In this document: positions 1-64,000 of the stretch, one piece after another
Position numbering within the stretch: the stretch's first letter is position 1
Layout of the letters: the number at the start of each line of letters is the position of its first letter
Origin: Rubrobacter tropicus
GTDB taxonomy: Bacteria; Actinomycetota; Rubrobacteria; Rubrobacterales; Rubrobacteraceae
DNA: 64,000 bases
Direction: 5' to 3'
Assembly (NCBI RefSeq): GCF_011492945.1
Contig: NZ_CP045119.1
Coordinates: 2,728,001-2,792,000, forward strand
Notes under the pieces: generated by a model
The model's database searches: none
What the model saw: the letters and a program-made list of their open reading frames with translations, nothing else
Told to the model about the DNA's origin: nothing
Program-made: the position numbers and the translations under genes

Positions 1-5
1 GCCCC

Positions 6-1028
6 TTACGGGTGCAGCAGCGTCTTGATAGCGCGGCGCTCGTCCATCGCGCGGTAGCCCTCCGCCGCCTGCTCGAGCGGCAGGGTCAGGTCGAAAACCT
101 TGCCGGGTTCGATCTTCCGGTCCCAGATCAGGTCGATAAGCTCGGGCAAAAAGCGCCGGACCGGGGCGGGACCGCCGTGCAGGTGCACGTGCGAGAAGAA
201 GAACTCCTCACCCAGGATCTCCACGCCGTGGAGCACGCCGACGAACCCGACGTGACCGCCCGGCCGCGCGGAGCGGATGGCCTGCATCATCGACTCCTGC
301 GTGCCGACGGCCTCGACGACCGAGTGCGCGCCGAGCCCGCCGGTGAGCTCCTTGATCCGTGCCGCGCCCGCGTCGCCGCGCTCGGTCACGATCTCGGTCG
401 CGCCGAACTCCCGGGCGAGGCGCTGGCGGGACTCGTGGCGGCTCATCGCGATGATCCTATCGGCGCCGAGCTGCCTGGCGGCGAGCACCGCGAGCAGGCC
501 GACGGCGCCGTCGCCGACGACCGCCACCGTCTTGCCCGGACCGGCCTCGGCCGCCACGGCGCCGAACCAGCCGGTGCCGAGCACGTCGGAGGCCGCGAGC
601 AGGCTGGGGATCATGTCCTCCGGCGGCAGGCCCGGCGTCGCCACGAGGGTGCCGTCGGCGAGCGGGATGCGGGCGTACTCCGCCTGCGCGCCGGTGGGGG
701 CGCCGGGCTGCCGGTGAACGCAGGACGACTGGTAGCCGGCCCGGCAGATCTCGCAGGTGTTGTCCGACGCGAAGAACGAGCCCACGACGAACTGGCCCGG
801 CTCGATCAGACGCACCTCGCTGCCGACCTCCTCGACGATACCGACGTACTCGTGGCCCATCGGTGTCGGCTGCGTCACCGGGTCGGCGCCGCGGTAGGGC
901 CAGAGGTCCGAGCCGCACACGCAGGCCGCCGAGAGCCTGATGACCGCGTCGGTCGACTCGACGATCGTCGGGTCGGGGCGCTCCTCGGAACGCACGTCCC
1001 GGGGGCCGTAAAGCATAGTTCCTCGCAT
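6..1028 (-). CDS. zinc-dependent alcohol dehydrogenase (MDR family)
   Basis: Medium-chain dehydrogenase/reductase, about 340 residues, predicted to oxidise an alcohol or reduce an aldehyde with NAD(P). Residues 36-41 (CVCGSD) hold the catalytic zinc Cys38, and GHE at 58-60 gives the second ligand. The structural-zinc lobe keeps Cys92, Cys95 and Cys103, but an Asp sits where the first cysteine normally is. The nucleotide-binding Gly-rich loop (VVGDGAVG) lies near 170. I chose the ATG at 1028 because AAGGAG sits 6 bases upstream; another ATG six bases earlier touches that ribosome site. It is the last gene of a minus-strand reductase operon and a paralogue of the gene at 2536-3570. Family is secure; substrate is unknown. 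Confidence 0.9.
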   Translation of the reverse strand: MRGTMLYGPRDVRSEERPDPTIVESTDAVIRLSAACVCGSDLWPYRGADPVTQPTPMGHEYVGIVEEVGSEVRLIEPGQFVVGSFFASDNTCEICRAGYQSSCVHRQPGAPTGAQAEYARIPLADGTLVATPGLPPEDMIPSLLAASDVLGTGWFGAVAAEAGPGKTVAVVGDGAVGLLAVLAARQLGADRIIAMSRHESRQRLAREFGATEIVTERGDAGAARIKELTGGLGAHSVVEAVGTQESMMQAIRSARPGGHVGFVGVLHGVEILGEEFFFSHVHLHGGPAPVRRFLPELIDLIWDRKIEPGKVFDLTLPLEQAAEGYRAMDERRAIKTLLHP

Positions 1029-1097
1029 GGTCATCTCCTTAATCGACTCTGGTTGGTCACGGAGTGCGCGACGGGAGAGCGCATCTTCCCCCGTCGC

Positions 1098-2081
<984 letters not shown>

Positions 2082-2468
2082 CTACTCCTTTCGGGAACGC
2101 GGCACGAGCCTGATCGTCACGGCCTCGGCATCGGGGCCGACGACGGTGCCCACGATCTCGGGTCCGTACCGATCGTACTTGGCGTGATAGGCGGCGTCGA
2201 TGGCGGCGTGCGCGCCCGGATCGGCTTCGGCGAAGGCCACGTCCCGCTCCAGTCCGCCGGCCCGGATGCGGCCGGCGCCGCTGGCCTTCGCGCGGCGGAA
2301 CCACGGGTTGTCCGGGCCGTAGGCGGACCGCACGTAGAGGTCGTCGCCGGCCCGGACGACCCACATCGTCACGTAAGGGCGCGGCGTGCCGTCGGGCCGC
2401 AGCGACGCGAGCCGCAGCTCCTCCGCCGCCCCGATCCCGTCGAGCTCGTCGCCCGTCCACGCGCTCAT
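2082..2468 (-). CDS. DUF2255 family protein
   Basis: A 128-residue protein matching the DUF2255 pattern from memory: an early LRPDGTPRPYV-like stretch, a central VRSAYGPDNPWFRRA segment and a final AVTIRLVPR strand. The fold is probably a split-barrel flavin-reductase/pyridoxamine-oxidase-like one, but no cofactor or reaction can be read from the sequence. It sits four bases before the aldo/keto reductase start and 67 bases after the upstream dehydrogenase stop, so it is probably in the same transcript. Confidence 0.75.
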   Translation of the reverse strand: MSAWTGDELDGIGAAEELRLASLRPDGTPRPYVTMWVVRAGDDLYVRSAYGPDNPWFRRAKASGAGRIRAGGLERDVAFAEADPGAHAAIDAAYHAKYDRYGPEIVGTVVGPDAEAVTIRLVPRSRKE

Positions 2469-2535
2469 CGGCCGGCTCCACCCATGACGCGGTACGGCCG
2501 GTCCGCGCCGCGGTGCCTGTTCGGAGGGAGGCGCC

Positions 2536-3570
2536 TCACGGCCGGACCATGACCTTAATCGCCTCGCGGTCGTCCATCGCCCGGTAGCCGTCGGGCACCC
2601 CGTCGAGGCCCACCGTCCGGTCGAGGACGCGGCCAGGCTCGATGCGGCCCTCCAGCACGTCCGGCAGCAGTTCCTCGACGTACGCCCGGACCGGGGCGGG
2701 CCCGCCGCCCACGGTGACGTTCCCGAAGAACGCCGGCAGCGAGGCGGGGATCGTCTCGTCCTGGGGCACGCCGACCCGGCCGACCGCGCCGCCCGGACGC
2801 GCGACGCCGATGGCCGTCTCCATCGCCTGGGCGTAGCCGACGCACTCCAGCACGGAGTGGACGCCGAAGCCGCCGGTGAGCCCGCGCACGCGCTCGACCG
2901 CCTCCTCGCCGCGTTCCCTGACGACGTCCGTCGCGCCGAACTCTCTCGCCAGCGCGATGCGGTCGTCGTGGCGGCCCATGATGATTATCTGCTCGGCGCC
3001 GAGGCGCCTGGCGGCGATCACGCCGCACAGGCCGACGGCCCCGTCTCCGACGACGGCCACGCTCTTGCCCGGGCCGACCTTCGCGGCGACTGCCGCGTGA
3101 CGTCCGGTCCCCATCACGTCCGAGAGGGTCAGCAGGGAAGGCATGAGCGCGTCGTCCTCGCCGACCGGCAGCTTGAAGAGCGTCCCGTCGGCGTAAGGGA
3201 CGCGCACCGCCTCGGCCTGCGCCCCGTCGGTGCCCGGGTTGCCGAAGAACCCGACGTGCACGCATGCCGTCGGAAGCCCCTCCCGGCAGAACTCGCAGGT
3301 GCCGTCGGAGTAGGCGAACGGCATGACGACGAGGTCGCCGGGCTTCAGGCTCTGGACATCGGCGCCGATGTCCTCCACGACGCCTATAGCCTCGTGGCCC
3401 ATGCGGGTTCCGGTCTCGCTGCGCTCCATCTGGTGGTACGGATGGAGGTCGCTGCCGCAGATGCAGGCGCGGGTGACGCGGATCAGCGCGTCGGTCGGCT
3501 CGACGATCGCGGCGTCGGGGACGTCCTCGATGCGGACGTCCCCGGCGCCGAACATGACGGTTGCGCGCAT
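2536..3570 (-). CDS. zinc-dependent alcohol dehydrogenase (MDR family)
   Basis: Second MDR dehydrogenase of the operon, 344 residues from the ATG at 3570, where GGGAGG lies upstream. An open frame continues further 5' but has no dehydrogenase-like sequence. ICGSDLHPYH carries the catalytic zinc cysteine, GHEAIGVVE the next ligand, and CEFCREGLPTAC three of the four structural-zinc cysteines, the same reduced pattern as its paralogue at 6-1028. The Gly-rich VVGDGAVG loop binds NAD(P). It is first in the operon and diverges from the AraC regulator at 3828, which probably controls it. Substrate unknown. Confidence 0.9.
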   Translation of the reverse strand: MRATVMFGAGDVRIEDVPDAAIVEPTDALIRVTRACICGSDLHPYHQMERSETGTRMGHEAIGVVEDIGADVQSLKPGDLVVMPFAYSDGTCEFCREGLPTACVHVGFFGNPGTDGAQAEAVRVPYADGTLFKLPVGEDDALMPSLLTLSDVMGTGRHAAVAAKVGPGKSVAVVGDGAVGLCGVIAARRLGAEQIIIMGRHDDRIALAREFGATDVVRERGEEAVERVRGLTGGFGVHSVLECVGYAQAMETAIGVARPGGAVGRVGVPQDETIPASLPAFFGNVTVGGGPAPVRAYVEELLPDVLEGRIEPGRVLDRTVGLDGVPDGYRAMDDREAIKVMVRP

Positions 3571-3827
3571 GATGTGGCTTACCTCCCGTTGTTGATGGAA
3601 CGCGGTTCGTCTCGACTGCCGGGCATGGCTTTCCGCCTCCAAGATCGGGCGCAAGACGCCCGCCCTCCGTTGAACAAAAGTCCGGATTGCCCCCGGACGT
3701 CGGGGCCGACTCTCTCTGTCCGGTCGTGATTGTAGGAGCGTAGGGGGCGGGGCGTTATGATGATTCTCCAGAAGTCTTGTACCATCCTGCAAATCTCCAG
3801 AGATCAGGGACGAGCGAAGAGGTTGCC

Positions 3828-4793
3828 ATGGATTCGATGGACCGCCCGCGATCGGAACGGGAGGCTGACAGGGCGCAAACCCGGCGCGACGAGCTGGTCG
3901 AGCGCGTCGCCCGGGCCGTCCGCGAGGACGGGACCGTCGAGGCGCCGGGGGGGCTCCGGCTGCTCCGCCGGTCCTCGCCCACCCCGAAGGACCACGGCGT
4001 CTCCTCCCACGCCTTGTGCGTGATCGCGCAGGGCTCCAAGGAGGTCTTGCTGGGCGACGATTGCTACCGCTACGACGCCGACCGCTACCTCATCACCGCC
4101 GCGGCTCTTCCCACGGCGAGCCGGGTCACGGAGGCGTCGGGGGGGCGGCCGTACCTGGGCGTCGTCCTCGGGCTTGACCCCGCCCTCGTCGGCTCGGTCA
4201 TGGTCGAGGCCGGCCACCCCGCGTCCGGGGACCGGGCCGCCGTGCGGGCCTTCGACGTGGGCCCGCTGGACGCGGGCCTGCTGGACGCCGTCGTGAGGCT
4301 CGTCGGGCTCCTGGACGCCCCCGCCGAGGAGGCGCGCTTCCTCCGGCCGCTTATCACCCGCGAGATCGTCTTCCGGCTCCTCAAGGGGGAGCAGGGCGGC
4401 AGGCTGCGACAGATCGCGGTCCTGGGCGGCCACGCCCACCGCATTGCCGGGGCCCTGGAGCGGCTGCGCGAGGACTTCGACCGGCCGCTGCGGGTCGAGG
4501 ACGTCGCGCGGGAGGCCGGGATGAGCGTCTCGGGCTTCCACCACCACTTCAAGGCCGTCACCGCGATGAGCCCCCTGCAGTTCCAGAAGCGCATGCGCCT
4601 CCAGGAGGCCCGGAATCTTATGCTCGGCGAGCACCTCGACGCCGCGGGCGCCGGCCACCGGGTGGGCTACGGCGACGCCTCGCAGTTCACCCGGGAGTAC
4701 AAGAGGCTCTTCGGCGCGCCGCCTTTGCGCGACGTTGAGCGGTTGCGGGAAGCGGCGGGCCAGGAAACCGCCGTGGAAGGCGCCGGCCCGTGA
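3828..4793 (+). CDS. AraC family transcriptional regulator with AraC_N-type sensor domain
   Basis: About 321 residues. The N-terminal half contains SSHALCVIAQGSKEVLLGDD, typical of the AraC_N effector domain, and the C-terminal 100 residues carry the two helix-turn-helix motifs (VEDVAREAGMSVSGFHHHFK and VGYGDASQFTREYKRLFG). I chose the ATG at 3828 because AGAGG precedes it. It is transcribed away from the dehydrogenase/reductase operon and shares a 257-base control region with it. AraC_N regulators such as YqhC of E. coli control an alcohol dehydrogenase and an aldo/keto reductase (established), so aldehyde-responsive control of this operon is a reasonable inference. Confidence 0.85.
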   Translation: MDSMDRPRSEREADRAQTRRDELVERVARAVREDGTVEAPGGLRLLRRSSPTPKDHGVSSHALCVIAQGSKEVLLGDDCYRYDADRYLITAAALPTASRVTEASGGRPYLGVVLGLDPALVGSVMVEAGHPASGDRAAVRAFDVGPLDAGLLDAVVRLVGLLDAPAEEARFLRPLITREIVFRLLKGEQGGRLRQIAVLGGHAHRIAGALERLREDFDRPLRVEDVAREAGMSVSGFHHHFKAVTAMSPLQFQKRMRLQEARNLMLGEHLDAAGAGHRVGYGDASQFTREYKRLFGAPPLRDVERLREAAGQETAVEGAGP

Positions 4794-4876
4794 GCCGACG
4801 GCTTCGCCAACGAGGCTCCTCCCGTCCGGCCTGAGGGGGAGACGAGGCCCGAGCAACAACCGACCCCGGCAGGGTC

Positions 4877-5011
4877 AGACCCCGCCACCGCCCGGCCTAC
4901 CGTTCGTGCGGCGCGCTGCCCGGGTCGGTGGCGGTCGTCATCTCCCGGGACGGGGGCGTGCGCCTCGTGTGCCAGAGAGACGGCCGCGTCACGTACTGGG
5001 AGCAGGAGTGA
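4877..5011 (+). pseudogene. 3' remnant of a DisA_N/DACNV-like sensor-domain protein
   Basis: Read in the frame ending at the TGA at 5009-5011, the DNA encodes CGALPGSVAVVISRDGG followed by VRLVCQRDGRVTYWEQE. This resembles the last strands of diadenylate-cyclase-like (DisA_N/DACNV) domains, where a VAVVVSEDG stretch precedes the C-terminus. No start codon or upstream part of such a protein exists here; the AraC gene ends 80 bases earlier. I read it as the tail of a deleted gene. The family call is from memory and uncertain. The rest of 4794-5146 shows nothing else coding. Confidence 0.35.
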
Positions 5012-5146
5012 ACCGCCCCCGTCGATCCAAGGGGTAGAGAGGCAAACCCGGCCGCGGATGGCGCGACGGCGCGCAGCCCCGCCTTCGCCACCCGACCGGC
5101 AAGACGGGTATCATGGGTCCGGTGGCGAAAAGCCGAGGAGGACCAC

Positions 5147-5938
5147 ATGCTTGAAGCGGAGAAGACCTACGAGCACGTGCTGGTGGAGCGGGACGGCCCG
5201 GTCGCCCGCGTGACCATGAACCGGCCCAAGAAGCGCAACGCGCTCTCCCTGGATCACATGCTGGAGTTGATCGACTGCTTCGAGTCCGTAGCCCAGGCCA
5301 GGGAAGCGTCGGTTGTCGTGCTCCGCGGCGAGGGCCCCGCTTTCTGCGCCGGCCACGACCTCTCGGAGATGGTCGGCCGCGACCCGGACTTCTACCGGCA
5401 CGTCTTCGACGTCTGTTGCAGGCTCATGCAGACCATTCAGGGGATACCGCAGCCCGTCATAGCCCAGGTGCATGGCGTCGCGACCGCGGCGGGCTGCCAG
5501 CTCGCCGCCACCTGCGACCTCGTGGTTGCCGCCGAGGAGGCGCGGTTCGCGACGCCGGGCGTGCGGATAGGGCTCTTCTGCTCCACCCCGATGGTCGCCC
5601 TCAGCCGCGCCGTGGGCCAGAAAAAGAGCATGGAGATGCTCCTGACGGGCGACTTCATCTCCGCGGAGGAAGCGAAGGCGGAGGGGCTGGTTAACCGGGT
5701 GGTCGCGGCGAAGGACCTGGAGGCGGAGGCGCGCACTTTGGCAGACAAGATAGCCGAGGCGAGCCCGCTCGTGGTCGGCGTGGGCAAGCAGGCCTTCTAC
5801 CGCCAGCTTGAGATGCCGACAGAGCAGGCCTACGGTTACACCAGAGAGGTGATGTCCTTCAACGCCACCTTCGCCGACGCCCAGGAGGGCATGTGCGCCT
5901 TCCTGGAGAAGCGAAAGCCCGAGTGGCAAAACCGCTGA
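5147..5938 (+). CDS. crotonase-fold protein lacking the hydratase glutamates (ECHDC3-like)
   Basis: Enoyl-CoA hydratase/isomerase family protein of 263 residues with the oxyanion-hole segments FCAGHDL (66-72) and HGVATAAGCQLAATCD (109-124). The two glutamates that hydrate the double bond in classical crotonases are absent: Gln118 stands where GGGxE has Glu, and Gly138 stands in ATPG where QPE has the second Glu. It therefore probably does not act as an ordinary hydratase; the mitochondrial ECHDC3 type is the closest pattern I recall. GAGGAGG lies 6 bases before the ATG. A clpS gene follows after 7 bases. Fold certain, reaction unknown. Confidence 0.85.
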   Translation: MLEAEKTYEHVLVERDGPVARVTMNRPKKRNALSLDHMLELIDCFESVAQAREASVVVLRGEGPAFCAGHDLSEMVGRDPDFYRHVFDVCCRLMQTIQGIPQPVIAQVHGVATAAGCQLAATCDLVVAAEEARFATPGVRIGLFCSTPMVALSRAVGQKKSMEMLLTGDFISAEEAKAEGLVNRVVAAKDLEAEARTLADKIAEASPLVVGVGKQAFYRQLEMPTEQAYGYTREVMSFNATFADAQEGMCAFLEKRKPEWQNR

Positions 5939-5945
5939 CGCCACC

Positions 5946-6263
5946 ATGACCGATACCATCGCGCGGCCCATCGAGGAGCAGAAGACCGAGGGGATGCCGC
6001 CCTACAACGTCGTGTTGCACGACGACGAGGACCACAGCTACGAGTACGTCATCCTGATGCTCAAGAAAGTCTTCGGCCATTCCGTCAACAAGGGCTACGA
6101 GATGGCCGTCGAGGTGGATACGAAGGGCCGCGTCGTGGTCCTCACCACCCACCTCGAAGAGGCCGAGCTAAAGCGGGACCAGATCCACGCCTTCGGCCCC
6201 GACCCCCTCATCCCGCGCAGCAAAGGCTCCATGTCCGCCACCGTGGAACCGGCGGGCGCCTGA
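5946..6263 (+). CDS. clpS: ATP-dependent Clp protease adaptor ClpS
   Basis: ClpS delivers N-degron substrates to the ClpAP or ClpCP protease. The 105-residue protein has a flexible N-terminus followed by the family hallmark YNVVLHDDEDHSYEYVILML (residues 20-39), whose Asn-Asp-Asp region forms the N-degron pocket, and the helix around HSVNKGYEMAVEVDTKGR. The C-terminus extends about 15 residues past the usual fold. There is no clear ribosome site; the gene starts 8 bases after the crotonase gene stop, so coupled translation is likely. No Clp ATPase is in the window. Confidence 0.9.
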   Translation: MTDTIARPIEEQKTEGMPPYNVVLHDDEDHSYEYVILMLKKVFGHSVNKGYEMAVEVDTKGRVVVLTTHLEEAELKRDQIHAFGPDPLIPRSKGSMSATVEPAGA

Positions 6264-6265
6264 CC

Positions 6266-7477
6266 TCAGCCACGGTCCGGCGCGAGCCGGAAGATGCGGT
6301 CGTCGTCCTCGCTGACGGGGTTTCCGTACGAGTCGTGGTTGCTGGTCGAGACCCAGAGCGAGCCGTCGGGGGCCTGGGCGACGTCCCTGACGCGGCCGAC
6401 CTCGCCGTCCAGCAGGCGTTCGCGGCCGGTCACGTTGCCCCGGTCGTCCAGTTCCAGTCGCCAGAGGCTTTCGCCCCTCAGGGCCGTCACGAAGAGGTCG
6501 CCCTCCCACTGCGGGATGGCGCCGTCGACCAGGATCTCGGCCCCGCTCGGCGAGGCTTCGCTCGTGGGCCAGACCGTGATCGGGTCGACGAACCCCCGGT
6601 CTTCTCCCCCTTCCCCCTCTACCTCCGGCCAGCCGTAGTTATCGCCCGCCTCGATTCGGTTCGCCTCGTCCCAGGTGTCCTGCCCGAACTCGCTGGCGAA
6701 GAGTTGTCCGTCGGCGTCCCAGGCCAGGCCCTGCACGTTCCTGTGGCCGTAAGAGTAGACCGGGCTGCCGGGGAACGGGTTGTCGCCGGGGACCGAGCCG
6801 TCCGGGTTCACGCGCAGGATCTTGCCTCCCAGAGAGCTTTGGTCTTGCGAGTTGGAGGTGTCGCCGGCGTCGCCCGTGGTGACGTAGAGCTTGTCGTCTG
6901 GCCCGAACTCTATCCTGCCGCCGTTGTGGTACGAGTTGACGGGGATGCCGGTGAGGATGGGTTCGGGCTCCTCTCCGATCCTGAACCGCACCACCCGGTT
7001 GTCCGTCTCGGTAGTCGTGTAGGCGTAGACGTAACGATCCCTCTCGTACTCCGGCGAGACGGCGACGCCGAGCAGCCCGCCTTCCCCGTCGCCTCCCTCG
7101 GGCAACGTCTGGATCTCCCGAACATCCCCCGAAGGGCTCACCCTGAGAAGCCGTCCTGAGTCCCGCTCCGTGACGAGCGCGTCACCGTCAGGCAGAAAAG
7201 CGAAGGACCACGGCACTCGCAGGCCCGTTGCCAGCGTGCCCACCTCTACCCTCGTCGAGGCGGGACGCACCTCCCCCGTCGTCTCGGGGCCAGGGGTCGT
7301 CCCGGAAGCTGTGTTCTCCGTATCCTCGGTCTGGCCCGTGTCTATCGGCCGGGGGTCCTGTCCTTCGGCACCCGAGTCTCCGGTAGGAACGCCGCACCCG
7401 GCGCAGGCTATCGTCAACGCCGCGACGGACATCAGCACCGCGCCTCGAAACCCGCCCACGTACCCGGTGTCGCGCAT
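6266..7477 (-). CDS. PQQ-type sugar dehydrogenase-like lipoprotein (GSDH family)
   Basis: Predicted secreted six-bladed beta-propeller of 403 residues. An N-terminal hydrophobic segment ends in cysteines (TIACAGCG, near residues 22-29), a plausible lipobox. A Thr/Pro/Glu-rich linker follows, then the glucose/sorbosone dehydrogenase domain with VPWSFAFLPDGDALVTERD, YHNGGRIEFGPDD and GHRNVQGLAWD. The conserved His in the last two motifs are known PQQ-site residues of soluble glucose dehydrogenase. The actual substrate, and whether PQQ is used, cannot be read. It is convergent with clpS, with two bases between the stops. Confidence 0.85.
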   Translation of the reverse strand: MRDTGYVGGFRGAVLMSVAALTIACAGCGVPTGDSGAEGQDPRPIDTGQTEDTENTASGTTPGPETTGEVRPASTRVEVGTLATGLRVPWSFAFLPDGDALVTERDSGRLLRVSPSGDVREIQTLPEGGDGEGGLLGVAVSPEYERDRYVYAYTTTETDNRVVRFRIGEEPEPILTGIPVNSYHNGGRIEFGPDDKLYVTTGDAGDTSNSQDQSSLGGKILRVNPDGSVPGDNPFPGSPVYSYGHRNVQGLAWDADGQLFASEFGQDTWDEANRIEAGDNYGWPEVEGEGGEDRGFVDPITVWPTSEASPSGAEILVDGAIPQWEGDLFVTALRGESLWRLELDDRGNVTGRERLLDGEVGRVRDVAQAPDGSLWVSTSNHDSYGNPVSEDDDRIFRLAPDRG

Positions 7478-7513
7478 CGAACCAACCCTCTTCCCGCCGA
7501 TAGGACCAAGCCG

Positions 7514-7519
7514 ATTATA
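7514..7519 (-). promoter_or_regulatory. candidate -10 element (TATAAT)
   Basis: On the minus strand the short space before the sugar-dehydrogenase-like gene contains a perfect TATAAT, about 37 bases before the start codon. I find no convincing -35 hexamer 16-18 bases upstream, so this is only a partial promoter match. Confidence 0.35.
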
Positions 7520-7534
7520 TTGTGCCCCGCCGGG

Positions 7535-8398
7535 TTAGGGTTTCAGTGACGTGAGCGAGACGACTTCCTCGTCGGTCAAGCGCAGCTTGGCGGCGGCAAG
7601 GTTCTGCTCGAGGTGCTCCACCGAGGAGGTGCCGGGGATCGGGAGCATCGCGGGCGACTTCGCCAGCAGCCACGCGAGGGCCACCTGCGGGACGGTAGCC
7701 CCGTGGCGGGAGGCGGCCCCGGCCAACACCCCGCCCGGACGCGCCAGCCTTCCGGTCCCGAGCGGCAGCCACGGGATAAAGGTGATGCCCGCGCGCTCGC
7801 AGGCCCGAAGGACCCCTTCGGAGCGGCGGTCGTTCAGGTTGTAGCGGTTCTGTACGGAGGCGATGGGCACCACCCGCGCCGCCCGCTCCAGCTCCTCGGC
7901 CGTCACGTTCGAGAGGCCCACGTGGCGCACCTTGCCCTCCTCGCGCAGCCTGGCGAGGGTCTCCATGGACCTCTCGAAGGGTATTCGCCTGTCGGGGCGG
8001 TGGAGCTGGTAGAGGTCTATCTTGTCGAGCTTCAGGCGGCGAAGGCTGCCTTCGCAGGCTTCGCGCAGGTGTTTCGGGCGGCCGTTAGTCCGCCACCGGC
8101 CCGGGCCCTGCCGCGTGTAGCCGCCCTTCGTGGCGATCACGAGGTTGACGGGGTACGGGTGGAGGGCTGAGGAGATCTGGCGCTCGGAGACCTCGGGTCC
8201 GTAGGCGTCGGCGGTGTCTATGAAGTCCACGCCGAGTTCGACGGCCCGGCGCAGCACGCGCCTGGCGTTCTCGGGGTCGTCCGGCTCGCCCCACACGCCG
8301 GGCCCGCAGAGCCGCATCGCCCCGAAACCCAGACGCCCGACCCTGAGGTCGCCGCCTAGCACAAGCTCTTCGGCGCCTCTGGCCTGATCCTTCCGCAT
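7535..8398 (-). CDS. aldo/keto reductase
   Basis: NADPH-dependent TIM-barrel reductase of about 287 residues. The catalytic residues are in DTADAYGPEVS (Asp, Tyr), VIATKGGY (Lys) and YQLHRPDRRIP (His); the C-terminal MLPIPGTSSVEHLEQNL stretch is the cofactor end. I place the start at the ATG at 8398, preceded by a GGGGGT purine run; the open frame extends 71 codons further without family-like sequence. It diverges from the membrane protein at 8448. Substrate unknown. Confidence 0.88.
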   Translation of the reverse strand: MRKDQARGAEELVLGGDLRVGRLGFGAMRLCGPGVWGEPDDPENARRVLRRAVELGVDFIDTADAYGPEVSERQISSALHPYPVNLVIATKGGYTRQGPGRWRTNGRPKHLREACEGSLRRLKLDKIDLYQLHRPDRRIPFERSMETLARLREEGKVRHVGLSNVTAEELERAARVVPIASVQNRYNLNDRRSEGVLRACERAGITFIPWLPLGTGRLARPGGVLAGAASRHGATVPQVALAWLLAKSPAMLPIPGTSSVEHLEQNLAAAKLRLTDEEVVSLTSLKP

Positions 8399-8447
8399 CG
8401 TACCCCCTGGTCGTCTTTCCCCGGCCAGCATACCGCGACGGGGCCGG

Positions 8448-9884
8448 GTGCGGCCGCGTCCATGCTCTAGACTTACGGGCTGTAGAAGAAGAGAGGCGGC
8501 ACCGGTAAACGAGAACGCGAAAAACACATCAGAGCGCGGCCTGAGGGCGCTCCTCGACGGGCGGCGGCCGGTGCTCGGCGCGGTCTTTCTGGGCGGGTAC
8601 GCGTGGTCCACGTTCGCGCCGGGGTCGTTCGGGACGGCGCTCTTTCTGGGCGTGGGGGCCGTGCTGTTCGCGATCTCCGTGCCGTGGTCGAGCTCGTTTC
8701 ACCGGGCCTTCGCCCTGGTGGCCTTCGCGGCGCTCGCGGCGACCGTGCTCTCGGGGCGGTTCGTCGTCGGGGATTTTCTCGACGGGATGCCCACTTATTT
8801 CGGGATCGTGGCCGTGTTGCTCGTCTTGAGCATCGCGGGGTATCCGATCCGGGCGGCTCGCTACGGCGTGCAGATCCGGGCGCTGGTGGCCGCCCTGACG
8901 CGCCGCGGCGTCGGCATCAAGGCGACGAGCGGGGTGCTGGGTCACGTTCTGGGCGCGGTGCTCGACGTGGGGGCTTTCGTGCTCATAGACGTGATCACGG
9001 CCCGGGCGGCCCCAAAGTCCCGCCCCGACGCCCTGACCTGGGCCGGACGCGCCTTCTCCTTCGCCCCCCTCTGGACGAACCTGAACGTCTTCACGGCCAC
9101 CACGATAGTCCTGACCGGCGTCTCCTACCCGGGCCTCCTGGCCGCCACCTTCCCCTTTATCGTCCTCGGCCTGGCTGGCACGATCTTCACCGCCCAGTGG
9201 GAGGAGAAAGATGCGGCCGACGTCCCCGGCGCCCCGCTCGACCGGGGGGCGGCGGCGGTCCTGCTCTACCCCGTCCTGCTCGTCGCGGCGGTGGCCCTCG
9301 TGAACGTCCTCTTCCCCGGCCTGGCGCTCACGGCCGCCATAGCCGTGACGGTGGCCGTCATAGTCCTCCTCATCGCCGCCCTGGCAACCGCCCTGACCCG
9401 CCGCACGTCGCCCCTCTACAGGCTGGCCGGCGAGACGCGCGGCTCGCTCGCCTCCTCCCACGCCGAGTTCGCCCTCTTCGGCTCGGCCGGCATCCTGGTC
9501 ATCTCACTGCAGGCCCTGGGGGTGCTCGCGCCGCTCGGAGACCTCCTCTCCGCGCTGCCCGTGGCACTCGTCGCCCCGGCGCTCCTCGTCCTAATGGCGG
9601 TGGGCTTCGTCTCCGGCATACACGTCATCCCCATGGTCTTGCTCCTGGACGCCGCCTTCCCCCTCGACGCCGGCCCGGCCCCCGTCCTGTGGGCCGTCGC
9701 CATCCTGCTCGGCGCCCAGTCCACCATCCTGCTCACCCCGTTCTCCAGCGCCGTCACCATGCTCTCCCGCCTAACGGACCTGCACCCGCTCGAGATCGGC
9801 CCGAAGAGAAACTGGCGCTTCGAACTGTCCGTCATGCTGGCCGCCGCGCTCTACCTGGCACTTCTCACCGCGATACTGTTATGA
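8448..9884 (+). CDS. polytopic membrane protein, transporter-like
   Basis: At least ten hydrophobic segments spread over about 440-478 residues, with short loops and a cytoplasmic linker near residues 230-245. Repeated GVLGHVLGAVLDVGAF-type and PLWTNLNVFTATTIVL segments recall the ion-transporter superfamily, but I do not recognise a substrate family. The start is unresolved. The GTG at 8448 lies upstream of a possible TAGACT -10 at 8468-8473. A good GAGAGG site stands 8 bases before a GTA codon at 8508 where the protein-like sequence begins. The next in-frame start is the GTG at 8571. Confidence 0.7.
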   Translation: MRPRPCSRLTGCRRREAAPVNENAKNTSERGLRALLDGRRPVLGAVFLGGYAWSTFAPGSFGTALFLGVGAVLFAISVPWSSSFHRAFALVAFAALAATVLSGRFVVGDFLDGMPTYFGIVAVLLVLSIAGYPIRAARYGVQIRALVAALTRRGVGIKATSGVLGHVLGAVLDVGAFVLIDVITARAAPKSRPDALTWAGRAFSFAPLWTNLNVFTATTIVLTGVSYPGLLAATFPFIVLGLAGTIFTAQWEEKDAADVPGAPLDRGAAAVLLYPVLLVAAVALVNVLFPGLALTAAIAVTVAVIVLLIAALATALTRRTSPLYRLAGETRGSLASSHAEFALFGSAGILVISLQALGVLAPLGDLLSALPVALVAPALLVLMAVGFVSGIHVIPMVLLLDAAFPLDAGPAPVLWAVAILLGAQSTILLTPFSSAVTMLSRLTDLHPLEIGPKRNWRFELSVMLAAALYLALLTAILL

Positions 9885-10054
9885 GCAGCACGCTCGCTTC
9901 GCGAGCTAGTCAGCACGCTACGCCCTTCGGGCTCCGCTCTCAGCGCGGCGCTTCGCGCCTTTCAGCACGCTTCGGGCCTGCGGCCCTCGCTCTCAGCCCG
10001 TCAGCAAAAGCAAGAAGCTGAAGTGCTGACAAGCGAAGGCCGTAGCGCGCTACA
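9885..10054. repeat. composite CAGC/GCTGA intergenic repeat, divergent copy
   Basis: Fills the space between two convergent genes. It consists of short stem-forming pieces (GCTCGCTTCGCGAGC, CTACGCCCTTCGGGCTCCG) alternating with CAGCACGCT and CTCAGC units. It ends in a CAAAAGCAAGAAGCTGA core (9993-10022) and a GCGAAGGCCGTAGCGCGCTA block, matching the modules of the copies at 21828, 28411, 34068 and 54585. No coding potential. It may also end transcription from both sides. Confidence 0.7.
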
Positions 10055-10687
10055 TCACACCAGAACGTAGAGAGCTATGGCCACAAAATGACACACGCTG
10101 CCGAGCAGAACGAAGACGTGCCAGAGGGCGTGCGAGTAGGGGATTTTGCGGTGGTAGAACAGGGTGCCGGCGGTGTAGGAGATGCCGCCGGCGAGCAGCC
10201 AGACGAGGGCGCCCGGGGAGAGGGCTTCGATCAGGGGCTTGAGGGCGACGACGCCGAGCCAGCCCATGGCGACGTAGGCCACGGTGGACATCACGGCGAA
10301 GCGGCCCGTGGCGAAGACCTTGAAGACGATGCCCGCTACGGCCATCGCCCAGACGAGACCGAAGAGGGTCCAGCCCCATCCCCCGCCGAGGCCGACGAGA
10401 ACGAAAGGCGTGTAGGTGCCCGCGATCAACAGGTAGATGGCGCAATGGTCGAGCACCCGCAACACGCGCTTTACCCCGGGCCTCCGAAACGCGTGGTACA
10501 GCGTGGAAGCCGCGTAGAGCGCCACGAGCGTCGCCCCGTAGACCCCGGCGGTCGCCACGTGCAACGCCTCGTCCCGGACCACCCCGAGGTACACGAGGAC
10601 CCCGACCCCGACGACGCTCGCCAGCAACCCGACGGCGTGGGTAACGACGTTGGCGACCTCCTCCCCGCCCGAGTAACGCGCCTCCAA
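10055..10687 (-). CDS. hemolysin III / PAQR family membrane protein
   Basis: Seven-helix protein of 210 residues of the TrhA/YqfA (hemolysin III) type. Hallmarks are NVVTHAVGLLASVVGV at the start, ASTLYHAFR (His in a conserved SxxxH), LDHCAIYLLIAGTYTPF and the final YSHALWHVFVLLGSVCHF histidines, which bind a metal in the PAQR superfamily. The start is a TTG two bases after the upstream MBL gene's stop. It is the last gene of an eight-gene lipid operon (18468 to 10055), which suits a membrane-lipid or membrane-homeostasis role; that role is inference. Confidence 0.88.
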   Translation of the reverse strand: MEARYSGGEEVANVVTHAVGLLASVVGVGVLVYLGVVRDEALHVATAGVYGATLVALYAASTLYHAFRRPGVKRVLRVLDHCAIYLLIAGTYTPFVLVGLGGGWGWTLFGLVWAMAVAGIVFKVFATGRFAVMSTVAYVAMGWLGVVALKPLIEALSPGALVWLLAGGISYTAGTLFYHRKIPYSHALWHVFVLLGSVCHFVAIALYVLV

Positions 10688-10689
10688 CC

Positions 10690-11685
10690 CTACGCGGCCT
10701 CGTAGGTGACCGGCTCGTCCTCCCGCGCCCGCGCCCGGCCTTCGAGGGCGAGCTGGTCGAGGTGGGCCAGCGTCTCGGCGAGGGCGAAGCACCGCTGGTA
10801 GACCGACAGGGTACCCCGGAAGACGATCCTGGAGACCTCGTAAGGCGTTCTGGGTCCGGCGCCCAGGGTGGCGCGCATGGCGTTCAGCCGTTCGGCGTGG
10901 TGGCCCGAGATCTCCGCGACGCGGCCTTGGAGGTCGTGGAAGACGGGGCCGTGCCCCGGCAGCACGAGGTCGGCCCCGAGGCCGCGCATCTCCTCCAACG
11001 AGGCAAGGTAGCGGGCGAGCGGGTGGGGGTCCGTCTCCGGCCAGATGCCTACGTTTGGCGTGATCCCGAGCATCAGGTGGTCCGCGGCGTACAGGATCCC
11101 ACGCCCCTCGTCGTGCAGGACGAGCTGATGGTCGGCGTGCCCGGGCGCGTGCAGGACGCGCGCGGCCCCGTCCCCGAGCGGCACCTTCTCCCCGGCGGAG
11201 AGCGGCGACAACTCCTCCGGCAACGCAAGCCCCGACCTCATCCCCGCGGCACCCTTCTCTGCCATCTCGGGCGGCATCCCGTGCCGGACGAGCAGGTCCA
11301 CGAAAGGACCCGCGTCGGGCGAGCCCCAGAGCCTCCTCGCGAACGGAATCTCGGCCTCCAGCATGAAGACCGGCGCCGCCGAGACCTCCTGCAACCACCG
11401 CGCCGCCCCTATGTGGTCCGGATGAAAGTGCGTCACCACAATCCTCGATACGTCCCGCGAAAGGTCGCAGCCGGCCACGTAGGCGCCGGCCTTCCAGGCC
11501 TCGCGGGCCGGCGGGTAATCGTAGCCGGCGTCCACCAGGGTCCAACCATCCGTACCCTCGATCAGGTAGACGGCAACGAACCCCAAGGGGAAGGGCACCG
11601 GCAGCTTGATCTGCCACACCCCCTCGACGACCTCGGCCGCCTCGCCGACACTTTGCGTGGCAAGGCCGGCGGGAAGCACGCTCAA
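10690..11685 (-). CDS. MBL-fold metallo-hydrolase
   Basis: Metallo-beta-lactamase superfamily hydrolase of 331 residues. HFHPDHIG (the HxHxDH dinuclear metal motif, near 86-92), HAPGHADHQ, ILYAADHL and VLPGHGPV supply the remaining metal ligands in the expected order, followed by a helical C-terminal domain as in the glyoxalase II/LACTB2-like branch. It starts with a TTG that overlaps the TGA of the alpha/beta hydrolase gene (TTGA), with GAGG 7 bases upstream. In an operon with beta-oxidation genes it may cleave a thioester or lactone, but the substrate cannot be read. Confidence 0.88.
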   Translation of the reverse strand: MSVLPAGLATQSVGEAAEVVEGVWQIKLPVPFPLGFVAVYLIEGTDGWTLVDAGYDYPPAREAWKAGAYVAGCDLSRDVSRIVVTHFHPDHIGAARWLQEVSAAPVFMLEAEIPFARRLWGSPDAGPFVDLLVRHGMPPEMAEKGAAGMRSGLALPEELSPLSAGEKVPLGDGAARVLHAPGHADHQLVLHDEGRGILYAADHLMLGITPNVGIWPETDPHPLARYLASLEEMRGLGADLVLPGHGPVFHDLQGRVAEISGHHAERLNAMRATLGAGPRTPYEVSRIVFRGTLSVYQRCFALAETLAHLDQLALEGRARAREDEPVTYEAA

Positions 11686-12566
11686 CGAAGCGCCTCGAAG
11701 AACGCGGAGATCTCACGGTTGGCGAGATCCGGCCTCTCATAGTGGACGTAGTGCCCCGCATCTTGCGCCGCCTCGAACGAGTAGTTCGCGAAGTAGTCCC
11801 CGAGCCTGTCGGCCCACCGAACCTTCAGTATGGGATCGCTCTCGCCCCACAGGAAACGGGCCGGCGTCTCTATCTTCGGCGACCCGGGCGCGCCTTCGCG
11901 GATCAGCCGAATCCGGGCCTCGTTCGTGGCGACGTACCAGTTGAAGCCGCCCTGCAGGTTTCCCGGCTTCATGAAGTTGTCCACCCAGGCCTCCATATCC
12001 CCGTCGAAGAGGCCGGGTTCGTGGGCCCAGTGATTCAGGAAATGCTGGAAATAGGCCCCGCAAGTCTTCCTGCTCTCGCCGACGAGGGAGGCGGCCCAGG
12101 GCTTCTGGTGGAAGGACTGGTACCAGATCTCGTTGACCGAATCCGGCTCCACCCACCGGCCACCGATCCCCGGGTAGGGGCAGTCGAAGAAGAAGAGACC
12201 CGCGAGACGCTCCGGATACTTGCGCGCGAACCCCTGCGCCACGTACGCGCCCACGTCGTGGCTGACGACCCCGAACTTCTCGAACCCCAAAGCGTCCACG
12301 AGCCCGCGCAGGTCTTCGACGAGGTCACCGAGCAAATCGGACGGAGGGTCCGGCAAGGGCGGCTTCTCCGTCTCCCCGAAACCCCGGAGATCCGGCACGA
12401 CCACGTCGAAATCCTCCGCCAGGACGGGAATATTCTTGCGGTAGACGTACCAGAACTCGGGCCACCCGTGCAAGAGTACGAGCGGAAACCCGGCGCCGTG
12501 GCGGACGTAGTGGACCCGGATACCATTGACGTCCAGGTACTCGTGGTTCCACCCTTGACGGCTCAC
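11682..12566 (-). CDS. alpha/beta hydrolase (haloalkane dehalogenase/epoxide hydrolase type)
   Basis: About 294 residues. PLVLLHGWPEFWYVYRKN gives the oxyanion-hole HGWP motif, and VVSHDVGAYVAQ carries a nucleophile Asp (SHDVG), which points to epoxide hydrolase or dehalogenase chemistry rather than a serine esterase. Asp in LWGESDPI and His in AGHYVHYE complete a triad. I chose the GTG at 12566 because GGGGAGG is just upstream; 34 codons of unrelated open frame precede it. It lies in the fatty-acid operon, between fadA and the MBL gene. Substrate unknown. Confidence 0.87.
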   Translation of the reverse strand: MSRQGWNHEYLDVNGIRVHYVRHGAGFPLVLLHGWPEFWYVYRKNIPVLAEDFDVVVPDLRGFGETEKPPLPDPPSDLLGDLVEDLRGLVDALGFEKFGVVSHDVGAYVAQGFARKYPERLAGLFFFDCPYPGIGGRWVEPDSVNEIWYQSFHQKPWAASLVGESRKTCGAYFQHFLNHWAHEPGLFDGDMEAWVDNFMKPGNLQGGFNWYVATNEARIRLIREGAPGSPKIETPARFLWGESDPILKVRWADRLGDYFANYSFEAAQDAGHYVHYERPDLANREISAFFEALR

Positions 12567-12613
12567 CAGGCCCTCCCCGGGCTGAACGGCTGAGATGCTG
12601 ACAAGCTTACCGG

Positions 12614-13792
12614 CTAACCCTGCAGGTTCTCGAAGATGCCGGCAGCGCCCATCCCGCCGCCGATGCACATGGTAACCATGCCGTACTTCGAGCCGCGCCG
12701 CTTCATCTCGTTCAGGAGCTGGACGGTGAGCTTCGTGCCGGTCGCGCCCATCGGATGTCCGAGGGCGATGGCGCCGCCGTTCACGTTCGTCTTCTCGATA
12801 TCCATCCCCACTTCCCGGATCACGGCCAGCGCCTGCGCCGCGAACGCCTCGTTGAACTCGATGAGGTCGATGTCCTCGAGGGAGAGCCCGGTCTGCTCCA
12901 GCACCTTCGGGATGGCGACGGTGGGCCCGATCCCCATGACCTCGGGCCTCACCCCCCCGACGGCGAACCCGAGGAACCGCGCCATCGGCGCCAGCCCCCG
13001 CCTCTCGGCCTCCCCCCGCTCCATGACGACCACGGCGGCGGCCCCGTCGCTCCGCTGCGAAGAGTTCCCGGCCGTCACCGTCCCGCCCTGCTGGAAGGCG
13101 GGGCGCAACTTGGCGAGCTGCTCAGCCGACGTGTCTCGCGGCCCCTCGTCCCGCCCGAAAGTCGTCTCGAAGTGCTGGGGCCGGCCGTCCTCGTCCACGA
13201 AGTCGTAGGCGACGTCGAGCGGCACGATCTCACCGTCGAACCGGCCCGACTCCACGGCCTCTTTCGCCCGCGTGTGGCTGCGAAGGGCGAACTCGTCCTG
13301 GTCCTCGCGCGAGACGTCGAACTCCCTGGCGACCTGCTCGGCCGTGAAACCCATCCCCATGTACACGGCCGGGTTGGTCTCCACCAGCCCAGGGTCCGGC
13401 GCGAAGTTCGGCATCTCCAGCGTCGAGGACATGTGCTCCGTGCCCCCCGCGACGATAGTGGAGGCGTGCCCGACCATGATCCTCTCGGCCGCCATCGCGA
13501 TAGTCTGAAGCCCCGACGAGCAGAACCTGTTCACCGTCTGGGCCGGCACCGTGTCCGGCATCCCGGCCCTAACCGAGGAGAGCCGGGCCATGTTGTACCC
13601 TTGCGTCCCCTCCGGCATCGCGCACCCCAGGATCACGTCTTCCACGTCCGAGGGATCGAGGCCATCGGCCCGCCCCACGGCCTCCCGAATAGCCGACGCC
13701 CCCAGGTCCACCGGATGCACCCCGCGCAAAGTCCCCCGCGGCGCCCGCCCCACAGCGGTCCGGGCCCCGGATACGATAACCGCTTCGTTCAT
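12614..13792 (-). CDS. fadA: acetyl-CoA acyltransferase (thiolase)
   Basis: Thiolase of 392 residues, the normal length. The nucleophile is Cys91 in NRFCSSGLQT; the C-terminal GHPMGATGT histidine and MCIGGGMG cysteine complete the site. It cleaves 3-ketoacyl-CoA to acetyl-CoA in beta-oxidation. AAAGGAG lies 5 bases before the ATG. The upstream space between it and the fadN-like gene is a CAGC-type repeat (13814-13882), so it may be transcribed from the same promoter through that element. Degradative role is inferred from the neighbouring fadN-like gene and ligase. Confidence 0.93.
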   Translation of the reverse strand: MNEAVIVSGARTAVGRAPRGTLRGVHPVDLGASAIREAVGRADGLDPSDVEDVILGCAMPEGTQGYNMARLSSVRAGMPDTVPAQTVNRFCSSGLQTIAMAAERIMVGHASTIVAGGTEHMSSTLEMPNFAPDPGLVETNPAVYMGMGFTAEQVAREFDVSREDQDEFALRSHTRAKEAVESGRFDGEIVPLDVAYDFVDEDGRPQHFETTFGRDEGPRDTSAEQLAKLRPAFQQGGTVTAGNSSQRSDGAAAVVVMERGEAERRGLAPMARFLGFAVGGVRPEVMGIGPTVAIPKVLEQTGLSLEDIDLIEFNEAFAAQALAVIREVGMDIEKTNVNGGAIALGHPMGATGTKLTVQLLNEMKRRGSKYGMVTMCIGGGMGAAGIFENLQG

Positions 13793-13813
13793 TGGTTCTC
13801 CTTTCGGTCGAAC

Positions 13814-13882
13814 GCTGTCAGCTCTCAGCTATCAGCGGTCAGCTCTCAGCTTTCAGCCAATAAGCTGACCGCTGATAGCTAT
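13814..13882. repeat. CAGC-type intergenic repeat with a 17-bp perfect inverted repeat
   Basis: Between fadN and fadA. Arms at 13827-13843 and 13864-13880 (AGCTATCAGCGGTCAGC and its exact complement) enclose a 20-base loop containing CTCAGC and TTTCAGC units. On the minus strand the repeat runs into CGACCGAAAGGAG (13798-13810), which is the ribosome site of fadA. The hairpin could stabilise or attenuate the transcript between the two genes. Confidence 0.75.
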
Positions 13883-16258
13883 TCAATTCCTCACCGGCTT
13901 TCCGGTCTTCAGCATCCCCTCGATTCTCTCGTGGGTCTTCTCGTTTTTCAGCAGTTTTAGGAACGCCTCTTTCTCAAGGCCGAGCAGGTACTCCTCGCTT
14001 ACCCACTGGGGGAGCGTCAGGTCGCCGCCGGTCAGGATTTTCGCGGTGTGGCCGGCTATGACGCCGTCGTATTCGCTGGCGTAGCGGCCCCACTGGAGGG
14101 TTCTTATGCCCATGACGAGGGCGGAGCGGGCGGAGGCGCCCGAGGCGTAGACGTTGGCGTTTCGCTCGGGCGGGTTGTAACCGTCCGCCAGGTCGAGGAC
14201 CTCGCGCTTGGCGGCGGATATGAGGTGGTCCGCGTTCATTACCATGCGGTCGTCCTCTTCGAGGAAGCCGAGGTCGCGGGCCTCGACGGCGCTTGCGGAG
14301 ACCTTCGCCATGGCTATGGTCTCGAAGGCCTTCTGGAGGAAGGGGAGCGCGGGGCTGCCCGGGGCCGTGGACATGGGGCGTGAGACGAGGCGGCGGGCCA
14401 TCTCCTTGGTGCCGCCTCCTGCCGGTATCAGGCCGACGCCCGCCTCGACGAGGCCCATGTAGGACTCTCCGGCGGCGACTACGCGGTCTGAGTGGAGGCA
14501 GATCTCGAGCCCCCCGCCGAGCGTCTGCCCCTTCGGAGCCGAGACGACGGGCTTCGGCGCGAACCGGAAGCCCATGAGCAGCTTCTGAAGCGCCTCGATG
14601 CTCTTGCCGACCTCGTCGAGCATCCCGTTCCGGACGGCGTGCGCCACCTCGCCGAGGTTCGCCCCGACGCAGAAGTTGCGGCCCTCGTTCCCGATGACGA
14701 GGCCGACCCACTCGTCGCTCTTCAACGCTTCGAGCGCCTTGTAGCCCATCTCCGTTACGCCGGCGTCTATGCTATTGCCCTTGGAGTGGAACTCCAGGCA
14801 GAGCACGCCGTCCCCGAGGTCGAGCAGGCTCGCCGAGTCGTTGCGCTCCAGCTCTTTGCCCGCCTCGCGCAACCCGTCGAGCGACACGTACATCGGGTCC
14901 TCGCGGACCGGCTCGTACTGCTTCGTAACCGGGCTGAACTGGAGCTCCCGGCCGTCCTCGGTCTTATAGAAGCTCTCGTTGCCCGCGTCGAGCATCTCCT
15001 TTACCCAGGGCCCGACCTCGATGCCTAAAGAGTCCATGCCCTCGACCGTCTCGCGGACGCCGAGGAGGTCCCAGGTCCTAAACGGGCCCGTCTGGTGGGC
15101 GAAGCCCCACTCCATCGCGTGGTCGGCGTCCTCCAGGGTGTCGGAGATCTCGGGTAGCCGCCGCGAGGAGTACGCCATGTACGGGTACAGCGTGTCCCTG
15201 ATGTACTTCGCGTGCCGGTCCTCTTCGGCTTTCTCGATGAGAAAACGTAACCTGGCGCCGAGGTCACCCCGCTTCTGCGCTTCGGTGACTATCGGCACGT
15301 CCGGGTCTTCGGCGGGGCGGTGCTCGAACGTTTCGAGGTCGAGCACGTCGAAGACGGTCTTTCCTTCGCGCTTGTCGCGCTTGTAGAAGCCCGCGCCCGT
15401 CTTGTTGCCGAGGAGGTTCTTATCCTGCATCTCCAGTAGCTTCGGGTGGGGTTTCAGGTCCTCGCGGGATTCGTCCTCGGGGACGGCCTCGTAGAGGTTC
15501 TCGGCGACGCCGACGGCGATGTCCAGGCCCACGGTGTCGTTCAGGCGGAAGGTGGCGGTCTTTGGGTGCCCGATCAGGGGCCCCGTTATGGCGTCCACCT
15601 CTTCTATGGAGTATCCGTTCTCGAAGGCGTAGGTGACGGCCTGCATCCCGGCGAAGGAGCCGAGCCTGTTCCCTATGAAGTTCGGGGTATCCTTGGCGAT
15701 CACACCCCCCTTGCCGAGCACCCGCTCGCCGAAGTTGCGTACCGCCTCGACTATCTCCCCGTCGGTATCTTCGGTCGGGATGATCTCGAGCAGCTTGAGG
15801 TAGCGCGGCGGGTTGAAGAAGTGCGTCCCGAGGAAACGCCTTTTGAAAGATTCGGACCGTCCCTCCGCTATCTGATGCAGGGGAATGCCGCTGGTGTTGG
15901 ACGAGATGATGGCGTCCTCTTTGGCGAGCGCCTCGACCCTCTCGGCGAGCTCGCGCTTGGGCTCCAATCTCTCCAGGATCGCTTCGAGTACCCAGTCCGC
16001 CTCGGCGACGCGATCGAAGTCGTCGTCGAAGTTTCCGGTGCGGATGCGTTTGGCGACGTCCTTGGCCATGAGCGCCGGCGGGCGGGCCTTTAGCATCCTG
16101 TCGTAGCCGCCCTGGACGACGGCGTTCTTGTCCTCGCCGTCTTTGGGGGCGATGTCGAGCAGGTCCACCTGCAGGCCGGCGTTGGCGCAGTGGGCCGCTA
16201 TGGCGGCCCCCATCGTGCCGGCGCCGAGGACGGCGACCCTCCTTATGCCATGCGTCAT
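13883..16258 (-). CDS. fadN: 3-hydroxyacyl-CoA dehydrogenase / enoyl-CoA hydratase (FadN type)
   Basis: Bifunctional beta-oxidation enzyme of 791 residues with the dehydrogenase first. VAVLGAGTMGAAIAAHCA (8-25) is the NAD loop, THFFNPPRYLKLLEI carries the catalytic His-Asn-Pro segment, and the hydratase half has CVGANLGEVAH, TLGGGLEICLHSD and GLVEAGVGLIPAGGG with both catalytic glutamates present. The domain order and length match Bacillus FadN, not proteobacterial FadB. The thiolase lies downstream, as in the fadNAE operon of Bacillus (established). AGGGAG precedes the ATG. A PadR regulator is 18 bases upstream. Confidence 0.92.
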   Translation of the reverse strand: MTHGIRRVAVLGAGTMGAAIAAHCANAGLQVDLLDIAPKDGEDKNAVVQGGYDRMLKARPPALMAKDVAKRIRTGNFDDDFDRVAEADWVLEAILERLEPKRELAERVEALAKEDAIISSNTSGIPLHQIAEGRSESFKRRFLGTHFFNPPRYLKLLEIIPTEDTDGEIVEAVRNFGERVLGKGGVIAKDTPNFIGNRLGSFAGMQAVTYAFENGYSIEEVDAITGPLIGHPKTATFRLNDTVGLDIAVGVAENLYEAVPEDESREDLKPHPKLLEMQDKNLLGNKTGAGFYKRDKREGKTVFDVLDLETFEHRPAEDPDVPIVTEAQKRGDLGARLRFLIEKAEEDRHAKYIRDTLYPYMAYSSRRLPEISDTLEDADHAMEWGFAHQTGPFRTWDLLGVRETVEGMDSLGIEVGPWVKEMLDAGNESFYKTEDGRELQFSPVTKQYEPVREDPMYVSLDGLREAGKELERNDSASLLDLGDGVLCLEFHSKGNSIDAGVTEMGYKALEALKSDEWVGLVIGNEGRNFCVGANLGEVAHAVRNGMLDEVGKSIEALQKLLMGFRFAPKPVVSAPKGQTLGGGLEICLHSDRVVAAGESYMGLVEAGVGLIPAGGGTKEMARRLVSRPMSTAPGSPALPFLQKAFETIAMAKVSASAVEARDLGFLEEDDRMVMNADHLISAAKREVLDLADGYNPPERNANVYASGASARSALVMGIRTLQWGRYASEYDGVIAGHTAKILTGGDLTLPQWVSEEYLLGLEKEAFLKLLKNEKTHERIEGMLKTGKPVRN

Positions 16259-16276
16259 GCTGCCTCCCTTTCCCTG

Positions 16277-16672
16277 TTACCCGTAGATCTCTCCGTGGAG
16301 CGAATCCAGGGCTTCCCTTACCCGAAGTAGGTGCCCCTCGAATCGTCCCTTCATCTCCTGGTACTTCTCCTCGCCTTCCGGGGTGATCGTGTAGAAGCGC
16401 CGGCTCCTGGTGTCGGGGTGCTCCCACTTGCCCTCGACGTAGCCCTTCTCCTCCAGGCGCCGCAGGAGCGGGTAGACGGCGTTCGGCGAGACGCTCATAA
16501 CGCCCGAGCTCTTGGCCCGGATCTTGTGGATCAGGCTGTTCCCGTACTCGGGCCCCTGCCTGACGAGGTGCAGGATCAGGATGGGAAACACGTCCCTGCT
16601 CTTGACCTCGCTGAGGAAGATGTCCTTGGGCGTCGTCCGGTCCACGGGCCCGGCAGGGTTCTCGGCCTTCAA
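16277..16672 (-). CDS. PadR family transcriptional regulator
   Basis: About 131 residues. The winged helix covers roughly residues 22-100, with the family pattern LHLVRQGPEYGNSLIHKI, VSPNAVYPLLRRLEEKGYV and RRFYTITPEGEEKYQEM, followed by a dimerising helix. The likely start is a TTG overlapping the ligase gene's TGA (TTGA), so it is translationally coupled to the ligase. Because it sits between the ligase and fadN in one transcript it probably autoregulates the operon; the effector is unknown. Confidence 0.85.
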   Translation of the reverse strand: MKAENPAGPVDRTTPKDIFLSEVKSRDVFPILILHLVRQGPEYGNSLIHKIRAKSSGVMSVSPNAVYPLLRRLEEKGYVEGKWEHPDTRSRRFYTITPEGEEKYQEMKGRFEGHLLRVREALDSLHGEIYG

Positions 16673-18468
16673 GAGTACAACCCCTGTATCTCCTCCGCGT
16701 ACCGCTCCGCGACCACCCGCGACTTGACCTTGAGAGTCGGCGTCAACTCGCCCGCCTCGTGCGTCAACTCCCGCCCGAGAAGCGAGATTTTCTTCGGACG
16801 CTCGTACCCCGCGAACCGCCCGCACGTCCTCTCGACTTCAGCCTCTATCAGCCGCCGGCACCGCCCGTCGTCCGCGAGCTCTTCGTTCGGCGCCTCCGTG
16901 CCGAGCTCGCGGCGCACGGCGTCGTAGTCGGGGACGATCAGGGCGGAGACGTACTTCCTGCCGTCCCCGAGCACGACGGCCTGGGAGACGAGCGGCGAGG
17001 CCACGATGGCCGACTCCACCGGCTGGGGTGCCACGTTCTTGCCGGTCGAGAGCACGATCAGGTTCTTCAGCCGGTCCGTTATCTTCAGGAACCCCTCCCC
17101 GTCCAACTCGCCAAGATCCCCGGTACGGTACCAGCCGTCGGGCGTGAACGCACCACGCGCCGCCTCGGGCGCGTTCCAGTAACCGCGCATCACGCCCGGC
17201 CCCCTTACCTGAACCTCGCCCTCGCCGGAGACACGGACCTCCGTATGGTCGAGCACGGTGCCCACGGTCCCGAACTTCGGCACCGGCAGCCGGTTGCAGG
17301 CGACGACCGGCGAGGTCTCCGTCAGCCCGTAGCCCTCGATAATGGTGACGCCGGCGGCGTAGAAGAATTCCCCGATCTCACCCTCCAGCTTCGCCCCGCC
17401 CGAGACGAAGAACCGCAGCCTACCCCCGAACGCCTCCCTGACCTTCCGGAACACGAGCCGGTCGCAGGCCCGCAACAGCGCCCGCTCGCCTGCGCCCAAA
17501 CGCCGACCCTCACGCCCGGCCGCGTACCGTTTCCTGCCGGCGGCGATTGCCCTCTCGAAGAGCCTGCGCCGCGGCGCGGACGCCTCGGCCACCTGGGCCA
17601 GGATGCGGTCGCGCATCTTCTCGTAGAGCCGGGGGACGCTGAGGACGACCGTCGGCCGCACCTCCCGCAAATTTTCCGGCACCTGCTGGATAGACTCGGC
17701 GTAGTACGTCGCGGCCCCCAGCGAGAGGGCCAGGTACTGCCCGCACCGCTCGAAGACGTGCGAGAGCGGGAGCAGCGAGAGAAAGACGTCGTCTGGCCGG
17801 AACGGGAGCGCCCGCCGGATGCCCTCGACGTTGGAGAGGAAGTTGCCGTGCGTGAGGACCACACCCTTGGGACGTCCCGTCGTGCCCGAGGTGTAGATGA
17901 TCGTGGCGATGTCGTCCCGGTCGAGCGCGCGCCAGCCGTCGGGGTCAAGGAGGGGCTCATCCGCGCCGCGCTCCTCCACGTCGCGGAAGGCGACCGCCCG
18001 GTCTCCGGGATCCCCCTCGATGATCAGGACGTGGCGCAGGCCCGGCAGAACGTCGCGCAGACCGGCCACCCTCTCCAGTAGTTCTTCGTCCTCGACGACG
18101 GCCACGACCGCGCCGGAGTCGGCGAGGATGTGCCCGATCTGGTCCGTCCCGAGCGTCGGGTAGACGGGAACCGTCGCGGCCCCGAGCCCCTGCGCGGCCA
18201 GATCCGCTACCGCCCACTCCGGCCGGTTACCGCAAATTATCGCCACCTTCGCCCCGCTCCCGACGCCGAGAGAACTCAAACCGGCCGCGAAGTCCCCGAC
18301 GCGCCTCCAGAGGTCGGCGTAGGAGATCCCGCGCCACTCATCCCCGACTTTGCTCGCCAACGCGACCTCGTCCCCCCGCGCCTCCACGTTCCGGTAAAGA
18401 GCCCCCATCAGGCTGCGCGCCTCCCCCACACCCGCGCCACGCGCGACCCTCTCCGCCACCCGCTGCAT
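16669..18468 (-). CDS. long-chain fatty-acid-CoA ligase (AMP-forming)
   Basis: Adenylate-forming enzyme of 599 residues that would activate fatty acids for the downstream beta-oxidation enzymes. The P-loop-like signature IIYTSGTTGRPKGVVLTHG is near residue 190, and YGLTETSPVV, GWYRTGDLGELD and ITDRLKNLIVLSTGKNVAPQ follow in the standard order, ending in the C-terminal swinging domain. GGAGAGGAG lies before the ATG. It is the first gene of the minus-strand lipid operon and diverges from the acyl-CoA dehydrogenase. Chain length preference cannot be read. Confidence 0.92.
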   Translation of the reverse strand: MQRVAERVARGAGVGEARSLMGALYRNVEARGDEVALASKVGDEWRGISYADLWRRVGDFAAGLSSLGVGSGAKVAIICGNRPEWAVADLAAQGLGAATVPVYPTLGTDQIGHILADSGAVVAVVEDEELLERVAGLRDVLPGLRHVLIIEGDPGDRAVAFRDVEERGADEPLLDPDGWRALDRDDIATIIYTSGTTGRPKGVVLTHGNFLSNVEGIRRALPFRPDDVFLSLLPLSHVFERCGQYLALSLGAATYYAESIQQVPENLREVRPTVVLSVPRLYEKMRDRILAQVAEASAPRRRLFERAIAAGRKRYAAGREGRRLGAGERALLRACDRLVFRKVREAFGGRLRFFVSGGAKLEGEIGEFFYAAGVTIIEGYGLTETSPVVACNRLPVPKFGTVGTVLDHTEVRVSGEGEVQVRGPGVMRGYWNAPEAARGAFTPDGWYRTGDLGELDGEGFLKITDRLKNLIVLSTGKNVAPQPVESAIVASPLVSQAVVLGDGRKYVSALIVPDYDAVRRELGTEAPNEELADDGRCRRLIEAEVERTCGRFAGYERPKKISLLGRELTHEAGELTPTLKVKSRVVAERYAEEIQGLYS

Positions 18469-18487
18469 CCCGCTCCTCTCCGCAGAT

Positions 18488-18518
18488 TTGTCAAAATTGA
18501 TAATAACACGGATAATAA
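18488..18518 (+). promoter_or_regulatory. promoter of the acyl-CoA dehydrogenase gene with a direct repeat
   Basis: TTGTCA at 18488-18493 and GATAAT at 18511-18516 are separated by exactly 17 bases, a strong sigma-70-type match in an AT-rich island of otherwise GC-rich DNA. GATAATAA occurs twice, at 18499-18506 and 18511-18518, 12 bases apart, and the second copy is the -10 element, so this may be an operator that blocks the promoter. The divergent ligase operon starts 20 bases to the left and may share the control. Confidence 0.65.
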
Positions 18519-18581
18519 GTTTGCGTTGAGTCGTGGGCCCGGTTAGAGTTGGGTCCGGGAAGTCAGGAGAAGGAGGAGCCT

Positions 18582-19781
18582 TTGATCGCCGACGTGACCC
18601 GTTCTTTGGGTACCGACTACTACATGATCGACGAGTTGTTGACGGACGAGGAGCGCGAGGTCCGGGACCGGGTAAGGGCGTTCGCCGACGCCGAGGTCAT
18701 CCCCATCATCAACGAGTACTGGGAGAAGGCGGAGTTCCCGTTCGAGCTTGTGCCGAAGGTCGCGGAGTTGAGCATCGCCGGCGGTTCCATCCAGGGGTAT
18801 GGCTGTCCCGGTATGAGCCACGTGGCGGCCGGGCTCTGCGCGATAGAGATGTCGCGCGGGGACGGGAGCCTCAACACCTTCTTCGGGGTCCATTCGGGGC
18901 TTGCGATGGGGACCATAGACATCTGCGGGTCCGAGGAGCAGAAACAGCGCTGGTTGCCGGCGATGGCGCGGCTGGAGAAGATCGGGGCCTGGGGCCTCAC
19001 CGAGCCCGACCACGGCTCCGATTCCGTAATGCTGGAGACGACGGCCCGCCGCGACGGGGACGGGTGGGTCTTGAACGGCAAGAAGCGCTGGATCGGCAAC
19101 GCCACTTTCGCCGACATAGTAATCATCTGGGCCCGCGACGTCGAAGACGGCCAGGTAAAAGGCTTCGTCCTCGAAAAAGACGAGAACGGCGAGCACCACC
19201 CCGGCTACACCACCGAGCTCATAAAAGGCAAGATGGGCAAGAGGGCCGTCTGGCAGCCGGACATCTACCTCGAAGACGTGTACGTCCCCGCCGGGAACAA
19301 GCTCGAAGGCGCCAACTCGTTCAAGGACACGAACAAGGTGCTCACCGCGACGCGGGGCGGGGTCGCGTGGGAGGCCATCGGGCACGCCATCGCCGCCTAC
19401 GAGGCGGCGCTGCAGTACGCCAAGGAGCGGGTGCAGTTCGGCAAGCCCATCGCGTCATTCCAGCTCATCCAGAACAAGCTAGCCAACATGCTCGCGGAGA
19501 TCACCAACATGCAGCTGATGGTCTACCGGCTCTCCCAGCTCCAGGAGCAGGGCAAGATGACGGGCCCCATGGCCTCCCTCGCCAAGATGAACAACGCCAA
19601 AAAAGCGAAGCAGGTCTGCTCCGACGCCCGCGACATCATGGGCGGCAACGGCGTCCTGTTGGAGTACCACGTGGCCAGGCACCTCTCGGACATGGAGATC
19701 GTGTACACGTACGAGGGGACCGATACCATACAGTCGCTCATAGTCGGGCGTGATGTGACGGGGATAAGCGCGTTCGTATAG
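18582..19781 (+). CDS. acyl-CoA dehydrogenase (glutaryl-CoA dehydrogenase/ACX4-like)
   Basis: Flavoprotein of about 399 residues that introduces the first double bond of beta-oxidation. Recognisable segments are WGLTEPDHGSDSVMLETTA (FAD/substrate loop), KRWIGNATFADIVIIWARD, RVQFGKPIASFQLIQNKLA and the C-terminal YTYEGTDTIQSLIVGRDVTG, whose Glu is the catalytic base position in the glutaryl-CoA dehydrogenase branch. I chose the TTG at 18582 because AAGGAGGA precedes it. It probably supplies the dehydrogenase step missing from the divergent ligase-fadN-fadA operon. Preferred acyl chain unknown. Confidence 0.9.
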   Translation: MIADVTRSLGTDYYMIDELLTDEEREVRDRVRAFADAEVIPIINEYWEKAEFPFELVPKVAELSIAGGSIQGYGCPGMSHVAAGLCAIEMSRGDGSLNTFFGVHSGLAMGTIDICGSEEQKQRWLPAMARLEKIGAWGLTEPDHGSDSVMLETTARRDGDGWVLNGKKRWIGNATFADIVIIWARDVEDGQVKGFVLEKDENGEHHPGYTTELIKGKMGKRAVWQPDIYLEDVYVPAGNKLEGANSFKDTNKVLTATRGGVAWEAIGHAIAAYEAALQYAKERVQFGKPIASFQLIQNKLANMLAEITNMQLMVYRLSQLQEQGKMTGPMASLAKMNNAKKAKQVCSDARDIMGGNGVLLEYHVARHLSDMEIVYTYEGTDTIQSLIVGRDVTGISAFV

Positions 19782-19957
19782 GTTTCAGGCTACAGGTTTC
19801 AGGTATCAGGTAGAAGCGAGCAGCACGGCCCGCCACCCCGGCAGACGACCGGGCGCGGCGGGCCCCTTCGTTTGCCCGAGAGCGCGAAGCGTGTATCCGT
19901 ACTAAGCTGACAGCTGAAACCCGATGCCTGATGCCTGAGCGACCGAAGGGAGCGACA
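19782..19957. repeat. intergenic repeat with CTGAAACC inverted ends and a ribosome-site edge
   Basis: Starts with GGTTTCAGG repeated twice and a TATCAGG unit, has a GC-rich hairpin CCCGCC...GGCGGG in the middle, and ends with AGCTGACAGCTGAAACCC, two CCTGATGCCTGA-like units and GCGACCGAAGGGAGC at 19939-19953. The last segment supplies the Shine-Dalgarno of the next gene. It shares units with the shorter copy at 23684-23714 and the end with the one at 27262-27450. Confidence 0.6.
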
Positions 19958-20974
19958 TTGAAAGCTATCCGACTGCACGAACTCGGCGGACCGGAGAACC
20001 TCGTCTACGAGGACGTGCCGGACCCGGAGCCGGGGAGCGGAGAGGTCGTCGTCAAGGTACGCGCGGCGGCTTTGAACCGGCGGGACGTGTTCGTCACGCG
20101 CGGGATGTACCCTGGGGCGAAGCCGGAGGCGCTGCCCGCCACGCTCGGGTCGGATGGCTCGGGCGAGGTGGTGGCCCGCGGCGAGGGGGCCGATGGGCCC
20201 GATGAGGGGACGGAGGTCGTCATAAACCCGGCGCTGTACTGGGGCGACGACCCGGCGGTACCGGGCAAGGAGTACCGGATACTCGGGTTGCCCGACGAGG
20301 GGACGTTCGCGCAGTTCGTGAAGGTGCCGGGGGACCACGTCCTTCCGAAGCCCTCGCACCTCTCGCACGAGGAGGCCGCCGCGGTGCCGCTCGCTGGGCT
20401 GACGGCGTACCGGGCGCTCGTGACCCGCGGACAGGTCCGGGAAGGCGAGACCGTCGTGGTACCGGGCGTCGGGGGCGGGGTGGCGACCTTTCTGGTCCAG
20501 ATCGCCTCGGCGCTCGGCGCGCGGGTCTTCGTGACCAGCGGGGACGACGAAAAGATCGAGGCCGCAAAGAAGCTCGGCGCAGAGGGCGGCGTCAACTACA
20601 ACGCCGAGAACTGGTCCAAGGAGTTGAAGGGCATGGCCGGGGGCGTGGACCTTTCGGTCGATTCCGTCGGCGGGCCCACCTTCGACGCGCTGCTCTCGCT
20701 GGCGAAGCCGGGCGGGCGCATCGTCTCGTTCGGGGCGACCGCGGGCCCCGTCGAGAAGCTGGTGCTGCCGAAGATCTTCTTGAAGCACCTGACGGTCCTG
20801 GGCACCGCGATGGGGACGGCGGAGGAGTTCGGGGCGATGCTCGACCTCTACGCGGAGCGCGGCCTTCGCCCGACGATCAACGAGACGTTTCCCCTCGAAG
20901 AAGCGACGGCGGCCATGGGCCTCATGGAAAAAGGCTCGGGGGTAGGCAAGATCGTGCTCGACGTGCCCGCATGA
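19958..20974 (+). CDS. quinone oxidoreductase-like zinc-less MDR dehydrogenase
   Basis: About 338 residues of the QOR/alcohol dehydrogenase superfamily. It has the N-terminal GroES-like barrel (KAIRLHELGGPENLVYEDV), the hinge YRALVTRGQVREGETVVV and the Rossmann loop VPGVGGGVATFLVQIA. LNRRDVFVTRGMY stands where zinc enzymes have CGSD, so there is no catalytic zinc. It would reduce quinones or enoyl substrates with NAD(P)H. The TTG start has AAGGGAG upstream, carried by the edge of the preceding repeat. Its stop overlaps the ASCH gene start (ATGA). Confidence 0.87.
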   Translation: MKAIRLHELGGPENLVYEDVPDPEPGSGEVVVKVRAAALNRRDVFVTRGMYPGAKPEALPATLGSDGSGEVVARGEGADGPDEGTEVVINPALYWGDDPAVPGKEYRILGLPDEGTFAQFVKVPGDHVLPKPSHLSHEEAAAVPLAGLTAYRALVTRGQVREGETVVVPGVGGGVATFLVQIASALGARVFVTSGDDEKIEAAKKLGAEGGVNYNAENWSKELKGMAGGVDLSVDSVGGPTFDALLSLAKPGGRIVSFGATAGPVEKLVLPKIFLKHLTVLGTAMGTAEEFGAMLDLYAERGLRPTINETFPLEEATAAMGLMEKGSGVGKIVLDVPA

Positions 20975-21378
20975 CGGACTACAGGCTGGAGTTCGGTTGG
21001 GAGGGCGACGGCGGGCTCGGGGAGCGCCTGATCCGGGAGATCATAGACGGCGAGAAGACGGCCACCTGCGCCCCGCGGTCGGACTACACGGAAGACGAAC
21101 TCGCCGAGGTGGCCGCGAGCCAGGGGCAGATCGTGGACGTCGTCGACGAGCACGACAACCCCCGGTGCCGCGTCCGGATGGTGGCCGTCTACGAGACGAC
21201 CCTCGGCCTGCCGGCCCCCGGCGTCGTCCGGGGCGAGGGCTTCGAGGACGCCGAGGCTTTCCGTCGGGACCACCGCGAGGCCTGGACCGCGGAGATGGAG
21301 GTGGAGGGCAACCCCCTCTCCGACGAGACGGTCCTGGTCGTCGAGGAGTTCGAGCTCGTGGAAGTGCTGGACGCCTAG
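20971..21378 (+). CDS. ASCH domain protein
   Basis: 135-residue ASCH-fold protein, a beta-barrel thought to bind RNA or nucleotides. The N-terminal GLGERLIREIIDGEKTATC stretch has the typical IxxGxKTAT pattern, followed by a hydrophobic barrel strand and a C-terminal helix EAFRRDHREAWTAE with LVVEEFELVEVL. ATGA overlap with the upstream oxidoreductase indicates one transcript. Some ASCH proteins hydrolyse N4-acetylcytidine (established); whether this one does cannot be said. Confidence 0.8.
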   Translation: MTDYRLEFGWEGDGGLGERLIREIIDGEKTATCAPRSDYTEDELAEVAASQGQIVDVVDEHDNPRCRVRMVAVYETTLGLPAPGVVRGEGFEDAEAFRRDHREAWTAEMEVEGNPLSDETVLVVEEFELVEVLDA

Positions 21379-21398
21379 CCGCGCAAAAGGAGGGCCGC

Positions 21399-21824
21399 GT
21401 GAGGAACGTCAGGATCGTCTCCGAGCCCCGGGCGAACCCTGGCGACGCCGAGGTCGTCCGCCAGGGAATAGACCTCTTCAACGTGGCCGCGACCGGCGAC
21501 GCCGACTACAGCCCCCTCGCCATCTTCCTCAAAGACGACCGCGGCGCCGTTCTAGGCGGCGCCCTGGGCGACGTCTGGGGAGGATGGCTCGACCTGTCTA
21601 CCCTCTGGGTCGCCGGACCCCTCCGCGGCCAAGGCCACGGCACGAAGCTCCTCCAGGCGGCCGAAGAGGAGGCGAGGGAACAGGGGTGCACGGGGGTCTT
21701 CCTGACCACCTTCAGCTTCCAGGCGCGTCCATTTTACGAAAGCCTCGGGTACGAGGTGGTGGCCGACATCCCGGGCTACCCCGTCGGCCACACCTACCAC
21801 GTGCTGAAAAAGACGCTGGCCTAG
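21399..21824 (+). CDS. GNAT family N-acetyltransferase
   Basis: 141 residues from the GTG at 21399, which has AAAGGAGG upstream. The acetyl-CoA pyrophosphate loop is visible in VAGPLRGQGHGTKLLQAAEE (R/QxxGxG/A), followed by GVFLTTFSFQARPFYESLGY, where the aromatic-rich strand and FYExLGY end of GNAT proteins appear. Third gene of a small plus-strand operon after the ASCH gene (20 bases). A composite repeat follows directly. Substrate unknown. Confidence 0.87.
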   Translation: MRNVRIVSEPRANPGDAEVVRQGIDLFNVAATGDADYSPLAIFLKDDRGAVLGGALGDVWGGWLDLSTLWVAGPLRGQGHGTKLLQAAEEEAREQGCTGVFLTTFSFQARPFYESLGYEVVADIPGYPVGHTYHVLKKTLA

Positions 21825-21827
21825 AGC

Positions 21828-21957
21828 AGTTTGCAGAGAGATTAGATCTCTCTGCAAAGCTGTCAGCCATCAGCGGTCGGCTTTCAGCAAGGGCAAAAAA
21901 GCCGACCGCTGAAAGCAAAGGCGAAGCCGCAGCGGGCTGACAAGCTGACCGCTCCGG
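21828..21957 (+). repeat. composite intergenic repeat, full copy (hairpin + CAGC + AAAGC core + GCGAAGCCGC block)
   Basis: Begins with a perfect 13-bp inverted repeat at 21830-21858 (TTTGCAGAGAGAT, TAG loop), which is a terminator-like hairpin just after the GNAT stop. Then come CAGC units, an 11-bp inverted pair CAGCGGTCGGC (21871-21881) / GCCGACCGCTG (21901-21911) around AAGGGCAAAAAA, and the GGCGAAGCCGCAGCGGGCTGA block (21920-21940). The same module order appears at 28411, 34068 and, reversed, at 54585. Confidence 0.8.
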
Positions 21958-21958
21958 C

Positions 21959-22810
21959 CTATCTAGCGGCGGGCACCTCGAACTCGTAGGTCTCCCCGTG
22001 CGCCAGGTAACGGACCTTCTCGTCGAGGCCGGCGTCGGTGACGGCCCTTTCGAAGTCCACCAGCGGCGACTCGAACCTGGTGTAGTCGTTGTAGTGGATG
22101 GGGATGGTGGTGCGGGCGTCCATGATCCTCATGGCCTCCAACCCCTGCTCCGCGTCCATGGTCACGAAGACACCGAGCACCCGCGTCCCGCCGAGATGCA
22201 GCATCGCCAGGTCAATGCCCGGGAAGCGGCGCGGTATTTCCCTCAAACGGTCGTGCACGAGGGTGTCCCCGCTTATGTACATTCGCAGCCGGGCCGCCTC
22301 GCCCACCCGCCCGAACTCCAGCATGCTCCCCATCACCGGCGGCAGCACCGCGCCGAGCGGGCCCGGCCCGTGCGTCCCCGGCAGCGCGGTCACCCGCAGG
22401 TTCGCCTCACCCTTCGCCACGACGAGCGGCTCCCAGGTCTTTAGCGTCCGGGTCTTCGTAAACCCGACCTTCTTTAGGTAAGAGGTGGCGTGTTTGTTCG
22501 AAACGATGGGCGTCGCCTTGTTCAACCGGCGCTGGACGACACGGTCGAAGTGGTCGCCGTGCAGGTGCGAGAGCAGCACGAAGTCCAGCGGCGGGAGGTC
22601 TTCCATCTCAACGGCGGGGTTCGTCAGCCGCTTCGCCGTCAGGCCGTAGCCCAGGTGGACGTGGTCGCCGGCGTGCAGGAAGTTCGGGTCGGTAAGTATC
22701 GTAAAGCCGGCGTACCGGATGATAACGGTCGCCGTGCCGACGAAGAAGACCGAACCTCGACCGAAGTCCGGGTCTGCGTTCCTGCGGGGCAGCACAAGCG
22801 TCTCATCCAA
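21959..22810 (-). CDS. MBL-fold metal-dependent hydrolase (UlaG-like)
   Basis: 283-residue metallo-beta-lactamase-fold protein. SVFFVGTATVIIRYAGFTILTD and LLSHLHGDHFDRVV (HxHxDH) define the dinuclear metal site; GTHGP, YISGDTLVHD and IPIHYNDYTRFESP supply further ligands. The layout suits the UlaG/NAPE-PLD-like branch, which acts on phosphoesters, lactones or amides. It is followed upstream by the DUF2795 gene with 4 bases between them. Substrate unknown. Confidence 0.85.
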   Translation of the reverse strand: MDETLVLPRRNADPDFGRGSVFFVGTATVIIRYAGFTILTDPNFLHAGDHVHLGYGLTAKRLTNPAVEMEDLPPLDFVLLSHLHGDHFDRVVQRRLNKATPIVSNKHATSYLKKVGFTKTRTLKTWEPLVVAKGEANLRVTALPGTHGPGPLGAVLPPVMGSMLEFGRVGEAARLRMYISGDTLVHDRLREIPRRFPGIDLAMLHLGGTRVLGVFVTMDAEQGLEAMRIMDARTTIPIHYNDYTRFESPLVDFERAVTDAGLDEKVRYLAHGETYEFEVPAAR

Positions 22811-22814
22811 GGCA

Positions 22815-23030
22815 TCACCCCGAGGTCGGCGAGGCTTCGAGCTCCGCGACGACCTCGTCGGCGCTGTCGAAGGTCGGCTGTCCGAGCGTCCCGATCCTCT
22901 CCACCAATTCCCCCGGCGCGCCGTTTCCTTCCGCGGCCGAGATCAGATCCTCCTTGCTCGCCGGGTACTCCACGCCTTCCAGGTACTGCGGCACATCATT
23001 CGGGTCGAAGTCCACACTCGCCTCCAACAA
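22815..23030 (-). CDS. DUF2795 domain protein
   Basis: 71-residue small protein in which PNDVPQYLEGVEYPASKEDLISAAE matches the DUF2795 pattern (a short helical domain common in actinobacteria), with ELVERIGTLGQPTFDSADEVVAEL at the end. No catalytic residues. It lies 4 bases upstream of the MBL gene in the same direction, suggesting cotranscription. Function unknown. Confidence 0.75.
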   Translation of the reverse strand: MLEASVDFDPNDVPQYLEGVEYPASKEDLISAAEGNGAPGELVERIGTLGQPTFDSADEVVAELEASPTSG

Positions 23031-23076
23031 ACGGTCTCGTCATTGCCGAAGACGATTGTTCCCCACCGCCGCAACC

Positions 23077-23391
23077 TCAATCACCTTCGAGACCCCACAT
23101 CCTTCGGTACTCCTCAAGGACCCTCCCGCGCACGCCCTCCGGCAGGTCCTCGAAGGCGACCTCGTCCCGGATCCTCTCGGCCGGCGGCTTCCCCCGAAGG
23201 ACCTCGCCCCTCCCGAACACATCCATCGCCAGGTACGGATACTCCCCGGGCTTTTTCAGATCGAAGAGCCCCGTAAACACGACCGTGTAACCCGCGCCGG
23301 ACCCGCCGCCGCCCCCATACAGTCAGACGTACAGCGGCTTGCCGCCCGGCAACAACCTCTCTTCTCTGCTCTTCAAACCCACGCCCCACAT
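23077..23391 (-). pseudogene. small conserved hypothetical protein interrupted by an in-frame TGA
   Basis: From an ATG at 23391 (or GTG at 23382) the frame reads REERLLPGGKPLYV, then TGA at 23323-23325, then LYGGGGGSGAGYTVVFTGLF and EYPYLAMDVFGRGE, ending EDLPEGVRGRVLEEYRRMWGL. I recall a widespread family of about 100-residue proteins with YV-RxYDNGG..DRYTVVFTG....FEDLPEDCRxLVxxDYxxLW, so the two halves belong together and an Arg codon (CGA) has become TGA. An intact product could still start at the GTG at 23280 (67 residues), but it would lack the conserved first strand. True mutation, base-call error or recoding cannot be separated here. Confidence 0.55.
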
Positions 23392-23462
23392 TATCCACAC
23401 GAGGCAAGGCGCAACCGAACTTCGAGGAGCAGCTTCTCGGAGCTACCGCGGGAGCGTGGCGC

Positions 23463-23636
23463 TCACTTCGCGTCGGAAGGCTTGATGAAGAAGGCCGGAT
23501 CTTCGGTCCCCGACGAAGCCCAGTCGTCCTCTGCCTTCCTACCCGGTTCGCCGGCACCTGCCCCTACCATTTCTTCTTCCGATACTCGCCCCACCTCGCG
23601 CGGCTCTTCTCCGTCCCTGTGGTTCTCCCTCTTCAT
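23463..23636 (-). CDS. small hypothetical protein, 57 residues
   Basis: ATG with AGGAAGGGG six bases upstream opens a 57-codon frame with very acidic, hydrophilic sequence (KRENHRDGEEPREVGRVSEE ... EDDWASSGTEDPAFFIKPSD). It has no hydrophobic segment and no family I recognise. It looks like a disordered protein. Support is the good ribosome site, sensible composition and position in a small-protein cluster; it could still be a chance frame. Confidence 0.5.
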   Translation of the reverse strand: MKRENHRDGEEPREVGRVSEEEMVGAGAGEPGRKAEDDWASSGTEDPAFFIKPSDAK

Positions 23637-23683
23637 CCCGTACCCCTTCCTGTCGAACGAAGGGAGCCGGAAAACCCGGCCCC

Positions 23684-23714
23684 CTCCTGAAACCTGATGC
23701 CTGAAGCCCGAAAC
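23684..23714. repeat. short CCTGAAACCTGATGCCTGA repeat
   Basis: Contains CCTGAAACCTGATGCCTGA and CCCGAAACC just after the isocitrate lyase stop. The units match the two ends of the longer repeat at 19782-19957. Confidence 0.5.
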
Positions 23715-25052
23715 CTACTTCACAAACTGCTCGTTCTCCGTCGACCCCGGCAGCCCCGTGTTCGGGTCTTCGGGCGTGTCGAACTGGGCCTCCTCCGTCG
23801 AGCCGGTGAGGGCGGTGGTGGAGGCGGCGCCGCCGGCGACGATCTGTGCGACCTCGTCGAAGTAGCCGGCCCCGACCTCGCGCTGGTGCTTGGTGGCGGT
23901 GTAGCCGTACTTCTCCGCGTCGAACTCCTTCTGCTGGAGCTCGGAGTAGGCGGCCATGCCCCGGTCCTTGTAGTCGCGGGCGAGCTCGAACATGGAGAAG
24001 TTGAGCGCGTGGAAGCCGGCGAGCGTGATGAACTGGAACTTGTAGCCCATCTCCCCGAGCTGGCGCTGGAAGGTGGCTATCTCCTCGTCGGAGAGCTTGG
24101 CCTTCCAGTTGAACGAAGGCGAGCAGTTGTAGGCGAGCATCTTGCCCGGGAACTCGGCGTGGATGGCCTCGGCGAAGACGCGGGCCTGGTCGAGGTCCGG
24201 CGTCGAGGTCTCGCACCACACGACGTCGGCGTACGGCGCGTAGGCGAGGCCGCGGGCTATGGCCTGGTCAATGCCGGCGTTGACCCTGTAGAAGCCCTCC
24301 ATCGTCCTCTCGCCGGTGAGGAACCTCTGGTCTGCCGGATCTATGTCCGAGGTGACGAGGTTGGCCGCATCGGCGTCGGTCCTGGCGACGATGACGGTCG
24401 GCACACCCATGACGTCGGCGGCGAGGCGGGCGGAGATGAGGTTACGGACGGCCTGCCCGGTCGGGATCAGGACCTTGCCGCCCATGTGGCCGCACTTCTT
24501 CTCGCTGGCGAGCTGATCCTCGAAGTGAACACCCGCAGCGCCGGCCTCGATCATGCCCTTCATCAACTCGAAGACGTTCAGGGCACCCCCGAAACCGGCC
24601 TCGGCGTCGGCGACGATGGGCGCGAACCAGTTGGCGCCGTTCTTGCCCTCGGCGTGGTGGATCTGGTCGGCCCGCTGCAGGGCCTGGTTGATCCTCTTGA
24701 CGACGTGCGGCACGCTGTTGGCCGGGTACAAGCTCTGGTCGGGGTACATGTGCCCCGCCAGGTTCGCGTCAGCGGCGACCTGCCACCCGGAAAGGTAAAT
24801 GGCCTTCAGCCCGGCCTTGACCTGCTGCACGGCCTGGTTTCCGGTGAGCGCCCCGAGCGCGTTGACGTAGTCCTCGGTGTGCATCAGATCCCACAAACGC
24901 TCCGCGCCCATCCGCGCCAGCGTGTGCTCGACCACGACCGATCCCCGCAGCCGCGCCACGTCGTCGGCCGTGTAGGGCCGCTCGACCCCGGCCCAGCGCT
25001 CGCCCTCCCACTCCTGCGCTATCTGCGTCGTCCCGTTCTTTCCGTTCTCCAT
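23715..25052 (-). CDS. aceA: isocitrate lyase
   Basis: Splits isocitrate into glyoxylate and succinate. 445 residues from the ATG at 25052, which has AGGAGG upstream (17 codons of unrelated frame lie further 5'). The catalytic loop KKCGHMGGK is present, with the metal/substrate segments VARTDADAA and CSPSFNW. Malate synthase lies just upstream on the same strand, giving a complete glyoxylate shunt for growth on fatty acids or acetate; this fits the fadN/fadA operon in the same window. Confidence 0.96.
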
Positions 25053-25265
25053 CTCTTCCTCCTGTGCTCTCCGTTTTCGATCCCTGCATGATACAGCACG
25101 CACTTATGTGCGCATATATGTGCAACGCGGGCGCGGTAGTCGCCCGTCGCCCTGGTGCGTGGGTACGTGTCCGACGCACCTGGGGAGGAGGACCGGGGTC
25201 GGGCGGAAGGCGTTGCCCTCCGCCCGGGGTCCGTTGGTGTGGTCAGTGGTGATCCTAGCCCCCTT
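25053..25265. other. intergenic region between aceB and aceA
   Basis: 213 bases without a convincing gene. A small AT-rich spot (CATATATGTGC around 25111-25122) lies in it and could hold the aceA promoter, which would then be transcribed separately from aceB. No clear -35/-10 pair. Confidence 0.3.
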
Positions 25266-26870
25266 CTAGTCCAGGTACTCGTAGCCGGGGAGGGTCAAGA
25301 ACTCGACGAAGTCGTCCTGGGTGGAGATGCGGTCGAAGAGCTCGGCGGCGGTGCCGAACTCGTCCTTCTCCCACCGCTCGGGGCCGACTATGTCGTTCTT
25401 TATCTTGTCGAGCTCCTCGTCGAGCACTTCGCGGAACAGCTCCACCGTCACCTCGGTGCCGTCCTCGAGGATGCCCTTGGGGTGGTGGATCCACTGCCAC
25501 ACCTGGGCGCGGCTGATCTCCGCCGTAGCCGCGTCCTCCATCAGGTTGAAGACGGGGACGGCGCCGCGGCCCGCGAGCCAGGCCGCGAGGTACTGGACGC
25601 CCACGGAGATGTTGCTGCGAAAACCGTCCATCGTGATGGGGCCCTCGGGCTTCTCCAGCAGGTCGGCGGCGCTCGGGTTCACGTCCGGGCGCTGCTTGTC
25701 GATCTGGTTGGGTTGGGGCATGTACTCGTCGAAGGCCTGCTTGGCGAGCCCGACCATCCCGGGGTGGGCGACCCAGGTTCCGTCGTGGCCGTCCTGCGCC
25801 TCGCGCTCCTTGTCCTCCAGCACCTTGTTGTTGGCGAACTCGGTCCACTCCGGGTCGTCGCTGCGCGGGATTTGGGCGGCCATCCCCCCCATCGCGTGCG
25901 CGCCGCGCTCGTGGCAGGTCTTGATGGTCAGCAGGGAGTATGCCCGCATGAACGGGACGGTCATGGTGATCAGGTTCCGGTCGGGGAGGAGCATGTCGTG
26001 CTCGCGGAACTTCTTGATGTAGGAGAAGATGTAGTCCCACCGGCCGCAGTTCAGACCCGAGGAGTGCTCGCGCAGCTCGTAGAGGATCTCGTGCATCTCG
26101 AAGGTCGCCATGATGGTCTCTATGAGGACCGTGGCCTTGATGGTGCCCTGAGGTATCCCGAGTTCGTCCTGGGCCATGACGAAGATGTCGTTCCACAGCC
26201 TCGCCTCGAGGTGGCTCTCCATCTTCGGCAGGTAGAAGTACGGGCCGTGCCCGAGGTCCAGGAGTCCCCGGACGTTGTGGAAGAAATACAGGCCGAAGTC
26301 GAAGATGCCGGCCGGGACCTGTTTGTCGTCGACGAGCATGTGTTTTTCCCAGAGGTGCCAGCCGCGGGGGCGCGCTATCAGGACGGCGACCTCGTCGTTG
26401 AGCGTGTAGTGCTTGCCGGTCTTCGGGTCGTCGAAGGTGATGGTGCGCTGGATCGCGTCTCGGAGGTTGAGCTGGCTGTCCAGCATGTTGTGCCAGGTAG
26501 GGCAGTTGGCGTCCTCGAAGTCGGTCATGTACGTCGGGGCGCCGCAGTTGAGCGCGTTGATGAGCATCTTCCGGTCCGGGGGGCCGGTGATCTCCACCCG
26601 CCTGTCCTGCAACGCGTCCGGGATCGGCGCGATCTTCCAGTCCCCCTGCCTGACATCCTTCGTCTCGGGCAGGAAATCAGGCATCTCGCCGGCGTTGATC
26701 CGGGCCTGCCGGTCCTGCCGCGCCTGCAAGCGCTCCTCGACCGTTGGGGTGAACTCCCTGGCGAGCTTCGCCACGAAGGCGACAGCCTCGGGGCTCATAA
26801 TCCCCCGAAACTCCTCGGGAACCTCCTTGGTGACCTCTATGCCTTCGCCGTACACGTTTCTCTCGACCAT
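25266..26870 (-). CDS. aceB: malate synthase A
   Basis: Condenses glyoxylate and acetyl-CoA to malate. 534 residues, the AceB (short, plant/bacterial) length rather than GlcB. Typical segments: TDFEDANCPTWHNML, RPRGWHLWEKHM, the catalytic loop region VLIETIMATFEMHEILYELR and GRWDYIFSYIKKF, and the late acid segment in FNLMEDAATAEISRAQVWQW. I start at the ATG at 26870; the frame continues upstream without family-like sequence. Ribosome site AGGAG is rather distant. Pair with aceA. Confidence 0.95.
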   Translation of the reverse strand: MVERNVYGEGIEVTKEVPEEFRGIMSPEAVAFVAKLAREFTPTVEERLQARQDRQARINAGEMPDFLPETKDVRQGDWKIAPIPDALQDRRVEITGPPDRKMLINALNCGAPTYMTDFEDANCPTWHNMLDSQLNLRDAIQRTITFDDPKTGKHYTLNDEVAVLIARPRGWHLWEKHMLVDDKQVPAGIFDFGLYFFHNVRGLLDLGHGPYFYLPKMESHLEARLWNDIFVMAQDELGIPQGTIKATVLIETIMATFEMHEILYELREHSSGLNCGRWDYIFSYIKKFREHDMLLPDRNLITMTVPFMRAYSLLTIKTCHERGAHAMGGMAAQIPRSDDPEWTEFANNKVLEDKEREAQDGHDGTWVAHPGMVGLAKQAFDEYMPQPNQIDKQRPDVNPSAADLLEKPEGPITMDGFRSNISVGVQYLAAWLAGRGAVPVFNLMEDAATAEISRAQVWQWIHHPKGILEDGTEVTVELFREVLDEELDKIKNDIVGPERWEKDEFGTAAELFDRISTQDDFVEFLTLPGYEYLD

Positions 26871-26956
26871 ACTCGGTCCGGGCTCCTCTCTAACGTTTGC
26901 CAGAGCAGCAACTCTAGCAAGCGCAAGGATTCCACGCTCGAAGCCCGCGAACGCCG

Positions 26957-27160
26957 CTAAGCGGCAACCCGCTCCCGCCGCATGGCCGGGGCCCGCCGCA
27001 CGTAAACGATGCAAGAAGTCGGCACGCAACGCCACCGGTACAGAACCTCGAACTCGCCGAACCCGATCTTCACCCGAGTCCCGATGGACGGAGCCCCGTC
27101 CTCGTAGCGCCGCTCCAGGATCTCCTCCGTCTCTGGATCCCTGTACTGAACCGGTATCAT
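26957..27160 (-). CDS. small hypothetical protein, 67 residues
   Basis: ATG at 27160 preceded by GAGAGGAG. The start IPVQYRDPETEEILERRYED and the later FEVLYRWRCVPTSCIVYVRR suggest a small beta-rich, basic protein; two cysteines near the end are not arranged as a metal knuckle. No family recognised. It precedes aceB on the same strand with 86 bases between them and may share its promoter. Confidence 0.6.
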   Translation of the reverse strand: MIPVQYRDPETEEILERRYEDGAPSIGTRVKIGFGEFEVLYRWRCVPTSCIVYVRRAPAMRRERVAA

Positions 27161-27198
27161 CGCCTCTCCTCTCAACGCTTCCGCCGTGAACCACACGT

Positions 27199-27261
27199 TA
27201 AACGGCCACCCGCTATAAGTCCAATCGTTTGCACGTATCGCAGATATAGGAGAAACTTATG
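27199..27261 (+). promoter_or_regulatory. candidate control region of the LysR gene and glyoxylate genes
   Basis: An AT-richer stretch between divergent transcripts with CTATAAGT (27211-27218) and its near complement ACTTATGG (27255-27262), plus GATATAGG. LysR-type regulators bind such dyads. AGGAG at 27249-27253 stands 5 bases before an ATG at 27259 that opens only a 41-codon frame running into the repeat. Confidence 0.35.
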
Positions 27262-27450
27262 GAAAAGCTTTCAGCCGTCGGCTTTCAGCGAGTCGTGCCG
27301 GTGCGCCGCCAAGAGCGTATGGCTGACCGTGGCGGACGGCAGCACTGCGTTTCGGTCGGGCGGCCGAGATCGGAAAGAGGCTGACAGCTGAGAGCGGAGG
27401 CCGCTAGGCCGAAGCGGGCTGAAAGCTGAAAGCGCGACCGAAGGGAGCAG
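27262..27450. repeat. composite CAGC/GCTGA repeat at the LysR gene start
   Basis: Opens with AAGCTTTCAGCCGTCGGCTTTCAGC, continues through GC-rich unique-looking sequence, then CTGACAGCTGAGAGCGGAGG, CCGAAGCGGGCTGAAAGCTGAAAGC and GCGACCGAAGGGAGC (27434-27448), which is the ribosome site of the LysR gene. The same last 15 bases precede the gene at 19958. Confidence 0.65.
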
Positions 27451-27451
27451 C

Positions 27452-28410
27452 GTGCTCTTCAGACAACTCGAGTGTTTTCTGGCGGTGGCCCGGCTCGGGA
27501 ATTTGAGCCGGGCGGCGGAGGAGATGTTTTTGACGCAGCCTACTTTGACGGCGCGGTTGAAGGCATTGGAGGAGGAGGTTGGGGACGAGTTGTTCGTCAG
27601 GACCAGCCGGGGGATGCGGCTGACCGACGCGGGCAGGGAGTTCGTGCCCTACGCGGAGAGGGTGGTCGGGGGGTTCGAGGAGGGGCGGCGGCGGCTGGAG
27701 GAGTTACGGGGGGCTACGGGGGACGACTTTTGATCGGGGCTTCCCCGGGCGTTGGGACTTACGCTTTGCCCGGGTTGTTGGAGAGGTTCGTGGCGGCCTA
27801 TCCGGGGGTCTCCATCTCGGTCAGGACGGGGCATTCCGAGGAGATCCTGGAGATGACGCTCAAGGAGGAGGTGCAGCTCGGGTTGACGCGGTCGATCCGG
27901 CACCCGGAGATAGAGAGCCTGCACCTGTACGAGGACGAGCTGGTGCTCGTGGTTGACCCGGGGCACAGGTTCACCAGGAGGGGGACGGCCAGCCTGGCGG
28001 AGGTCGGGGAGGAGCAGCTCATCTTTTTCGACCAATCTTCGAGCTATTTCGAGCAGACGCACGCCCTGCTCAGGGACGCCGGCATTCGGGAGCTCAGGAC
28101 GATGGAGGTGGACAACATCGAGGCGGCCAAGAGGATGGTCGAGCACCGCCTCGGGGTCGCTTTCCTGCCCAGGACGGCGGTCGTCAGGTCGGTCTCGTCG
28201 GGGAATTTGTCGCTTATATCCGTGGAGGAAAACCCAGAGATGAGGCGCTCCATCGCCGCCCTCCGCCGCCGCGACGCCCCGATGAGCGGCCCCGTAGCCG
28301 CCTTTTTGGAGGTGGCGAGCGACCTGGCCGAGAGGGAGGACCGCGCCAAGCTCTCCCCCACCCTCGCCGCCGACTTCGAGAACCTGCAGCTTATAGACCT
28401 GTTTACTTAG
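27452..28410 (+). pseudogene. LysR family regulator of the glyoxylate genes, frameshifted
   Basis: The first frame (27452-27733) encodes the LysR winged helix (FLAVARLGNLSRAAEEMF, LTQPTLTARLKALEEEVG) and linker helix, and stops at TGA 27731. The effector-binding domain (LLIGASPGVGTYALPGLLER onward to 28410) is complete in another frame. Adding one G to the five-G run at 27718-27722 joins them as GATGGRLLIGAS, exactly the usual LysR hinge. The protein would have about 319 residues. It diverges from the malate synthase operon and is the obvious candidate regulator. Either a sequencing undercall or a recent mutation. Confidence 0.8.
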
Positions 28411-28526
28411 AGCGGATTGCAGAGAGGTTGAACCTCTTTGCAAGGCTTTCAGCAAGAGCAAAAAAGCTGATCGCCGTGAGCTGAGGCGAGGCCGTAGCGC
28501 GCTGACTGCTGACGGCGCGGGTCAGG
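28411..28526 (+). repeat. composite intergenic repeat, full copy
   Basis: Starts right after the LysR stop with TTGCAGAGAGGTT / AACCTCTTTGCAA (28417-28429 and 28431-28443; 12 of 13 pairs), a terminator-like stem. Then TTTCAGC, the AAGAGCAAAAAAGCTGA core at 28454-28470, GGCGAGGCCGTAGCGCGCTGA and CTGACGGCGCGG. Same order as the copies at 21828 and 34068. Confidence 0.8.
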
Positions 28527-28576
28527 TGGCTACGAGGCTGCCTAAGGACTCCGGTCCCGTGCCGTACAAAGCGGGA

Positions 28577-28602
28577 GGGAGGGGGCGCAGGCTCCCCCTC
28601 CC
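28577..28602 (-). terminator. GC-rich terminator hairpin after the cupredoxin gene
   Basis: GGGAGGGGG and CCCCCTCCC form a perfect 9-bp stem with an 8-base loop, 14 bases beyond the cupredoxin stop on the minus strand. No long T run follows, as is common in GC-rich actinobacteria. Confidence 0.55.
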
Positions 28603-28615
28603 GGGACATCCGGGC

Positions 28616-29119
28616 TTACGAAGCCCTGCGCCGCAGGACGGCGAACGTCACCAGTGACGAGCCCGCCAGCAGAAGGATCGCCGCCAGCGCGGGAGAGGGA
28701 CCGCCCGTGTCGGCGAGCGTCTCGGCGCCGGCCGAAGCGCTGGCCGTGGCCGAGGCGCTCGCTGAGGCGCTGGCCGATCCGGCGCTCACGGTGACCGTGC
28801 CCACCATGCCCATATCCTCGTGGGGGCCGCAGAAGTACTCGTAGGTGCCCGGCTCATCGAACGTGTAAGAGTAGGTTCCGTCGGTGCCGCCCTCGATCAG
28901 GCCGGAGTCCCACAGCCCGTCGTAGGAGGTCGTCGTATGTCCGTACTGGCCGCGCTGGACCCAGGTTACCGTGGTGCCCGGTTCGACGGTTATGTTGGCC
29001 TGGTCAAAGAAGTTGTCCTCCATGCCTACCGTGACTTCCTGGCCCTGCGCCCACGCCGCTGGCGCGAAAGCGGACAGTATCAGGAGCGACAACGCCGCCA
29101 ACCACGACAATCTCTTCAT
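28616..29119 (-). CDS. surface cupredoxin with LAXTG-type sorting signal
   Basis: 167 residues. A signal peptide ends at AWAQG (residues 22-26). A plastocyanin-like domain follows with copper ligands His61 (YGHTTT), Cys97, His100 and a Met at 103 or 105 (YFCGPHEDMGM). Then comes a Ser/Ala linker, LADTG at 135-139, a hydrophobic helix and the basic tail RRRAS. LAXTG followed by membrane helix and arginines is the substrate pattern of class E sortases in actinobacteria (established). It would therefore be a cell-wall-anchored copper electron-transfer protein. The ATG at 29119 has AAGGAGG upstream. Confidence 0.87.
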   Translation of the reverse strand: MKRLSWLAALSLLILSAFAPAAWAQGQEVTVGMEDNFFDQANITVEPGTTVTWVQRGQYGHTTTSYDGLWDSGLIEGGTDGTYSYTFDEPGTYEYFCGPHEDMGMVGTVTVSAGSASASASASATASASAGAETLADTGGPSPALAAILLLAGSSLVTFAVLRRRAS

Positions 29120-29419
29120 CCGGCTTCCTCCTTGCCTTCTTGGTCTGTCCTCCCCAGCACGCCCGGAAAGGACCGCCTCCCGGACCGCGACCCCCATCTC
29201 GGGCGGCCTGCGTAGCGCGGTCCCGCGAAGATGCAATAGAAACTCTAGTACCAAGAAGGCGCGTCGCGCTATACCACGAATGGGCTAATTCGGAACCGGC
29301 GTACGGCCTTCTTCCGTGACAGTGGAGTACCCGGGTGTGTGCCCGTGAGGCCGGATAAGGGGACGAACCTACAGATAGGGTTCCTGCGTCGTTCGGGTGC
29401 TGCTGGCAGTACGGCCTGC
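29120..29419. other. intergenic region, no gene seen
   Basis: 300 bases between the cupredoxin and the glycine-rich gene. I see no protein-like frame, RNA gene or repeat; the cupredoxin promoter must lie at its left end but no clear hexamers stand out. Confidence 0.4.
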
Positions 29420-29705
29420 CTAGCTGCCTCCGCCGCCGTCTCCCCCGCCACCCCGCCGCCGTCGCCCCAGCCGCCCCGCCGCCGTCGAACCAGCCTCCGC
29501 CGCCATCGTTGCCGTGGCCGCCGCCGGAGTCTCCTCCTCCGTGGCCGCCAAAGAAGCCGTAGTAGCCGGCGCCGGCTCCTACGCCCGCGTCGGCGCCGGC
29601 CCTACGACGGCGGCGGCGATCGCTTCGCCGGCGTAGAAAGTCGGCTATGAGCCCAAAGACGACGCCGACCGCTATAACAAACGCGAAGACCAAGAACAGT
29701 TCCAC
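29420..29705 (-). pseudogene. small glycine-rich membrane protein, apparently frameshifted twice
   Basis: GTG at 29705 with GAGAGG upstream. One transmembrane helix (ELFLVFAFVIAVGVVFGLIA) is followed by an Arg-rich stop-transfer (RRRSDRRRRRR), YYGFFGGHGGGD and a Gly/Asp repeat. The uncorrected frame then turns into Ala/Arg-rich nonsense. Restoring one base in each of the C runs at 29474-29477 and 29451-29454 (plus-strand numbering) gives GGGGWFDGGG, GGWGDGGG and GGGDGGGGS ending at TAG 29420-29422, a natural 95-residue protein. No function known for such low-complexity tails. Confidence 0.6.
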
Positions 29706-29811
29706 GGCACGATCCTCTCTCTGGATGCCACCCGGATGCGGGATTAAGTGTACCCGTATGCGTCCATTAGTTACAACCCGGGCGAGATCCTGTACGTCCG
29801 CGCGCGGATCG

Positions 29812-29817
29812 TATACT
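29812..29817 (+). promoter_or_regulatory. candidate -10 element (TATACT)
   Basis: TATACT 42 bases before the GTG of the isocitrate/isopropylmalate dehydrogenase gene, with only a weak CTGTAC 16 bases upstream as -35. Confidence 0.35.
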
Positions 29818-29859
29818 AGCCTCGAAACCCTAACTGACTCTAGTTGCGAGGTGCTATTA

Positions 29860-30936
29860 GTGGACCGGAAGACGATCGTGGTGATGGAGGGCGACCAGAC
29901 CGGGCAGGAACTCCTGGAGGAGGCGCTACGGGTCCTGGACCCGTCCGTGACCGGCGTGGACGTGGATTTCCAGCGGTACGACCTCTCGCTGGAGAACCGC
30001 CGGGCGACGGACAACGGGGTCGTACACGAGGCGGCGGCGGCCATGAAGGAGTGCGGCTTCGGCATAAAGGCCGCCACCGTGACGCCAGAGACACCGGGGG
30101 ATGTCGGCTCGCCCAACGCCATCCTGAGAAAGGGCATAGACGGGACCGTCATCGTGCGCACCGGCAGGCGCATCCCCGGCGTAAACCCGGTAACCGGCGT
30201 GCACAGTCCCGTCTCCGTCATACGGATGGCCGTGGACGACGCCTACGGGGCCGAGGAGTGGCGCGAGGGCGAGGGGCTCGACGAGGTGGCGTACAGGACC
30301 GAGAAGATCAGCCGTAGGGTGTGCCGCGGCGTCTCGGAGTTCGCCTTCATACAGGCGCGCAAGATGCGGGCCAAAGTCTTCGGCGGCCCGAAGTACACCG
30401 TATCGCCCGTCTACGAGGGGATGCTCAAGGAGGAGATGGACCGGGCCGCGGAGAACAGCCGCGACGTCCGCTACGACCCGCAGCTCATCGACGCGACCTA
30501 CGCCCTGCTGCTCACCACCTTCGGCGAACCGCTCGTCATACCGACCCTCAACAGGGACGGCGATTGCATCTCGGACCTCGTGATGCAGATGTTCGGCTCC
30601 ATCGCGGGCGCCGAGTCGCTCTTGATCTCCCTCGACGAAGACGAGAACCCCGAGACGGTGATGGCCGAGGCGCCGCACGGGACCGCGCCGTCCCTGGAGG
30701 GCAAGAACGTGGCGAACCCGATGGCCATGATCCTGGCCGGGGCGGCACTCCTCACGTTCTTCCACGACGAGGAGGCAAGCCGCGCTTCCAGGGCCATCTA
30801 CGAGGCAACCTTCGAGTCCATCCTCGACGGCGTCAGGACGGCGGACCTCGGCGGCCCAACCGGAACCACGGAGTTCACGGACGAGGTGATCCGTCACATC
30901 AGGACCAAACTGGAAGTCTGGAGCGCACTTGCCTAA
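29860..30936 (+). CDS. isocitrate/isopropylmalate dehydrogenase family protein
   Basis: Beta-decarboxylating dehydrogenase of 358 residues. VMEGDQTGQELLEEAL corresponds to the GDGIGPE start of the family, NAILRKGIDGTVIVR to the substrate loop, FGGPKYTVSPVYEGM to the catalytic Tyr/Lys region, and EAPHGTAPSLEGKNVANPMAMILA to the NAD-binding end with the Gly-Thr-Ala loop. The Asp triplet that binds metal appears in RDGDCISDLVMQM. The second motif differs from standard leuB and icd, so the exact substrate (isocitrate, isopropylmalate, tartrate or homoisocitrate) is open. GTG start with GAGG upstream. Overlaps the next gene by 8 bases. Confidence 0.88.
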   Translation: MDRKTIVVMEGDQTGQELLEEALRVLDPSVTGVDVDFQRYDLSLENRRATDNGVVHEAAAAMKECGFGIKAATVTPETPGDVGSPNAILRKGIDGTVIVRTGRRIPGVNPVTGVHSPVSVIRMAVDDAYGAEEWREGEGLDEVAYRTEKISRRVCRGVSEFAFIQARKMRAKVFGGPKYTVSPVYEGMLKEEMDRAAENSRDVRYDPQLIDATYALLLTTFGEPLVIPTLNRDGDCISDLVMQMFGSIAGAESLLISLDEDENPETVMAEAPHGTAPSLEGKNVANPMAMILAGAALLTFFHDEEASRASRAIYEATFESILDGVRTADLGGPTGTTEFTDEVIRHIRTKLEVWSALA

Positions 30937-31432
30937 GCACAAGAACGACCTGGTTATAGAAGTTACGCCCGAAGCCCTGAAGGCCGCAGCCCTGGCCGCC
31001 ATCTCGGGCCTGCGATCGATGGCGGGCCCGGCGCTGCTGTCTCGCGCCGCCACGCGCGGAGAGGTCCCGGGCATCGGGAACACCCCGTTCGCGGGCCTGG
31101 GCTCCGACGGCGTCTCGGCCGCGCTCCAGGCGCTGATGCTCGGCGAGATGGCCGGCGACAAGACGCCGTTCGTGCCGTCGCGCGTCTCCGCCGGCCCACT
31201 CTTCGGCCGCGCGCTCTCGGGCGCCCTCGTGGGCTCGGCGCTCTTCGTCTCCGGCGGGCGCCGGGGCGTCCCCGGCGCGTTGCTCGGCGCCGCCTCGGCC
31301 CTCGGCGGCGTCTACGCGGCCGACCGTCTGCGCTCGGCGACCACGCAGGGCCTCGGCCTGCCGGACCCCGTGTTCGGTCTGATCGAAGACGGGCTCATCC
31401 TTCTCGGCGGCAGCCGCCTGTTCCGCAGGTAG
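30929..31432 (+). CDS. DUF4126 family membrane protein
   Basis: 167 residues starting at a TTG inside the dehydrogenase gene's end. SGLRSMAGPALLSRAATRGE, LMLGEMAGDKTPFVPSR and ALVGSALFVSGGRRGVPGALLGA with the final GLPDPVFGLIEDGLILLGGS follow the DUF4126 layout: hydrophobic helices with a conserved DKxPxxPSR loop. Probably three or four membrane helices. Function unknown; cotranscribed with the dehydrogenase. Confidence 0.7.
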   Translation: MPKHKNDLVIEVTPEALKAAALAAISGLRSMAGPALLSRAATRGEVPGIGNTPFAGLGSDGVSAALQALMLGEMAGDKTPFVPSRVSAGPLFGRALSGALVGSALFVSGGRRGVPGALLGAASALGGVYAADRLRSATTQGLGLPDPVFGLIEDGLILLGGSRLFRR

Positions 31433-31450
31433 CCCGTAGGTGCGCGACGC

Positions 31451-32250
31451 TTGACGGCCGAGAGGGAACGGCTGAGATCCACGTTCGACCGGGCGGCCCT
31501 GCTCTACGACGAGGTAAGGCCGGGCTACCCGGAAGGGCTGTTCGAAGAAGTCGTCTCGCTCTCGGGCGTGCCGTCCGGGGGCCGAATACTCGAAATCGGG
31601 TGCGGGACCGGTCAGGCGACGCTCCCGCTCGCCCGCAGGGGTACGAAATCCTGTGCGTCGAGCTCGGCGGGAACCTGGCCGCCGTGGCCCGCCAGAACCT
31701 GGCCGGGTATCCGCGCGTGAAGATCCTGACCGGAGACTTCGAGAAGATACGACTCCCCACGGAAGCGTTCGACCTCGTCGTTTCGGCCACGGCTTTCCAC
31801 TGGCTCGACCCGCGAATCGCCTACCCGAAGGCGGCCCGCGCCTTGCGGCGGACGGGTGCGATCGCGCTGTTCTGGAACGAGCACGTCCACAGCGAGGCGG
31901 ACGACGGCTTCTTCGAGGCCGCGCAGAGGGTCTACGAGCGCGAGGCGCCCGAGAGCTGGGACGACAGCTACGCCGGTCCGCCCCGGCCCGAAGACCTCCA
32001 GGACAGGACGAAAGAGATCGAGGACTCCGGGCTGTTCGGGTCCGTAAGCAGGCGCTCTTTCCGGTGGGACCAGGCCTACGACGCCGCGGGCTACCTTCGG
32101 GTCCTCGACACATACTCGGGGCACCTGGATCTGGACGAGGAAGCGAGGAAACGTCTCTACGGCGGCATCTCCCGCCTGATCGAAGACGAGCACGGCGGGC
32201 GCATAGTGAAGGGCTACCAGACGACCCTCTACGTCGCCCGCAAGAAGTAG
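31451..32250 (+). pseudogene. class I SAM-dependent methyltransferase, frameshifted
   Basis: The first frame encodes the N-terminal helix and motif I (ILEIGCGTGQATLPLARRG), then runs out at 31720. The rest (YEILCVELGGNLAAVARQNL, FDLVVSATAFHWLDPR, GAIALFWNEH to the end at 32250) is complete in the next frame. Adding one G to the four-G run at 31638-31641 gives LARRGYEILCVELG, the expected motif I to II transition, and a protein of about 266 residues. TTG start, no strong ribosome site. Substrate unknown. Confidence 0.8.
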
Positions 32251-32297
32251 GAGCCGCCGCGCTTCAAATAAACTGCGGACCCGCCGACAACAGGGAC

Positions 32298-32685
32298 ATG
32301 CTCCGAAGGCCGTACAAACGATCGGCGGAGACGCTCGCGCGATACAGAACCGCAGCCCCCCAGCGCCGAAGCATCCGGCTGGAGGGCCACGATTGCGCGT
32401 TGTCGGGCGCGTACTTCCTGACCGTTTGTACGGCGGGTCGAAAGCCCCTATTCGGCCACGTATCGGGCGGCCGGATGGTCGAGAACCGGGATGCGGGCAT
32501 CGTGTGGGGATGTTGGGAGGGTTTGCCGGACCATTACCCTCACGTCTCGTTGGACGCGTTCCTGGTGATGCCGGACCACGTTCATGGGGTCGTGATTTTC
32601 GGCGGCGCGTGTCCGGTGGGCGTGTGCGAGGCGGATGTAGCGCGGGCGGGTTTGAGACCCGCCCCCCACCCCACGAAAACCCACC
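32298..32685 (+). pseudogene. truncated REP-associated tyrosine transposase (RAYT, IS200-like)
   Basis: From the ATG at 32298: RRPYKRSAETLARYRTA, GAYFLTVCTAGRKPLFG, PHVSLDAFLVMPDHVHGVVIF. The last carries the HUH motif (HVH) of Y1 transposases in the form characteristic of RAYT/TnpA-REP proteins. After residue 105 the sequence becomes Pro/Thr-rich because a GGGCGGGTTTGAGACCCGCCC palindrome interrupts it, and the helix with the catalytic tyrosine is gone; the fructosamine kinase gene occupies its place on the other strand. Inactive remnant. Confidence 0.75.
32644..32664. repeat. GGGCGGGT-TTGAG-ACCCGCCC palindrome
   Basis: Perfect 8-bp stem with a 5-base loop inside the RAYT remnant. Palindromes of this GGCGGGTTT...AAACCCGCC form are widespread REP-like elements in bacteria (known to me in general terms). 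Confidence 0.65.
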
Positions 32686-33546
32686 CTACACCCCGAACCG
32701 CCCCAGGACACCCCGAACCCTCTCCAAATACCCGCCGCCGAAAAAATACGTGTGGACCAGCAAAGGGTACAGGCTGTACAGGTCCCGGCGTGATTCGAAG
32801 AAGCCGTCCCGGATGGGGCGTATCTCGGCGTAACGCTTGAAGAACGGGTCACCGAACGAGTTAAAGAGGCTTATGAAGGAGAGTTCGATCTCGGGGTCCG
32901 CGTGGTAGATGGCCGGGTCCAGAAAGGCCGTGATCCTGCCGTCCCGCGCCAACACGTTCGCGCTCCACACGTCGCCGTGGATCAGGGCCGGCGGGTTCGC
33001 CTCGCCGATGAGATCCTCCAGCCTCTCCGCCAGCCGCTCCACCCGTTTGAGGTCCGAAACCGGCAATCGGCCGGCCTCGTACGCCACGCGGGCGAAGTGG
33101 ATCAGGCGCCGGTCGCGGAAGAAATCTACCCAGTTCTCCGTCCACGGGTTCGGCTGGTCGAGGCTCCCGATGAGCGTGTCCCGCTCGTGGCCGTAGGCGT
33201 CGGCGGTGATACCGTGCAGGGCCGCCAAAAGCTCTGCGGCGTGATGCTCGGCCTCGGCCGGGAACCGGCTCGCGCCCTCGACGAACTCCATCAATAGCAG
33301 CGTCTCGGTCCCGTGGAAGACCCGTGGGACGGGGAGGTCCGTTCTCTGTCGCAGGTAACGGAGCATGTACGCCTCGCGGTCCAGGTTGGAGTCGCCATCC
33401 CGGTCCACCTTCGCCACGAGCGGCGTGCCGTCCTGAAGATCCACCTTGTAGACCTCGCCGATGCAGCCGCCGCCGAGGGGCCGCGCGCTCTTGAGTCGCT
33501 CACCGAGATGGACCTCGACGCCCTCGGCGACGATCCTCTCAGCCAT
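32686..33546 (-). CDS. fructosamine kinase family protein
   Basis: 286-residue protein-kinase-like enzyme of the FN3K/ribulosamine kinase family, which phosphorylates sugars attached to protein amines so that they fall off. GGCIGEVYKVDLQDGTPLVAKVD gives the ATP loop and Lys, LLLMEFVEGA the hinge, LIHGDVWSANVLA the catalytic Asp, and AFLDPAIYHADPEIELSF the metal Asp. Start ATG overlaps the LMW phosphatase gene by 8 bases; in several bacteria these two genes are neighbours or fused (known), supporting a joint deglycation role. Confidence 0.9.
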   Translation of the reverse strand: MAERIVAEGVEVHLGERLKSARPLGGGCIGEVYKVDLQDGTPLVAKVDRDGDSNLDREAYMLRYLRQRTDLPVPRVFHGTETLLLMEFVEGASRFPAEAEHHAAELLAALHGITADAYGHERDTLIGSLDQPNPWTENWVDFFRDRRLIHFARVAYEAGRLPVSDLKRVERLAERLEDLIGEANPPALIHGDVWSANVLARDGRITAFLDPAIYHADPEIELSFISLFNSFGDPFFKRYAEIRPIRDGFFESRRDLYSLYPLLVHTYFFGGGYLERVRGVLGRFGV

Positions 33547-34021
33547 GGCCGTTCGGGTGCCGCTTCCGAATATCCTCGACGAGCCCCTCTGAGGCGGCTT
33601 CCACGAGGTCTATGACGCGCTCGAAACCGTCCGCCTCGCCGAAGTAAGGGTCCGGGACTTCCCGCTCCGGTCCTTCCGGGTCGAAGTCCAGAAAAGGTCG
33701 GACCACGGCGCTGCCGGAGCACATGGCGGAGACGTGGCGGTAGTTCTCTTCATCCATCGTGAGGACGTAGTCGAAGCGGCGACAGTCTTCCGTTGAGAAC
33801 TTACGCGCCCGCTGGCCGCCGATGTCCAGGCCGCGTCTCGCGGCGCTCTCGACGGCCCGGCCGTCGGGCGGGGAGCCGACGTGCCAGCCGCCGGTCCCGG
33901 CGGAGTCCACCTCGACCTCGTCTTCGAGGCCCTCGCGCCGCAGCACGTTCTCGAAGACGCCCTGGGCTATCGGGCTCCGGCAGATGTTTCCCATGCAGAC
34001 GAACAAGACTCTTGTGGTCAT
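33539..34021 (-). CDS. low-molecular-weight protein tyrosine phosphatase
   Basis: 160 residues. The P-loop CMGNICRSP (C(X)5R, residues 9-17) and the general-acid DPYFGEADGF motif near 125-134 are intact. The start ATG at 34021 follows a promoter-like -10 with only 7 bases between them and no ribosome site, so the mRNA may be leaderless. Overlaps the fructosamine kinase gene downstream; LMW phosphatase plus fructosamine kinase pairs act on phosphorylated Amadori products in some bacteria (inference here). Confidence 0.92.
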   Translation of the reverse strand: MTTRVLFVCMGNICRSPIAQGVFENVLRREGLEDEVEVDSAGTGGWHVGSPPDGRAVESAARRGLDIGGQRARKFSTEDCRRFDYVLTMDEENYRHVSAMCSGSAVVRPFLDFDPEGPEREVPDPYFGEADGFERVIDLVEAASEGLVEDIRKRHPNGHG

Positions 34022-34028
34022 GGGGACG

Positions 34029-34057
34029 AATATACCGGCGGAGGCGGGCGTTGTCAG
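34029..34057 (-). promoter_or_regulatory. promoter for the phosphatase-kinase pair, probably leaderless
   Basis: On the minus strand CTGACA (34057-34052) and TATATT (34034-34029) are separated by 17 bases. The ATG lies 7 bases after the -10, so transcription should begin at or next to the start codon. Confidence 0.55.
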
Positions 34058-34067
34058 CGCCCCGTCA

Positions 34068-34180
34068 AGCGGGTTGCAGGAGGTTGGACCTCTGGGCAAA
34101 GCTTTCAGCTCTCAGCGGTCAGCTTTCGGCCAAGAGCAAAAAGCTGAAAGCGGAGGCGAAGCCGCAGCGCGCTGACGGCC
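34068..34180 (-). repeat. composite intergenic repeat, full copy
   Basis: GCGGGTTGCAGGAGGTTGG...CCTCTGGGCAA hairpin (34071-34099), GCTTTCAGCT (34101-34110) pairing with AGCTGAAAGC (34142-34151), the AAGAGCAAAAAGCTGA core (34132-34147), then GGCGAAGCCGCAGCGCGCTGACGG. Module order reads left to right as in the copies at 21828 and 28411. It separates the phosphatase promoter from the response regulator stop. Confidence 0.78.
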
Positions 34181-34181
34181 G

Positions 34182-34826
34182 TCAACCTCCCAAGCCCGCC
34201 TCGCGGGCGCGGATGGCGGCCTGGACGCGGTCTGCGACCTGGAGCTTGCGGAAGATGTTGGAGACGTGGTTCTGGACTGTCTTGAGGCTGAGGAAGAGTT
34301 CGGCCGAGATCTCGGCGTTGCTAGCCCCGCGCGCGATGCGGGCCAGGATCTCCTCTTCCCGCTCGGTCAACTCGGGGAACGCCCGCGCGTTCTGGGGCCG
34401 CCCGGCGGAGAACAGCCCCATCACCCGCCGGGCGATGCCGGGACCGAAGATTGCCTCCCCGTTGGCGACGGCGCGGATGGCGCGCAGGACCTCGTCCTGG
34501 TGCGCCCCCTTCAACAAGTAGCCCAAAGCGCCGGCCCGCACGGCGGCGAAGACCGAGTCGTCGTCCTCGAGCATGGTAACGACGAGTACGCTGGCGTCGG
34601 GATTGAATCTCAGTATGTCGCGCGTCGCCTCGATGCCGTTCTTGTTCGGCATGTTGAGGTCCATCAGGATCACGTCGGGCCGCAGCTCGGCGGCCAGCCT
34701 GACGGCCTCCTCCCCGTCGGCGGCCTCCCCGACGACCTCGGTCTCCTCCACCGAGTCGAGCAGCCCGTGCATCCCGTCCCTGAAGAGGGGATGGTCGTCG
34801 GCGAGGAGCACGCGGAAGGGGCTCAC
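34182..34826 (-). CDS. NarL/FixJ-type response regulator
   Basis: 214 residues: receiver domain with LLADDHPLFRDGM, phospho-acceptor Asp in VILMDLNMPNKNG, switch Thr/Lys in VVTMLEDDD and YLLKGAHQDE, then a LuxR-type helix-turn-helix (LTEREEEILARIARGASNAE, LSLKTVQNHVSNIFRKLQV). Start is a GTG overlapping the kinase gene's TGA (GTGA), so the pair is coupled. Target genes not identifiable; the adjacent secreted-protein genes are candidates. Confidence 0.94.
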   Translation of the reverse strand: MSPFRVLLADDHPLFRDGMHGLLDSVEETEVVGEAADGEEAVRLAAELRPDVILMDLNMPNKNGIEATRDILRFNPDASVLVVTMLEDDDSVFAAVRAGALGYLLKGAHQDEVLRAIRAVANGEAIFGPGIARRVMGLFSAGRPQNARAFPELTEREEEILARIARGASNAEISAELFLSLKTVQNHVSNIFRKLQVADRVQAAIRAREAGLGG

Positions 34827-36964
34827 GCGCCGCCCTCGGGGGAAAACGGCAGTTCCGCCCGCACGAGGGTGCCGCCGTCCGGGTGCGCCCCCACGGCCAG
34901 CGTGCCGCCGAGCTCTTCCGCCCGCTCCCGCATGGAGGAGAGGCCCACGCCGAGACCGCCGTCCGGGTTTAGCCCGCGCCCGTCGTCCCGAACCTCGAGG
35001 AGGAGCACACCGGCCCCCTCGTCGGGCCCCACCGTTACCCTGCACGAGCGCGCGTCCGAGTGGCGGACGACGTTGGTCATCGCCTCCTGCGCTATGTGGT
35101 AGGCCGCGACCTCCACGGCCGCCGGGAGCGACGGCAGCGGGCCGCCGTTCAGGCTCTCGACCTCGACCTCTAGCCCGTTGTGGCTGTACTGGGCTGCCGT
35201 CTCGAGGAGGGCCGGGATCAGGCCAAGCTCGTCGAGCGTGGGCGGACGGAGGGCGTGGACGGAGCGCCGGACGTCGGATACGGCATCCCGGGCGCGCTCG
35301 GCCAGATCCGAGAGCAGGTCCGCTGCGTCGGGGTCGCGGGCGAGCTTGTTACGGGCCGTCTCTATCTTCAGGGTGAGGGCGGCGAGCCGCGGCCCCACGC
35401 CGTCGTGCAGGTCGCGCCTGAGGCGCCGGCGCTCCTCCTCGCGGGCCGTGACGAGGCGCTCGCGCGAGTTCTGCAGGTCCGCGGTCAGGCGCGAGGCGCG
35501 CACGGCGACCCCGATCTGGCGCGCCAGGTCCCCCAGGAGCCGGCGGTCGGCCGGCGCGAAATCCGTCTCGCCCGCGCGCCGTCCGAGGACCAGCCACCCG
35601 ACCCGCTCTCCCCCGTAGAGGAGCGGGAGCCTGACGATGTCGGCCACGGGTGCGCCGGTCTCGGCGGCGACCTCGCCCGGCCCGCCGACCTCGATGGCGA
35701 CGTAGGGGAGCCTCAGGGCCTCGGCGACCGTGCGGGTGACGGCAGGCAGCATGACGTTGGGGGTAAGCGTGGTCTCCAGGCGCTCCCCGAGCTTGCTTAG
35801 CGCCGCGTAGGGGTCGTCGCGCTCGCCGTAGAGCAGGCGGTTGACCCCGCGTTGCAGACGGTCCCTCAGTGGCGCGAAGAGGACCGCGACGAGCCCCGTG
35901 GCGAAGAGCGAGACCAGGAAGTTGCCGCCCGAGTGGAAGATCATGCCCGTCACGCCCACGATAAGCACGTAGAGGGCGAGGACGCAGGCCGTCAGGGCCC
36001 CGTAGACGAGCGCGCGGTTGATGATGAGGTCGGCCTTGAACAGGTGGTAGCGCTGCATCGCGATGCCGAAGGCCACGGGCATCGGAAGGGCGAAGAGCCA
36101 GAACGCCGGGACGCCGTAGAGTTCGTAGAGACCGCGGGCGTGACCCGAGTCGGGCAGGAGCACGTCGGGCAGGTACACGAGCCCGTAACCGACGCACGCG
36201 CCGGCCACGATCAGAACCACCCACTTGGTCATCAGGCGCTGCCTCATATCCGCCCGGCGGTAACGCACGGCCTGCGCCGCCAGGCCCAGGCCCCAGCCGA
36301 GCAGCAGGAGGACCAGGAACGCGGCGAACGACGCCTCGAACGGGTCTATCAGGCTGAACCACGATCCCGGAAAGATCCCCCACGCCAAACAATAGAAGAA
36401 CCAGGCAACGGCGCTGAACTTTGTCCAACCGGGCACGAAGCGGCCGTCCGGAAAGAGCAAGAAGAACATTACCGCCAGCAGCACCCCTGCGGCCTGCGTC
36501 AGGTCCGCGAGCGGTTGCAGTACGGGGGGAAGGGCGAGCGCGTCCAGGGTCGGCGTCACCCACACGGCGTAGGCTATAAAGACAGAGGAGAAGAAGAGCG
36601 AAGACCAGTCTCGCTTGTTGCGCCAGGCTATGGCAAGCGAGATCAGCGTAAAGGTCAGCACGAAGAGGACCTCGAGCGACAACACGGCGAGGGCGTAATG
36701 GCCGGCCCCTGGCACCAGGTACCCGAGCGGGCCGTCCACGGCCCCGAGATGGCCCGACACGCGGCGGGCCACCCCCGCGAGCTCCCCGTACCTGGCGGGT
36801 ACGGCGAGGACGAACAGGATCAGGGACAACCCCACGAGCGTCCGCGCCGCGACCCGCGCGATCAGGGGGGCGCGCGGCGCGTTGGACGGCGCCGCGTCAG
36901 GCTTCATCGCCGCCCACACGGACAAGGCGTCCGGCGGGATGAGCCCCTCGACCGCCCCTCTCAC
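34823..36964 (-). CDS. membrane sensor histidine kinase (NarL-system type)
   Basis: 713 residues. About eight to ten hydrophobic helices fill residues 30-340 (two blocks around 30-110 and 120-340); a GAF-like domain follows, then the HisKA_3 dimerisation helix RRDLHDGVGPRLAALTLKIE with the phospho-His, and an HATPase_c domain with N-box NVVRHSDAR and G-boxes VRDDGRGL and GVGLSSMRERA. Start GTG with GGGAG upstream; an ATG at 36907 is the alternative. The large membrane input suggests sensing in or across the bilayer. Ligand unknown. Confidence 0.9.
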   Translation of the reverse strand: MRGAVEGLIPPDALSVWAAMKPDAAPSNAPRAPLIARVAARTLVGLSLILFVLAVPARYGELAGVARRVSGHLGAVDGPLGYLVPGAGHYALAVLSLEVLFVLTFTLISLAIAWRNKRDWSSLFFSSVFIAYAVWVTPTLDALALPPVLQPLADLTQAAGVLLAVMFFLLFPDGRFVPGWTKFSAVAWFFYCLAWGIFPGSWFSLIDPFEASFAAFLVLLLLGWGLGLAAQAVRYRRADMRQRLMTKWVVLIVAGACVGYGLVYLPDVLLPDSGHARGLYELYGVPAFWLFALPMPVAFGIAMQRYHLFKADLIINRALVYGALTACVLALYVLIVGVTGMIFHSGGNFLVSLFATGLVAVLFAPLRDRLQRGVNRLLYGERDDPYAALSKLGERLETTLTPNVMLPAVTRTVAEALRLPYVAIEVGGPGEVAAETGAPVADIVRLPLLYGGERVGWLVLGRRAGETDFAPADRRLLGDLARQIGVAVRASRLTADLQNSRERLVTAREEERRRLRRDLHDGVGPRLAALTLKIETARNKLARDPDAADLLSDLAERARDAVSDVRRSVHALRPPTLDELGLIPALLETAAQYSHNGLEVEVESLNGGPLPSLPAAVEVAAYHIAQEAMTNVVRHSDARSCRVTVGPDEGAGVLLLEVRDDGRGLNPDGGLGVGLSSMRERAEELGGTLAVGAHPDGGTLVRAELPFSPEGGA

Positions 36965-37055
36965 TCGCGACTCCCACCACGAGTAAATAATGGCACAAGC
37001 ACGGGCCCGTTACACCTTTCGGGAACCGTCATCCTTCCGGGCGCGTGCCTCGACA

Positions 37056-38546
37056 TCACCTGACCGTGAACGACCAGGACCTCGCGCCGACGTTGCCGGC
37101 CTCATCGGTGGCGACCAGCCTGACGTTCTTCTTTCCGGCCGAGAGACTCGGGGAGTTGTAGACGAGGACGTCCGTCGAGGAACCGTAAGTGTACTTGGCC
37201 GCGGGGATCAAAGCCCCGTTCACGTAGAGCTTTATGTCGCCCTCGACGAGGTTCGTCAGGTTGTCCTTGACGGTCGCCCTGATCGTGGGCGTGCGGTCGC
37301 TCGTGGTCGATCCCGAAAGGGGGCGCATGGCGCTGATAGTCGGCTTTATGGTGTCGACGGTCCACGTGCGGACCGCCGGGGTCGCGTCCGCGTTGCCCGC
37401 CACGTCTGTGGCCCGCACCCTGAAAGTGTGGGTCCCGTTCGCAACGGTATAGGTCTTCGGCGAGGCGCAGCCTGCGAAGGCGGCCCCGTCCAGGCTGCAC
37501 TCGAAGGCCGATCCCGTTTCGGAGGAGACGAAGCCGAGGCTCGCCGCGGCGTTCCTGGTCGGGTTCGGGGGGCCCGAGGTGATCGTGGTCTGGGGCGGGA
37601 TGGAGTCCTGCTGCCAGTCAGGCTTCTCGTCCTTACGCAGGGTGGTATCAACGCCCTTCTTGTTGGCACCGCTTTCGTCCATCATCCATATGTCCCCACC
37701 CCTCACGTACGCGATGCTGTTGCCATCAGGCGACCATGTGGGCTGCGAGCCCCCACCATCACCCGTGGTCAGGTTCACCTTGCCGCTGCCATTGCTCGCG
37801 TTCATCGTCCACACGTCTGCTTTTGTCGAGTAGGCAATCCGCGTGCCGTCGGGCGACCAGGTTGGGTCTTCGTCGTTGTACTGGTATACGGGGGTCATTG
37901 TGCTGTCGTCGTCCGTGAGGTTGAGTGCGTCGTTGGTAGCGGGGTTGGCATCCATCACGTAGATATTGCTGTTGGTGTCGCCAGGGCGTCCTTCGCTGAG
38001 GAAGGCGAAACGGCTTCCGTCGGGCGACCACGCGGGCTGCGTGTCGCGCACGCCTTGCGGGGTATTGGTCATCTGCACGAGGTCGCTACCGTCAGCGTCC
38101 ATCACCCATATCTCAAGGTCCGTGGTCGTGTCGGTATCAGACTTGCCTGCCACGAAGGCAATCCGCGTGCCATCGGGCGACCAGGTGGGCTCCTGTTCCG
38201 CTATCGTGTCCGTCGAGGTGAGCTGCTGCCGCCCGCTGCCGTCGGCGTTCATGACGGATATCTCTTTGCTGTTCCTGCTCGTGCTCTGGAAGACTATCCG
38301 CGTGCCATCGGGCGACCAGGTAGGCTGGCTCTCGCCAGGGCTGGTGCCGGGCACCTTGGCGGCGGTGCTGTTGCCAGGGAAGGTCGTGTAGAGTCCAGGT
38401 CCGGTAGAGCGGTCGCTCCAGAAGATGATCTTGCCGTTCTTCCCCGGGAACGCCGCCTCCGCCGGTTTCGTCGCGAGCAGCGCGAGAAGCGCCAGGGACA
38501 CCGCCGCGATCAGCATGAAAAGTTTGATCTGGCCTGTCTTGGTCAT
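37056..38546 (-). CDS. secreted TolB-like beta-propeller protein with C-terminal Ig-like module
   Basis: 496 residues. A signal peptide (about 1-31, ending KPAEAAF) is followed by a propeller with six or seven blades marked by repeated PTWSPDGTRI / PAWSPDGSRF motifs, and then a C-terminal 170 residues (from TTITSGP) with ETGSAFECSLDGAAFAGC, VRATDVAGNADATPAVRTWT and TPTIRATVKDN. That tail is closely repeated in the next gene. Start ATG at 38546 with AAGGAA upstream. Extracellular; binding partner or glycan/protein target unknown. Confidence 0.85.
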   Translation of the reverse strand: MTKTGQIKLFMLIAAVSLALLALLATKPAEAAFPGKNGKIIFWSDRSTGPGLYTTFPGNSTAAKVPGTSPGESQPTWSPDGTRIVFQSTSRNSKEISVMNADGSGRQQLTSTDTIAEQEPTWSPDGTRIAFVAGKSDTDTTTDLEIWVMDADGSDLVQMTNTPQGVRDTQPAWSPDGSRFAFLSEGRPGDTNSNIYVMDANPATNDALNLTDDDSTMTPVYQYNDEDPTWSPDGTRIAYSTKADVWTMNASNGSGKVNLTTGDGGGSQPTWSPDGNSIAYVRGGDIWMMDESGANKKGVDTTLRKDEKPDWQQDSIPPQTTITSGPPNPTRNAAASLGFVSSETGSAFECSLDGAAFAGCASPKTYTVANGTHTFRVRATDVAGNADATPAVRTWTVDTIKPTISAMRPLSGSTTSDRTPTIRATVKDNLTNLVEGDIKLYVNGALIPAAKYTYGSSTDVLVYNSPSLSAGKKNVRLVATDEAGNVGARSWSFTVR

Positions 38547-38581
38547 CTGCAAGGTTCCTTTCTCCGAACCGGGTTTTTCCG

Positions 38582-40720
38582 TTACCTGATCGTGAAGTAC
38601 CAGGACTTCGTCCCGGCGTTCCTCGCCCCGTCCATCGCCACTATCTTCACGGTCTTCTTGCCTTTCGCGAGACTCGGCGAGTTGTAGACGAGGAGGCCCG
38701 TGGAAGCGGCGTACCTGAACTTGGCCGGAGGGATCGCTTTCCCCGCCACGTAGAGCTTTATGTTGCCCGTGCTCAGGGGTCTGTTGTCCTTGACGGTCGC
38801 CCTGATGGTCGGGGTCGTGTCCCGGATTACCGAACCGTGCCCGGGGGACATCCCGCTGATGGTCGGCTTTATTGTGTCGACGGTCCACGTGCGAACGGCG
38901 GGAGTAGTGTCCGCGTTGCCGGCCACGTCCTTCGCCCGCACGGAGAAGGTGTGGGGGCCGTTGGAGAGCCCGGTGTAGCCCTTCGGGGAGGAGCAGGCCG
39001 CGAATGCGCCGCCGTCCAGCCTGCACTCGAAGGTCGAACCGGTCTCGCTGGAGGCAAGGCCAAAGCTGGCGGAGGGGAGGTTGACCACGCCCGTCGGGCC
39101 CGAGGTTATGGTCGTGTCGGGGGCGTTGGTATCGAGCTGGCTGTCCAGCAAGATCCCGTCTTCTATCGCCGCCGTCGAGACGTTGCCCGCGTTGTCCCGG
39201 TACTGGACGTGGACGGTCTTGGTCCCGTCGCCGCCGCTCAAAAGCCACGAACGGCCCGTAGAGTAGGGTTCCCACGCGGACCACGTTTCGGTGTTCTCGT
39301 TGCGGAACCGCATGTGGCCCACCCCGGAGCCGGGCAGCGGGTCTGTGGCCGAGAGGTCGAGCCTCACCGTCGCGTTGTTCGTGGCGGCGGCGTCGCCGTT
39401 TATCCTGACCGTGCCCGTGGGCGCCACGTTGTTTACGGAGACGGTCCTCGCATACTCGTTCGTGCCGCCGTCCTTGTCCGTCACCCTGCCTCTGACCGTC
39501 ATGTTTGGCTGGTCGAGGGCGGTGCAGGTTTTGCTCGGGGCACCCGACGAAACAAAGCCGGGTCCGTCACCGCAGTCGAAGGCGTAGGAGAGCGCAGCCC
39601 CGTCGGCGCCCGACGGATCGGCGACGTTCGAGAGTGAGATCTGGAAGTTTCCGCCCTGGTCCACCTCTGCCGGGGCCTCGAAGGCTGCCGTCGGCGCCAC
39701 GTTGTTCACCGTGATCGTCCTGGTGTACTCGGTAAAGCCGCCGTCCTTATCGATGATCCGGGCGCGTACGGACCTGGCACCATTATCGTCGAAGGTGCAA
39801 TTAGTAGACGCAGCAGTACCGCTGCTTGCGTAGGTGGCCCCGTCGAGCGGGCCGCCGTTGCAGTCGAAGGCGTAGTGGAACCCGGCGGTCGTGTCGGCCT
39901 GTCCGTCTTGAGTATTGAAGTTGCCTTTGGCCAGGGAGATCGTCGCCGTGCCGCCCTCGTTGATCGAAGCCGGAGCGTCGAGCACCGCGACCGGGTCGCG
40001 GTTGGTGATAGTAACGTTCACGGTAGCGGTGCGGGAAGCCCCGTCGCTGTCAGTCGCAGTCGCGCTCACGCTACCCGTCGCCGGACCGTCGAAGAAACCG
40101 CACCAGACGGTGAACGAGCTTTCCTGCCACTCGGAACCGTTGGTGCCGCAACCAGTGTTCAGGGTCCACGTGTCGTTGCCCGGATCGCTTACCGAGAGGT
40201 TGTAGCCATGGGATGCGTAACCCAGCGCGAAACTGCCACCCTCCTGTACGCTGGGAAAGCCATTCTGCAGGGTAACCGCCGGGGCCACGTTGTTGACGCC
40301 GAGCGAGAAGGTGGTGTCCACAGAATCCGTGCCGTCGGAAGCGGTGATCGTGACGGTCCGGCTCTCGTCGGGGCCGTCGCTGGTACGGAACGTCCAGCTC
40401 CAGGTGCCGTTCGCGTCGTCTTTCGTCACGGTCCCGACGGAGGCGGAGAGGGTAACGGTGGCGTTGCCGTCAGGGTCCGAGAACGTGCCCGTGTTGGAAG
40501 CCGTCTGCCCCTCGTTGACGACCACGGAACCGTTGTTCGCGTTCACCGCGGGGGGCGTGTGCTCGTCGGGGATGCAGACCCGCACGCCGTCGACAAACTC
40601 GCAGGTTTGCGTGTGGTTGGCCCAGGCTGGTCCTGCCATGAGTACGGACAACAGCACCACCGCCAAAGCGGTGGCCGCCGCGTAAGACATCCGTCCCGTT
40701 CTCTCGACTATGCTTCTCAT
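38582..40720 (-). CDS. large secreted protein with PKD/cadherin-like repeats and the same C-terminal module
   Basis: 712 residues. Signal peptide about 1-34 (ending GPAWAN). Five or so immunoglobulin-like units with VNNVAPAVTLQ / VNNVAPTAAFEAP / VNNVAPTGTV spacers and DPDGNATVTL, DSDGAS, DKDGGF/DKDGGT motifs, which suggest calcium-binding PKD or cadherin folds. The last 170 residues repeat the tail of the downstream gene (ETGSTFECRLDGGAFAAC, SVRAKDVAGNADTTPAVRTW). No membrane anchor at the end. GGGGAG before the ATG. Probably an adhesive or cell-surface scaffold; cotranscribed with the propeller protein (35 bases apart). Confidence 0.85.
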   Translation of the reverse strand: MRSIVERTGRMSYAAATALAVVLLSVLMAGPAWANHTQTCEFVDGVRVCIPDEHTPPAVNANNGSVVVNEGQTASNTGTFSDPDGNATVTLSASVGTVTKDDANGTWSWTFRTSDGPDESRTVTITASDGTDSVDTTFSLGVNNVAPAVTLQNGFPSVQEGGSFALGYASHGYNLSVSDPGNDTWTLNTGCGTNGSEWQESSFTVWCGFFDGPATGSVSATATDSDGASRTATVNVTITNRDPVAVLDAPASINEGGTATISLAKGNFNTQDGQADTTAGFHYAFDCNGGPLDGATYASSGTAASTNCTFDDNGARSVRARIIDKDGGFTEYTRTITVNNVAPTAAFEAPAEVDQGGNFQISLSNVADPSGADGAALSYAFDCGDGPGFVSSGAPSKTCTALDQPNMTVRGRVTDKDGGTNEYARTVSVNNVAPTGTVRINGDAAATNNATVRLDLSATDPLPGSGVGHMRFRNENTETWSAWEPYSTGRSWLLSGGDGTKTVHVQYRDNAGNVSTAAIEDGILLDSQLDTNAPDTTITSGPTGVVNLPSASFGLASSETGSTFECRLDGGAFAACSSPKGYTGLSNGPHTFSVRAKDVAGNADTTPAVRTWTVDTIKPTISGMSPGHGSVIRDTTPTIRATVKDNRPLSTGNIKLYVAGKAIPPAKFRYAASTGLLVYNSPSLAKGKKTVKIVAMDGARNAGTKSWYFTIR

Positions 40721-40735
40721 GTCTCTGCTCCCCGG

Positions 40736-40850
40736 GCGCGTTCCAGTGCGGATACCCTAAAGCCGGGGGCTTTCCCGCCGCATCGGGCGGTCTCCCGAAC
40801 CTGCCGGGAACTTTGTCCCGGGCAACTGGGTCCGCGGCCCGGCGAGAGCG
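40736..40850 (-). promoter_or_regulatory. possible structured 5' leader of the secreted-protein operon
   Basis: The 100 or so bases before the start codon contain three stems on the minus strand: CCGGGA..TCCCGG, CGGGAGACCGCCCG and AAAGCCCCCGGCTTT, just upstream of the ribosome site. The arrangement could be a regulatory RNA, but it matches no riboswitch I can name. Low support. Confidence 0.25.
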
Positions 40851-40899
40851 GGTTTTGTTAGACTGGCCTTTCCCGTAACAACGGCGAAGGAGGAGACGG

Positions 40900-41949
40900 A
40901 TGGCAGAGGTAAAGAGGGTAGGGATGCTCACCGGCGGCGGAGACGCGCCGGGCCTCAACGGCGTCATAAGGGCCGTAACCATGAAATGCATCGAGGACTA
41001 CGGCCACGAGGTGGTCGGCCTCAAGCGCGGCTGGAAGAGCCTGCTGGATCCGGAGCAGGACACCGTCATGCCCCTCGGCGTCGAAGACGTCCGCTACATC
41101 CTGCAGGAAGGCGGTACCATCCTCGGCTCCTCCCGCACCAACCCGTACAAGAAAGAGGGCGACCCCGAGAAGGTGGTCAAGCAACTAGAAGAGTTCGGCG
41201 TAGACGCCCTCGTCGCCATCGGCGGGGACGACACTTTGGGCGTCGCCAAGCGCCTGCACGACGACTTCGGCACGCAGGTAATAGGTTGCCCCAAGACCAT
41301 AGACAACGACCTCTCGGCGACGGACACCACCTTCGGCTACGACACCGCCGTCTCGATAGCCACCGACGCCATAGACAAGCTAAGGACCACGGCCAAGAGC
41401 CACGAGCGGGTAGTGGTCGTCGAGGTCATGGGGCGTCACGCGGGTTGGATCACCTGGGGCGCGGGCCTCGCGAGCGCGGCCAACGTCACCCTCATCCCCG
41501 AGGTCGAACCCGACCTCGACCAGATCGCCTCCATCTTCGAGAAACGCGCCAAGAGCGGCGAGAAGTGGGGCCTGGTGGCCGTCTCCGAAGGCGTAACCCT
41601 CTCCGAAGAGTTCATGACCCAGAACGCCGAAACCGACGAGTTCGGCCACGTCCGCCTCGGCGGCATAGCCGAAACGCTCGCCAAAGAGATAGAGTCCCGC
41701 ACCGGCATCGAGACCCGCCACGTGGTCCTCGGCCACCTCCAGCGAGGAGGCACCCCTACGGCCTACGACCGCATCCTCTCCACGCGCTACGGCCTGCGCG
41801 CCGCCGAAGCCGTCAACAACGGCGAGTGGGGCAAGATGGTCGCATTGCGTGGCAACGAAATAGTCACCGTAGACCTCTCCGAGGCCACGGACGAGACCAA
41901 GACGGTCCCGAACGACCTCTACAAAGCGGCCGAGACGTTCTTTGGGTAG
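40900..41949 (+). CDS. pfp: 6-phosphofructokinase, PPi-dependent type by active-site residues
   Basis: 349 residues. MLTGGGDAPGLNGVIRA gives the nucleotide/PPi loop, and IGGDD (107-111) and PKTIDNDL (131-138) the active site. Asp111 stands where ATP enzymes have Gly (GGDG), and Lys132 where E. coli has Gly (PGTIDND); this Asp/Lys pair marks pyrophosphate-dependent enzymes (established). VVEVMGRHAGW and GHLQRGGTPTAYDR bind fructose-6-phosphate. GGAGGAG precedes the ATG. It may run reversibly in glycolysis and gluconeogenesis, which suits growth on fatty acids through the glyoxylate shunt. Confidence 0.9.
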   Translation: MAEVKRVGMLTGGGDAPGLNGVIRAVTMKCIEDYGHEVVGLKRGWKSLLDPEQDTVMPLGVEDVRYILQEGGTILGSSRTNPYKKEGDPEKVVKQLEEFGVDALVAIGGDDTLGVAKRLHDDFGTQVIGCPKTIDNDLSATDTTFGYDTAVSIATDAIDKLRTTAKSHERVVVVEVMGRHAGWITWGAGLASAANVTLIPEVEPDLDQIASIFEKRAKSGEKWGLVAVSEGVTLSEEFMTQNAETDEFGHVRLGGIAETLAKEIESRTGIETRHVVLGHLQRGGTPTAYDRILSTRYGLRAAEAVNNGEWGKMVALRGNEIVTVDLSEATDETKTVPNDLYKAAETFFG

Positions 41950-41989
41950 AGAGCTGAGGCGAAGCCGCAGCGGGCTGATCGCTGACGGC
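41950..41989 (+). repeat. partial composite repeat (GCGAAGCCGCAGCGGGCTGA block)
   Basis: AGCTGAGGCGAAGCCGCAGCGGGCTGATCGCTGACGGCGCG-like stretch; only the right-hand modules of the full repeat are present, directly after the phosphofructokinase stop. Confidence 0.7.
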
Positions 41990-42010
41990 GCGGTCCGCTT
42001 CGCGGACCGC
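41990..42010. terminator. bidirectional hairpin between convergent genes
   Basis: GCGGTCCGC (41990-41998) and GCGGACCGC (42002-42010) form a perfect 9-bp stem with a 3-base loop. The right arm touches the accA stop codon, so the stem can end transcripts from both sides. Confidence 0.65.
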
Positions 42011-42969
42011 TACTGTATGGCGCGTTCGCCGATGCGGCGGTAGCGGTCGTGGCGGGAGGCGATGAGGGTCTCGGGGTCGGTGCCCGTGAGGCCTGAGACC
42101 ACGCGGCCCAAAGCGTTCCCGACGGTCTCTATGGCGTCTTCGGGTTCGTTGTGGGCGCCGCCCAAGGGTTCGGGGAGGACTTCGTCCACTATGCCGTGGT
42201 CTTTGAGGTCGCGGGCGGTCAGCTTGAGGGCCTCGGCCGCTTCGGCGGCCCGGCTCGGGTCGCGGAAGATTATAGAGGCGCAGGCCTCGGGGGCTATGAC
42301 GGAGAGGTACGAGTTCTCGAGCATCCCGACGTAGTCGGCGAGGCACATGGCGAGGGCGCCGCCGGAGCCTCCTTCGCCGATCACGAACGAGACTACCGGC
42401 ACGGGCGCCCGCGAGAGCGCCATCAGGTCGTCCGAGATCGCCCACGCCTGGCCCCGCTCCTCGGCCTGCCGCCCGGCGAAGGCCCCCGGCGTGTCCACCA
42501 GAAGGACTATGGGGAGGCCGAAGCGGGCGGCGAGCTCGTAGAACCGTTTCACCTTGCGGTAGCCCTCGGGGTGGGCCATCCCGAAGTTTCCGGCGACCCT
42601 GGTCTTCACGTCGGCGCCCTTGTCGTGCCCGATCAGGACGATGGGATGGCCGCCGAGCGAGGGCTTGAGGCGCGCAAAACCGCCGCGCACCGCCGCGTCT
42701 TCGCCGTGCAGCCTGTCCCCCGAGAGCTCGTAGAAATCGTCCGTCAGGGCGTCCCGGTAGGCCCGGAGGTTCGGGCGGGCCGGGTGGCGGGCCACCTGAA
42801 CGCGCTGGTAGGGGGAGAGGTTCGAGTAGACGCGGCGCTTGGCGGCTTCCAGGGCCTCTTCGAGGCGCGAGATCTCCGCCTGCAGCCCCTCGCTCTCGCC
42901 GGCCAGCCGGTGCAGGCCCGCGATGCGCTCCTCGAGCTCTTTGATCGGCCGCTCGAACTCGAGGATCAC
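42010..42969 (-). CDS. accA: acetyl-CoA carboxylase carboxyltransferase subunit alpha
   Basis: 319 residues; transfers the carboxyl from carboxybiotin to acetyl-CoA with AccD. An N-terminal coiled helix (EFERPIKELEERIAGLHRLA) precedes the crotonase-like core with IGHDKGADVKTRVAGNFGMA, LVDTPGAFAG and FVIGEGGSGGALAM, which form the oxyanion holes. The start is a GTG overlapping the accD stop (GTGA). The biotin carboxylase and carrier subunits are not in the window. Confidence 0.95.
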   Translation of the reverse strand: MILEFERPIKELEERIAGLHRLAGESEGLQAEISRLEEALEAAKRRVYSNLSPYQRVQVARHPARPNLRAYRDALTDDFYELSGDRLHGEDAAVRGGFARLKPSLGGHPIVLIGHDKGADVKTRVAGNFGMAHPEGYRKVKRFYELAARFGLPIVLLVDTPGAFAGRQAEERGQAWAISDDLMALSRAPVPVVSFVIGEGGSGGALAMCLADYVGMLENSYLSVIAPEACASIIFRDPSRAAEAAEALKLTARDLKDHGIVDEVLPEPLGGAHNEPEDAIETVGNALGRVVSGLTGTDPETLIASRHDRYRRIGERAIQ

Positions 42970-43736
42970 GCCACGAACCCCAGCAGCCGCTCTATGTCGC
43001 CCCTGAGGGCGAGCCGGTGCACGATCCTGTCGACCATCCCATGATCCCTCTGGAACTCGGCAGTCTGGAAACCCTCGGGCAGCCTCTCCTTTGTGGTCTG
43101 CTCTATGACCCTTGCCCCGGCGAACCCTATCCTCGCCCCGGGCTCGGCGATCACCACGTCGGCCGCCGTCGCGAAGGAGGCCGTAACCCCCCCGAACGTC
43201 GGGTCCGTAAGCACGGAGATGTAGGGCCACGAACCGTCGACGTACCTGGAGAGGGCGACGCTGGTCTTCGCGAGCTGCATCAGCGAGTAGACGCCCTCGA
43301 ACATCCTGGCCCCGCCGGAGGCCGAGACTATGATCAGGGGCAGCTCCTCCGCGTACGCGTGCTCGACGGTCCTGGCTACCTTCTCCCCGACCACGCTCCC
43401 CATCGACCCCCCAATAAACCGGAAGTCCATGACCGCGAGCGCGACCCGCCGCCCGCCCAGAGCTCCCACGCCGCTCACAACCGCGTCGTCGAGGCCGGTC
43501 TTGCGGCGCGCTTTCTCGAGCCTCTCCCCGTAACCCTCGAAGCCCAGAGGGTCGCCCGCCAGGAGGCCGGTGTCGCGCTCCTCGAAGGAGTTGCGGTCGA
43601 GGAGGAGCCTTATGCGGGCCGGGGCGGAGAGCGGGTAGTGAAACTCGCAGTGCGGGCAGACGTTGAACCTCGCGCCCAGATCCTTCTCGTAGATCGGCTG
43701 CCCGCACCGCTCGCACTTGGTGAAGACGGCGTCCAT
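42966..43736 (-). CDS. accD: acetyl-CoA carboxylase carboxyltransferase subunit beta
   Basis: Zinc-ribbon cysteines CERCGQP and CPHCEFHYP begin 8 residues after the ATG at 43736; the core has GGRRVALAVMDFRFIGGSMG, SASGGARMFEG and DPTFGGVTASFA. The natural start is a problem. Sequence related to known AccD N-termini ([16 protein letters not shown]) extends in frame upstream to about 43808, but there is no ATG, GTG or TTG there, and the frame is open into the end of trpA. The ATG given would make a short 256-residue form. See the separate finding on the trpA/accD junction. Confidence 0.88.
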   Translation of the reverse strand: MDAVFTKCERCGQPIYEKDLGARFNVCPHCEFHYPLSAPARIRLLLDRNSFEERDTGLLAGDPLGFEGYGERLEKARRKTGLDDAVVSGVGALGGRRVALAVMDFRFIGGSMGSVVGEKVARTVEHAYAEELPLIIVSASGGARMFEGVYSLMQLAKTSVALSRYVDGSWPYISVLTDPTFGGVTASFATAADVVIAEPGARIGFAGARVIEQTTKERLPEGFQTAEFQRDHGMVDRIVHRLALRGDIERLLGFVA

Positions 43737-43791
43737 GGGCCCGATGCCGCTCTCGGTCTCGGGCGCGGTCCGGGAGTACTCCCTGCGCTTG

Positions 43792-44599
43792 CTAAGCCAG
43801 TTTCTGATGCCCGTCCCCGCCTTCTCGACCGCGGAGAGCGCCTCGTGGACCTCCCGCAGCCACGCCCCGGCCCCTCGGCCCCGTCCTCGGCGACCAGGCG
43901 CATCAGCTTGCTCCCGATTATGACCCCGTCGGCCTCCGCGGCCGCCTCGGCAGCCGCCTCGGGCGACCCGATGCCGAACCCGAGCGCCACAGGCACGTCC
44001 GTCCCGGCCCTGACCCGCCGCAGAAGATCCGCGGCCTTCGGGGGCAGCCCGTCCCGCACCCCCGTCACGCCGGCCACGGAGACGCAGTAGACGAACCCCG
44101 TCGCGAGGGCCACCGCTTCCTTCACCCGCTCCTCCGAAGAAGTGGGCGCGACGAGCGGGCAGAAGCCGACGCCGCGCTCGGCGCACATTTCCGCAAAAGC
44201 GGCGGCCTCGTCCACGGGAAGGTCCGGGATCACGAGCCCCGAGACCCCCGCCTCGGCCGCCTCGTCCAGGAAACGTTCGGGACCTCTCGCAAAGATGGTG
44301 TTGTAGTAGAGCAGGAACACGACGGGCACCCGGCCTGAAAAGCGGCGGGCGAGGTCGAGGCAGTAGCGAAGGTCCGCGCCGTTCTCGATGGCGCGGGTCG
44401 TCGTGTCCTGGATCGTCGGCCCGTCTGCCAAGGGATCTGAGAAGGGCACGCCTATCTCCAACACGTCGGCCCCGGCCTCGAGGTACGCCTCCCCCACCTC
44501 GACCGCCCCCTCAAGCGTCGGATAGCCGCCGGTCAGGTACGGGATGAGGGCAGCCCGGTCCCTCGGGAAAGCCTCTCTAAGTCTCTCGGCGCCGCTCAC
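43792..44599 (-). CDS. trpA: tryptophan synthase alpha subunit, frame disturbed near the 3' end
   Basis: Cleaves indole-glycerol phosphate to indole. [40 protein letters not shown] (catalytic Glu and Asp), [17 protein letters not shown] and [16 protein letters not shown] follow the family order. Up to [17 protein letters not shown] the frame is normal; then it turns into Arg/Gly-rich sequence. Adding one G to the run at 43865-43868 restores [12 protein letters not shown], the usual last helix. The true end is uncertain: the frame then runs into accD unless a second base is also missing. Start overlaps the trpB stop (ATGA). Confidence 0.85.
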
Positions 44600-45816
44600 G
44601 AGGGGTCTTCGCCCGCCTCGCGGGCGTCCATGCCGATGGCCTCGGCCACGACGCCGATGTCCTTGTCGCCGCGGCCGGAGAGGTTGATGACGAGGTTCTT
44701 GCCGGGTCCGAGCTCGCGGGCGACCTTCTCGGCGTAGTGGATCGCGTGCGACGTCTCGAGCGCCGGGATGATCCCCTCGAGCCTGGAGGTGGAGACGAAC
44801 GCCGCGAGCGCCTCGTCGTCCGTGACGCTCGCGTACTCGACGAGCCCCTCGTCCTTGAGGTAGGCGTGCTCGGGGCCGACCGAAGGGTAGTCCAGGCCCG
44901 CGCTGATGGAGTGGGCCTCCCGGATCTGGCCCTCATCCGTCTGCAGGACGTAGCTCAAGTTGCCGTGCAGAACGCCGGGCCGTCCCCCCGTCAGCGAAGC
45001 GCCGTGCTCCCCCGTCTCGATGCCCCTTCCTGCGGCCTCCACCCCGACGAGCCGCACGTTCTCCCTTCCCACGAAAGGGTGGAAAGCGCCGATGGCGTTC
45101 GAGCCGCCGCCGACGCAGGCGACGATCGCGTCGGGGTCTGCGCCGAACCTTTCGCGGCTCTGCGCCTCCAACTCGCGGCCTATGACGGCCTGCAAATCCC
45201 TGACCAGGCGAGGGTACGGGGCGGGGCCCGCGACCGTCCCGATGATGTAGTGGGTGTCCTCGACGTTCGTTACCCAGTCCCGGATCGCCTCGTTCAGCGC
45301 CGCCTTGAGCGTGCCGGAACCCGTCGTTACCGGAACCACCTCCGTCCCGAGCAGCTTCATGCGCAGGACGTTCGGGGCCTGGCGGCGGGTGTCTTCCTCG
45401 CCCATGTAGACCACGCATTCGCGGCCGTAGAGGGCCGCCACGGTGGCGGTGGCCACGCCGTGCTGGCCGGCTCCGGTCTCGGCGATGATGCGGGTCTTGC
45501 CCATCCGTTCGGCCAGGAGCATCTGGCCGAGGGCGTTGTTGATCTTGTGCGCCCCCGTGTGCGCCAGGTCCTCCCTCTTGAACCACACGTTCGCCCCGCC
45601 CCACTTACGGGTAAGGCGCTCGGCGAACATCAACGGGGTTGGGCGGCCGACGAAGTCGCGGGCCAGGCGGTCGAGCTCTTCGTTGAACTCGGGGTCGTTC
45701 CGGTAGCGTTCGTAGGCCTCTTGCAGCTCTTCGAGGGCGTGGATCAGGGTCTCGGGTACGAACCTGCCGCCGAAGGCGCCAAAGTACCCCTCGCGGTTAT
45801 CAACCTTTTGCCGCAA
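44596..45816 (-). CDS. trpB: tryptophan synthase beta subunit
   Basis: 406 residues; PLP enzyme joining indole to serine. [10 protein letters not shown] at the start, the PLP lysine in [18 protein letters not shown] (HKxNN), [34 protein letters not shown] (phosphate loop) and GRGDKD near the end are all present. Overlaps trpF by 17 bases upstream and trpA downstream by 4, so the three genes form one transcript. No trpC, D, E or G is in the window. Confidence 0.96.
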
Positions 45817-46414
45817 CGATGAACCTCCGAACGGACTCTTCGTTCTTCTTTCCGGGCGCGTCTTCTAGGGATGAGGAGGCGTCCACGCCGTAGGGCTCGA
45901 AAAAGTCGATGGCCTCACGCACGTTCTCCGGCGCCAGCCCCCCGGAGACGACGATGTTACCACGCCCCTTCAGCGATTTCGCCACCCCCCAGTCGAACCT
46001 CTTCCCCGTCCCGCCCCGCGCCTCTTCGCTGTACGCGTCGAGCAACAGCAGGTCGGCGTCAAACCTTTCGACACCCGCGAGCGCCTCCGCGTTACGCACC
46101 CGCACGGCCTTCATCACCGGCAGCCCTCCGGCCCTGACCGCGGCCACCGTCTCGGGCGTCTCGTCCCCGTGGAGTTGGGCCATGTCGAGGCCGGCCTCCG
46201 CTGCCACGCGCAGCACCTCTTCCGGCGGCGCGTTCACGAAGACGCCGACCTTCAGGACGTTCTCGGGGAGGGCTATGGAGATCCTGCGTGCCTCCTCCGA
46301 GCCGATCTTGCGCGGGCTCTCCGCGAAAATGAAGCCTACGGCGTCCGCCCCGGCGTCCGCCGCCGCGCGGGCGTCCGCGACGTTCGTCATGCCGCATACC
46401 TTCACCATCATCAT
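45800..46414 (-). CDS. trpF: phosphoribosylanthranilate isomerase
   Basis: 204 residues, third step of tryptophan synthesis. [20 protein letters not shown] contains the catalytic Cys (KxCG), [13 protein letters not shown] the phosphate side, [20 protein letters not shown] the catalytic Asp and Gly-rich loop, and [11 protein letters not shown] and [14 protein letters not shown] the remaining phosphate loops. Three ATG codons stand in a row; AGGAG is 13 bases before the first. First gene of the trpFBA-accDA transcript. Confidence 0.94.
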
Positions 46415-46566
46415 GGTACGAAGTTTACTCCTTGGGCCCGGCGCCATCTCGGCGGGCCGTGAGGTGTGATCGGGCCCGGACAATCGTTTCGTAAGAGAAG
46501 CACGAGGTTCGCGTAAGAACGGCCGCATAGACTAGGGGCCGCAGGAAGACAGGAGGAGCAGAAGTT

Positions 46567-48033
46567 TTGGCGTCGAACTACGATCTGGTAGTGATAGGCG
46601 GCGGGACCGCGGGTCTGGTCTCGGCCGCGGGGGCCGCCTCGCTCGGCGCCCGCGTGGCCCTCGTCGAGCGGGACAGGCTCGGCGGCGACTGCCTGTACAC
46701 GGGCTGCGTCCCCACGAAAGCCCTCGTCAAGAGCGCCCGCGTAGCCCACCTGGTAAAGAATTCGGGGGAGTACGGCGTGAGGAACCTCGGCTACGAAGTA
46801 GACTTCCCGGCCGTCATGGGCAGGATGCGCCGCGTCATAGAGGAGGCGGGCGAGCACGACAGCCCCGAGCGCTTCCGCAAACTCGGCGTGGACGTCTTTC
46901 TCGAAGAGGCCCGCTTTGAGTCTCCGTACCGGATCTCCGTAGACGGAAGGTTCCTCGAGACGCAGAGCGTCATAGTCGCCACCGGCTCCCACTCGACGAC
47001 GCCCCCCGTGGAAGGTCTGGAAGAAGCCGGATACGTAGACCACGTGGGGGCGCTGGCCCTCAAGAATCTACCGCGGTCCTTGATAGTCGTAGGCTCCGGG
47101 CCCATCGGCAGCGAGTTCGCCCAGGTCTTCGCCCGCTTCGGCTCGGACGTGAGCCTCGTCTCGACCTCTCCGCTCCCGCTCCCGAAAGAAGACCCCGAGA
47201 TCGGGGAGATCCTGCGCGGCGTCCTCGTCTCCGGCGGCGTGGAGTTCCACGGTGGCTACCGCGCCGAGAGGGTCAGGATGGAGGGCGGCGAGAAGGTCAT
47301 GACCATAATAAACGAGGCGGGGCACGAGAGGGAGGTGCGGGGCGAGGAGATCCTGGTTGCGGCGGGCAGGGCCCCGACGGCCGGAAGCCTGGCGCTGGAG
47401 AACGCCGGCGTCGAGATCGAAGAGAAGGGCCTGACGGTCGACGAACATCTCCGGACCACCGCGCCGAACGTCTACGCGGCGGGCGACATCACGGGCAAGT
47501 ACCTCTTCACCCACGTCGCCGAGTACCAGGCCCGCAACGCCCTGAGAAACGCCCTCTTCCCCGTCAAAGCGAAGGTCGATCACCGCGTCGTCCCCTGGAC
47601 CACCTTCACCGACCCCGAGGTGGCCAGGGTCGGCCTCACCGAGGAGCAGGCCCGTCGGGAGCACGACGGCGTCCAGGTCTTCCGCCAGCCTTTCGGTGGG
47701 GTGGACCGGGCGATGGCGGACGGGGAGACGACGGGGCTCGTCAAGATCGTCACCGGGAAGCGGGGCAGAATCCTCGGCGGCCACATCATAGGGCCGGACG
47801 CGGGGAACCTGATTCACGAGGTAGTCCTCGCCATGCAGAAGAACATCCCCGTGGGCACCCTCTCCACGACCATCCACGTCTACCCCACCCTCGCCCAGGC
47901 GAACCAGCGGGCCGCGGACAATTACTACCGCGAGAAGCTCTTCGACGCCCGCAACCAGAGAATCTTCTCGGCCTTCTTCGGGGCGCGGCGCGGGATCTAC
48001 CGGCTGAGGGAGAAAGCGCGAAGGTGGGCGTGA
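46567..48033 (+). CDS. pyridine nucleotide-disulfide oxidoreductase (lipoamide dehydrogenase/mercuric reductase-like)
   Basis: 488 residues. VIGGGTAGLVSAAGAASLGA binds FAD, GGDCLYTGCVPTKAL holds the redox disulfide (CxxxxC), VVGSGPIGSEFAQVFARFG binds NAD(P)H, ILVAAGRAPTAGSLAL and NVYAAGDITGKY close the FAD domain, and the interface carries HVYPTLAQANQRAAD, where His and Glu are expected as an acid-base pair but the Glu is an Asn or Gln here. It has a 40-residue Arg-rich C-terminal extension. TTG start with AGGAGGAG upstream. Coupled to the TVP38 gene; no dehydrogenase complex is nearby, so the substrate is open. Confidence 0.88.
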   Translation: MASNYDLVVIGGGTAGLVSAAGAASLGARVALVERDRLGGDCLYTGCVPTKALVKSARVAHLVKNSGEYGVRNLGYEVDFPAVMGRMRRVIEEAGEHDSPERFRKLGVDVFLEEARFESPYRISVDGRFLETQSVIVATGSHSTTPPVEGLEEAGYVDHVGALALKNLPRSLIVVGSGPIGSEFAQVFARFGSDVSLVSTSPLPLPKEDPEIGEILRGVLVSGGVEFHGGYRAERVRMEGGEKVMTIINEAGHEREVRGEEILVAAGRAPTAGSLALENAGVEIEEKGLTVDEHLRTTAPNVYAAGDITGKYLFTHVAEYQARNALRNALFPVKAKVDHRVVPWTTFTDPEVARVGLTEEQARREHDGVQVFRQPFGGVDRAMADGETTGLVKIVTGKRGRILGGHIIGPDAGNLIHEVVLAMQKNIPVGTLSTTIHVYPTLAQANQRAADNYYREKLFDARNQRIFSAFFGARRGIYRLREKARRWA

Positions 48034-48725
48034 ACAAACCCCGAAACAGGCGACGCGACCTCTTCAAGCCGGCCTGCATCGTCGCCGCTCTTGCAGTGGT
48101 AGCAACGGCCGCGCACCTGACGGACCTTACAGAGTACGTGAGCCTCGACGGCCTGGGCAGGTTGCGGGCCTGGATCCTCGGCTTCGGACCCGTTGCCCCG
48201 GTCGTCTTTATAGTCCTCTACGCCTTCGCGACGGTCTTGTTTTTGCCCGGTACGCCGCTCTCGCTGCTTGCGGGACTCGTCTTCGGGCCGGTTTTCGGCA
48301 CGCTCTGGGTGGTGATCGGGGCGACCATAGGCGCGACGCTGGCTTTCCTGATAGGCCGGTACGCGGCCCGGGGGCTCGTCGAGGGCTGGACGGTACAAAA
48401 CGAACGCATAAAGAGGCTGGACGAGGGCGTCGAGAAGCAGGGCTGGCGGATGCTGCTCATCACCCGGCTCGTGCCGGTGTTCCCCTTCAACCTGCAGAAC
48501 TACGCGTACGGGATCACGAAGATCGGGCCCGGCACCTACGTCCTGCTCACCGCGGTCTGCATTATCCCCGGCGCGGCCGTCTTCACCTTCGCCGGGGGCT
48601 CCCTCGCGAGCGCCCAGCAGAACCTGACCAGGACCTTTATCTACCTTGGCGTAGCGGCGGTCTTCTTCGTGGCGGTCTCCCTGATCCCCGGCTGGGTCCA
48701 GAGAAGGAACCGGGGCAAGCAGTAA
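48024..48725 (+). CDS. TVP38/TMEM64 (DedA-like) family membrane protein
   Basis: About 231-233 residues with five or six membrane helices. LFLPGTPLSLLAGLVFGPVFG is the family's re-entrant FLPG/GxxFG motif, followed by LAFLIGRYAARGLVEGW and LVPVFPFNLQNYAYGIT. The start is either GTG at 48024 or GTG at 48030, the latter overlapping the disulfide reductase stop (GTGA). In many bacteria TVP38 proteins lie next to mercuric-reductase-like flavoproteins (recalled), the same arrangement as here; the shared task is unknown. Confidence 0.9.
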   Translation: MGVNKPRNRRRDLFKPACIVAALAVVATAAHLTDLTEYVSLDGLGRLRAWILGFGPVAPVVFIVLYAFATVLFLPGTPLSLLAGLVFGPVFGTLWVVIGATIGATLAFLIGRYAARGLVEGWTVQNERIKRLDEGVEKQGWRMLLITRLVPVFPFNLQNYAYGITKIGPGTYVLLTAVCIIPGAAVFTFAGGSLASAQQNLTRTFIYLGVAAVFFVAVSLIPGWVQRRNRGKQ

Positions 48726-48930
48726 CGAAGTGATCTTCAGCTTCACGGCCATCCCGGGAAAGTTCGAGGTCGTGAACCACCGGACCGTCCCGACGGCCCG
48801 CAGGACCCCCGCCCCCGCGCCGTGGCTCTTCGTTGTGGGCATGAAGACGTTGCTGCCGATACACTTGGCGTAGCCGCTGGCGCGGCAAGAGACAGCGGCG
48901 CCGGTATCCGGGCCTCCGTCGACGGTCGGA

Positions 48931-50226
48931 TCACCCATACAACAACTCGTCCAGAACCCTGCCTTGCGCGTCGGCCAGCGGGCGGATGCCCAGCAGGGCG
49001 GCGATGGTCGGCGCCACGTCGACGAGGCGGGCGTTTTCGGGGACGGCGCCCGCTTTGACGCCTGAACCCGAGATCAGGAGCGGCACCCGCATCTCCCGGG
49101 TGCTCCCATGACCGCCCCGCGAAGCCCCTTCTTCCGGCTCCGCGAAACCGAAGCCCCACGGCGCCCTGGCCTCGACCACGAAGTCGCCAATCTTCTCGCC
49201 GGCGCCCAGGTCATCCAGATCTCCCGCGTCTAATACGCGGGAGATCTGGGGCAATTCTTCGAGAGCCCTCTGAACATCCGCCCGCCTCTCGGGCGTGGCC
49301 GCCCGCCCGCGCAGGGTGACGTCCATTATCAGGCCGGCGCTCTTGACGAGGATTACCTCGGTTTCGGGGGAGGGCGCGCGTCCGGGGGGCACGATCTCGA
49401 CGCCGCGACCGAGGTCGGGCGTCGCGGCGAGCCCCTCCACGAAAGAACGCTCCCAGGAGGTCATGCCGTGATCCGAAGTCAGGATAAAGGCTGTCCTCTC
49501 GTAGACGCCGACCTCTTTCGTCGTCCGGACTATCCGGCCGAGTTGCCGGTCGAGCTCGGCGAGCAGCGGCCCCATGTTCGGGCTCTCGGCGCCCTCCTCG
49601 TGGCCGAAGGCGTCGAGGTCGGGGCCGTAGACGGCGAGAAAGTCCGGGATTTTGGGCACGGTTGTCATCTCGCCGCCGGAGTCCACCGGCCTCAGGTTGA
49701 GGATCTCGACGGCAGCGTCCACCCGCTGCTCGAAGAGCCCGTCCGGCCGGACGTAGAGATGCTCGGGATCCCCGTAAGAGGCGCCGTGGTCCTGAACCAT
49801 GTACCACTGCACCGCCGCGGTCGTCTTGCCCCCGGCGGCGAGGGCCTCGGAGATGGTCTCGGCGGCCAGGAACCGCGTCTCCCCCACGGCCTTGCCGGTC
49901 TCTTCGTCGAAGTAGTAGGCGGCGTTGCCGTGCTTCTCCGGGTAGGCGCCGGTTGACATGGAGGCCCGCGCGGGGTTCGAGATGGTCGGGTAGACGCCGT
50001 CTGCCACGGAGAGACTTCCCCGGCCAGCCAAAGCGTCGATGTTCGGGGTCGGCGCCAGGTCTAGATAGTCCGGGTCGAAGCCGTCCCAGTCCACCAGGAT
50101 CACGTGCTCCGGCCGCCCGGTCTGGGGTCCGGCCCCTGTCCCGCGCGAGAGCAACCACGCGGGCACGGAGGCCGCCACGACCGCGGCCCCGGCCCCCGCG
50201 AGCAATCCGCGCCTGGAGATGTTCAT
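48931..50226 (-). CDS. Tat-exported alkaline-phosphatase-superfamily hydrolase
   Basis: 431 residues with a twin-arginine start (ISRRGLLAGAGAAVVAASVP). The type I phosphodiesterase/nucleotide pyrophosphatase fold is seen in VILVDWDGFDPDYLD (metal Asp), YPTISNPARASMSTGAYPE (nucleophile Thr/Ser), YGPDLDAFGHEEG, ILTSDHGMTSWE (metal Asp-His) and the late GGHGSTREMRVPLLISG His. Probably a periplasmic or wall-side phosphodiesterase. Start overlaps the MMPL gene stop (ATGA), so it is made together with a lipid exporter, which suggests a lipid or glycan headgroup substrate (inference). Confidence 0.9.
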   Translation of the reverse strand: MNISRRGLLAGAGAAVVAASVPAWLLSRGTGAGPQTGRPEHVILVDWDGFDPDYLDLAPTPNIDALAGRGSLSVADGVYPTISNPARASMSTGAYPEKHGNAAYYFDEETGKAVGETRFLAAETISEALAAGGKTTAAVQWYMVQDHGASYGDPEHLYVRPDGLFEQRVDAAVEILNLRPVDSGGEMTTVPKIPDFLAVYGPDLDAFGHEEGAESPNMGPLLAELDRQLGRIVRTTKEVGVYERTAFILTSDHGMTSWERSFVEGLAATPDLGRGVEIVPPGRAPSPETEVILVKSAGLIMDVTLRGRAATPERRADVQRALEELPQISRVLDAGDLDDLGAGEKIGDFVVEARAPWGFGFAEPEEGASRGGHGSTREMRVPLLISGSGVKAGAVPENARLVDVAPTIAALLGIRPLADAQGRVLDELLYG

Positions 50227-52379
50227 GGGCGCACCTTGGCCGGCCAGAACCCCGCCGGCCCGACGAGGAGCACCAGGGCAGGGACGAGGAGCGTCCGGAT
50301 GACGAACGCGTCCAAGAGCACGCCAAGGGCCACCGCCACCCCGACCTGGAAGAAGTCCTGCAGCGGGATGAGGGTCAGCGCGAGAAAGGAGGCCGCGAGC
50401 GCGAGCCCCGCGGCGTTGATGGTCGGCCCGGTCCGCGCAAGCGCCGCGGGCACGGCTTCTTTCAGGGGCCTCCCCTCGGCCTCCTCCCTGACGGCGGCCA
50501 TGATGAAGATGTTGTAGTCGCTCCCGAGGGCGACCAGGAGCAGGAAAAGGGTGAAGGGCACGTAGTACACGACCCCGTCCTGCCCGAAGACGTTCTGGAA
50601 GAGCAAGGCGCAGACGCCCATGGTGGCGGTGAAGCTGAGGGCGGTCGAGATCAGCAGGTAGACCGGGGCGACGGGGGTCCGCAGGAGCAACGCGAGCACG
50701 ACGAACGAGACGGCGAAGAGCAGCGGCGCCACTTTCTTGAGGTCGTCCTCCGAGGTGTCCCTGGCCGCCGCGGAGAGGGCCGTCTGCCCCCCGACCACCC
50801 CGGTCGCGTCCTCGAGCCCTGCCTCGTCGAGCAACACCGGCAGCCTCTCCTGCAGGCCCCTTGCCTGGTCCAGCGCCTCGGGGGAGAAAGGGGGACCGTA
50901 GAAGACCAGCAGTACCCGGGCCGCCGAGCCGTCCGGGCTCACGAAGTCTATCTCGGGGACGCGCCCGGCGTACTGGGGCCCGAAGGTCAACGCAGACCCG
51001 CCGGCGTCCAGGAGTTCTGACTGCATCCCGGTCTGGAGCCGGAGCAGTTCCTCGTTCTTCTCGTCCAGGTCCTCCCCCCGCACCAGCACGTTCACCGGCG
51101 CCAGGACGCCGCCCGGGAACTCCCCGGTCAGCTCCTCGTAGCCCCGCACGGAAGTGGCCGATTCGGGCAGGTTCGCCAGCTGGTCGAAGCCGACCTTCAG
51201 GCCGAGGTTGCCCGCCGAGGCCACCACCAGGCCGGCGACGAGAACTACCGAGATCGGGCCCGCGCGCCGGAACGCGGGCCGCCGCGACGGGTCTCGCCTC
51301 GGGGCAAGGCTTCTTCTCCCGAAGGCCGCGGGGCCGAGGACGGCCAGGAGGGCGGGGACCAGCGTCAGGGTGACGGCGAAGACTATGCACAGGGCGAGGG
51401 CCAGGCCCGGACCCAGCGCCCGGTAGAGACCCAGGTCGGCCAGGACCAGCAAGGCGAAAGCGGCGATCAGGACCGCCGCCGAGGAGAGGAGTATCCCCCC
51501 AACCTTCTCGACCCCGACCCTGGCGGCTTCGAGGCGCCCGGTCCCCTCCTCCAGCGCCTGACGGGTGCGGGAGAGCAGGAACAGGGCGTAGTCCGTCCCG
51601 ACGCCGAAGAGCAGGACGACGATTATCGGCTCGATCTGCGCGGGGATGCTCACCCCTTGCACCGCGGCGACCCAGCCAAGGACGCGCAGCGTGAGGAAGG
51701 TCGCGAGCCCGATGCTCGCCAGCGGGATCAGGGGTGCCACGAGCGAGCGGTAGGCGAGGGCGACGACCAGGAAGATGGCGAGCGTCGTGACGACCGTGAC
51801 GAGGACCAGGTTACCCTCGATGGCGATTTTTGTGTCGTGCTGGACGAGCCTGATGCCCGTCGCCGAGGTGCGCAGCGGGCCCGGGCTCCCCAGATCCTCC
51901 CGGATCTCCCCCACACCCGTCGCGATCTCCGTCAGGCGCGTCCCGGGCTCGAAGTAGAGCAGTACGGGCAGCGCCTCGTCGCCCAGCAGGTCCCGGTCCA
52001 CCCGCGTCGGGTTCGAGGGGTTCTGGGCGGCGAGGGGCACGGCCCGCCGCAGGCCGTAGAGCCGTCCCGGTCCTTCGTTGAGGCGTTGGACCCCGTACGC
52101 CATCTGGTCCAGATCCGGCCCGCTAAACCCTTCGGGGTTCGAGTACACGAGTATGGCCGGCGCCTCGACCGACCCGGCCAAACCCTCGGCTTGGGCCTCG
52201 GCCCTGGCCGCCGGGGCGGACTCCGGCACCACGTCGGCGAGGCTGCTGCTCGTGCTGTCGCCGAGCGCCGGCAGGTAGAGGTACGCGGCGAGAGCGACCG
52301 CCGCCCAGAAGAGCACCACCGCGAAGCGGAGCCTGACCAGGAGCCACCCGAGCGCGCCGAAGAAGCCTCTGGAACGCAT
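50223..52379 (-). CDS. MMPL family transporter (RND superfamily)
   Basis: 718 residues, two homologous halves each with a long extracytoplasmic loop (about 50-180 and 400-520) and six membrane helices. The proton-relay pair is visible as LFGVGTDYALFLLSR in the first half, and ALGSDYNIFIMAAVREEA in the second (GxxxDY motifs). Actinobacterial MMPL proteins export lipids or siderophores (established). Cotranscribed with the phosphatase-family gene downstream. Cargo unknown. Confidence 0.92.
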   Translation of the reverse strand: MRSRGFFGALGWLLVRLRFAVVLFWAAVALAAYLYLPALGDSTSSSLADVVPESAPAARAEAQAEGLAGSVEAPAILVYSNPEGFSGPDLDQMAYGVQRLNEGPGRLYGLRRAVPLAAQNPSNPTRVDRDLLGDEALPVLLYFEPGTRLTEIATGVGEIREDLGSPGPLRTSATGIRLVQHDTKIAIEGNLVLVTVVTTLAIFLVVALAYRSLVAPLIPLASIGLATFLTLRVLGWVAAVQGVSIPAQIEPIIVVLLFGVGTDYALFLLSRTRQALEEGTGRLEAARVGVEKVGGILLSSAAVLIAAFALLVLADLGLYRALGPGLALALCIVFAVTLTLVPALLAVLGPAAFGRRSLAPRRDPSRRPAFRRAGPISVVLVAGLVVASAGNLGLKVGFDQLANLPESATSVRGYEELTGEFPGGVLAPVNVLVRGEDLDEKNEELLRLQTGMQSELLDAGGSALTFGPQYAGRVPEIDFVSPDGSAARVLLVFYGPPFSPEALDQARGLQERLPVLLDEAGLEDATGVVGGQTALSAAARDTSEDDLKKVAPLLFAVSFVVLALLLRTPVAPVYLLISTALSFTATMGVCALLFQNVFGQDGVVYYVPFTLFLLLVALGSDYNIFIMAAVREEAEGRPLKEAVPAALARTGPTINAAGLALAASFLALTLIPLQDFFQVGVAVALGVLLDAFVIRTLLVPALVLLVGPAGFWPAKVRP

Positions 52380-52387
52380 CAGCGAAG

Positions 52388-52519
52388 TCTACACCGCTGG
52401 TGCGGACGAAAGGGGAGACCGGCAGGATCGGCGCGCTCGACACCGGCGGGTTCAAGGTCCTCAGCGGCTCGCAGCCCTGGATCAGGGTACGGCACTGGAA
52501 CGGCACCTACTACCAGTAA
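52388..52519 (+). pseudogene. 3' fragment of a secreted-type protein
   Basis: In one frame the DNA encodes TPLVRTKGETGRIGALDTGG then FKVLSGSQPWIRVRHWNGTY and a stop at 52517-52519. It looks like the last beta strands of an exported protein. No start codon with a ribosome site precedes it other than GTG at 52400, and the MMPL gene occupies the DNA to the left. I read it as a remnant. From 52520 to 52699 I see nothing. Confidence 0.35.
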
Positions 52520-52699
52520 GCCGTCTGCGAGAAGCGGCGCCCGTGAGCCCGAAGACGCGGTCCGCCTTTCGTCTGCCGGTACGGGCGAAGGCTGTCGCTT
52601 AGGCTGATGGCGCCCCTGCCCCGCGAACGGTTATCGCCAACTCTGCACCTGTCCGCGGGTGGGAATCAGGCCCGCTTGACCGAAGAGTAGGACGCTGTC

Positions 52700-53734
52700 A
52701 TGGTGCCCGCGGAGGTGAAGGACGGTGCGGAGACCGGCGAGGGGTGTCCCTCGTGGGCGGGGGAGGGCCAACTGAAACCCTGGTTTTACAGGTTTGCCGG
52801 GATCTTTGTCAGCGTCTTTTTCGTTTATCTGGCCGCGCGGCAGGTAGACTTTTCGGAGTCCCTGCGCGCTCTCGGGGCCGTCCGTCCGGCGAGGCTGGTG
52901 GCGGCAACGCTGGTTTATCTCTCGAGCTTTCCCATCCGGGCGCTGCGCTGGCGGCTCATACTCCGGGTACAAAAAGCGATCCCTCTAAAGGAGTTGATGG
53001 CCGCGGTCTTTATCGGGTACATGGCCAACAACGTCCTTCCGGCGCGGGCCGGCGAGGTCTACCGGGCCCACTACCTGGGACGGCGCGCCGGCGTAAGCAG
53101 GAGCGGCGTGGCGGCGAGCATCGTGGTGGAGCGAACCCTCGACGGCCTGATGCTGGTCTGCGCGATCCTGTTCGTCTTCGTCGCGTTCCCGCAGGAGGAC
53201 TACCTCGGCGGCGCGGCCATCGTCACCGGCCTGGTCTTCCTGGCCCTGGCGACCGGCATCCTCTTCTACGGCCTCAGGGCGGACCGGACCCACCGGGCCA
53301 TCGGGCGAACGCTCGGACTCGTGCCCGAGGGCTTCCGCAAACGCCTAGTCGGCCGTCTGGGCTCTTTTTCGCGGGGAATCCGGGGAATCTCGACGGCAAG
53401 AGAGCTTCTGGAGGCCGGCGCGTACACGGTTCTCGTCTGGGTGCTGGACGCCTGCGCCGTGGCCCTGGTGGTGGCCTCTTTCGGGGTGACCTTGCCGGCG
53501 GCCGGGTACGTGCTGGTCTTCGCCCTGGTCGCTTTGAGCACCACCCTCCCGTCGGGGCCGGGCTTCGTGGGGCCTTTCCAGTACGCGTTCGTCCTCTCTC
53601 TCGGAGCCTTCGCGGTCTCGCGCGAGACGGCGCTGGCCGTCTCCGTCGTGGCCCAGCTCTCCCTGCTCGGCTCCGTGACCCTTATAGGGCTCGCGCTTCT
53701 CTGGAGGGAACAGTTGCGCGCGTCGGGGCGCTGA
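52700..53734 (+). CDS. lysylphosphatidylglycerol synthase TM region/UPF0104 flippase-like protein
   Basis: 344 residues with eight or so membrane helices. Family marks: FFVYLAARQVDFSESLRAL, SFPIRALRWRLILR, GYMANNVLPARAGEVYRAHY (the NxxLPxRxGE motif), SGVAASIVVERTLDGLML and LPSGPGFVGPFQYAF. Homologues are flippase-like and often sit with glycosyltransferases. There is no catalytic synthase domain. ATG with AGGA upstream. The HAD phosphatase follows after 50 bases. Confidence 0.87.
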   Translation: MVPAEVKDGAETGEGCPSWAGEGQLKPWFYRFAGIFVSVFFVYLAARQVDFSESLRALGAVRPARLVAATLVYLSSFPIRALRWRLILRVQKAIPLKELMAAVFIGYMANNVLPARAGEVYRAHYLGRRAGVSRSGVAASIVVERTLDGLMLVCAILFVFVAFPQEDYLGGAAIVTGLVFLALATGILFYGLRADRTHRAIGRTLGLVPEGFRKRLVGRLGSFSRGIRGISTARELLEAGAYTVLVWVLDACAVALVVASFGVTLPAAGYVLVFALVALSTTLPSGPGFVGPFQYAFVLSLGAFAVSRETALAVSVVAQLSLLGSVTLIGLALLWREQLRASGR

Positions 53735-53784
53735 CCCGCCGCTCCGCCGGGGCGCCACCGACGGCCCCGTATTATTATTGGCCC

Positions 53785-54546
53785 GTGCGAGTTGAGGGTC
53801 TACTGATCGATCTGGACGGGACCCTCTACACCAACGACGGCCCCATAGAGGGCGCCCGCGGGGCGCTGGAACGCCTCGACCGGGCCGGTATCCCCTACCG
53901 TTTCGTGACCAACGCCACCCACAGGCCCAGACGAGAGCTCGCCGCCCACCTCGAAACCCTGGGGTTTCCCGCGGCCGAAGGCCGGATCTTCACCCCCGCC
54001 ATCGCCGTGTCGGAGAAGCTGAGGGCCGAGGGGCTGAGTTGCTTTCCGCTGGTCGAAGACGCCCTTCTGGAAGATTTGGAGGGCGTCAAGATAACCGACG
54101 ACTCTCCGGGCTGCGTGCTCGTCGGGAACCTGGGGGCGGGCTTTACCTACCGTTTGCTGGACACCGCCTTCCGGCACCTGAGGGCGGGCGCCAGGCTTAT
54201 CGCCCTCTCGAAGAACCGCTACTGGCAGAGGGCCGGCGGAGAACTCGCCCTGGATGCGGGCCCGTTCGTGGCCGCCCTGGAGTACGCCAGCGGCAAGAGC
54301 GCCATCGGCGTCGGCAAGCCCGAACGCGCCTTCTTCGAGCTCGCGCTACGGAACCTGGGTTTGCCCCCCGGCACGGTCGCCGTGGTCGGGGACGAGCCGG
54401 AGCTGGACATCGGTGGAGCCCAGGCCGCGGGCCTGCATGGAATTCTCGTCGAGACCGGCAGATACCGGCCCGGAGCGGAGCTACCCACCCGACCAGACCT
54501 CATCCTGGCGAGTGTGGCGCGGTTGCCGGAAGCCCTGGGCATATAG
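53785..54546 (+). CDS. HAD-superfamily hydrolase, class IIA (NagD/HDHD2-like)
   Basis: 253 residues from the GTG at 53785. Motif I LLIDLDGTLYTNDG with nucleophile and acid Asp, motif II YRFVTNATHRPRREL (Thr/Asn), a C2 cap in the middle, and motifs III-IV GVGKPERAFF and VVGDEPELDIGGAQAAG. Phosphatase for a small sugar or nucleotide. TATTAT at 53773-53778 ends 6 bases before the GTG, so a leaderless transcript is possible; no -35 is evident. The stop begins a strong hairpin. Confidence 0.9.
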   Translation: MRVEGLLIDLDGTLYTNDGPIEGARGALERLDRAGIPYRFVTNATHRPRRELAAHLETLGFPAAEGRIFTPAIAVSEKLRAEGLSCFPLVEDALLEDLEGVKITDDSPGCVLVGNLGAGFTYRLLDTAFRHLRAGARLIALSKNRYWQRAGGELALDAGPFVAALEYASGKSAIGVGKPERAFFELALRNLGLPPGTVAVVGDEPELDIGGAQAAGLHGILVETGRYRPGAELPTRPDLILASVARLPEALGI

Positions 54547-54584
54547 CGCGGGTTTCGGAAGCGATCAGCTTCCGAAACCCGCGC
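54546..54584. terminator. strong 16-bp hairpin after the HAD gene
   Basis: Perfect inverted repeat: GCGCGGGTTTCGGAAG (54546-54561) and its complement (54569-54584) with a 7-base loop. The left arm starts with the last base of the stop codon. No T tract follows. Likely terminator, possibly part of the neighbouring repeat. Confidence 0.7.
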
Positions 54585-54716
54585 CGTCGGCAATCAGCCC
54601 GCTTCGGCCTGCTCCGCAAGCCTGCGCGCTCAGCCTTCAGCTTTTTGCTCTTGCTGATAGCTAATTGCTGATAGCTTCGCAAGCAGGTTCGCTCTCTTTG
54701 CAAACCGCTTTAGAGG
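54585..54716 (-). repeat. composite intergenic repeat, full copy in reverse orientation
   Basis: Read on the minus strand it begins AAGCGGTTTGCAAAGAGAGCG, then CTATCAGC units, the AAGAGCAAAAAGCTGA core (54652-54637), GAGCAGGCCGAAGCGGGCTGA and CCGACGGCGCGG. Same modules and order as the copies at 21828, 28411 and 34068. It lies between the HAD gene and the propeller lipoprotein, which converge. Confidence 0.78.
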
Positions 54717-54799
54717 AAGGTCGCTGGTACCGGGGCGCGCCTCGCAGGGCGGCCGTCCTGCAGCCGGGTCGCTGGTCGGTCTCCGGGGGTGGATCTGGT

Positions 54800-55819
54800 T
54801 TATCGTGGTTCGAGGATCTGTAGTTGCCCACCCGTCTTGCCCGTGACGAAGACGCGCCCGCTGGCCGGGTCAACGGCAACGGTGTTCGGCTGGCGGACGG
54901 TGGGGTGGCGGGCGATCTCGCGCAGCGAGTCTCCTTCGAGCGCGAACTGGACGACGCTCTGCTCGGCGGTGAGCGTCACCCAGAGTTGGTCGCGCCGGGG
55001 GTCTATGGCTATCCCGTACGGTGAGCCGGGCAGGGGTACGCGGCCGAGGCGCACGGGCTCCGGGCGCGCGCCGTAGATAAGGACGGCGTCGCCGCGCGTG
55101 TCCGTCACGTAGAAGCGGTCCCCGGGGCCAGCCCTCACGTGGGTCGGTCCCTCGCCGGCGCCTATCCGGCCCAGCGACTCCAGGGTGTCCGCCTCGAAGA
55201 CCTCGAGCGTGAGGCCCCGGACGCCGATGATGCCAACCAGGCCGTCGTCGGTCACCGCGACCCCGCCGGGTTTGAACGAGGTCTTTATAGTCTCCAATTC
55301 ACGCCCATCTTCGATTATCGACGCTGTGCTCGCCATCTCGTTGACCACGAAGATCCGGCCGCTCGGGGCCGCGGCGGCGGCGTGCGGGAAGTCCCCGACC
55401 GACGTCTCGTCCGAGATCTCCCCGTCCGGCAGGCCGACCTGGACGAGTGAATCGGACCCTTCGGCCGGCACGAGCACAGGTCCGCCGGGTGCGGAGATGT
55501 CGAGGTGCCGGGCCGACTCGGGCAACCCTATTCTTTTCGAGATCTCCCCGCTTTCGCCGTCGACCAGCGCCAGCTCGTTTGGGTTGCGCAGGGCCACCGC
55601 GACCAGCCCCGTCTCGGGGTCGGCCGCTATCCCTTCCGGCGCGGGGCCGACCCCGACGACCCTGCCGGCGGGCTCCTCCTCGAGCGGCGGCGCCTCGGCG
55701 GGCTCCGGAGCCGGGGGCGGCTTTCTCTGTGTGGTGTCCCCTCCCGTACCACAGCCCGCGAGCATGAGCGCCGCAAGCAACGCGAACCACAGGAAACCCA
55801 CCAACGGCTTTGTCTTCAT
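54800..55819 (-). CDS. YVTN-type beta-propeller lipoprotein
   Basis: 339 residues. Signal peptide with lipobox LMLAGC (Cys about residue 22), a Pro/Glu-rich linker, then a seven-blade propeller with repeating GIAADPETGLVAVALRNPNE, DRFYVTDTRGDAVLIYGARP and TVAVDPASGRVFVTGKTGG segments. Such proteins bind partners rather than catalyse. It is the last gene of the minus-strand cluster beginning at 62460 and follows the epimerase by 58 bases. Confidence 0.88.
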   Translation of the reverse strand: MKTKPLVGFLWFALLAALMLAGCGTGGDTTQRKPPPAPEPAEAPPLEEEPAGRVVGVGPAPEGIAADPETGLVAVALRNPNELALVDGESGEISKRIGLPESARHLDISAPGGPVLVPAEGSDSLVQVGLPDGEISDETSVGDFPHAAAAAPSGRIFVVNEMASTASIIEDGRELETIKTSFKPGGVAVTDDGLVGIIGVRGLTLEVFEADTLESLGRIGAGEGPTHVRAGPGDRFYVTDTRGDAVLIYGARPEPVRLGRVPLPGSPYGIAIDPRRDQLWVTLTAEQSVVQFALEGDSLREIARHPTVRQPNTVAVDPASGRVFVTGKTGGQLQILEPR

Positions 55820-55877
55820 CACCGTGCCTCCGCCCACCTCTTCGGGGTCCGGACGATAAAGCGCTGTGTCGAGATCG

Positions 55878-57023
55878 TCACGGATCGATCGAGCCTACCC
55901 CGTGAACGATGCGCTTCTTTCTGAGCACCTTCTCGGCTTCGGCGAAGTAGTCGCGCACGTCTCCCTGCTCCCCGATCCAGCCAATGTACCGCTCGATGCC
56001 TTGCATCAGGTCCACGCCCGGCTCGTAGCCGGCCTTGCGGGCGCGAGAGATGTCGGAGGTCAGGTGGCGCATCTCGCCGGGCCTGAACTCGCCCCTGGCG
56101 AGCGGCTCTATCTGCACGCGCAGGGCCTCGGAGACCATCTCGGCGACCTCGCGGATCGTCGTCGCCCGGCCGCTGCCGACGTTGACCGGCAGGCCGTCGA
56201 GCGCGTCTCCCTCGGCGGCGAGAAGGTTGGCGCGGGCGACGTCGCCAACGAAGCAGAGGTCGCGGGTCTGCTCGCCGTCCTCGTAGAGCACGGGAGGGCG
56301 GCCGTTCAGGAGGCGCGTGGCGAAGATCGCGATCACCCCCGTGTAGGGGTTGAAGATGGACTGGCGCGGCCCGTAGGTGCAGGAGTACCGGAGCGCCACC
56401 GTGGGGACCCCGGTCTGCCGCCCCCAGGCGAGGGCCAGCCGCTCCTGGTCGGACTTGGTGATCGCGTACACCGTCTCGCCGCCCATCGGGGCCTCCTCCG
56501 GGGTTGGCACCGAACCCGAAGGCTCCCCGCATACGGGGCAGCGGACGGCGTAGTCTCCCCTCGCGAGCTGATCCGCACCACGCGTGTCGGGGAAGACGAG
56601 GCCGTGCTGTGGGCAATCCGCCGCGCCCTCGCGGTAGACGGCCTGCGAGGAGGCGACCACCACTTTCTCGACCGGCAGGTTCTCGTCGCGGATGATCTCG
56701 AGCATCTGGGCGGTGCCGAAGCTGTTGACGTCTACGTACTTGGCCATCTGTGGCATGTAGCCGCCGTAAGCCGCCTGATGAAAGACGACGTCTATGCCCT
56801 CCAGCGCCGACCTGACGGCCTTCCGGTCCCGGATGTCGGCGTGGACAAACTCGGCCTCGGCCGGTATCCAGGGCGGACGGCCGTTGCGGTGGGTGTTTGG
56901 TTCGAGGTTGTCGAGGATGCGCACCCCGTAGCCCTCCTCCAGGAGCAGGTCCGAGAGGTGAGAGCCGATCAGGCCAGCCCCGCCGGTCACCAGGGCGCGA
57001 CGGCCGCCCGCGCGTCGCATCAC
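55878..57023 (-). CDS. NAD-dependent sugar epimerase/dehydratase with a zinc-ribbon-like insertion
   Basis: Extended SDR of 381 residues. VTGGAGLIGSHLSDLL binds NAD, Ser125-Ser126 and YAITK (Tyr186, Lys190) are the catalytic set, and RYSCTYGPRQ the sugar loop. Between the Ser and Tyr, where normal family members have about 25 residues, an insertion carries Cys137-x2-His140 and Cys162-x2-Cys165, a likely zinc knuckle. Product could be a UDP- or GDP-sugar for the nearby glycosyltransferase. First ATG used. The small membrane peptide gene starts 240 bases upstream. Confidence 0.88.
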   Translation of the reverse strand: MMRRAGGRRALVTGGAGLIGSHLSDLLLEEGYGVRILDNLEPNTHRNGRPPWIPAEAEFVHADIRDRKAVRSALEGIDVVFHQAAYGGYMPQMAKYVDVNSFGTAQMLEIIRDENLPVEKVVVASSQAVYREGAADCPQHGLVFPDTRGADQLARGDYAVRCPVCGEPSGSVPTPEEAPMGGETVYAITKSDQERLALAWGRQTGVPTVALRYSCTYGPRQSIFNPYTGVIAIFATRLLNGRPPVLYEDGEQTRDLCFVGDVARANLLAAEGDALDGLPVNVGSGRATTIREVAEMVSEALRVQIEPLARGEFRPGEMRHLTSDISRARKAGYEPGVDLMQGIERYIGWIGEQGDVRDYFAEAEKVLRKKRIVHGVGSIDP

Positions 57024-57101
57024 CTTCGGCCGCCGGGGCGGCTTGCCGCTATCGCGACGGTCCGTTGTTCGTGCGGGTGACGCAAGACGCCTCCTGTCTT
57101 G

Positions 57102-57263
57102 TCATGGTCTCTCGCTCTGCTGTTCTCGCGTTCCATCGTCCCCGTTCGGCGGGCGGGTGTTTGCATTCGCGGGATTGACCACGATGACGATGACGAGGGT
57201 GAACACGACCGCCGCTACTACCCCACCGAGCAAGACCAGCAGGGCCACTATCTCGGGCGACAA
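57102..57263 (-). CDS. 53-residue single-helix membrane peptide
   Basis: TTG start with a perfect AGGAGG 5 bases upstream. One membrane helix (residues 4-30: IVALLVLLGGVVAAVVFTLV then IVIVV) followed by a polar tail NPANANTRPPNGDDGTREQQ. Nothing resembling a leader cleavage site. It lies in the gap between the epimerase and DoxX-like genes, same strand. Possibly a complex subunit; I recognise no family. Confidence 0.6.
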   Translation of the reverse strand: MSPEIVALLVLLGGVVAAVVFTLVIVIVVNPANANTRPPNGDDGTREQQSERP

Positions 57264-57300
57264 CTCGACCTCCTACTCTGCACGGGGCGCGTCCTCACCT

Positions 57301-57960
57301 TCAGGTGAACAGCAGCAGCAGGCGTCCCACGCGGCTACCGCGTTCGCCCATCGCCCTGAACCGGGGACGCAGCAGCCGGTCCAGGCCGAAGTAGCGGCCC
57401 GGCGCGAGCCCGAACATGGCGACCGAGAGAAGCACCATGAGTATGTAGCTCCACTCCCACTCGTTCGGGGTGTGGGCGAGCCCGATCATCAGCTGCATGG
57501 ACATACCAATGGCCGCCAACGCGCCCAGGCGGCTGAAGAACCCCAGGCACATGCTCAGGAAGATCCAAGCCTCCGTGCCCCAGATCACGTACCCGAACCA
57601 GCGGATGTTGGGCTGCACGACGTTCTCGATGAACGCCGCGTTCAACTGCGTCGCCCACCCTATCGGAACGCTTACCTCGGCCCCGGGCCTCGACTCGAGG
57701 ATGTTGGCCTTGAGCAACGTGTTGGACGCGTCCGCCTCATCGACCGAGTGCTGGAGGAAGAAGCACAGCCCGCCGCGCGTGAAGTCGTCCCGGCACCCGA
57801 AGTCTGGCGGCAGTTTCCACCACAGCTGCGTGAAGAACAGGTACCCCAGCCCGATGCTCGCCAAGGCGATGGTGAGCACGATGAGGCCCCGTTCCAGGCG
57901 CGAAGACGAGTAGATGCCTTCCCTCGGTTCCTGCTTCTCTGCGGGGTTCGTCCCGGCCAC
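57301..57960 (-). CDS. DoxX-like membrane protein
   Basis: 219 residues with four main membrane helices. RLERGLIVLTIALASIGLGYLFFTQ at the start, GYVIWGTEAWIFLSMCLGFF and SRLGALAAIGMSMQLMIGLA and the last APGRYFGLDRLL match the DoxX/DoxD pattern. An extra 60-residue loop after helix 1 carries three cysteines (CRDDF, LCFF). Members act in quinone redox (DoxD) or thiol homeostasis; here the role is unknown. 37 bases upstream of the peptide gene. Confidence 0.78.
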   Translation of the reverse strand: MAGTNPAEKQEPREGIYSSSRLERGLIVLTIALASIGLGYLFFTQLWWKLPPDFGCRDDFTRGGLCFFLQHSVDEADASNTLLKANILESRPGAEVSVPIGWATQLNAAFIENVVQPNIRWFGYVIWGTEAWIFLSMCLGFFSRLGALAAIGMSMQLMIGLAHTPNEWEWSYILMVLLSVAMFGLAPGRYFGLDRLLRPRFRAMGERGSRVGRLLLLFT

Positions 57961-58047
57961 CTTAATTCTCCTCTCGGTTCCGACGGGCTCCGCGACCCTG
58001 GCCGATCGCCACCCGCCGTCGTGCCTGACCTACTGTAGCGGAACGGC

Positions 58048-58758
58048 TCAACGTCGCCCCTGAGCGGCGGCGAGGTCGTCCTCGCCGGCCGGTTGCGGGT
58101 CCTGCTCCATAAGCCCGAGCGATTCGAGGGCTTCCCTGGTCGCCCGGAGGTCGGCTCGTTGTAGGGCCAGCGGCCGCAGGCGCCGGAGGTCTTCCACCAC
58201 GTCTACGTCGAAGGTGGGCTCCAGCAGGCCCACCGACAGACCCGAGAGCCTGGCCCTGGCCATGATGCCGCCGAGCTCCGTCCCCACGCTCATCGGAATG
58301 CCATCCAGCACGTCGTGGTAGCCGCGCATCCCGATCAGGTAGTAGCCCCCGTCGAAGGTCGGCCCGAAGACGAGGTCGTCGCCGTCGAGGCGGCGGAAGG
58401 CCTCTTCTACGACCCCGACGCCGAGGTGCGGCGAGTCCGAGGCGATCAGGACGGTCCGCCCCTCCCCGCGGGCTTCGGCCCCCCGAAACAGCTCCCTCTG
58501 GCGCTCGGTCAGGTCGCCGTCCCCCTGAAAGAGTACCCGCCCGGTCTCGCCGGTGAGGGCGGATACCTCAGGCCACGCGTCGGGCGGCGTGACGTACCAG
58601 CCGGGCGGAAAAGGGGAGTCGGAGAAACGCGCGGCCAGGTCCTGCAAAAAGGCTCGGTATAGGATGATCGCCCGCTCGTGGCCGATGGTCCGGCCGAGGC
58701 GCGTCTTCGCGAACCCCGCCCTGGGCGCCCGGGCGATCACGTACAGTGCGTCCCTCAC
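58048..58758 (-). CDS. DUF2064 (rSAM-associated transferase 1-like, CofC-type fold)
   Basis: 236 residues. The start ALYVIARAPRAGFAKTRLGR is the nucleotidyltransferase-like KTRL motif of DUF2064/TIGR04282 proteins, followed by LFQGDGDLTERQRELFR, IASDSPHLG (metal Asp) and FGPTFDGGYYLIGMR. This family is named for its neighbourhood with radical SAM and GT2 genes, which is the arrangement here. It may activate or transfer a sugar nucleotide. Start overlaps the GT2 stop by 4 bases. Confidence 0.85.
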   Translation of the reverse strand: MRDALYVIARAPRAGFAKTRLGRTIGHERAIILYRAFLQDLAARFSDSPFPPGWYVTPPDAWPEVSALTGETGRVLFQGDGDLTERQRELFRGAEARGEGRTVLIASDSPHLGVGVVEEAFRRLDGDDLVFGPTFDGGYYLIGMRGYHDVLDGIPMSVGTELGGIMARARLSGLSVGLLEPTFDVDVVEDLRRLRPLALQRADLRATREALESLGLMEQDPQPAGEDDLAAAQGRR

Positions 58759-59528
58759 CGGCCCACCCTGGCCGTCTTACGGGGCTTCCAGCGGGAGTAA
58801 CGGAGTATCGTCGAGATGATGCGCCAGCCTACCTTGAGGCTTCCGACCAGCGTATCTCCGACCTTCGAGACCCCGATCCGACGGTGGTACCGTACCGGCA
58901 CCTCGCGGTAACGGTAGCCCGCCCTGGCGGATTTCACGATCATCTCGGACGGCCAGCCGTAGGTCATCTCCCGCATCTGCAGCGCGAGCAAGTCTTCCCG
59001 GCGTATCGCCCGGAACGGCCCCACGTCGCTAACACGCACCCCGTAGAGGGCGAGCATCAAGAAGGCGGCCAGCCGGTTGCCGAAGATCTGCTGCCAGGTC
59101 ATCGAGCCCCGGGCCCGCGAGCCTAAAGTGCGGGACCCCACGACCAGGTCGGCCTCTCCCCTAAGAAGCGGCTCAAGCACCCGCGGGAGGTCGTCCGGCT
59201 CGTCGGCGGCGTCCCCGTCTAGAAGGACGATCACGTCGGCGTCCCGGGCCGCGAGGACCCCGGCCAGGCACGCGTACCCGTAGCCGCACCGCCCCTCGCG
59301 CACGACCCTTGCCCCGGCCGCGCGGGCGATCTCCCCGGTCCCGTCTACCGAGCCGTTGTCAACGACGAAGATCCCGCCCGGGGCCAGGAGCGTCTGACCG
59401 CGCAACCCCTCCACTACCCGCGCAATGGATAGCGCCTCGTCGAGGGCGGGAATGACGGCGGCGATGCGTGGTCCGGGGCGCCGCCCGGAACCCGTATTGT
59501 CTCCCGCGTGATGGCCGGCGAGCGTCAT
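58755..59528 (-). CDS. family 2 glycosyltransferase (polyprenyl-phosphate sugar synthase-like)
   Basis: 257 residues. GT-A domain with AAVIPALDEALSIARVVEGL, VVDNGSVDGTGEIARAAGAR, VIVLLDGDAADEPDDL (DxD-type metal site), GSRTLGSRARGSM and DVGPFRAIRREDLLAL. C-terminal EVPVRYHRRIGVSKVGDTL and an amphipathic end suggest a polyprenyl-phosphate acceptor as in DPM1-like enzymes. The ATG at 59528 overlaps the radical SAM stop (ATGA). Confidence 0.88.
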   Translation of the reverse strand: MTLAGHHAGDNTGSGRRPGPRIAAVIPALDEALSIARVVEGLRGQTLLAPGGIFVVDNGSVDGTGEIARAAGARVVREGRCGYGYACLAGVLAARDADVIVLLDGDAADEPDDLPRVLEPLLRGEADLVVGSRTLGSRARGSMTWQQIFGNRLAAFLMLALYGVRVSDVGPFRAIRREDLLALQMREMTYGWPSEMIVKSARAGYRYREVPVRYHRRIGVSKVGDTLVGSLKVGWRIISTILRYSRWKPRKTARVGR

Positions 59529-60565
59529 GCCGGCAAGCCCTCCGCGGTCTTGATGACGGTCGTGCAGGCGTTGCCAGCCTTCGGGACATCCTCCGGGTTG
59601 CTCAGGGTGTAGCGGAGCATCTCCTGAATACGACGGACCTCCCCTTCCCCGCCGCGCACCACCGGGCAGTACTCGTCCGGCTCGTCCAGCCTGTCGCGCA
59701 GCGCCCGGCGGCTCGCGCAGCCCCCGGCGCAGCTCTCGGCGAACCGGCACGGCCCGCACGCCTGCGGCAGGTGCCTGGACTTCTCGAACTCGCGCTGGTC
59801 CCAGATGTTCTTCTCGGAGTCCGCCAGGTGCGATACGCGGCCCGCGGCGGCCGGCCAGTAGGGGCAGGGGGAGATCGTGCCGGCAGGCAGGGCCCGGATG
59901 CTCCGCTGCCCGCAAGGGTTGCCCCGGGTCGTCCCGAGACCCATGATCGCGTTCACCAGCGGCTCGCTGCACACGACGACGGGCCCGGCGGCGAACAGGC
60001 TGGCGAACCCTTCCCAGAACTGGTCGTAGGAGAGCGTGAACTCCTCGCCCGTCACGGGCTGGTAGACGTTGACCCGCAGGTCGGAGCCGAGCCCGAAGGC
60101 GAACCGCGCCACCTCCCCCATCCGGTCGTAGTTGGTGCTCATCATCACCGCCGCGACGGAGGTTGGGATGCCGAGTCGCTGGCATCTATCCAGCGACTCT
60201 ATGGCCATCTCCCACGCCCCCGCGCCCCTGAACTCGTCCATCTCCTCCTTGGTCGGGAAGTCGAAGGAGAGCTCCACGGAGTGAAAGCCCGCGAGCTCCT
60301 CGTCGGTGAGCATGGCCAGGCTGAAGCCGTTCGAGGTGATCGCGGTCTTGACCTCCCTCTCACGGAAGAGGCCGAGCATCTCCCGGTACTCTGGGTGCAC
60401 CCCGTTCTCGCCGACCCCGAGGTTGACCGACCCCACCTCCAGATTGTCCAGGATGGTCTCGACCTGCGGCACCGAGAGGCGCTGCTGCGTGAGGGTCGGC
60501 CTGTAGCAGTGCGGGCACGCCAAGTTGCACTCGTTGGTGAGCCCAATGCCAACGGCAACAGACAA
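59525..60565 (-). CDS. radical SAM protein with SPASM-type C-terminal cysteines
   Basis: About 346 residues. I chose the TTG at 60565 because GAGAGGAG stands 5 bases upstream; a longer frame reaches 60625. The cluster motif is CNLACPHC (Cys13, 17, 20). TSNGFS and SVELSFDFPTKEEMDEF are barrel strands. C-terminal cysteines (GNPCGQRS, ISPCPYWP, CGPCRFAESCAGGC, DEYCP) fit auxiliary Fe-S clusters of the SPASM type, seen in peptide-modifying and related enzymes. No obvious precursor peptide gene is adjacent. It is coupled to a GT2 and a DUF2064 gene. Confidence 0.88.
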   Translation of the reverse strand: MSVAVGIGLTNECNLACPHCYRPTLTQQRLSVPQVETILDNLEVGSVNLGVGENGVHPEYREMLGLFREREVKTAITSNGFSLAMLTDEELAGFHSVELSFDFPTKEEMDEFRGAGAWEMAIESLDRCQRLGIPTSVAAVMMSTNYDRMGEVARFAFGLGSDLRVNVYQPVTGEEFTLSYDQFWEGFASLFAAGPVVVCSEPLVNAIMGLGTTRGNPCGQRSIRALPAGTISPCPYWPAAAGRVSHLADSEKNIWDQREFEKSRHLPQACGPCRFAESCAGGCASRRALRDRLDEPDEYCPVVRGGEGEVRRIQEMLRYTLSNPEDVPKAGNACTTVIKTAEGLPA

Positions 60566-60735
60566 TCTTGCTCCTCTCCCGCGTCTTGTGTGTCGCAACA
60601 CGTCTAACATATACCGTGGCCACAAATCTTGCCATTTTCTTAACGTTTCGGGAAGGGCGCCGGATCACACCCCCGGCCCGCTCGCGGTCGACACCGGGTC
60701 ACCGATAGGATGCCTCTCGGGCGAAGACCGGGCGT

Positions 60736-61551
60736 TCAAAGCCGGGTAGCGACCACCTCGAGGTAGTCGCTAGGCACCACCATCGCCCCGTCGCCCGAGC
60801 GGTTGAAGCGGCCTACGAGGCCCACGACGTCGTCCGTGAGGTTCCCCCGCTCCGCCGGGTCGAGCGCAAGAAGGGCCTCCCTGGTGGGACCCAGCTGGGT
60901 CTGCAGGACCTCCAGGTAGTGCCGGACCGAGCGGTAGCGAAACACGAAGCTTCGCCGGACGATCCTCAAGTCTCTTACGCCACCGCCCAGGAGTTCCCGC
61001 AGTCGCTCTGACGTGCCCCAGAGTACGGGCGGTTTCAGGCCGGGAGAGAAGGGCAGGTACGAGCCGAAGAGGCTTCCCAGCTCCCCGGCGAAGCCGTCCG
61101 GCGTCCAGTTCGACAGGCCGATCCTCCCCCCCGGCCGGCAGATCCGGAGCAGCTCACCGGCCGCCCTCTCCTGGTCGGGCGCGAACATCACCCCGACGGT
61201 CGAGAGCACGACGTCGAACGAGGCGTCCGGGTAAGGGAGGTCCTCCGCGTCGCCCTCCCGGAAGGCGACCTTCAGCCGCTCGGCGGCGGCCCGCTCCCGT
61301 CCCCGCTCCAGCAGGGCAGGGACGTAGTCGATGCCGGTCGTCTCCCCGAAGCGACGGGCGGAGGCAAGCGCCGTGTTGCCGCTGCCGGTCGCCACGTCGA
61401 GAACCTTCTGGCCGGGCCGGAGGTCCACGGCCTCGCACAGAAGCTCGCTCATGATCTGCAACACCGCCCCGAACTCCGAGTAGTCGCCGGAAGCCCACGC
61501 CGATCGTTGGCGCTCCTTGGTCTTCACCAGGTCGGGTCTCGGTCGCTCCAT
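60736..61551 (-). CDS. class I SAM-dependent methyltransferase
   Basis: 271 residues from the ATG at 61551 (AAAGGCGGGG upstream). VLDVATGSGNTALASARRFG is motif I, GIDYVPALLERGRERAA motif II, FREGDAEDLPYPDASFDVVL motifs III-IV and LLRICRPGGRIGLSNWTPDG motif V, as in UbiE/COQ5-like enzymes. Same strand and cluster as the radical SAM gene (170 bases). Substrate unknown. Confidence 0.9.
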   Translation of the reverse strand: MERPRPDLVKTKERQRSAWASGDYSEFGAVLQIMSELLCEAVDLRPGQKVLDVATGSGNTALASARRFGETTGIDYVPALLERGRERAAAERLKVAFREGDAEDLPYPDASFDVVLSTVGVMFAPDQERAAGELLRICRPGGRIGLSNWTPDGFAGELGSLFGSYLPFSPGLKPPVLWGTSERLRELLGGGVRDLRIVRRSFVFRYRSVRHYLEVLQTQLGPTREALLALDPAERGNLTDDVVGLVGRFNRSGDGAMVVPSDYLEVVATRL

Positions 61552-61650
61552 GCCCCCGCCTTTCTCTTGTCGCGTGTCGGGCTTGAGACGGATGAGCCGG
61601 CTCATCCGTCTCAAGCCTTCCGTTTCACCACGCCTTTCGGCCGTCGTGGA

Positions 61651-62460
61651 TCAGCCTTCGCGCGGGCCCACTCCTCCCTCGACCCGGTAGACGTACCCGT
61701 GGTCGAAGATCAGGTCCTCCCCTTCCAGCATCTCTACCGTCCGGAGCACCACCCGGGGAAGTACTTCGGCCGAGAGCGCGAGCAGCCGGTCCAGCTCGTC
61801 CCTGCGGGAGTGCGAGATTCCGGTCGCGTAGTTCACCGGGAAGCCCACAAGCGCGTAGGGGAGCTCAAGTTCCCCGGCCAGGACCGCCTCGGGACCGCAC
61901 GTCTGGCTCACCGCCGTTACCCCGGCCGTGCCGAGCCAGCGGATCTCCGCCCGGCTCTCGAACCGCGGCCCGTTCGTGTGCCCGTAGACACCCCCAACCG
62001 TGGCCCCCAGTCCCAGGTCCCCGGTCGCGAGCTCCAGCTTCCGCCGAAGACGCGGGGCGAAAGGTTCGTCCCAGATGAGGTGCCCGCGCCCCGGGTCGCC
62101 AGGCTCCGTAAAGATGGTGCATTCGGCGCCGGTGGGAAGGAGGTTGGTCGGGAAGAAGAGGTCGTCGAACAGGACGGGCCGCCCCAGACGAACGCCGGGG
62201 TCTACCGCGCCCACGACCGTCGTCGCGAGAACCACCCGCGCCCCGAGTTGCTTGAGGGCCGCGAGGTTCGCCTGGTGGGGGATCGCGTGTGGCAGGTGCA
62301 GGTGGTTCTTCTGGTGGCGGGAGATGCTCCCGACGGTCCACGACCCGGCCCGAAAGATCGACACCTCCGCCTCCCCGAAGCGGCTCTCGACCACGCGCGT
62401 CTCCTTCTCCCCGGGCAGTTCGTAGATGCCAGATCCGGTGATGATGCCTACGTCTATCAT
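61651..62460 (-). CDS. MTA phosphorylase-family (purine nucleoside) phosphorylase
   Basis: 269 residues from the ATG at 62460, which has GGGAGG upstream. VGIITGSGIYELPGEKETRV, SISRHQKNHLHLPHAIPHQA (phosphate and ribose site, RHG-like), TNGPRFESRAEIRWLGTAG and CGPEAVLAGELELPYALVGF follow MtnP/PNP-II order. It would split 5'-methylthioadenosine or another 5'-deoxynucleoside. Its nearness to a radical SAM enzyme, which yields 5'-deoxyadenosine, is suggestive. First gene of the cluster. Confidence 0.88.
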   Translation of the reverse strand: MIDVGIITGSGIYELPGEKETRVVESRFGEAEVSIFRAGSWTVGSISRHQKNHLHLPHAIPHQANLAALKQLGARVVLATTVVGAVDPGVRLGRPVLFDDLFFPTNLLPTGAECTIFTEPGDPGRGHLIWDEPFAPRLRRKLELATGDLGLGATVGGVYGHTNGPRFESRAEIRWLGTAGVTAVSQTCGPEAVLAGELELPYALVGFPVNYATGISHSRRDELDRLLALSAEVLPRVVLRTVEMLEGEDLIFDHGYVYRVEGGVGPREG

Positions 62461-62812
62461 GGCCCTCCCGGGGCTAACGTCCTCGTCGTCCCACAACACC
62501 CGCCGTGGCGCGAAAGCCATCATCCCCGGCCTCCCGCCACACCGAGCGTCTGAGCCCTACGCACCCGCGAGGTCGAGGTGGCTTCGGCGGTCTAAACCTC
62601 ACCGTCCGCCCGGTCGATGGTCCGTACCGGGGCCCCTTCCCGCGCGTAAACGTATCGGCGGAATGTAGCACCGGCGCTTGCCCTCGGGCAACCAAAGGGG
62701 ATGGAGGACGCCAAATCGCCAAGCTCCGCTTCGCCGCGCCGGCCGCGTCCAATTGATCACCATGTAAGGTTTTCTTATCGCTTCCATAAATCTTCTGTGA
62801 TAACTTGCGCCG
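62461..62812. other. intergenic region between divergent genes
   Basis: 352 bases with no gene I can support. GC-rich in the left two thirds, AT-richer after 62750, where TTAT-N7-ATAA (62775-62789) forms a LysR-type T-N11-A dyad 24 bases before the LysR start and GATAAC (62799-62804) could be a -10. Confidence 0.45.
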
Positions 62813-63688
62813 ATGGGCCTTAGCGTACATGGATTGCGCGTCTATCTTTGCATACTGGAGTGTGGTTCGCTCTCGGCGGCGGGCAGGGAGTTGGGCATGA
62901 CGCAGCCGGCTGTCTCGAACCATCTGCACGCGCTGGAAGAGCGTTTCGGGGTCGCGTTGCTAACGCGCGGGCGGCCTCTTCGGGCAACCCCCGCGGGGGA
63001 GTGCCTCGCCGAACACGCGCGGCGGATTTTGGATGGAGTATCCGTCCTTGAGGCCGAGATGGCCCGCCACACCGCCCCTCACGGAGCGCTCGTGGTTGGC
63101 GCGTCCTCGACCCCCGGGGAGCTCTTGATGCCGGGACTCGCCACGGAGTTCTCGGCGCGCTACCCGGACGTCGCGCTCGAGCTGCGGGTGTACGACACCG
63201 ACGAGGCCATCGCGGCCCTGCTTGGGCGTGAGATCGAGGCGGCCGTCGTGGGCCACGAGGTCGACGACCCCAGGCTGGCCGGAACCGTCATCGGACACGA
63301 CGCCCTGGTGGCGGTGGTCGCGGCCGACGACCGGCTCGCCGGGGCGGAGGTCTCCCCCGGGGACCTCGCCGATCGGCCTTTCGTGCTGCGGGAGCAGGGT
63401 TCGGGGACGCGCCGGACCGCGGAGGAGGGGCTGGCGGCGGCGGGCGTGAGGCCCAGGGTTGCGATGGAGCTGGGGTCAAACGCCGCGGTCGCGGGCGCGG
63501 TCGCGGCGGGCGCGGGCGTCGGCGTCGTCCCGCTTCGCACGGCGGGGGCCCTGGAGAGGGTCGGACGAATCGAAGTTCGCGGGCTCTCGCTCTCGCGCCC
63601 CTTCGTCTTGCTGACCGAACGGGGCCGCAGGCTATCGCCGGCGGCCGAGGCTTTCGTTGCCACTTGCGCCAGAAAGGAACGTCCATGA
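62813..63688 (+). CDS. LysR family transcriptional regulator
   Basis: 291 residues. Winged helix YLCILECGSLSAAGRELGMT, QPAVSNHLHALEERFGVALL, then a PBP-type effector domain starting LVVGASSTPGELLMPGLATE, with RPFVLREQGSGTRRTAEEGL and GAGVGVVPLRTAG. ATG without a clear ribosome site. Its stop overlaps the binding-protein start (ATGA), so it is cotranscribed with a phosphonate-type uptake gene, an arrangement unlike the usual divergent LysR layout. Effector unknown. Confidence 0.92.
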   Translation: MGLSVHGLRVYLCILECGSLSAAGRELGMTQPAVSNHLHALEERFGVALLTRGRPLRATPAGECLAEHARRILDGVSVLEAEMARHTAPHGALVVGASSTPGELLMPGLATEFSARYPDVALELRVYDTDEAIAALLGREIEAAVVGHEVDDPRLAGTVIGHDALVAVVAADDRLAGAEVSPGDLADRPFVLREQGSGTRRTAEEGLAAAGVRPRVAMELGSNAAVAGAVAAGAGVGVVPLRTAGALERVGRIEVRGLSLSRPFVLLTERGRRLSPAAEAFVATCARKERP

Positions 63689-64000
63689 TCCACCGCCTGT
63701 CTACGCCCATCCTCGTCGCCGTCGCCGCGATAGTATTCGCGGGTTGCGGCGGAAGCGGTTCGGCCTCCGGCGACGAACCTTTGCGGGTCGGCCTGATCCC
63801 GAACGAGAACCCCGAAGAGGTCGAGGCACAATACCAGCCCCTGGAGGATTACCTGAAGAAGGAGACCGGAGGCGAGGTCGAGCTCTCGGTGCCGACTACC
63901 TACAACGCCGTCGTCGAGGCGATGGTTTCGGGGGAGCTGGATCTCGCCTACTTTGGCGGCCTGACCTACGTCCAGGCGCGCCAGCGCGCGGACGTCCATC
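63685..64000 (+). CDS. phosphate/phosphonate-type ABC transporter binding lipoprotein, partial
   Basis: The first 105 residues are in the window. The signal peptide ends with lipobox VFAGC (Cys about 20), a Gly/Ser linker follows, then LRVGLIPNENPEEVEAQYQP, LEDYLKKETGGEVELSVPTT, YNAVVEAMVSGELDLAYFGG and LTYVQARQ. This matches the start of PhnD/PtxB family proteins that bind phosphonates, phosphite or phosphate-like ligands. The rest and any permease genes lie beyond the right edge. Confidence 0.88.
   Translation, partial: MIHRLSTPILVAVAAIVFAGCGGSGSASGDEPLRVGLIPNENPEEVEAQYQPLEDYLKKETGGEVELSVPTTYNAVVEAMVSGELDLAYFGGLTYVQARQRADVH

Follow-up and report, generated by a model that had tools for sequence, protein, structure and literature searches.

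The window analysed here, a stretch of 64,000 nucleotides of Rubrobacter tropicus DNA, carries two tandem genes on the reverse strand, separated by a gap of 35 bp, whose predicted exported products are designated P2 and P1. Both lie beside a two-component system, and the features considered are the following.

34182..34826, reverse strand: adjoining response regulator (Response_reg, LuxR/GerE), putatively linked to P1/P2
34823..36964, reverse strand: adjoining sensor histidine kinase (HisKA_3, HATPase_c), putatively linked to P1/P2
37056..38546, reverse strand: P1, PD40/TolB-like propeller, exported, from ATG 38546 to stop 37056 (496 aa, ending ...SWSFTVR; signal peptide by eye)
37059..37355, reverse strand: module B of P1, predicted C-terminal Ig-like cap (charge +4.0 per 100 aa vs -4.9 in the rest of P1)
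37353..37598, reverse strand: module A of P1, Big_13-like spacer (24.5 bits, below the cut-off of 27)
38582..40720, reverse strand: P2, PKD/Big_9-type exported protein, from ATG 40720 to stop 38582 (712 aa, ending ...SWYFTIR; signal peptide by eye)
38585..38878, reverse strand: module B of P2, predicted C-terminal Ig-like cap (+12.2 per 100 aa vs -6.0 in the rest of P2)
38876..39124, reverse strand: module A of P2, Big_13-like spacer (26.4 bits, below the cut-off of 27)
39143..39424, reverse strand: OmpL47-like domain of P2, internal and acidic (-4.3 per 100 aa)

The longest P1 frame reaches 39284, overlapping P2, and the start that yields a signal peptide is 38546. The sequence-only reading of this locus had described two tandem exported proteins with unrelated front ends and a common C-terminal tail, an arrangement that is real and far above chance. 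Its TolB-like propeller in P1 is borne out by PD40 repeats (133.8 bits, five stretches), while the NCBI TolB model itself stays below its 343-bit cut-off (124.7 bits); in P2, called PKD/cadherin-like, Big_9 exceeds its cut-off (25.4 bits against 23.6) and PKD_4 is matched only below its own. To call the tails nearly the same was an overstatement, their amino-acid identity being 66% across 179 residues, with blocks of 70-82% identity at the DNA level. As had been remarked, nothing follows the tail in either protein, and no LPXTG motif with a helix can be read there. A PADLOC run on P1 gave no match.

The neighbouring kinase and LuxR-type regulator, proposed to control the pair, are indeed present, and a P1/P2 pair adjoins a kinase and regulator in another genus too, where the counterpart of P2 possesses module B and lacks module A. 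This further genome supports the linkage, and regulation of P1 and P2 by the two-component system may accompany it.

A genome search with the P2 tail, suggested beforehand as a check on its wider use, matched nine further frames (E ≤ 0.01), five of them with module B. The tail consists of two modules: A, a Big_13-like spacer, and B, a reusable unit of 98 aa. Module A also occurs in the absence of B, and what comes after it may be B, Big_5, a further A or other sequence, so that the entire tail was rejected as a single unit; the idea of a reusable targeting or anchoring tail narrows to module B, which is reused, is C-terminal and has a charge that fits anchoring. Confinement of the tail to the two tandem genes, named in advance as the mark of simple duplication, is not what was found: seven R. 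tropicus proteins carry module B, the five genes besides P1 and P2 sitting away from this locus, and it occurs in 25 of the 39 Rubrobacteraceae genomes. The other 14 are without it at E ≤ 1e-8, some of them being incomplete, so the module appears dispensable. A plasmid search with one module B gave no match at E ≤ 1e-3.

In Rubrobacteraceae, module B ends at most three residues from the stop in 74 of the 81 copies read, as judged in the fetched DNA, and the last residue is arginine or lysine in 63 of these 74 flush proteins. No protein carries two copies (0/81). On a contig named Rubrobacter sp. the module is likewise flush (0 aa) and has a charge of +11.1. None of 28 module A copies ends within three residues of the stop, and two end at 4 aa. 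Outside Rubrobacteraceae, in a survey of other families of the same phylum, Actinomycetota, module B is internal instead (0/31 flush); at least 20 residues come after B in all 31 copies, and for 17 of these the frame continues beyond the DNA fetched. It has to be noted that A1, the first profile, derives from the seven copies of the R. tropicus genome and A3 from Rubrobacteraceae copies. Since all of these, or nearly all, are flush, the matches partly reflect how the profiles were made, and flush copies may be slightly favoured; even so, internal copies were recovered outside Rubrobacteraceae.

The partners of module B are unrelated exported proteins, such as subtilases, multicopper oxidases, propellers and others; those above Pfam cut-offs include S8, M4, multicopper oxidase, GSDH, CHB_HEX_C and PD40. 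An N-terminal segment resembling an export signal was seen in 37 of 47 module B proteins by a crude test, gene and signal-peptide calls in these surveys being home-made heuristics. Sortases are present in all 39 Rubrobacteraceae genomes; the usual sortase substrate does not describe these proteins, since a helix has no room behind a module that, in 74 of 81 copies, is separated from the stop by 0-3 aa, and LPXTG/LAXTG-like strings occur within the last 150 aa of two of the 81, both ending with B. A cytosolic use is hinted at by the short module B proteins whose tails are rich in Arg: a signal peptide is not evident in them, and the one neighbourhood examined is a ParA/E3-binding cluster.

Module B is cationic, with a median charge of +8.35 per 100 aa against -7.0 for the rest of the same protein. 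Of 44 proteins compared, 43 have a module more positive than the remainder, and the same is true of each of the 12 partner groups, although six of these consist of a single protein. Eight loci of doubtful frame, N-terminally open frames and short proteins were excluded from this paired test; a first count had given 45 of 47, both exceptions (L243 and L246) belonging to those eight loci, and the sole remaining one, identified by recalculation as L249:7683-8288, also has a doubtful frame. The gains are distributed across the whole domain. In contrast, module B outside Rubrobacteraceae is acidic (-6.9, n=31), and so is module A (-3.3, n=27, with three partial loci excluded), whose two copies ending 4 aa from the stop are not cationic. 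In the control, 51 secreted-like R. tropicus proteins without B, picked by position rather than at random and including none of the other module B loci, the last 98 aa have a median of -4.1, with three proteins at +4 or more. Base composition was therefore rejected as the cause of the charge, being opposed by the within-protein pairing, by module A and by these other secreted-like proteins.

Two further Ig-like families show the same tendency. Among the best-scoring loci returned by the search, four with partial or double matches being left out of the charge table, terminal Big_5 of Rubrobacteraceae reaches +6.9 (n=20) and internal Big_5 -4.7 (n=6, two of them positive). Of the 27 Rubrobacteraceae Big_5 copies whose stop was covered, 19 are flush, including two partial matches; terminal position was accordingly dropped as unique to module B. 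Outside the family Big_5 is never flush (0/23; median charge -2.9), unlike the terminal cationic module B, which makes terminal placement a lineage trait. Given that the OmpL47 model is sparse in Rubrobacteraceae (6 of 39 genomes at E ≤ 1e-6), OmpL47-like domains were sought with a two-row alignment, which matched in 5 of 39 genomes: five copies at 0-4 aa from the stop have charges of +2.2 to +10.6, and two internal copies -4.3 and -5.3. The rule linking position and charge has exceptions both ways.

With regard to fold, which the sequence-only reading had proposed to predict, AlphaFold2 models module B of P2 with a mean pLDDT of 97.0 as a nine-stranded, Ig-like domain, a predicted beta-sandwich that would place it in the Big superfamily. 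The best profile match to a solved chain is the cadherin-like domain of SraP (4m03, E 2.2e-5), and the fold matches, of Ig/E-set type, include PorU (Z 11.0, rmsd 1.9 over 96 residues), whose residues 936-1050 fit best by rmsd, CopC (5icu, Z 10.9), glucodextranase domain B (1ug9, Z 9.5) and SiiE. These likenesses are at the level of the fold, unrelated Ig folds, titin included, score at similar Z, and no function can be transferred from them. Copper binding of the CopC type and a PorU or type IX secretion identity were both rejected, each resting on fold similarity and weak matches, in the case of PorU of its model to two of 45 module B sequences (best E 0.0049).

Among the same 45 sequences, weak Pfam matches (E ≤ 0.01) comprise Big_13 (22), Big_7 (18) and Big_5 (8), families that have the Ig-like fold in common with module B. 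Module B of P2 alone scores 20.0 bits with Big_7, below the cut-off of 24.1, and matches no other Pfam family at E ≤ 0.01; for the other 44, E-values alone were seen, and some may pass Big cut-offs. The NCBIfam OmpL47 model (40-bit cut-off) gives 33.6 bits with P1, its best stretch within module A, and 43.2 bits with the whole of P2 in two stretches, the best of which (448-517) precedes the tail; module B of P2 alone has no NCBIfam match at E ≤ 0.01. TIGR03437 (Soli_cterm), to judge by its name a C-terminal domain specific to one lineage and with no role assigned, resembles module B in that respect, with one weak match among the 45 (E 0.0085).

Taking these data together, the reading we prefer, with a probability of roughly 45%, is that module B acts as a positively charged Ig-like cap at the C-terminus, which would keep exported proteins non-covalently on the envelope. 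The protein would cross the membrane and fold outside, where its positively charged last domain could hold it to a negatively charged polymer, either of the envelope or of the matrix around it, with teichoic-acid-like and acidic glycopolymers as examples. Catalysis or binding would then fall to the acidic body. Big_5 and OmpL47-like domains might take the same role in Rubrobacteraceae when C-terminal and cationic. A charge of just +4.0 in module B of P1 counts against the cap. The charge could also serve another end, such as solubility, the binding of polysaccharide or nucleic acid, or attachment to the protein's own acidic body.

GW modules are C-terminal, basic and SH3-like. According to PMC3415414, GW proteins attach to lipoteichoic acid, and the modules act as repeats, a single GW being released. 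By analogy with the GW modules of Listeria InlB, which provide non-covalent surface association in a Gram-positive bacterium without LPXTG, module B would, on the best reading, work alike on an Ig scaffold, being Ig-like and single where InlB GW is SH3-like and repeated. Placement at the C-terminus of exported proteins is shared by both, the export signals of module B proteins being heuristic calls. Among the titles and abstract openings returned by a literature search, neither such a retention system nor a description of module B appeared. To our knowledge, how exported proteins that have neither a lipid nor a sortase anchor are retained at the cell is poorly known in this branch of Actinomycetota.

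A broader proposal, more tentative than the cap itself, is a C-terminal code for sortase-independent retention, in which B, Big_5 and OmpL47-like domains would have been separately remodelled from acidic to cationic in the last slot under lineage-wide selection. On the module B tree, copies cluster by partner (22 changes, the minimum being 17 for 18 labels, which were partly set by hand, 'S8' covering some frames assigned by locus). Module B is thus largely inherited with its partner, which lowers confidence in both proposals, and its cationic state may reflect one old event inherited many times; the independence of the cationic terminal slot rests, as a result, on the three Ig-like families.

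Among the alternatives, the least unlikely is that module B passively closes or stabilises the C-terminal end, its charge tuning solubility with no particular ligand. Ig-like domains are common stability modules, many generic Ig/E-set folds match at similar Z, and the near-invariant D31 and D83, putatively in loops according to DSSP on the model, could coordinate Ca2+ where the module joins the domain before it. However, this would leave unexplained both the positive charge of three Ig-like families in the last position and the lack of it in other secreted-like proteins of the genome. Rather less probable is the binding of extracellular targets, such as acidic polysaccharide, extracellular DNA or mineral, instead of the own cell; the cationic surface, the likeness to glucodextranase domain B and weak Glucodextran_B and CE2_N matches (4 and 7 of the 45 sequences at E ≤ 0.01) agree with it, but the partners (propellers, PKD proteins, oxidases, proteases) have unrelated or no known substrates.

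Diverse cargo of type IX secretion, a Gram-negative Bacteroidota system, likewise ends in an Ig-like domain, which PorU cleaves off, and module B could be a sorting signal of that kind for a dedicated export or processing machine. Its extreme placement, diverse partners, terminal basic residue and fold, with PorU as best match by rmsd, speak for this. Nevertheless, it is improbable: most module B proteins already show an N-terminal export-like segment, the charge is spread over the domain rather than forming a terminal tag, the matching stretch of PorU lies before its own C-terminal signal, and we know of no partner export machine in this lineage. Finally, plain tandem duplication of one gene tail, to which the adjacency of P1 and P2 and the close kinship of their B modules (63% identical, near each other on the tree) might point, is refuted as a full explanation by the unrelated front ends and the module's presence elsewhere in the genome and family, and is hardly credible.

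If the envelope-retention reading is correct, cell-bound exported enzymes of Rubrobacteraceae could be predicted from sequence alone, the cap could be used as a surface-display tag, and the family would offer a clean example of a fold whose charge has been reshaped to suit the place it occupies along the protein.

The two proteins that end in the same type of tail are encoded in tandem:
40720-38582, minus strand: P2, exported, with Big_9 and PKD-like sequence
38546-37056, minus strand: P1, exported, with PD40 repeats
The gap between them is 35 bp when P1 is read from 38546, the start that gives a signal peptide; its longest frame extends into P2. It had been proposed from the sequence alone that both end with nearly the same 170 or so residues. 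The sharing stands, although 66% identity over the last 179 residues is not near-identity. This tail has two parts: module A (about 83 aa), a Big_13-like spacer that falls below the Pfam cut-off in P1 and P2 and above it in two other loci, L095 and L100, and then module B (98 aa), which reaches the very end of the protein.

A search of the 4.58-Mb genome with the P2 tail as sole query (E ≤ 0.01) matched nine additional frames, five of them containing module B, which rules out duplication limited to the two tandem genes and supports the suggestion that the tail, or part of it, is reusable. These five proteins are:
two subtilases, by motif
one multicopper oxidase, by Pfam
one repeat protein that by eye is similar to CHB_HEX_C proteins
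one protein with a sub-cut-off PKD match
A profile from the seven aligned B copies (A1) recovered, partly by construction, the same seven at E ≤ 1e-33, together with two weak matches.

Module B of P2 alone passed no Pfam or NCBIfam cut-off. Its AlphaFold2 model is Ig-like (mean pLDDT 97.0) and has solved-structure neighbours at similar Z that include PorU 936-1050, CopC, glucodextranase domain B and titin domains; the best profile match is SraP 4m03 (E 2.2e-5).

Among 41 relatives, A1 (E ≤ 0.001) found matches in 18 of 25 genomes of the family, probably Rubrobacteraceae, and A3, a larger profile from family copies, placed module B in 25 of 39 family genomes (E ≤ 1e-8). Its partners above Pfam cut-offs elsewhere in the family are S8, M4, multicopper oxidase, GSDH, CHB_HEX_C and PD40, a beta-helix match remaining below its cut-off. 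In a tree of 76 modules over 99 columns, with 37 of 73 branches open, the partner labels require 22 changes, the minimum possible being 17 and the shuffled mean 42.7, and thus module B has mostly been inherited along with its partner, with some moves. The S8 label requires 8 changes, only 1 being forced by starred branches.

One starred group of this tree (15 rows) comprises short proteins of about 120-150 aa, in which an Arg-rich N-terminal stretch precedes a divergent module B and no obvious signal peptide was seen:
L124 (G012:C4), 8733-9547, and loci L102, L104, L106, L107, L109, L111, L112, L256 and L257: short Arg-rich B proteins
They are paired on seven of these stretches. In the single neighbourhood covered in genome G012, their neighbours are a ParA-like ATPase together with several proteins of the E3-binding or amphipathic-repeat kind, and the group may be a cluster for an intracellular granule.

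Two regulatory genes adjoin the P1/P2 pair:
34823-36964: histidine kinase
34182-34826: LuxR-type regulator
In G013, a genome of another genus of the family, the PKD-propeller order is kept and is followed by two other frames and then by a kinase and a regulator, each 66% identical to those of the window. A second kinase, about 51% identical, precedes the pair, so that histidine kinases lie on either side of it (L122, G013:C187, 530-2734 and 9318-11360). A regulatory link to P1/P2 is plausible, the arrangement being seen in this one further genome. Body identity to the G013 counterparts is 56% for P1 and 77% for P2, whose counterpart is without module A. The two B copies of G013 are more alike (76%) than P1 B and its counterpart (59%), which would fit some within-genome homogenisation.

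Module B lies ≤3 residues from the stop in 74 of 81 distinct family copies read, none of the 81 proteins carrying two copies; in the seven exceptions it ends 8 to 114 residues before the stop, and some frames look broken. Proteins with flush B end in R or K in 63 of 74 cases (terminal R in controls: 24/176 ORFs, 80/578 called genes). In a sample of 396 genomes of the phylum (E ≤ 1e-8), 58 have a match, 33 of these outside the family, where none of 31 copies read lies ≤3 residues from the stop. Thus, an internal Ig-like domain seems to have turned into the C-terminal cap B in the family's lineage. The terminal position is not peculiar to B, since Big_5 is also flush in 19 of 27 family loci with the stop seen (outside, 0/23). 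Module A is never ≤3 residues from the stop (0/28), two copies lying at 4. A 1521-residue frame of the genome that carries P1 and P2 (L020 2438-7003; C1 about 721937-726502), with many tandem Ig-like repeats, closes with Big_5 at a distance of 2 residues from the stop (...SWNFRVR).

The median net charge of module B is +8.35 per 100 aa and that of the remainder of the same protein -7.0, and 43 of 44 proteins, like all 12 partner groups (six being single proteins), show the higher value in B; a rougher initial count gave 45/47, its two exceptions being later left out for doubtful frames. Comparisons are collected below.

Net charge per 100 aa of module B and of comparison sets
B, close copy flush with the stop on a Rubrobacter sp. 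contig: +11.1
B outside the family: -6.9 (n=31)
Family Big_5 ending ≤8 residues from the stop: +6.9 (n=20; range 0 to +15.3)
Remaining family Big_5: -4.7 (n=6, two positive)
Big_5 outside the family: -2.9 (n=23)
Module A: -3.3 (n=27)
OmpL47-like (7 matches in 5/39 genomes), internal copies of P2 and of its counterpart in G013: -4.3, -5.3
OmpL47-like, 0-4 residues from the stop (five proteins): +2.2 to +10.6
Last 98 residues of secreted-like proteins that lack B (n=51; 800 kb of genome plus the window): median -4.1; 3/51 reach +4

Compared with outside copies, K/R gains are greatest at B columns 37, 74, 78, 30, 91, 21, 69 and 96, and column 36 has chiefly lost an acidic residue. Judging by strand parity in the DSSP assignment of the model, columns 41, 74, 78 and 96 may lie on the outer face of one sheet.

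As the last domain of functionally unrelated proteins, three Ig-like families are thus cationic, and this would be best explained by a shared anionic partner met outside the cell. The likeliest partner is the cell envelope, to which module B, as a putative cap for non-covalent retention, would bind in a way comparable to the InlB GW modules described in PMC3415414. Its fold is an ordinary one and its class of function already known; searches of open-access papers gave no account of one lineage using several Ig-like families as terminal, cationic domains. Taking into account that sortase (PF04203) matches are very numerous, occurring in 39 of 39 family genomes (23 in this one, 3-18 in the other 38), retention through module B would be, if the cap reading holds, a parallel route without sortase.
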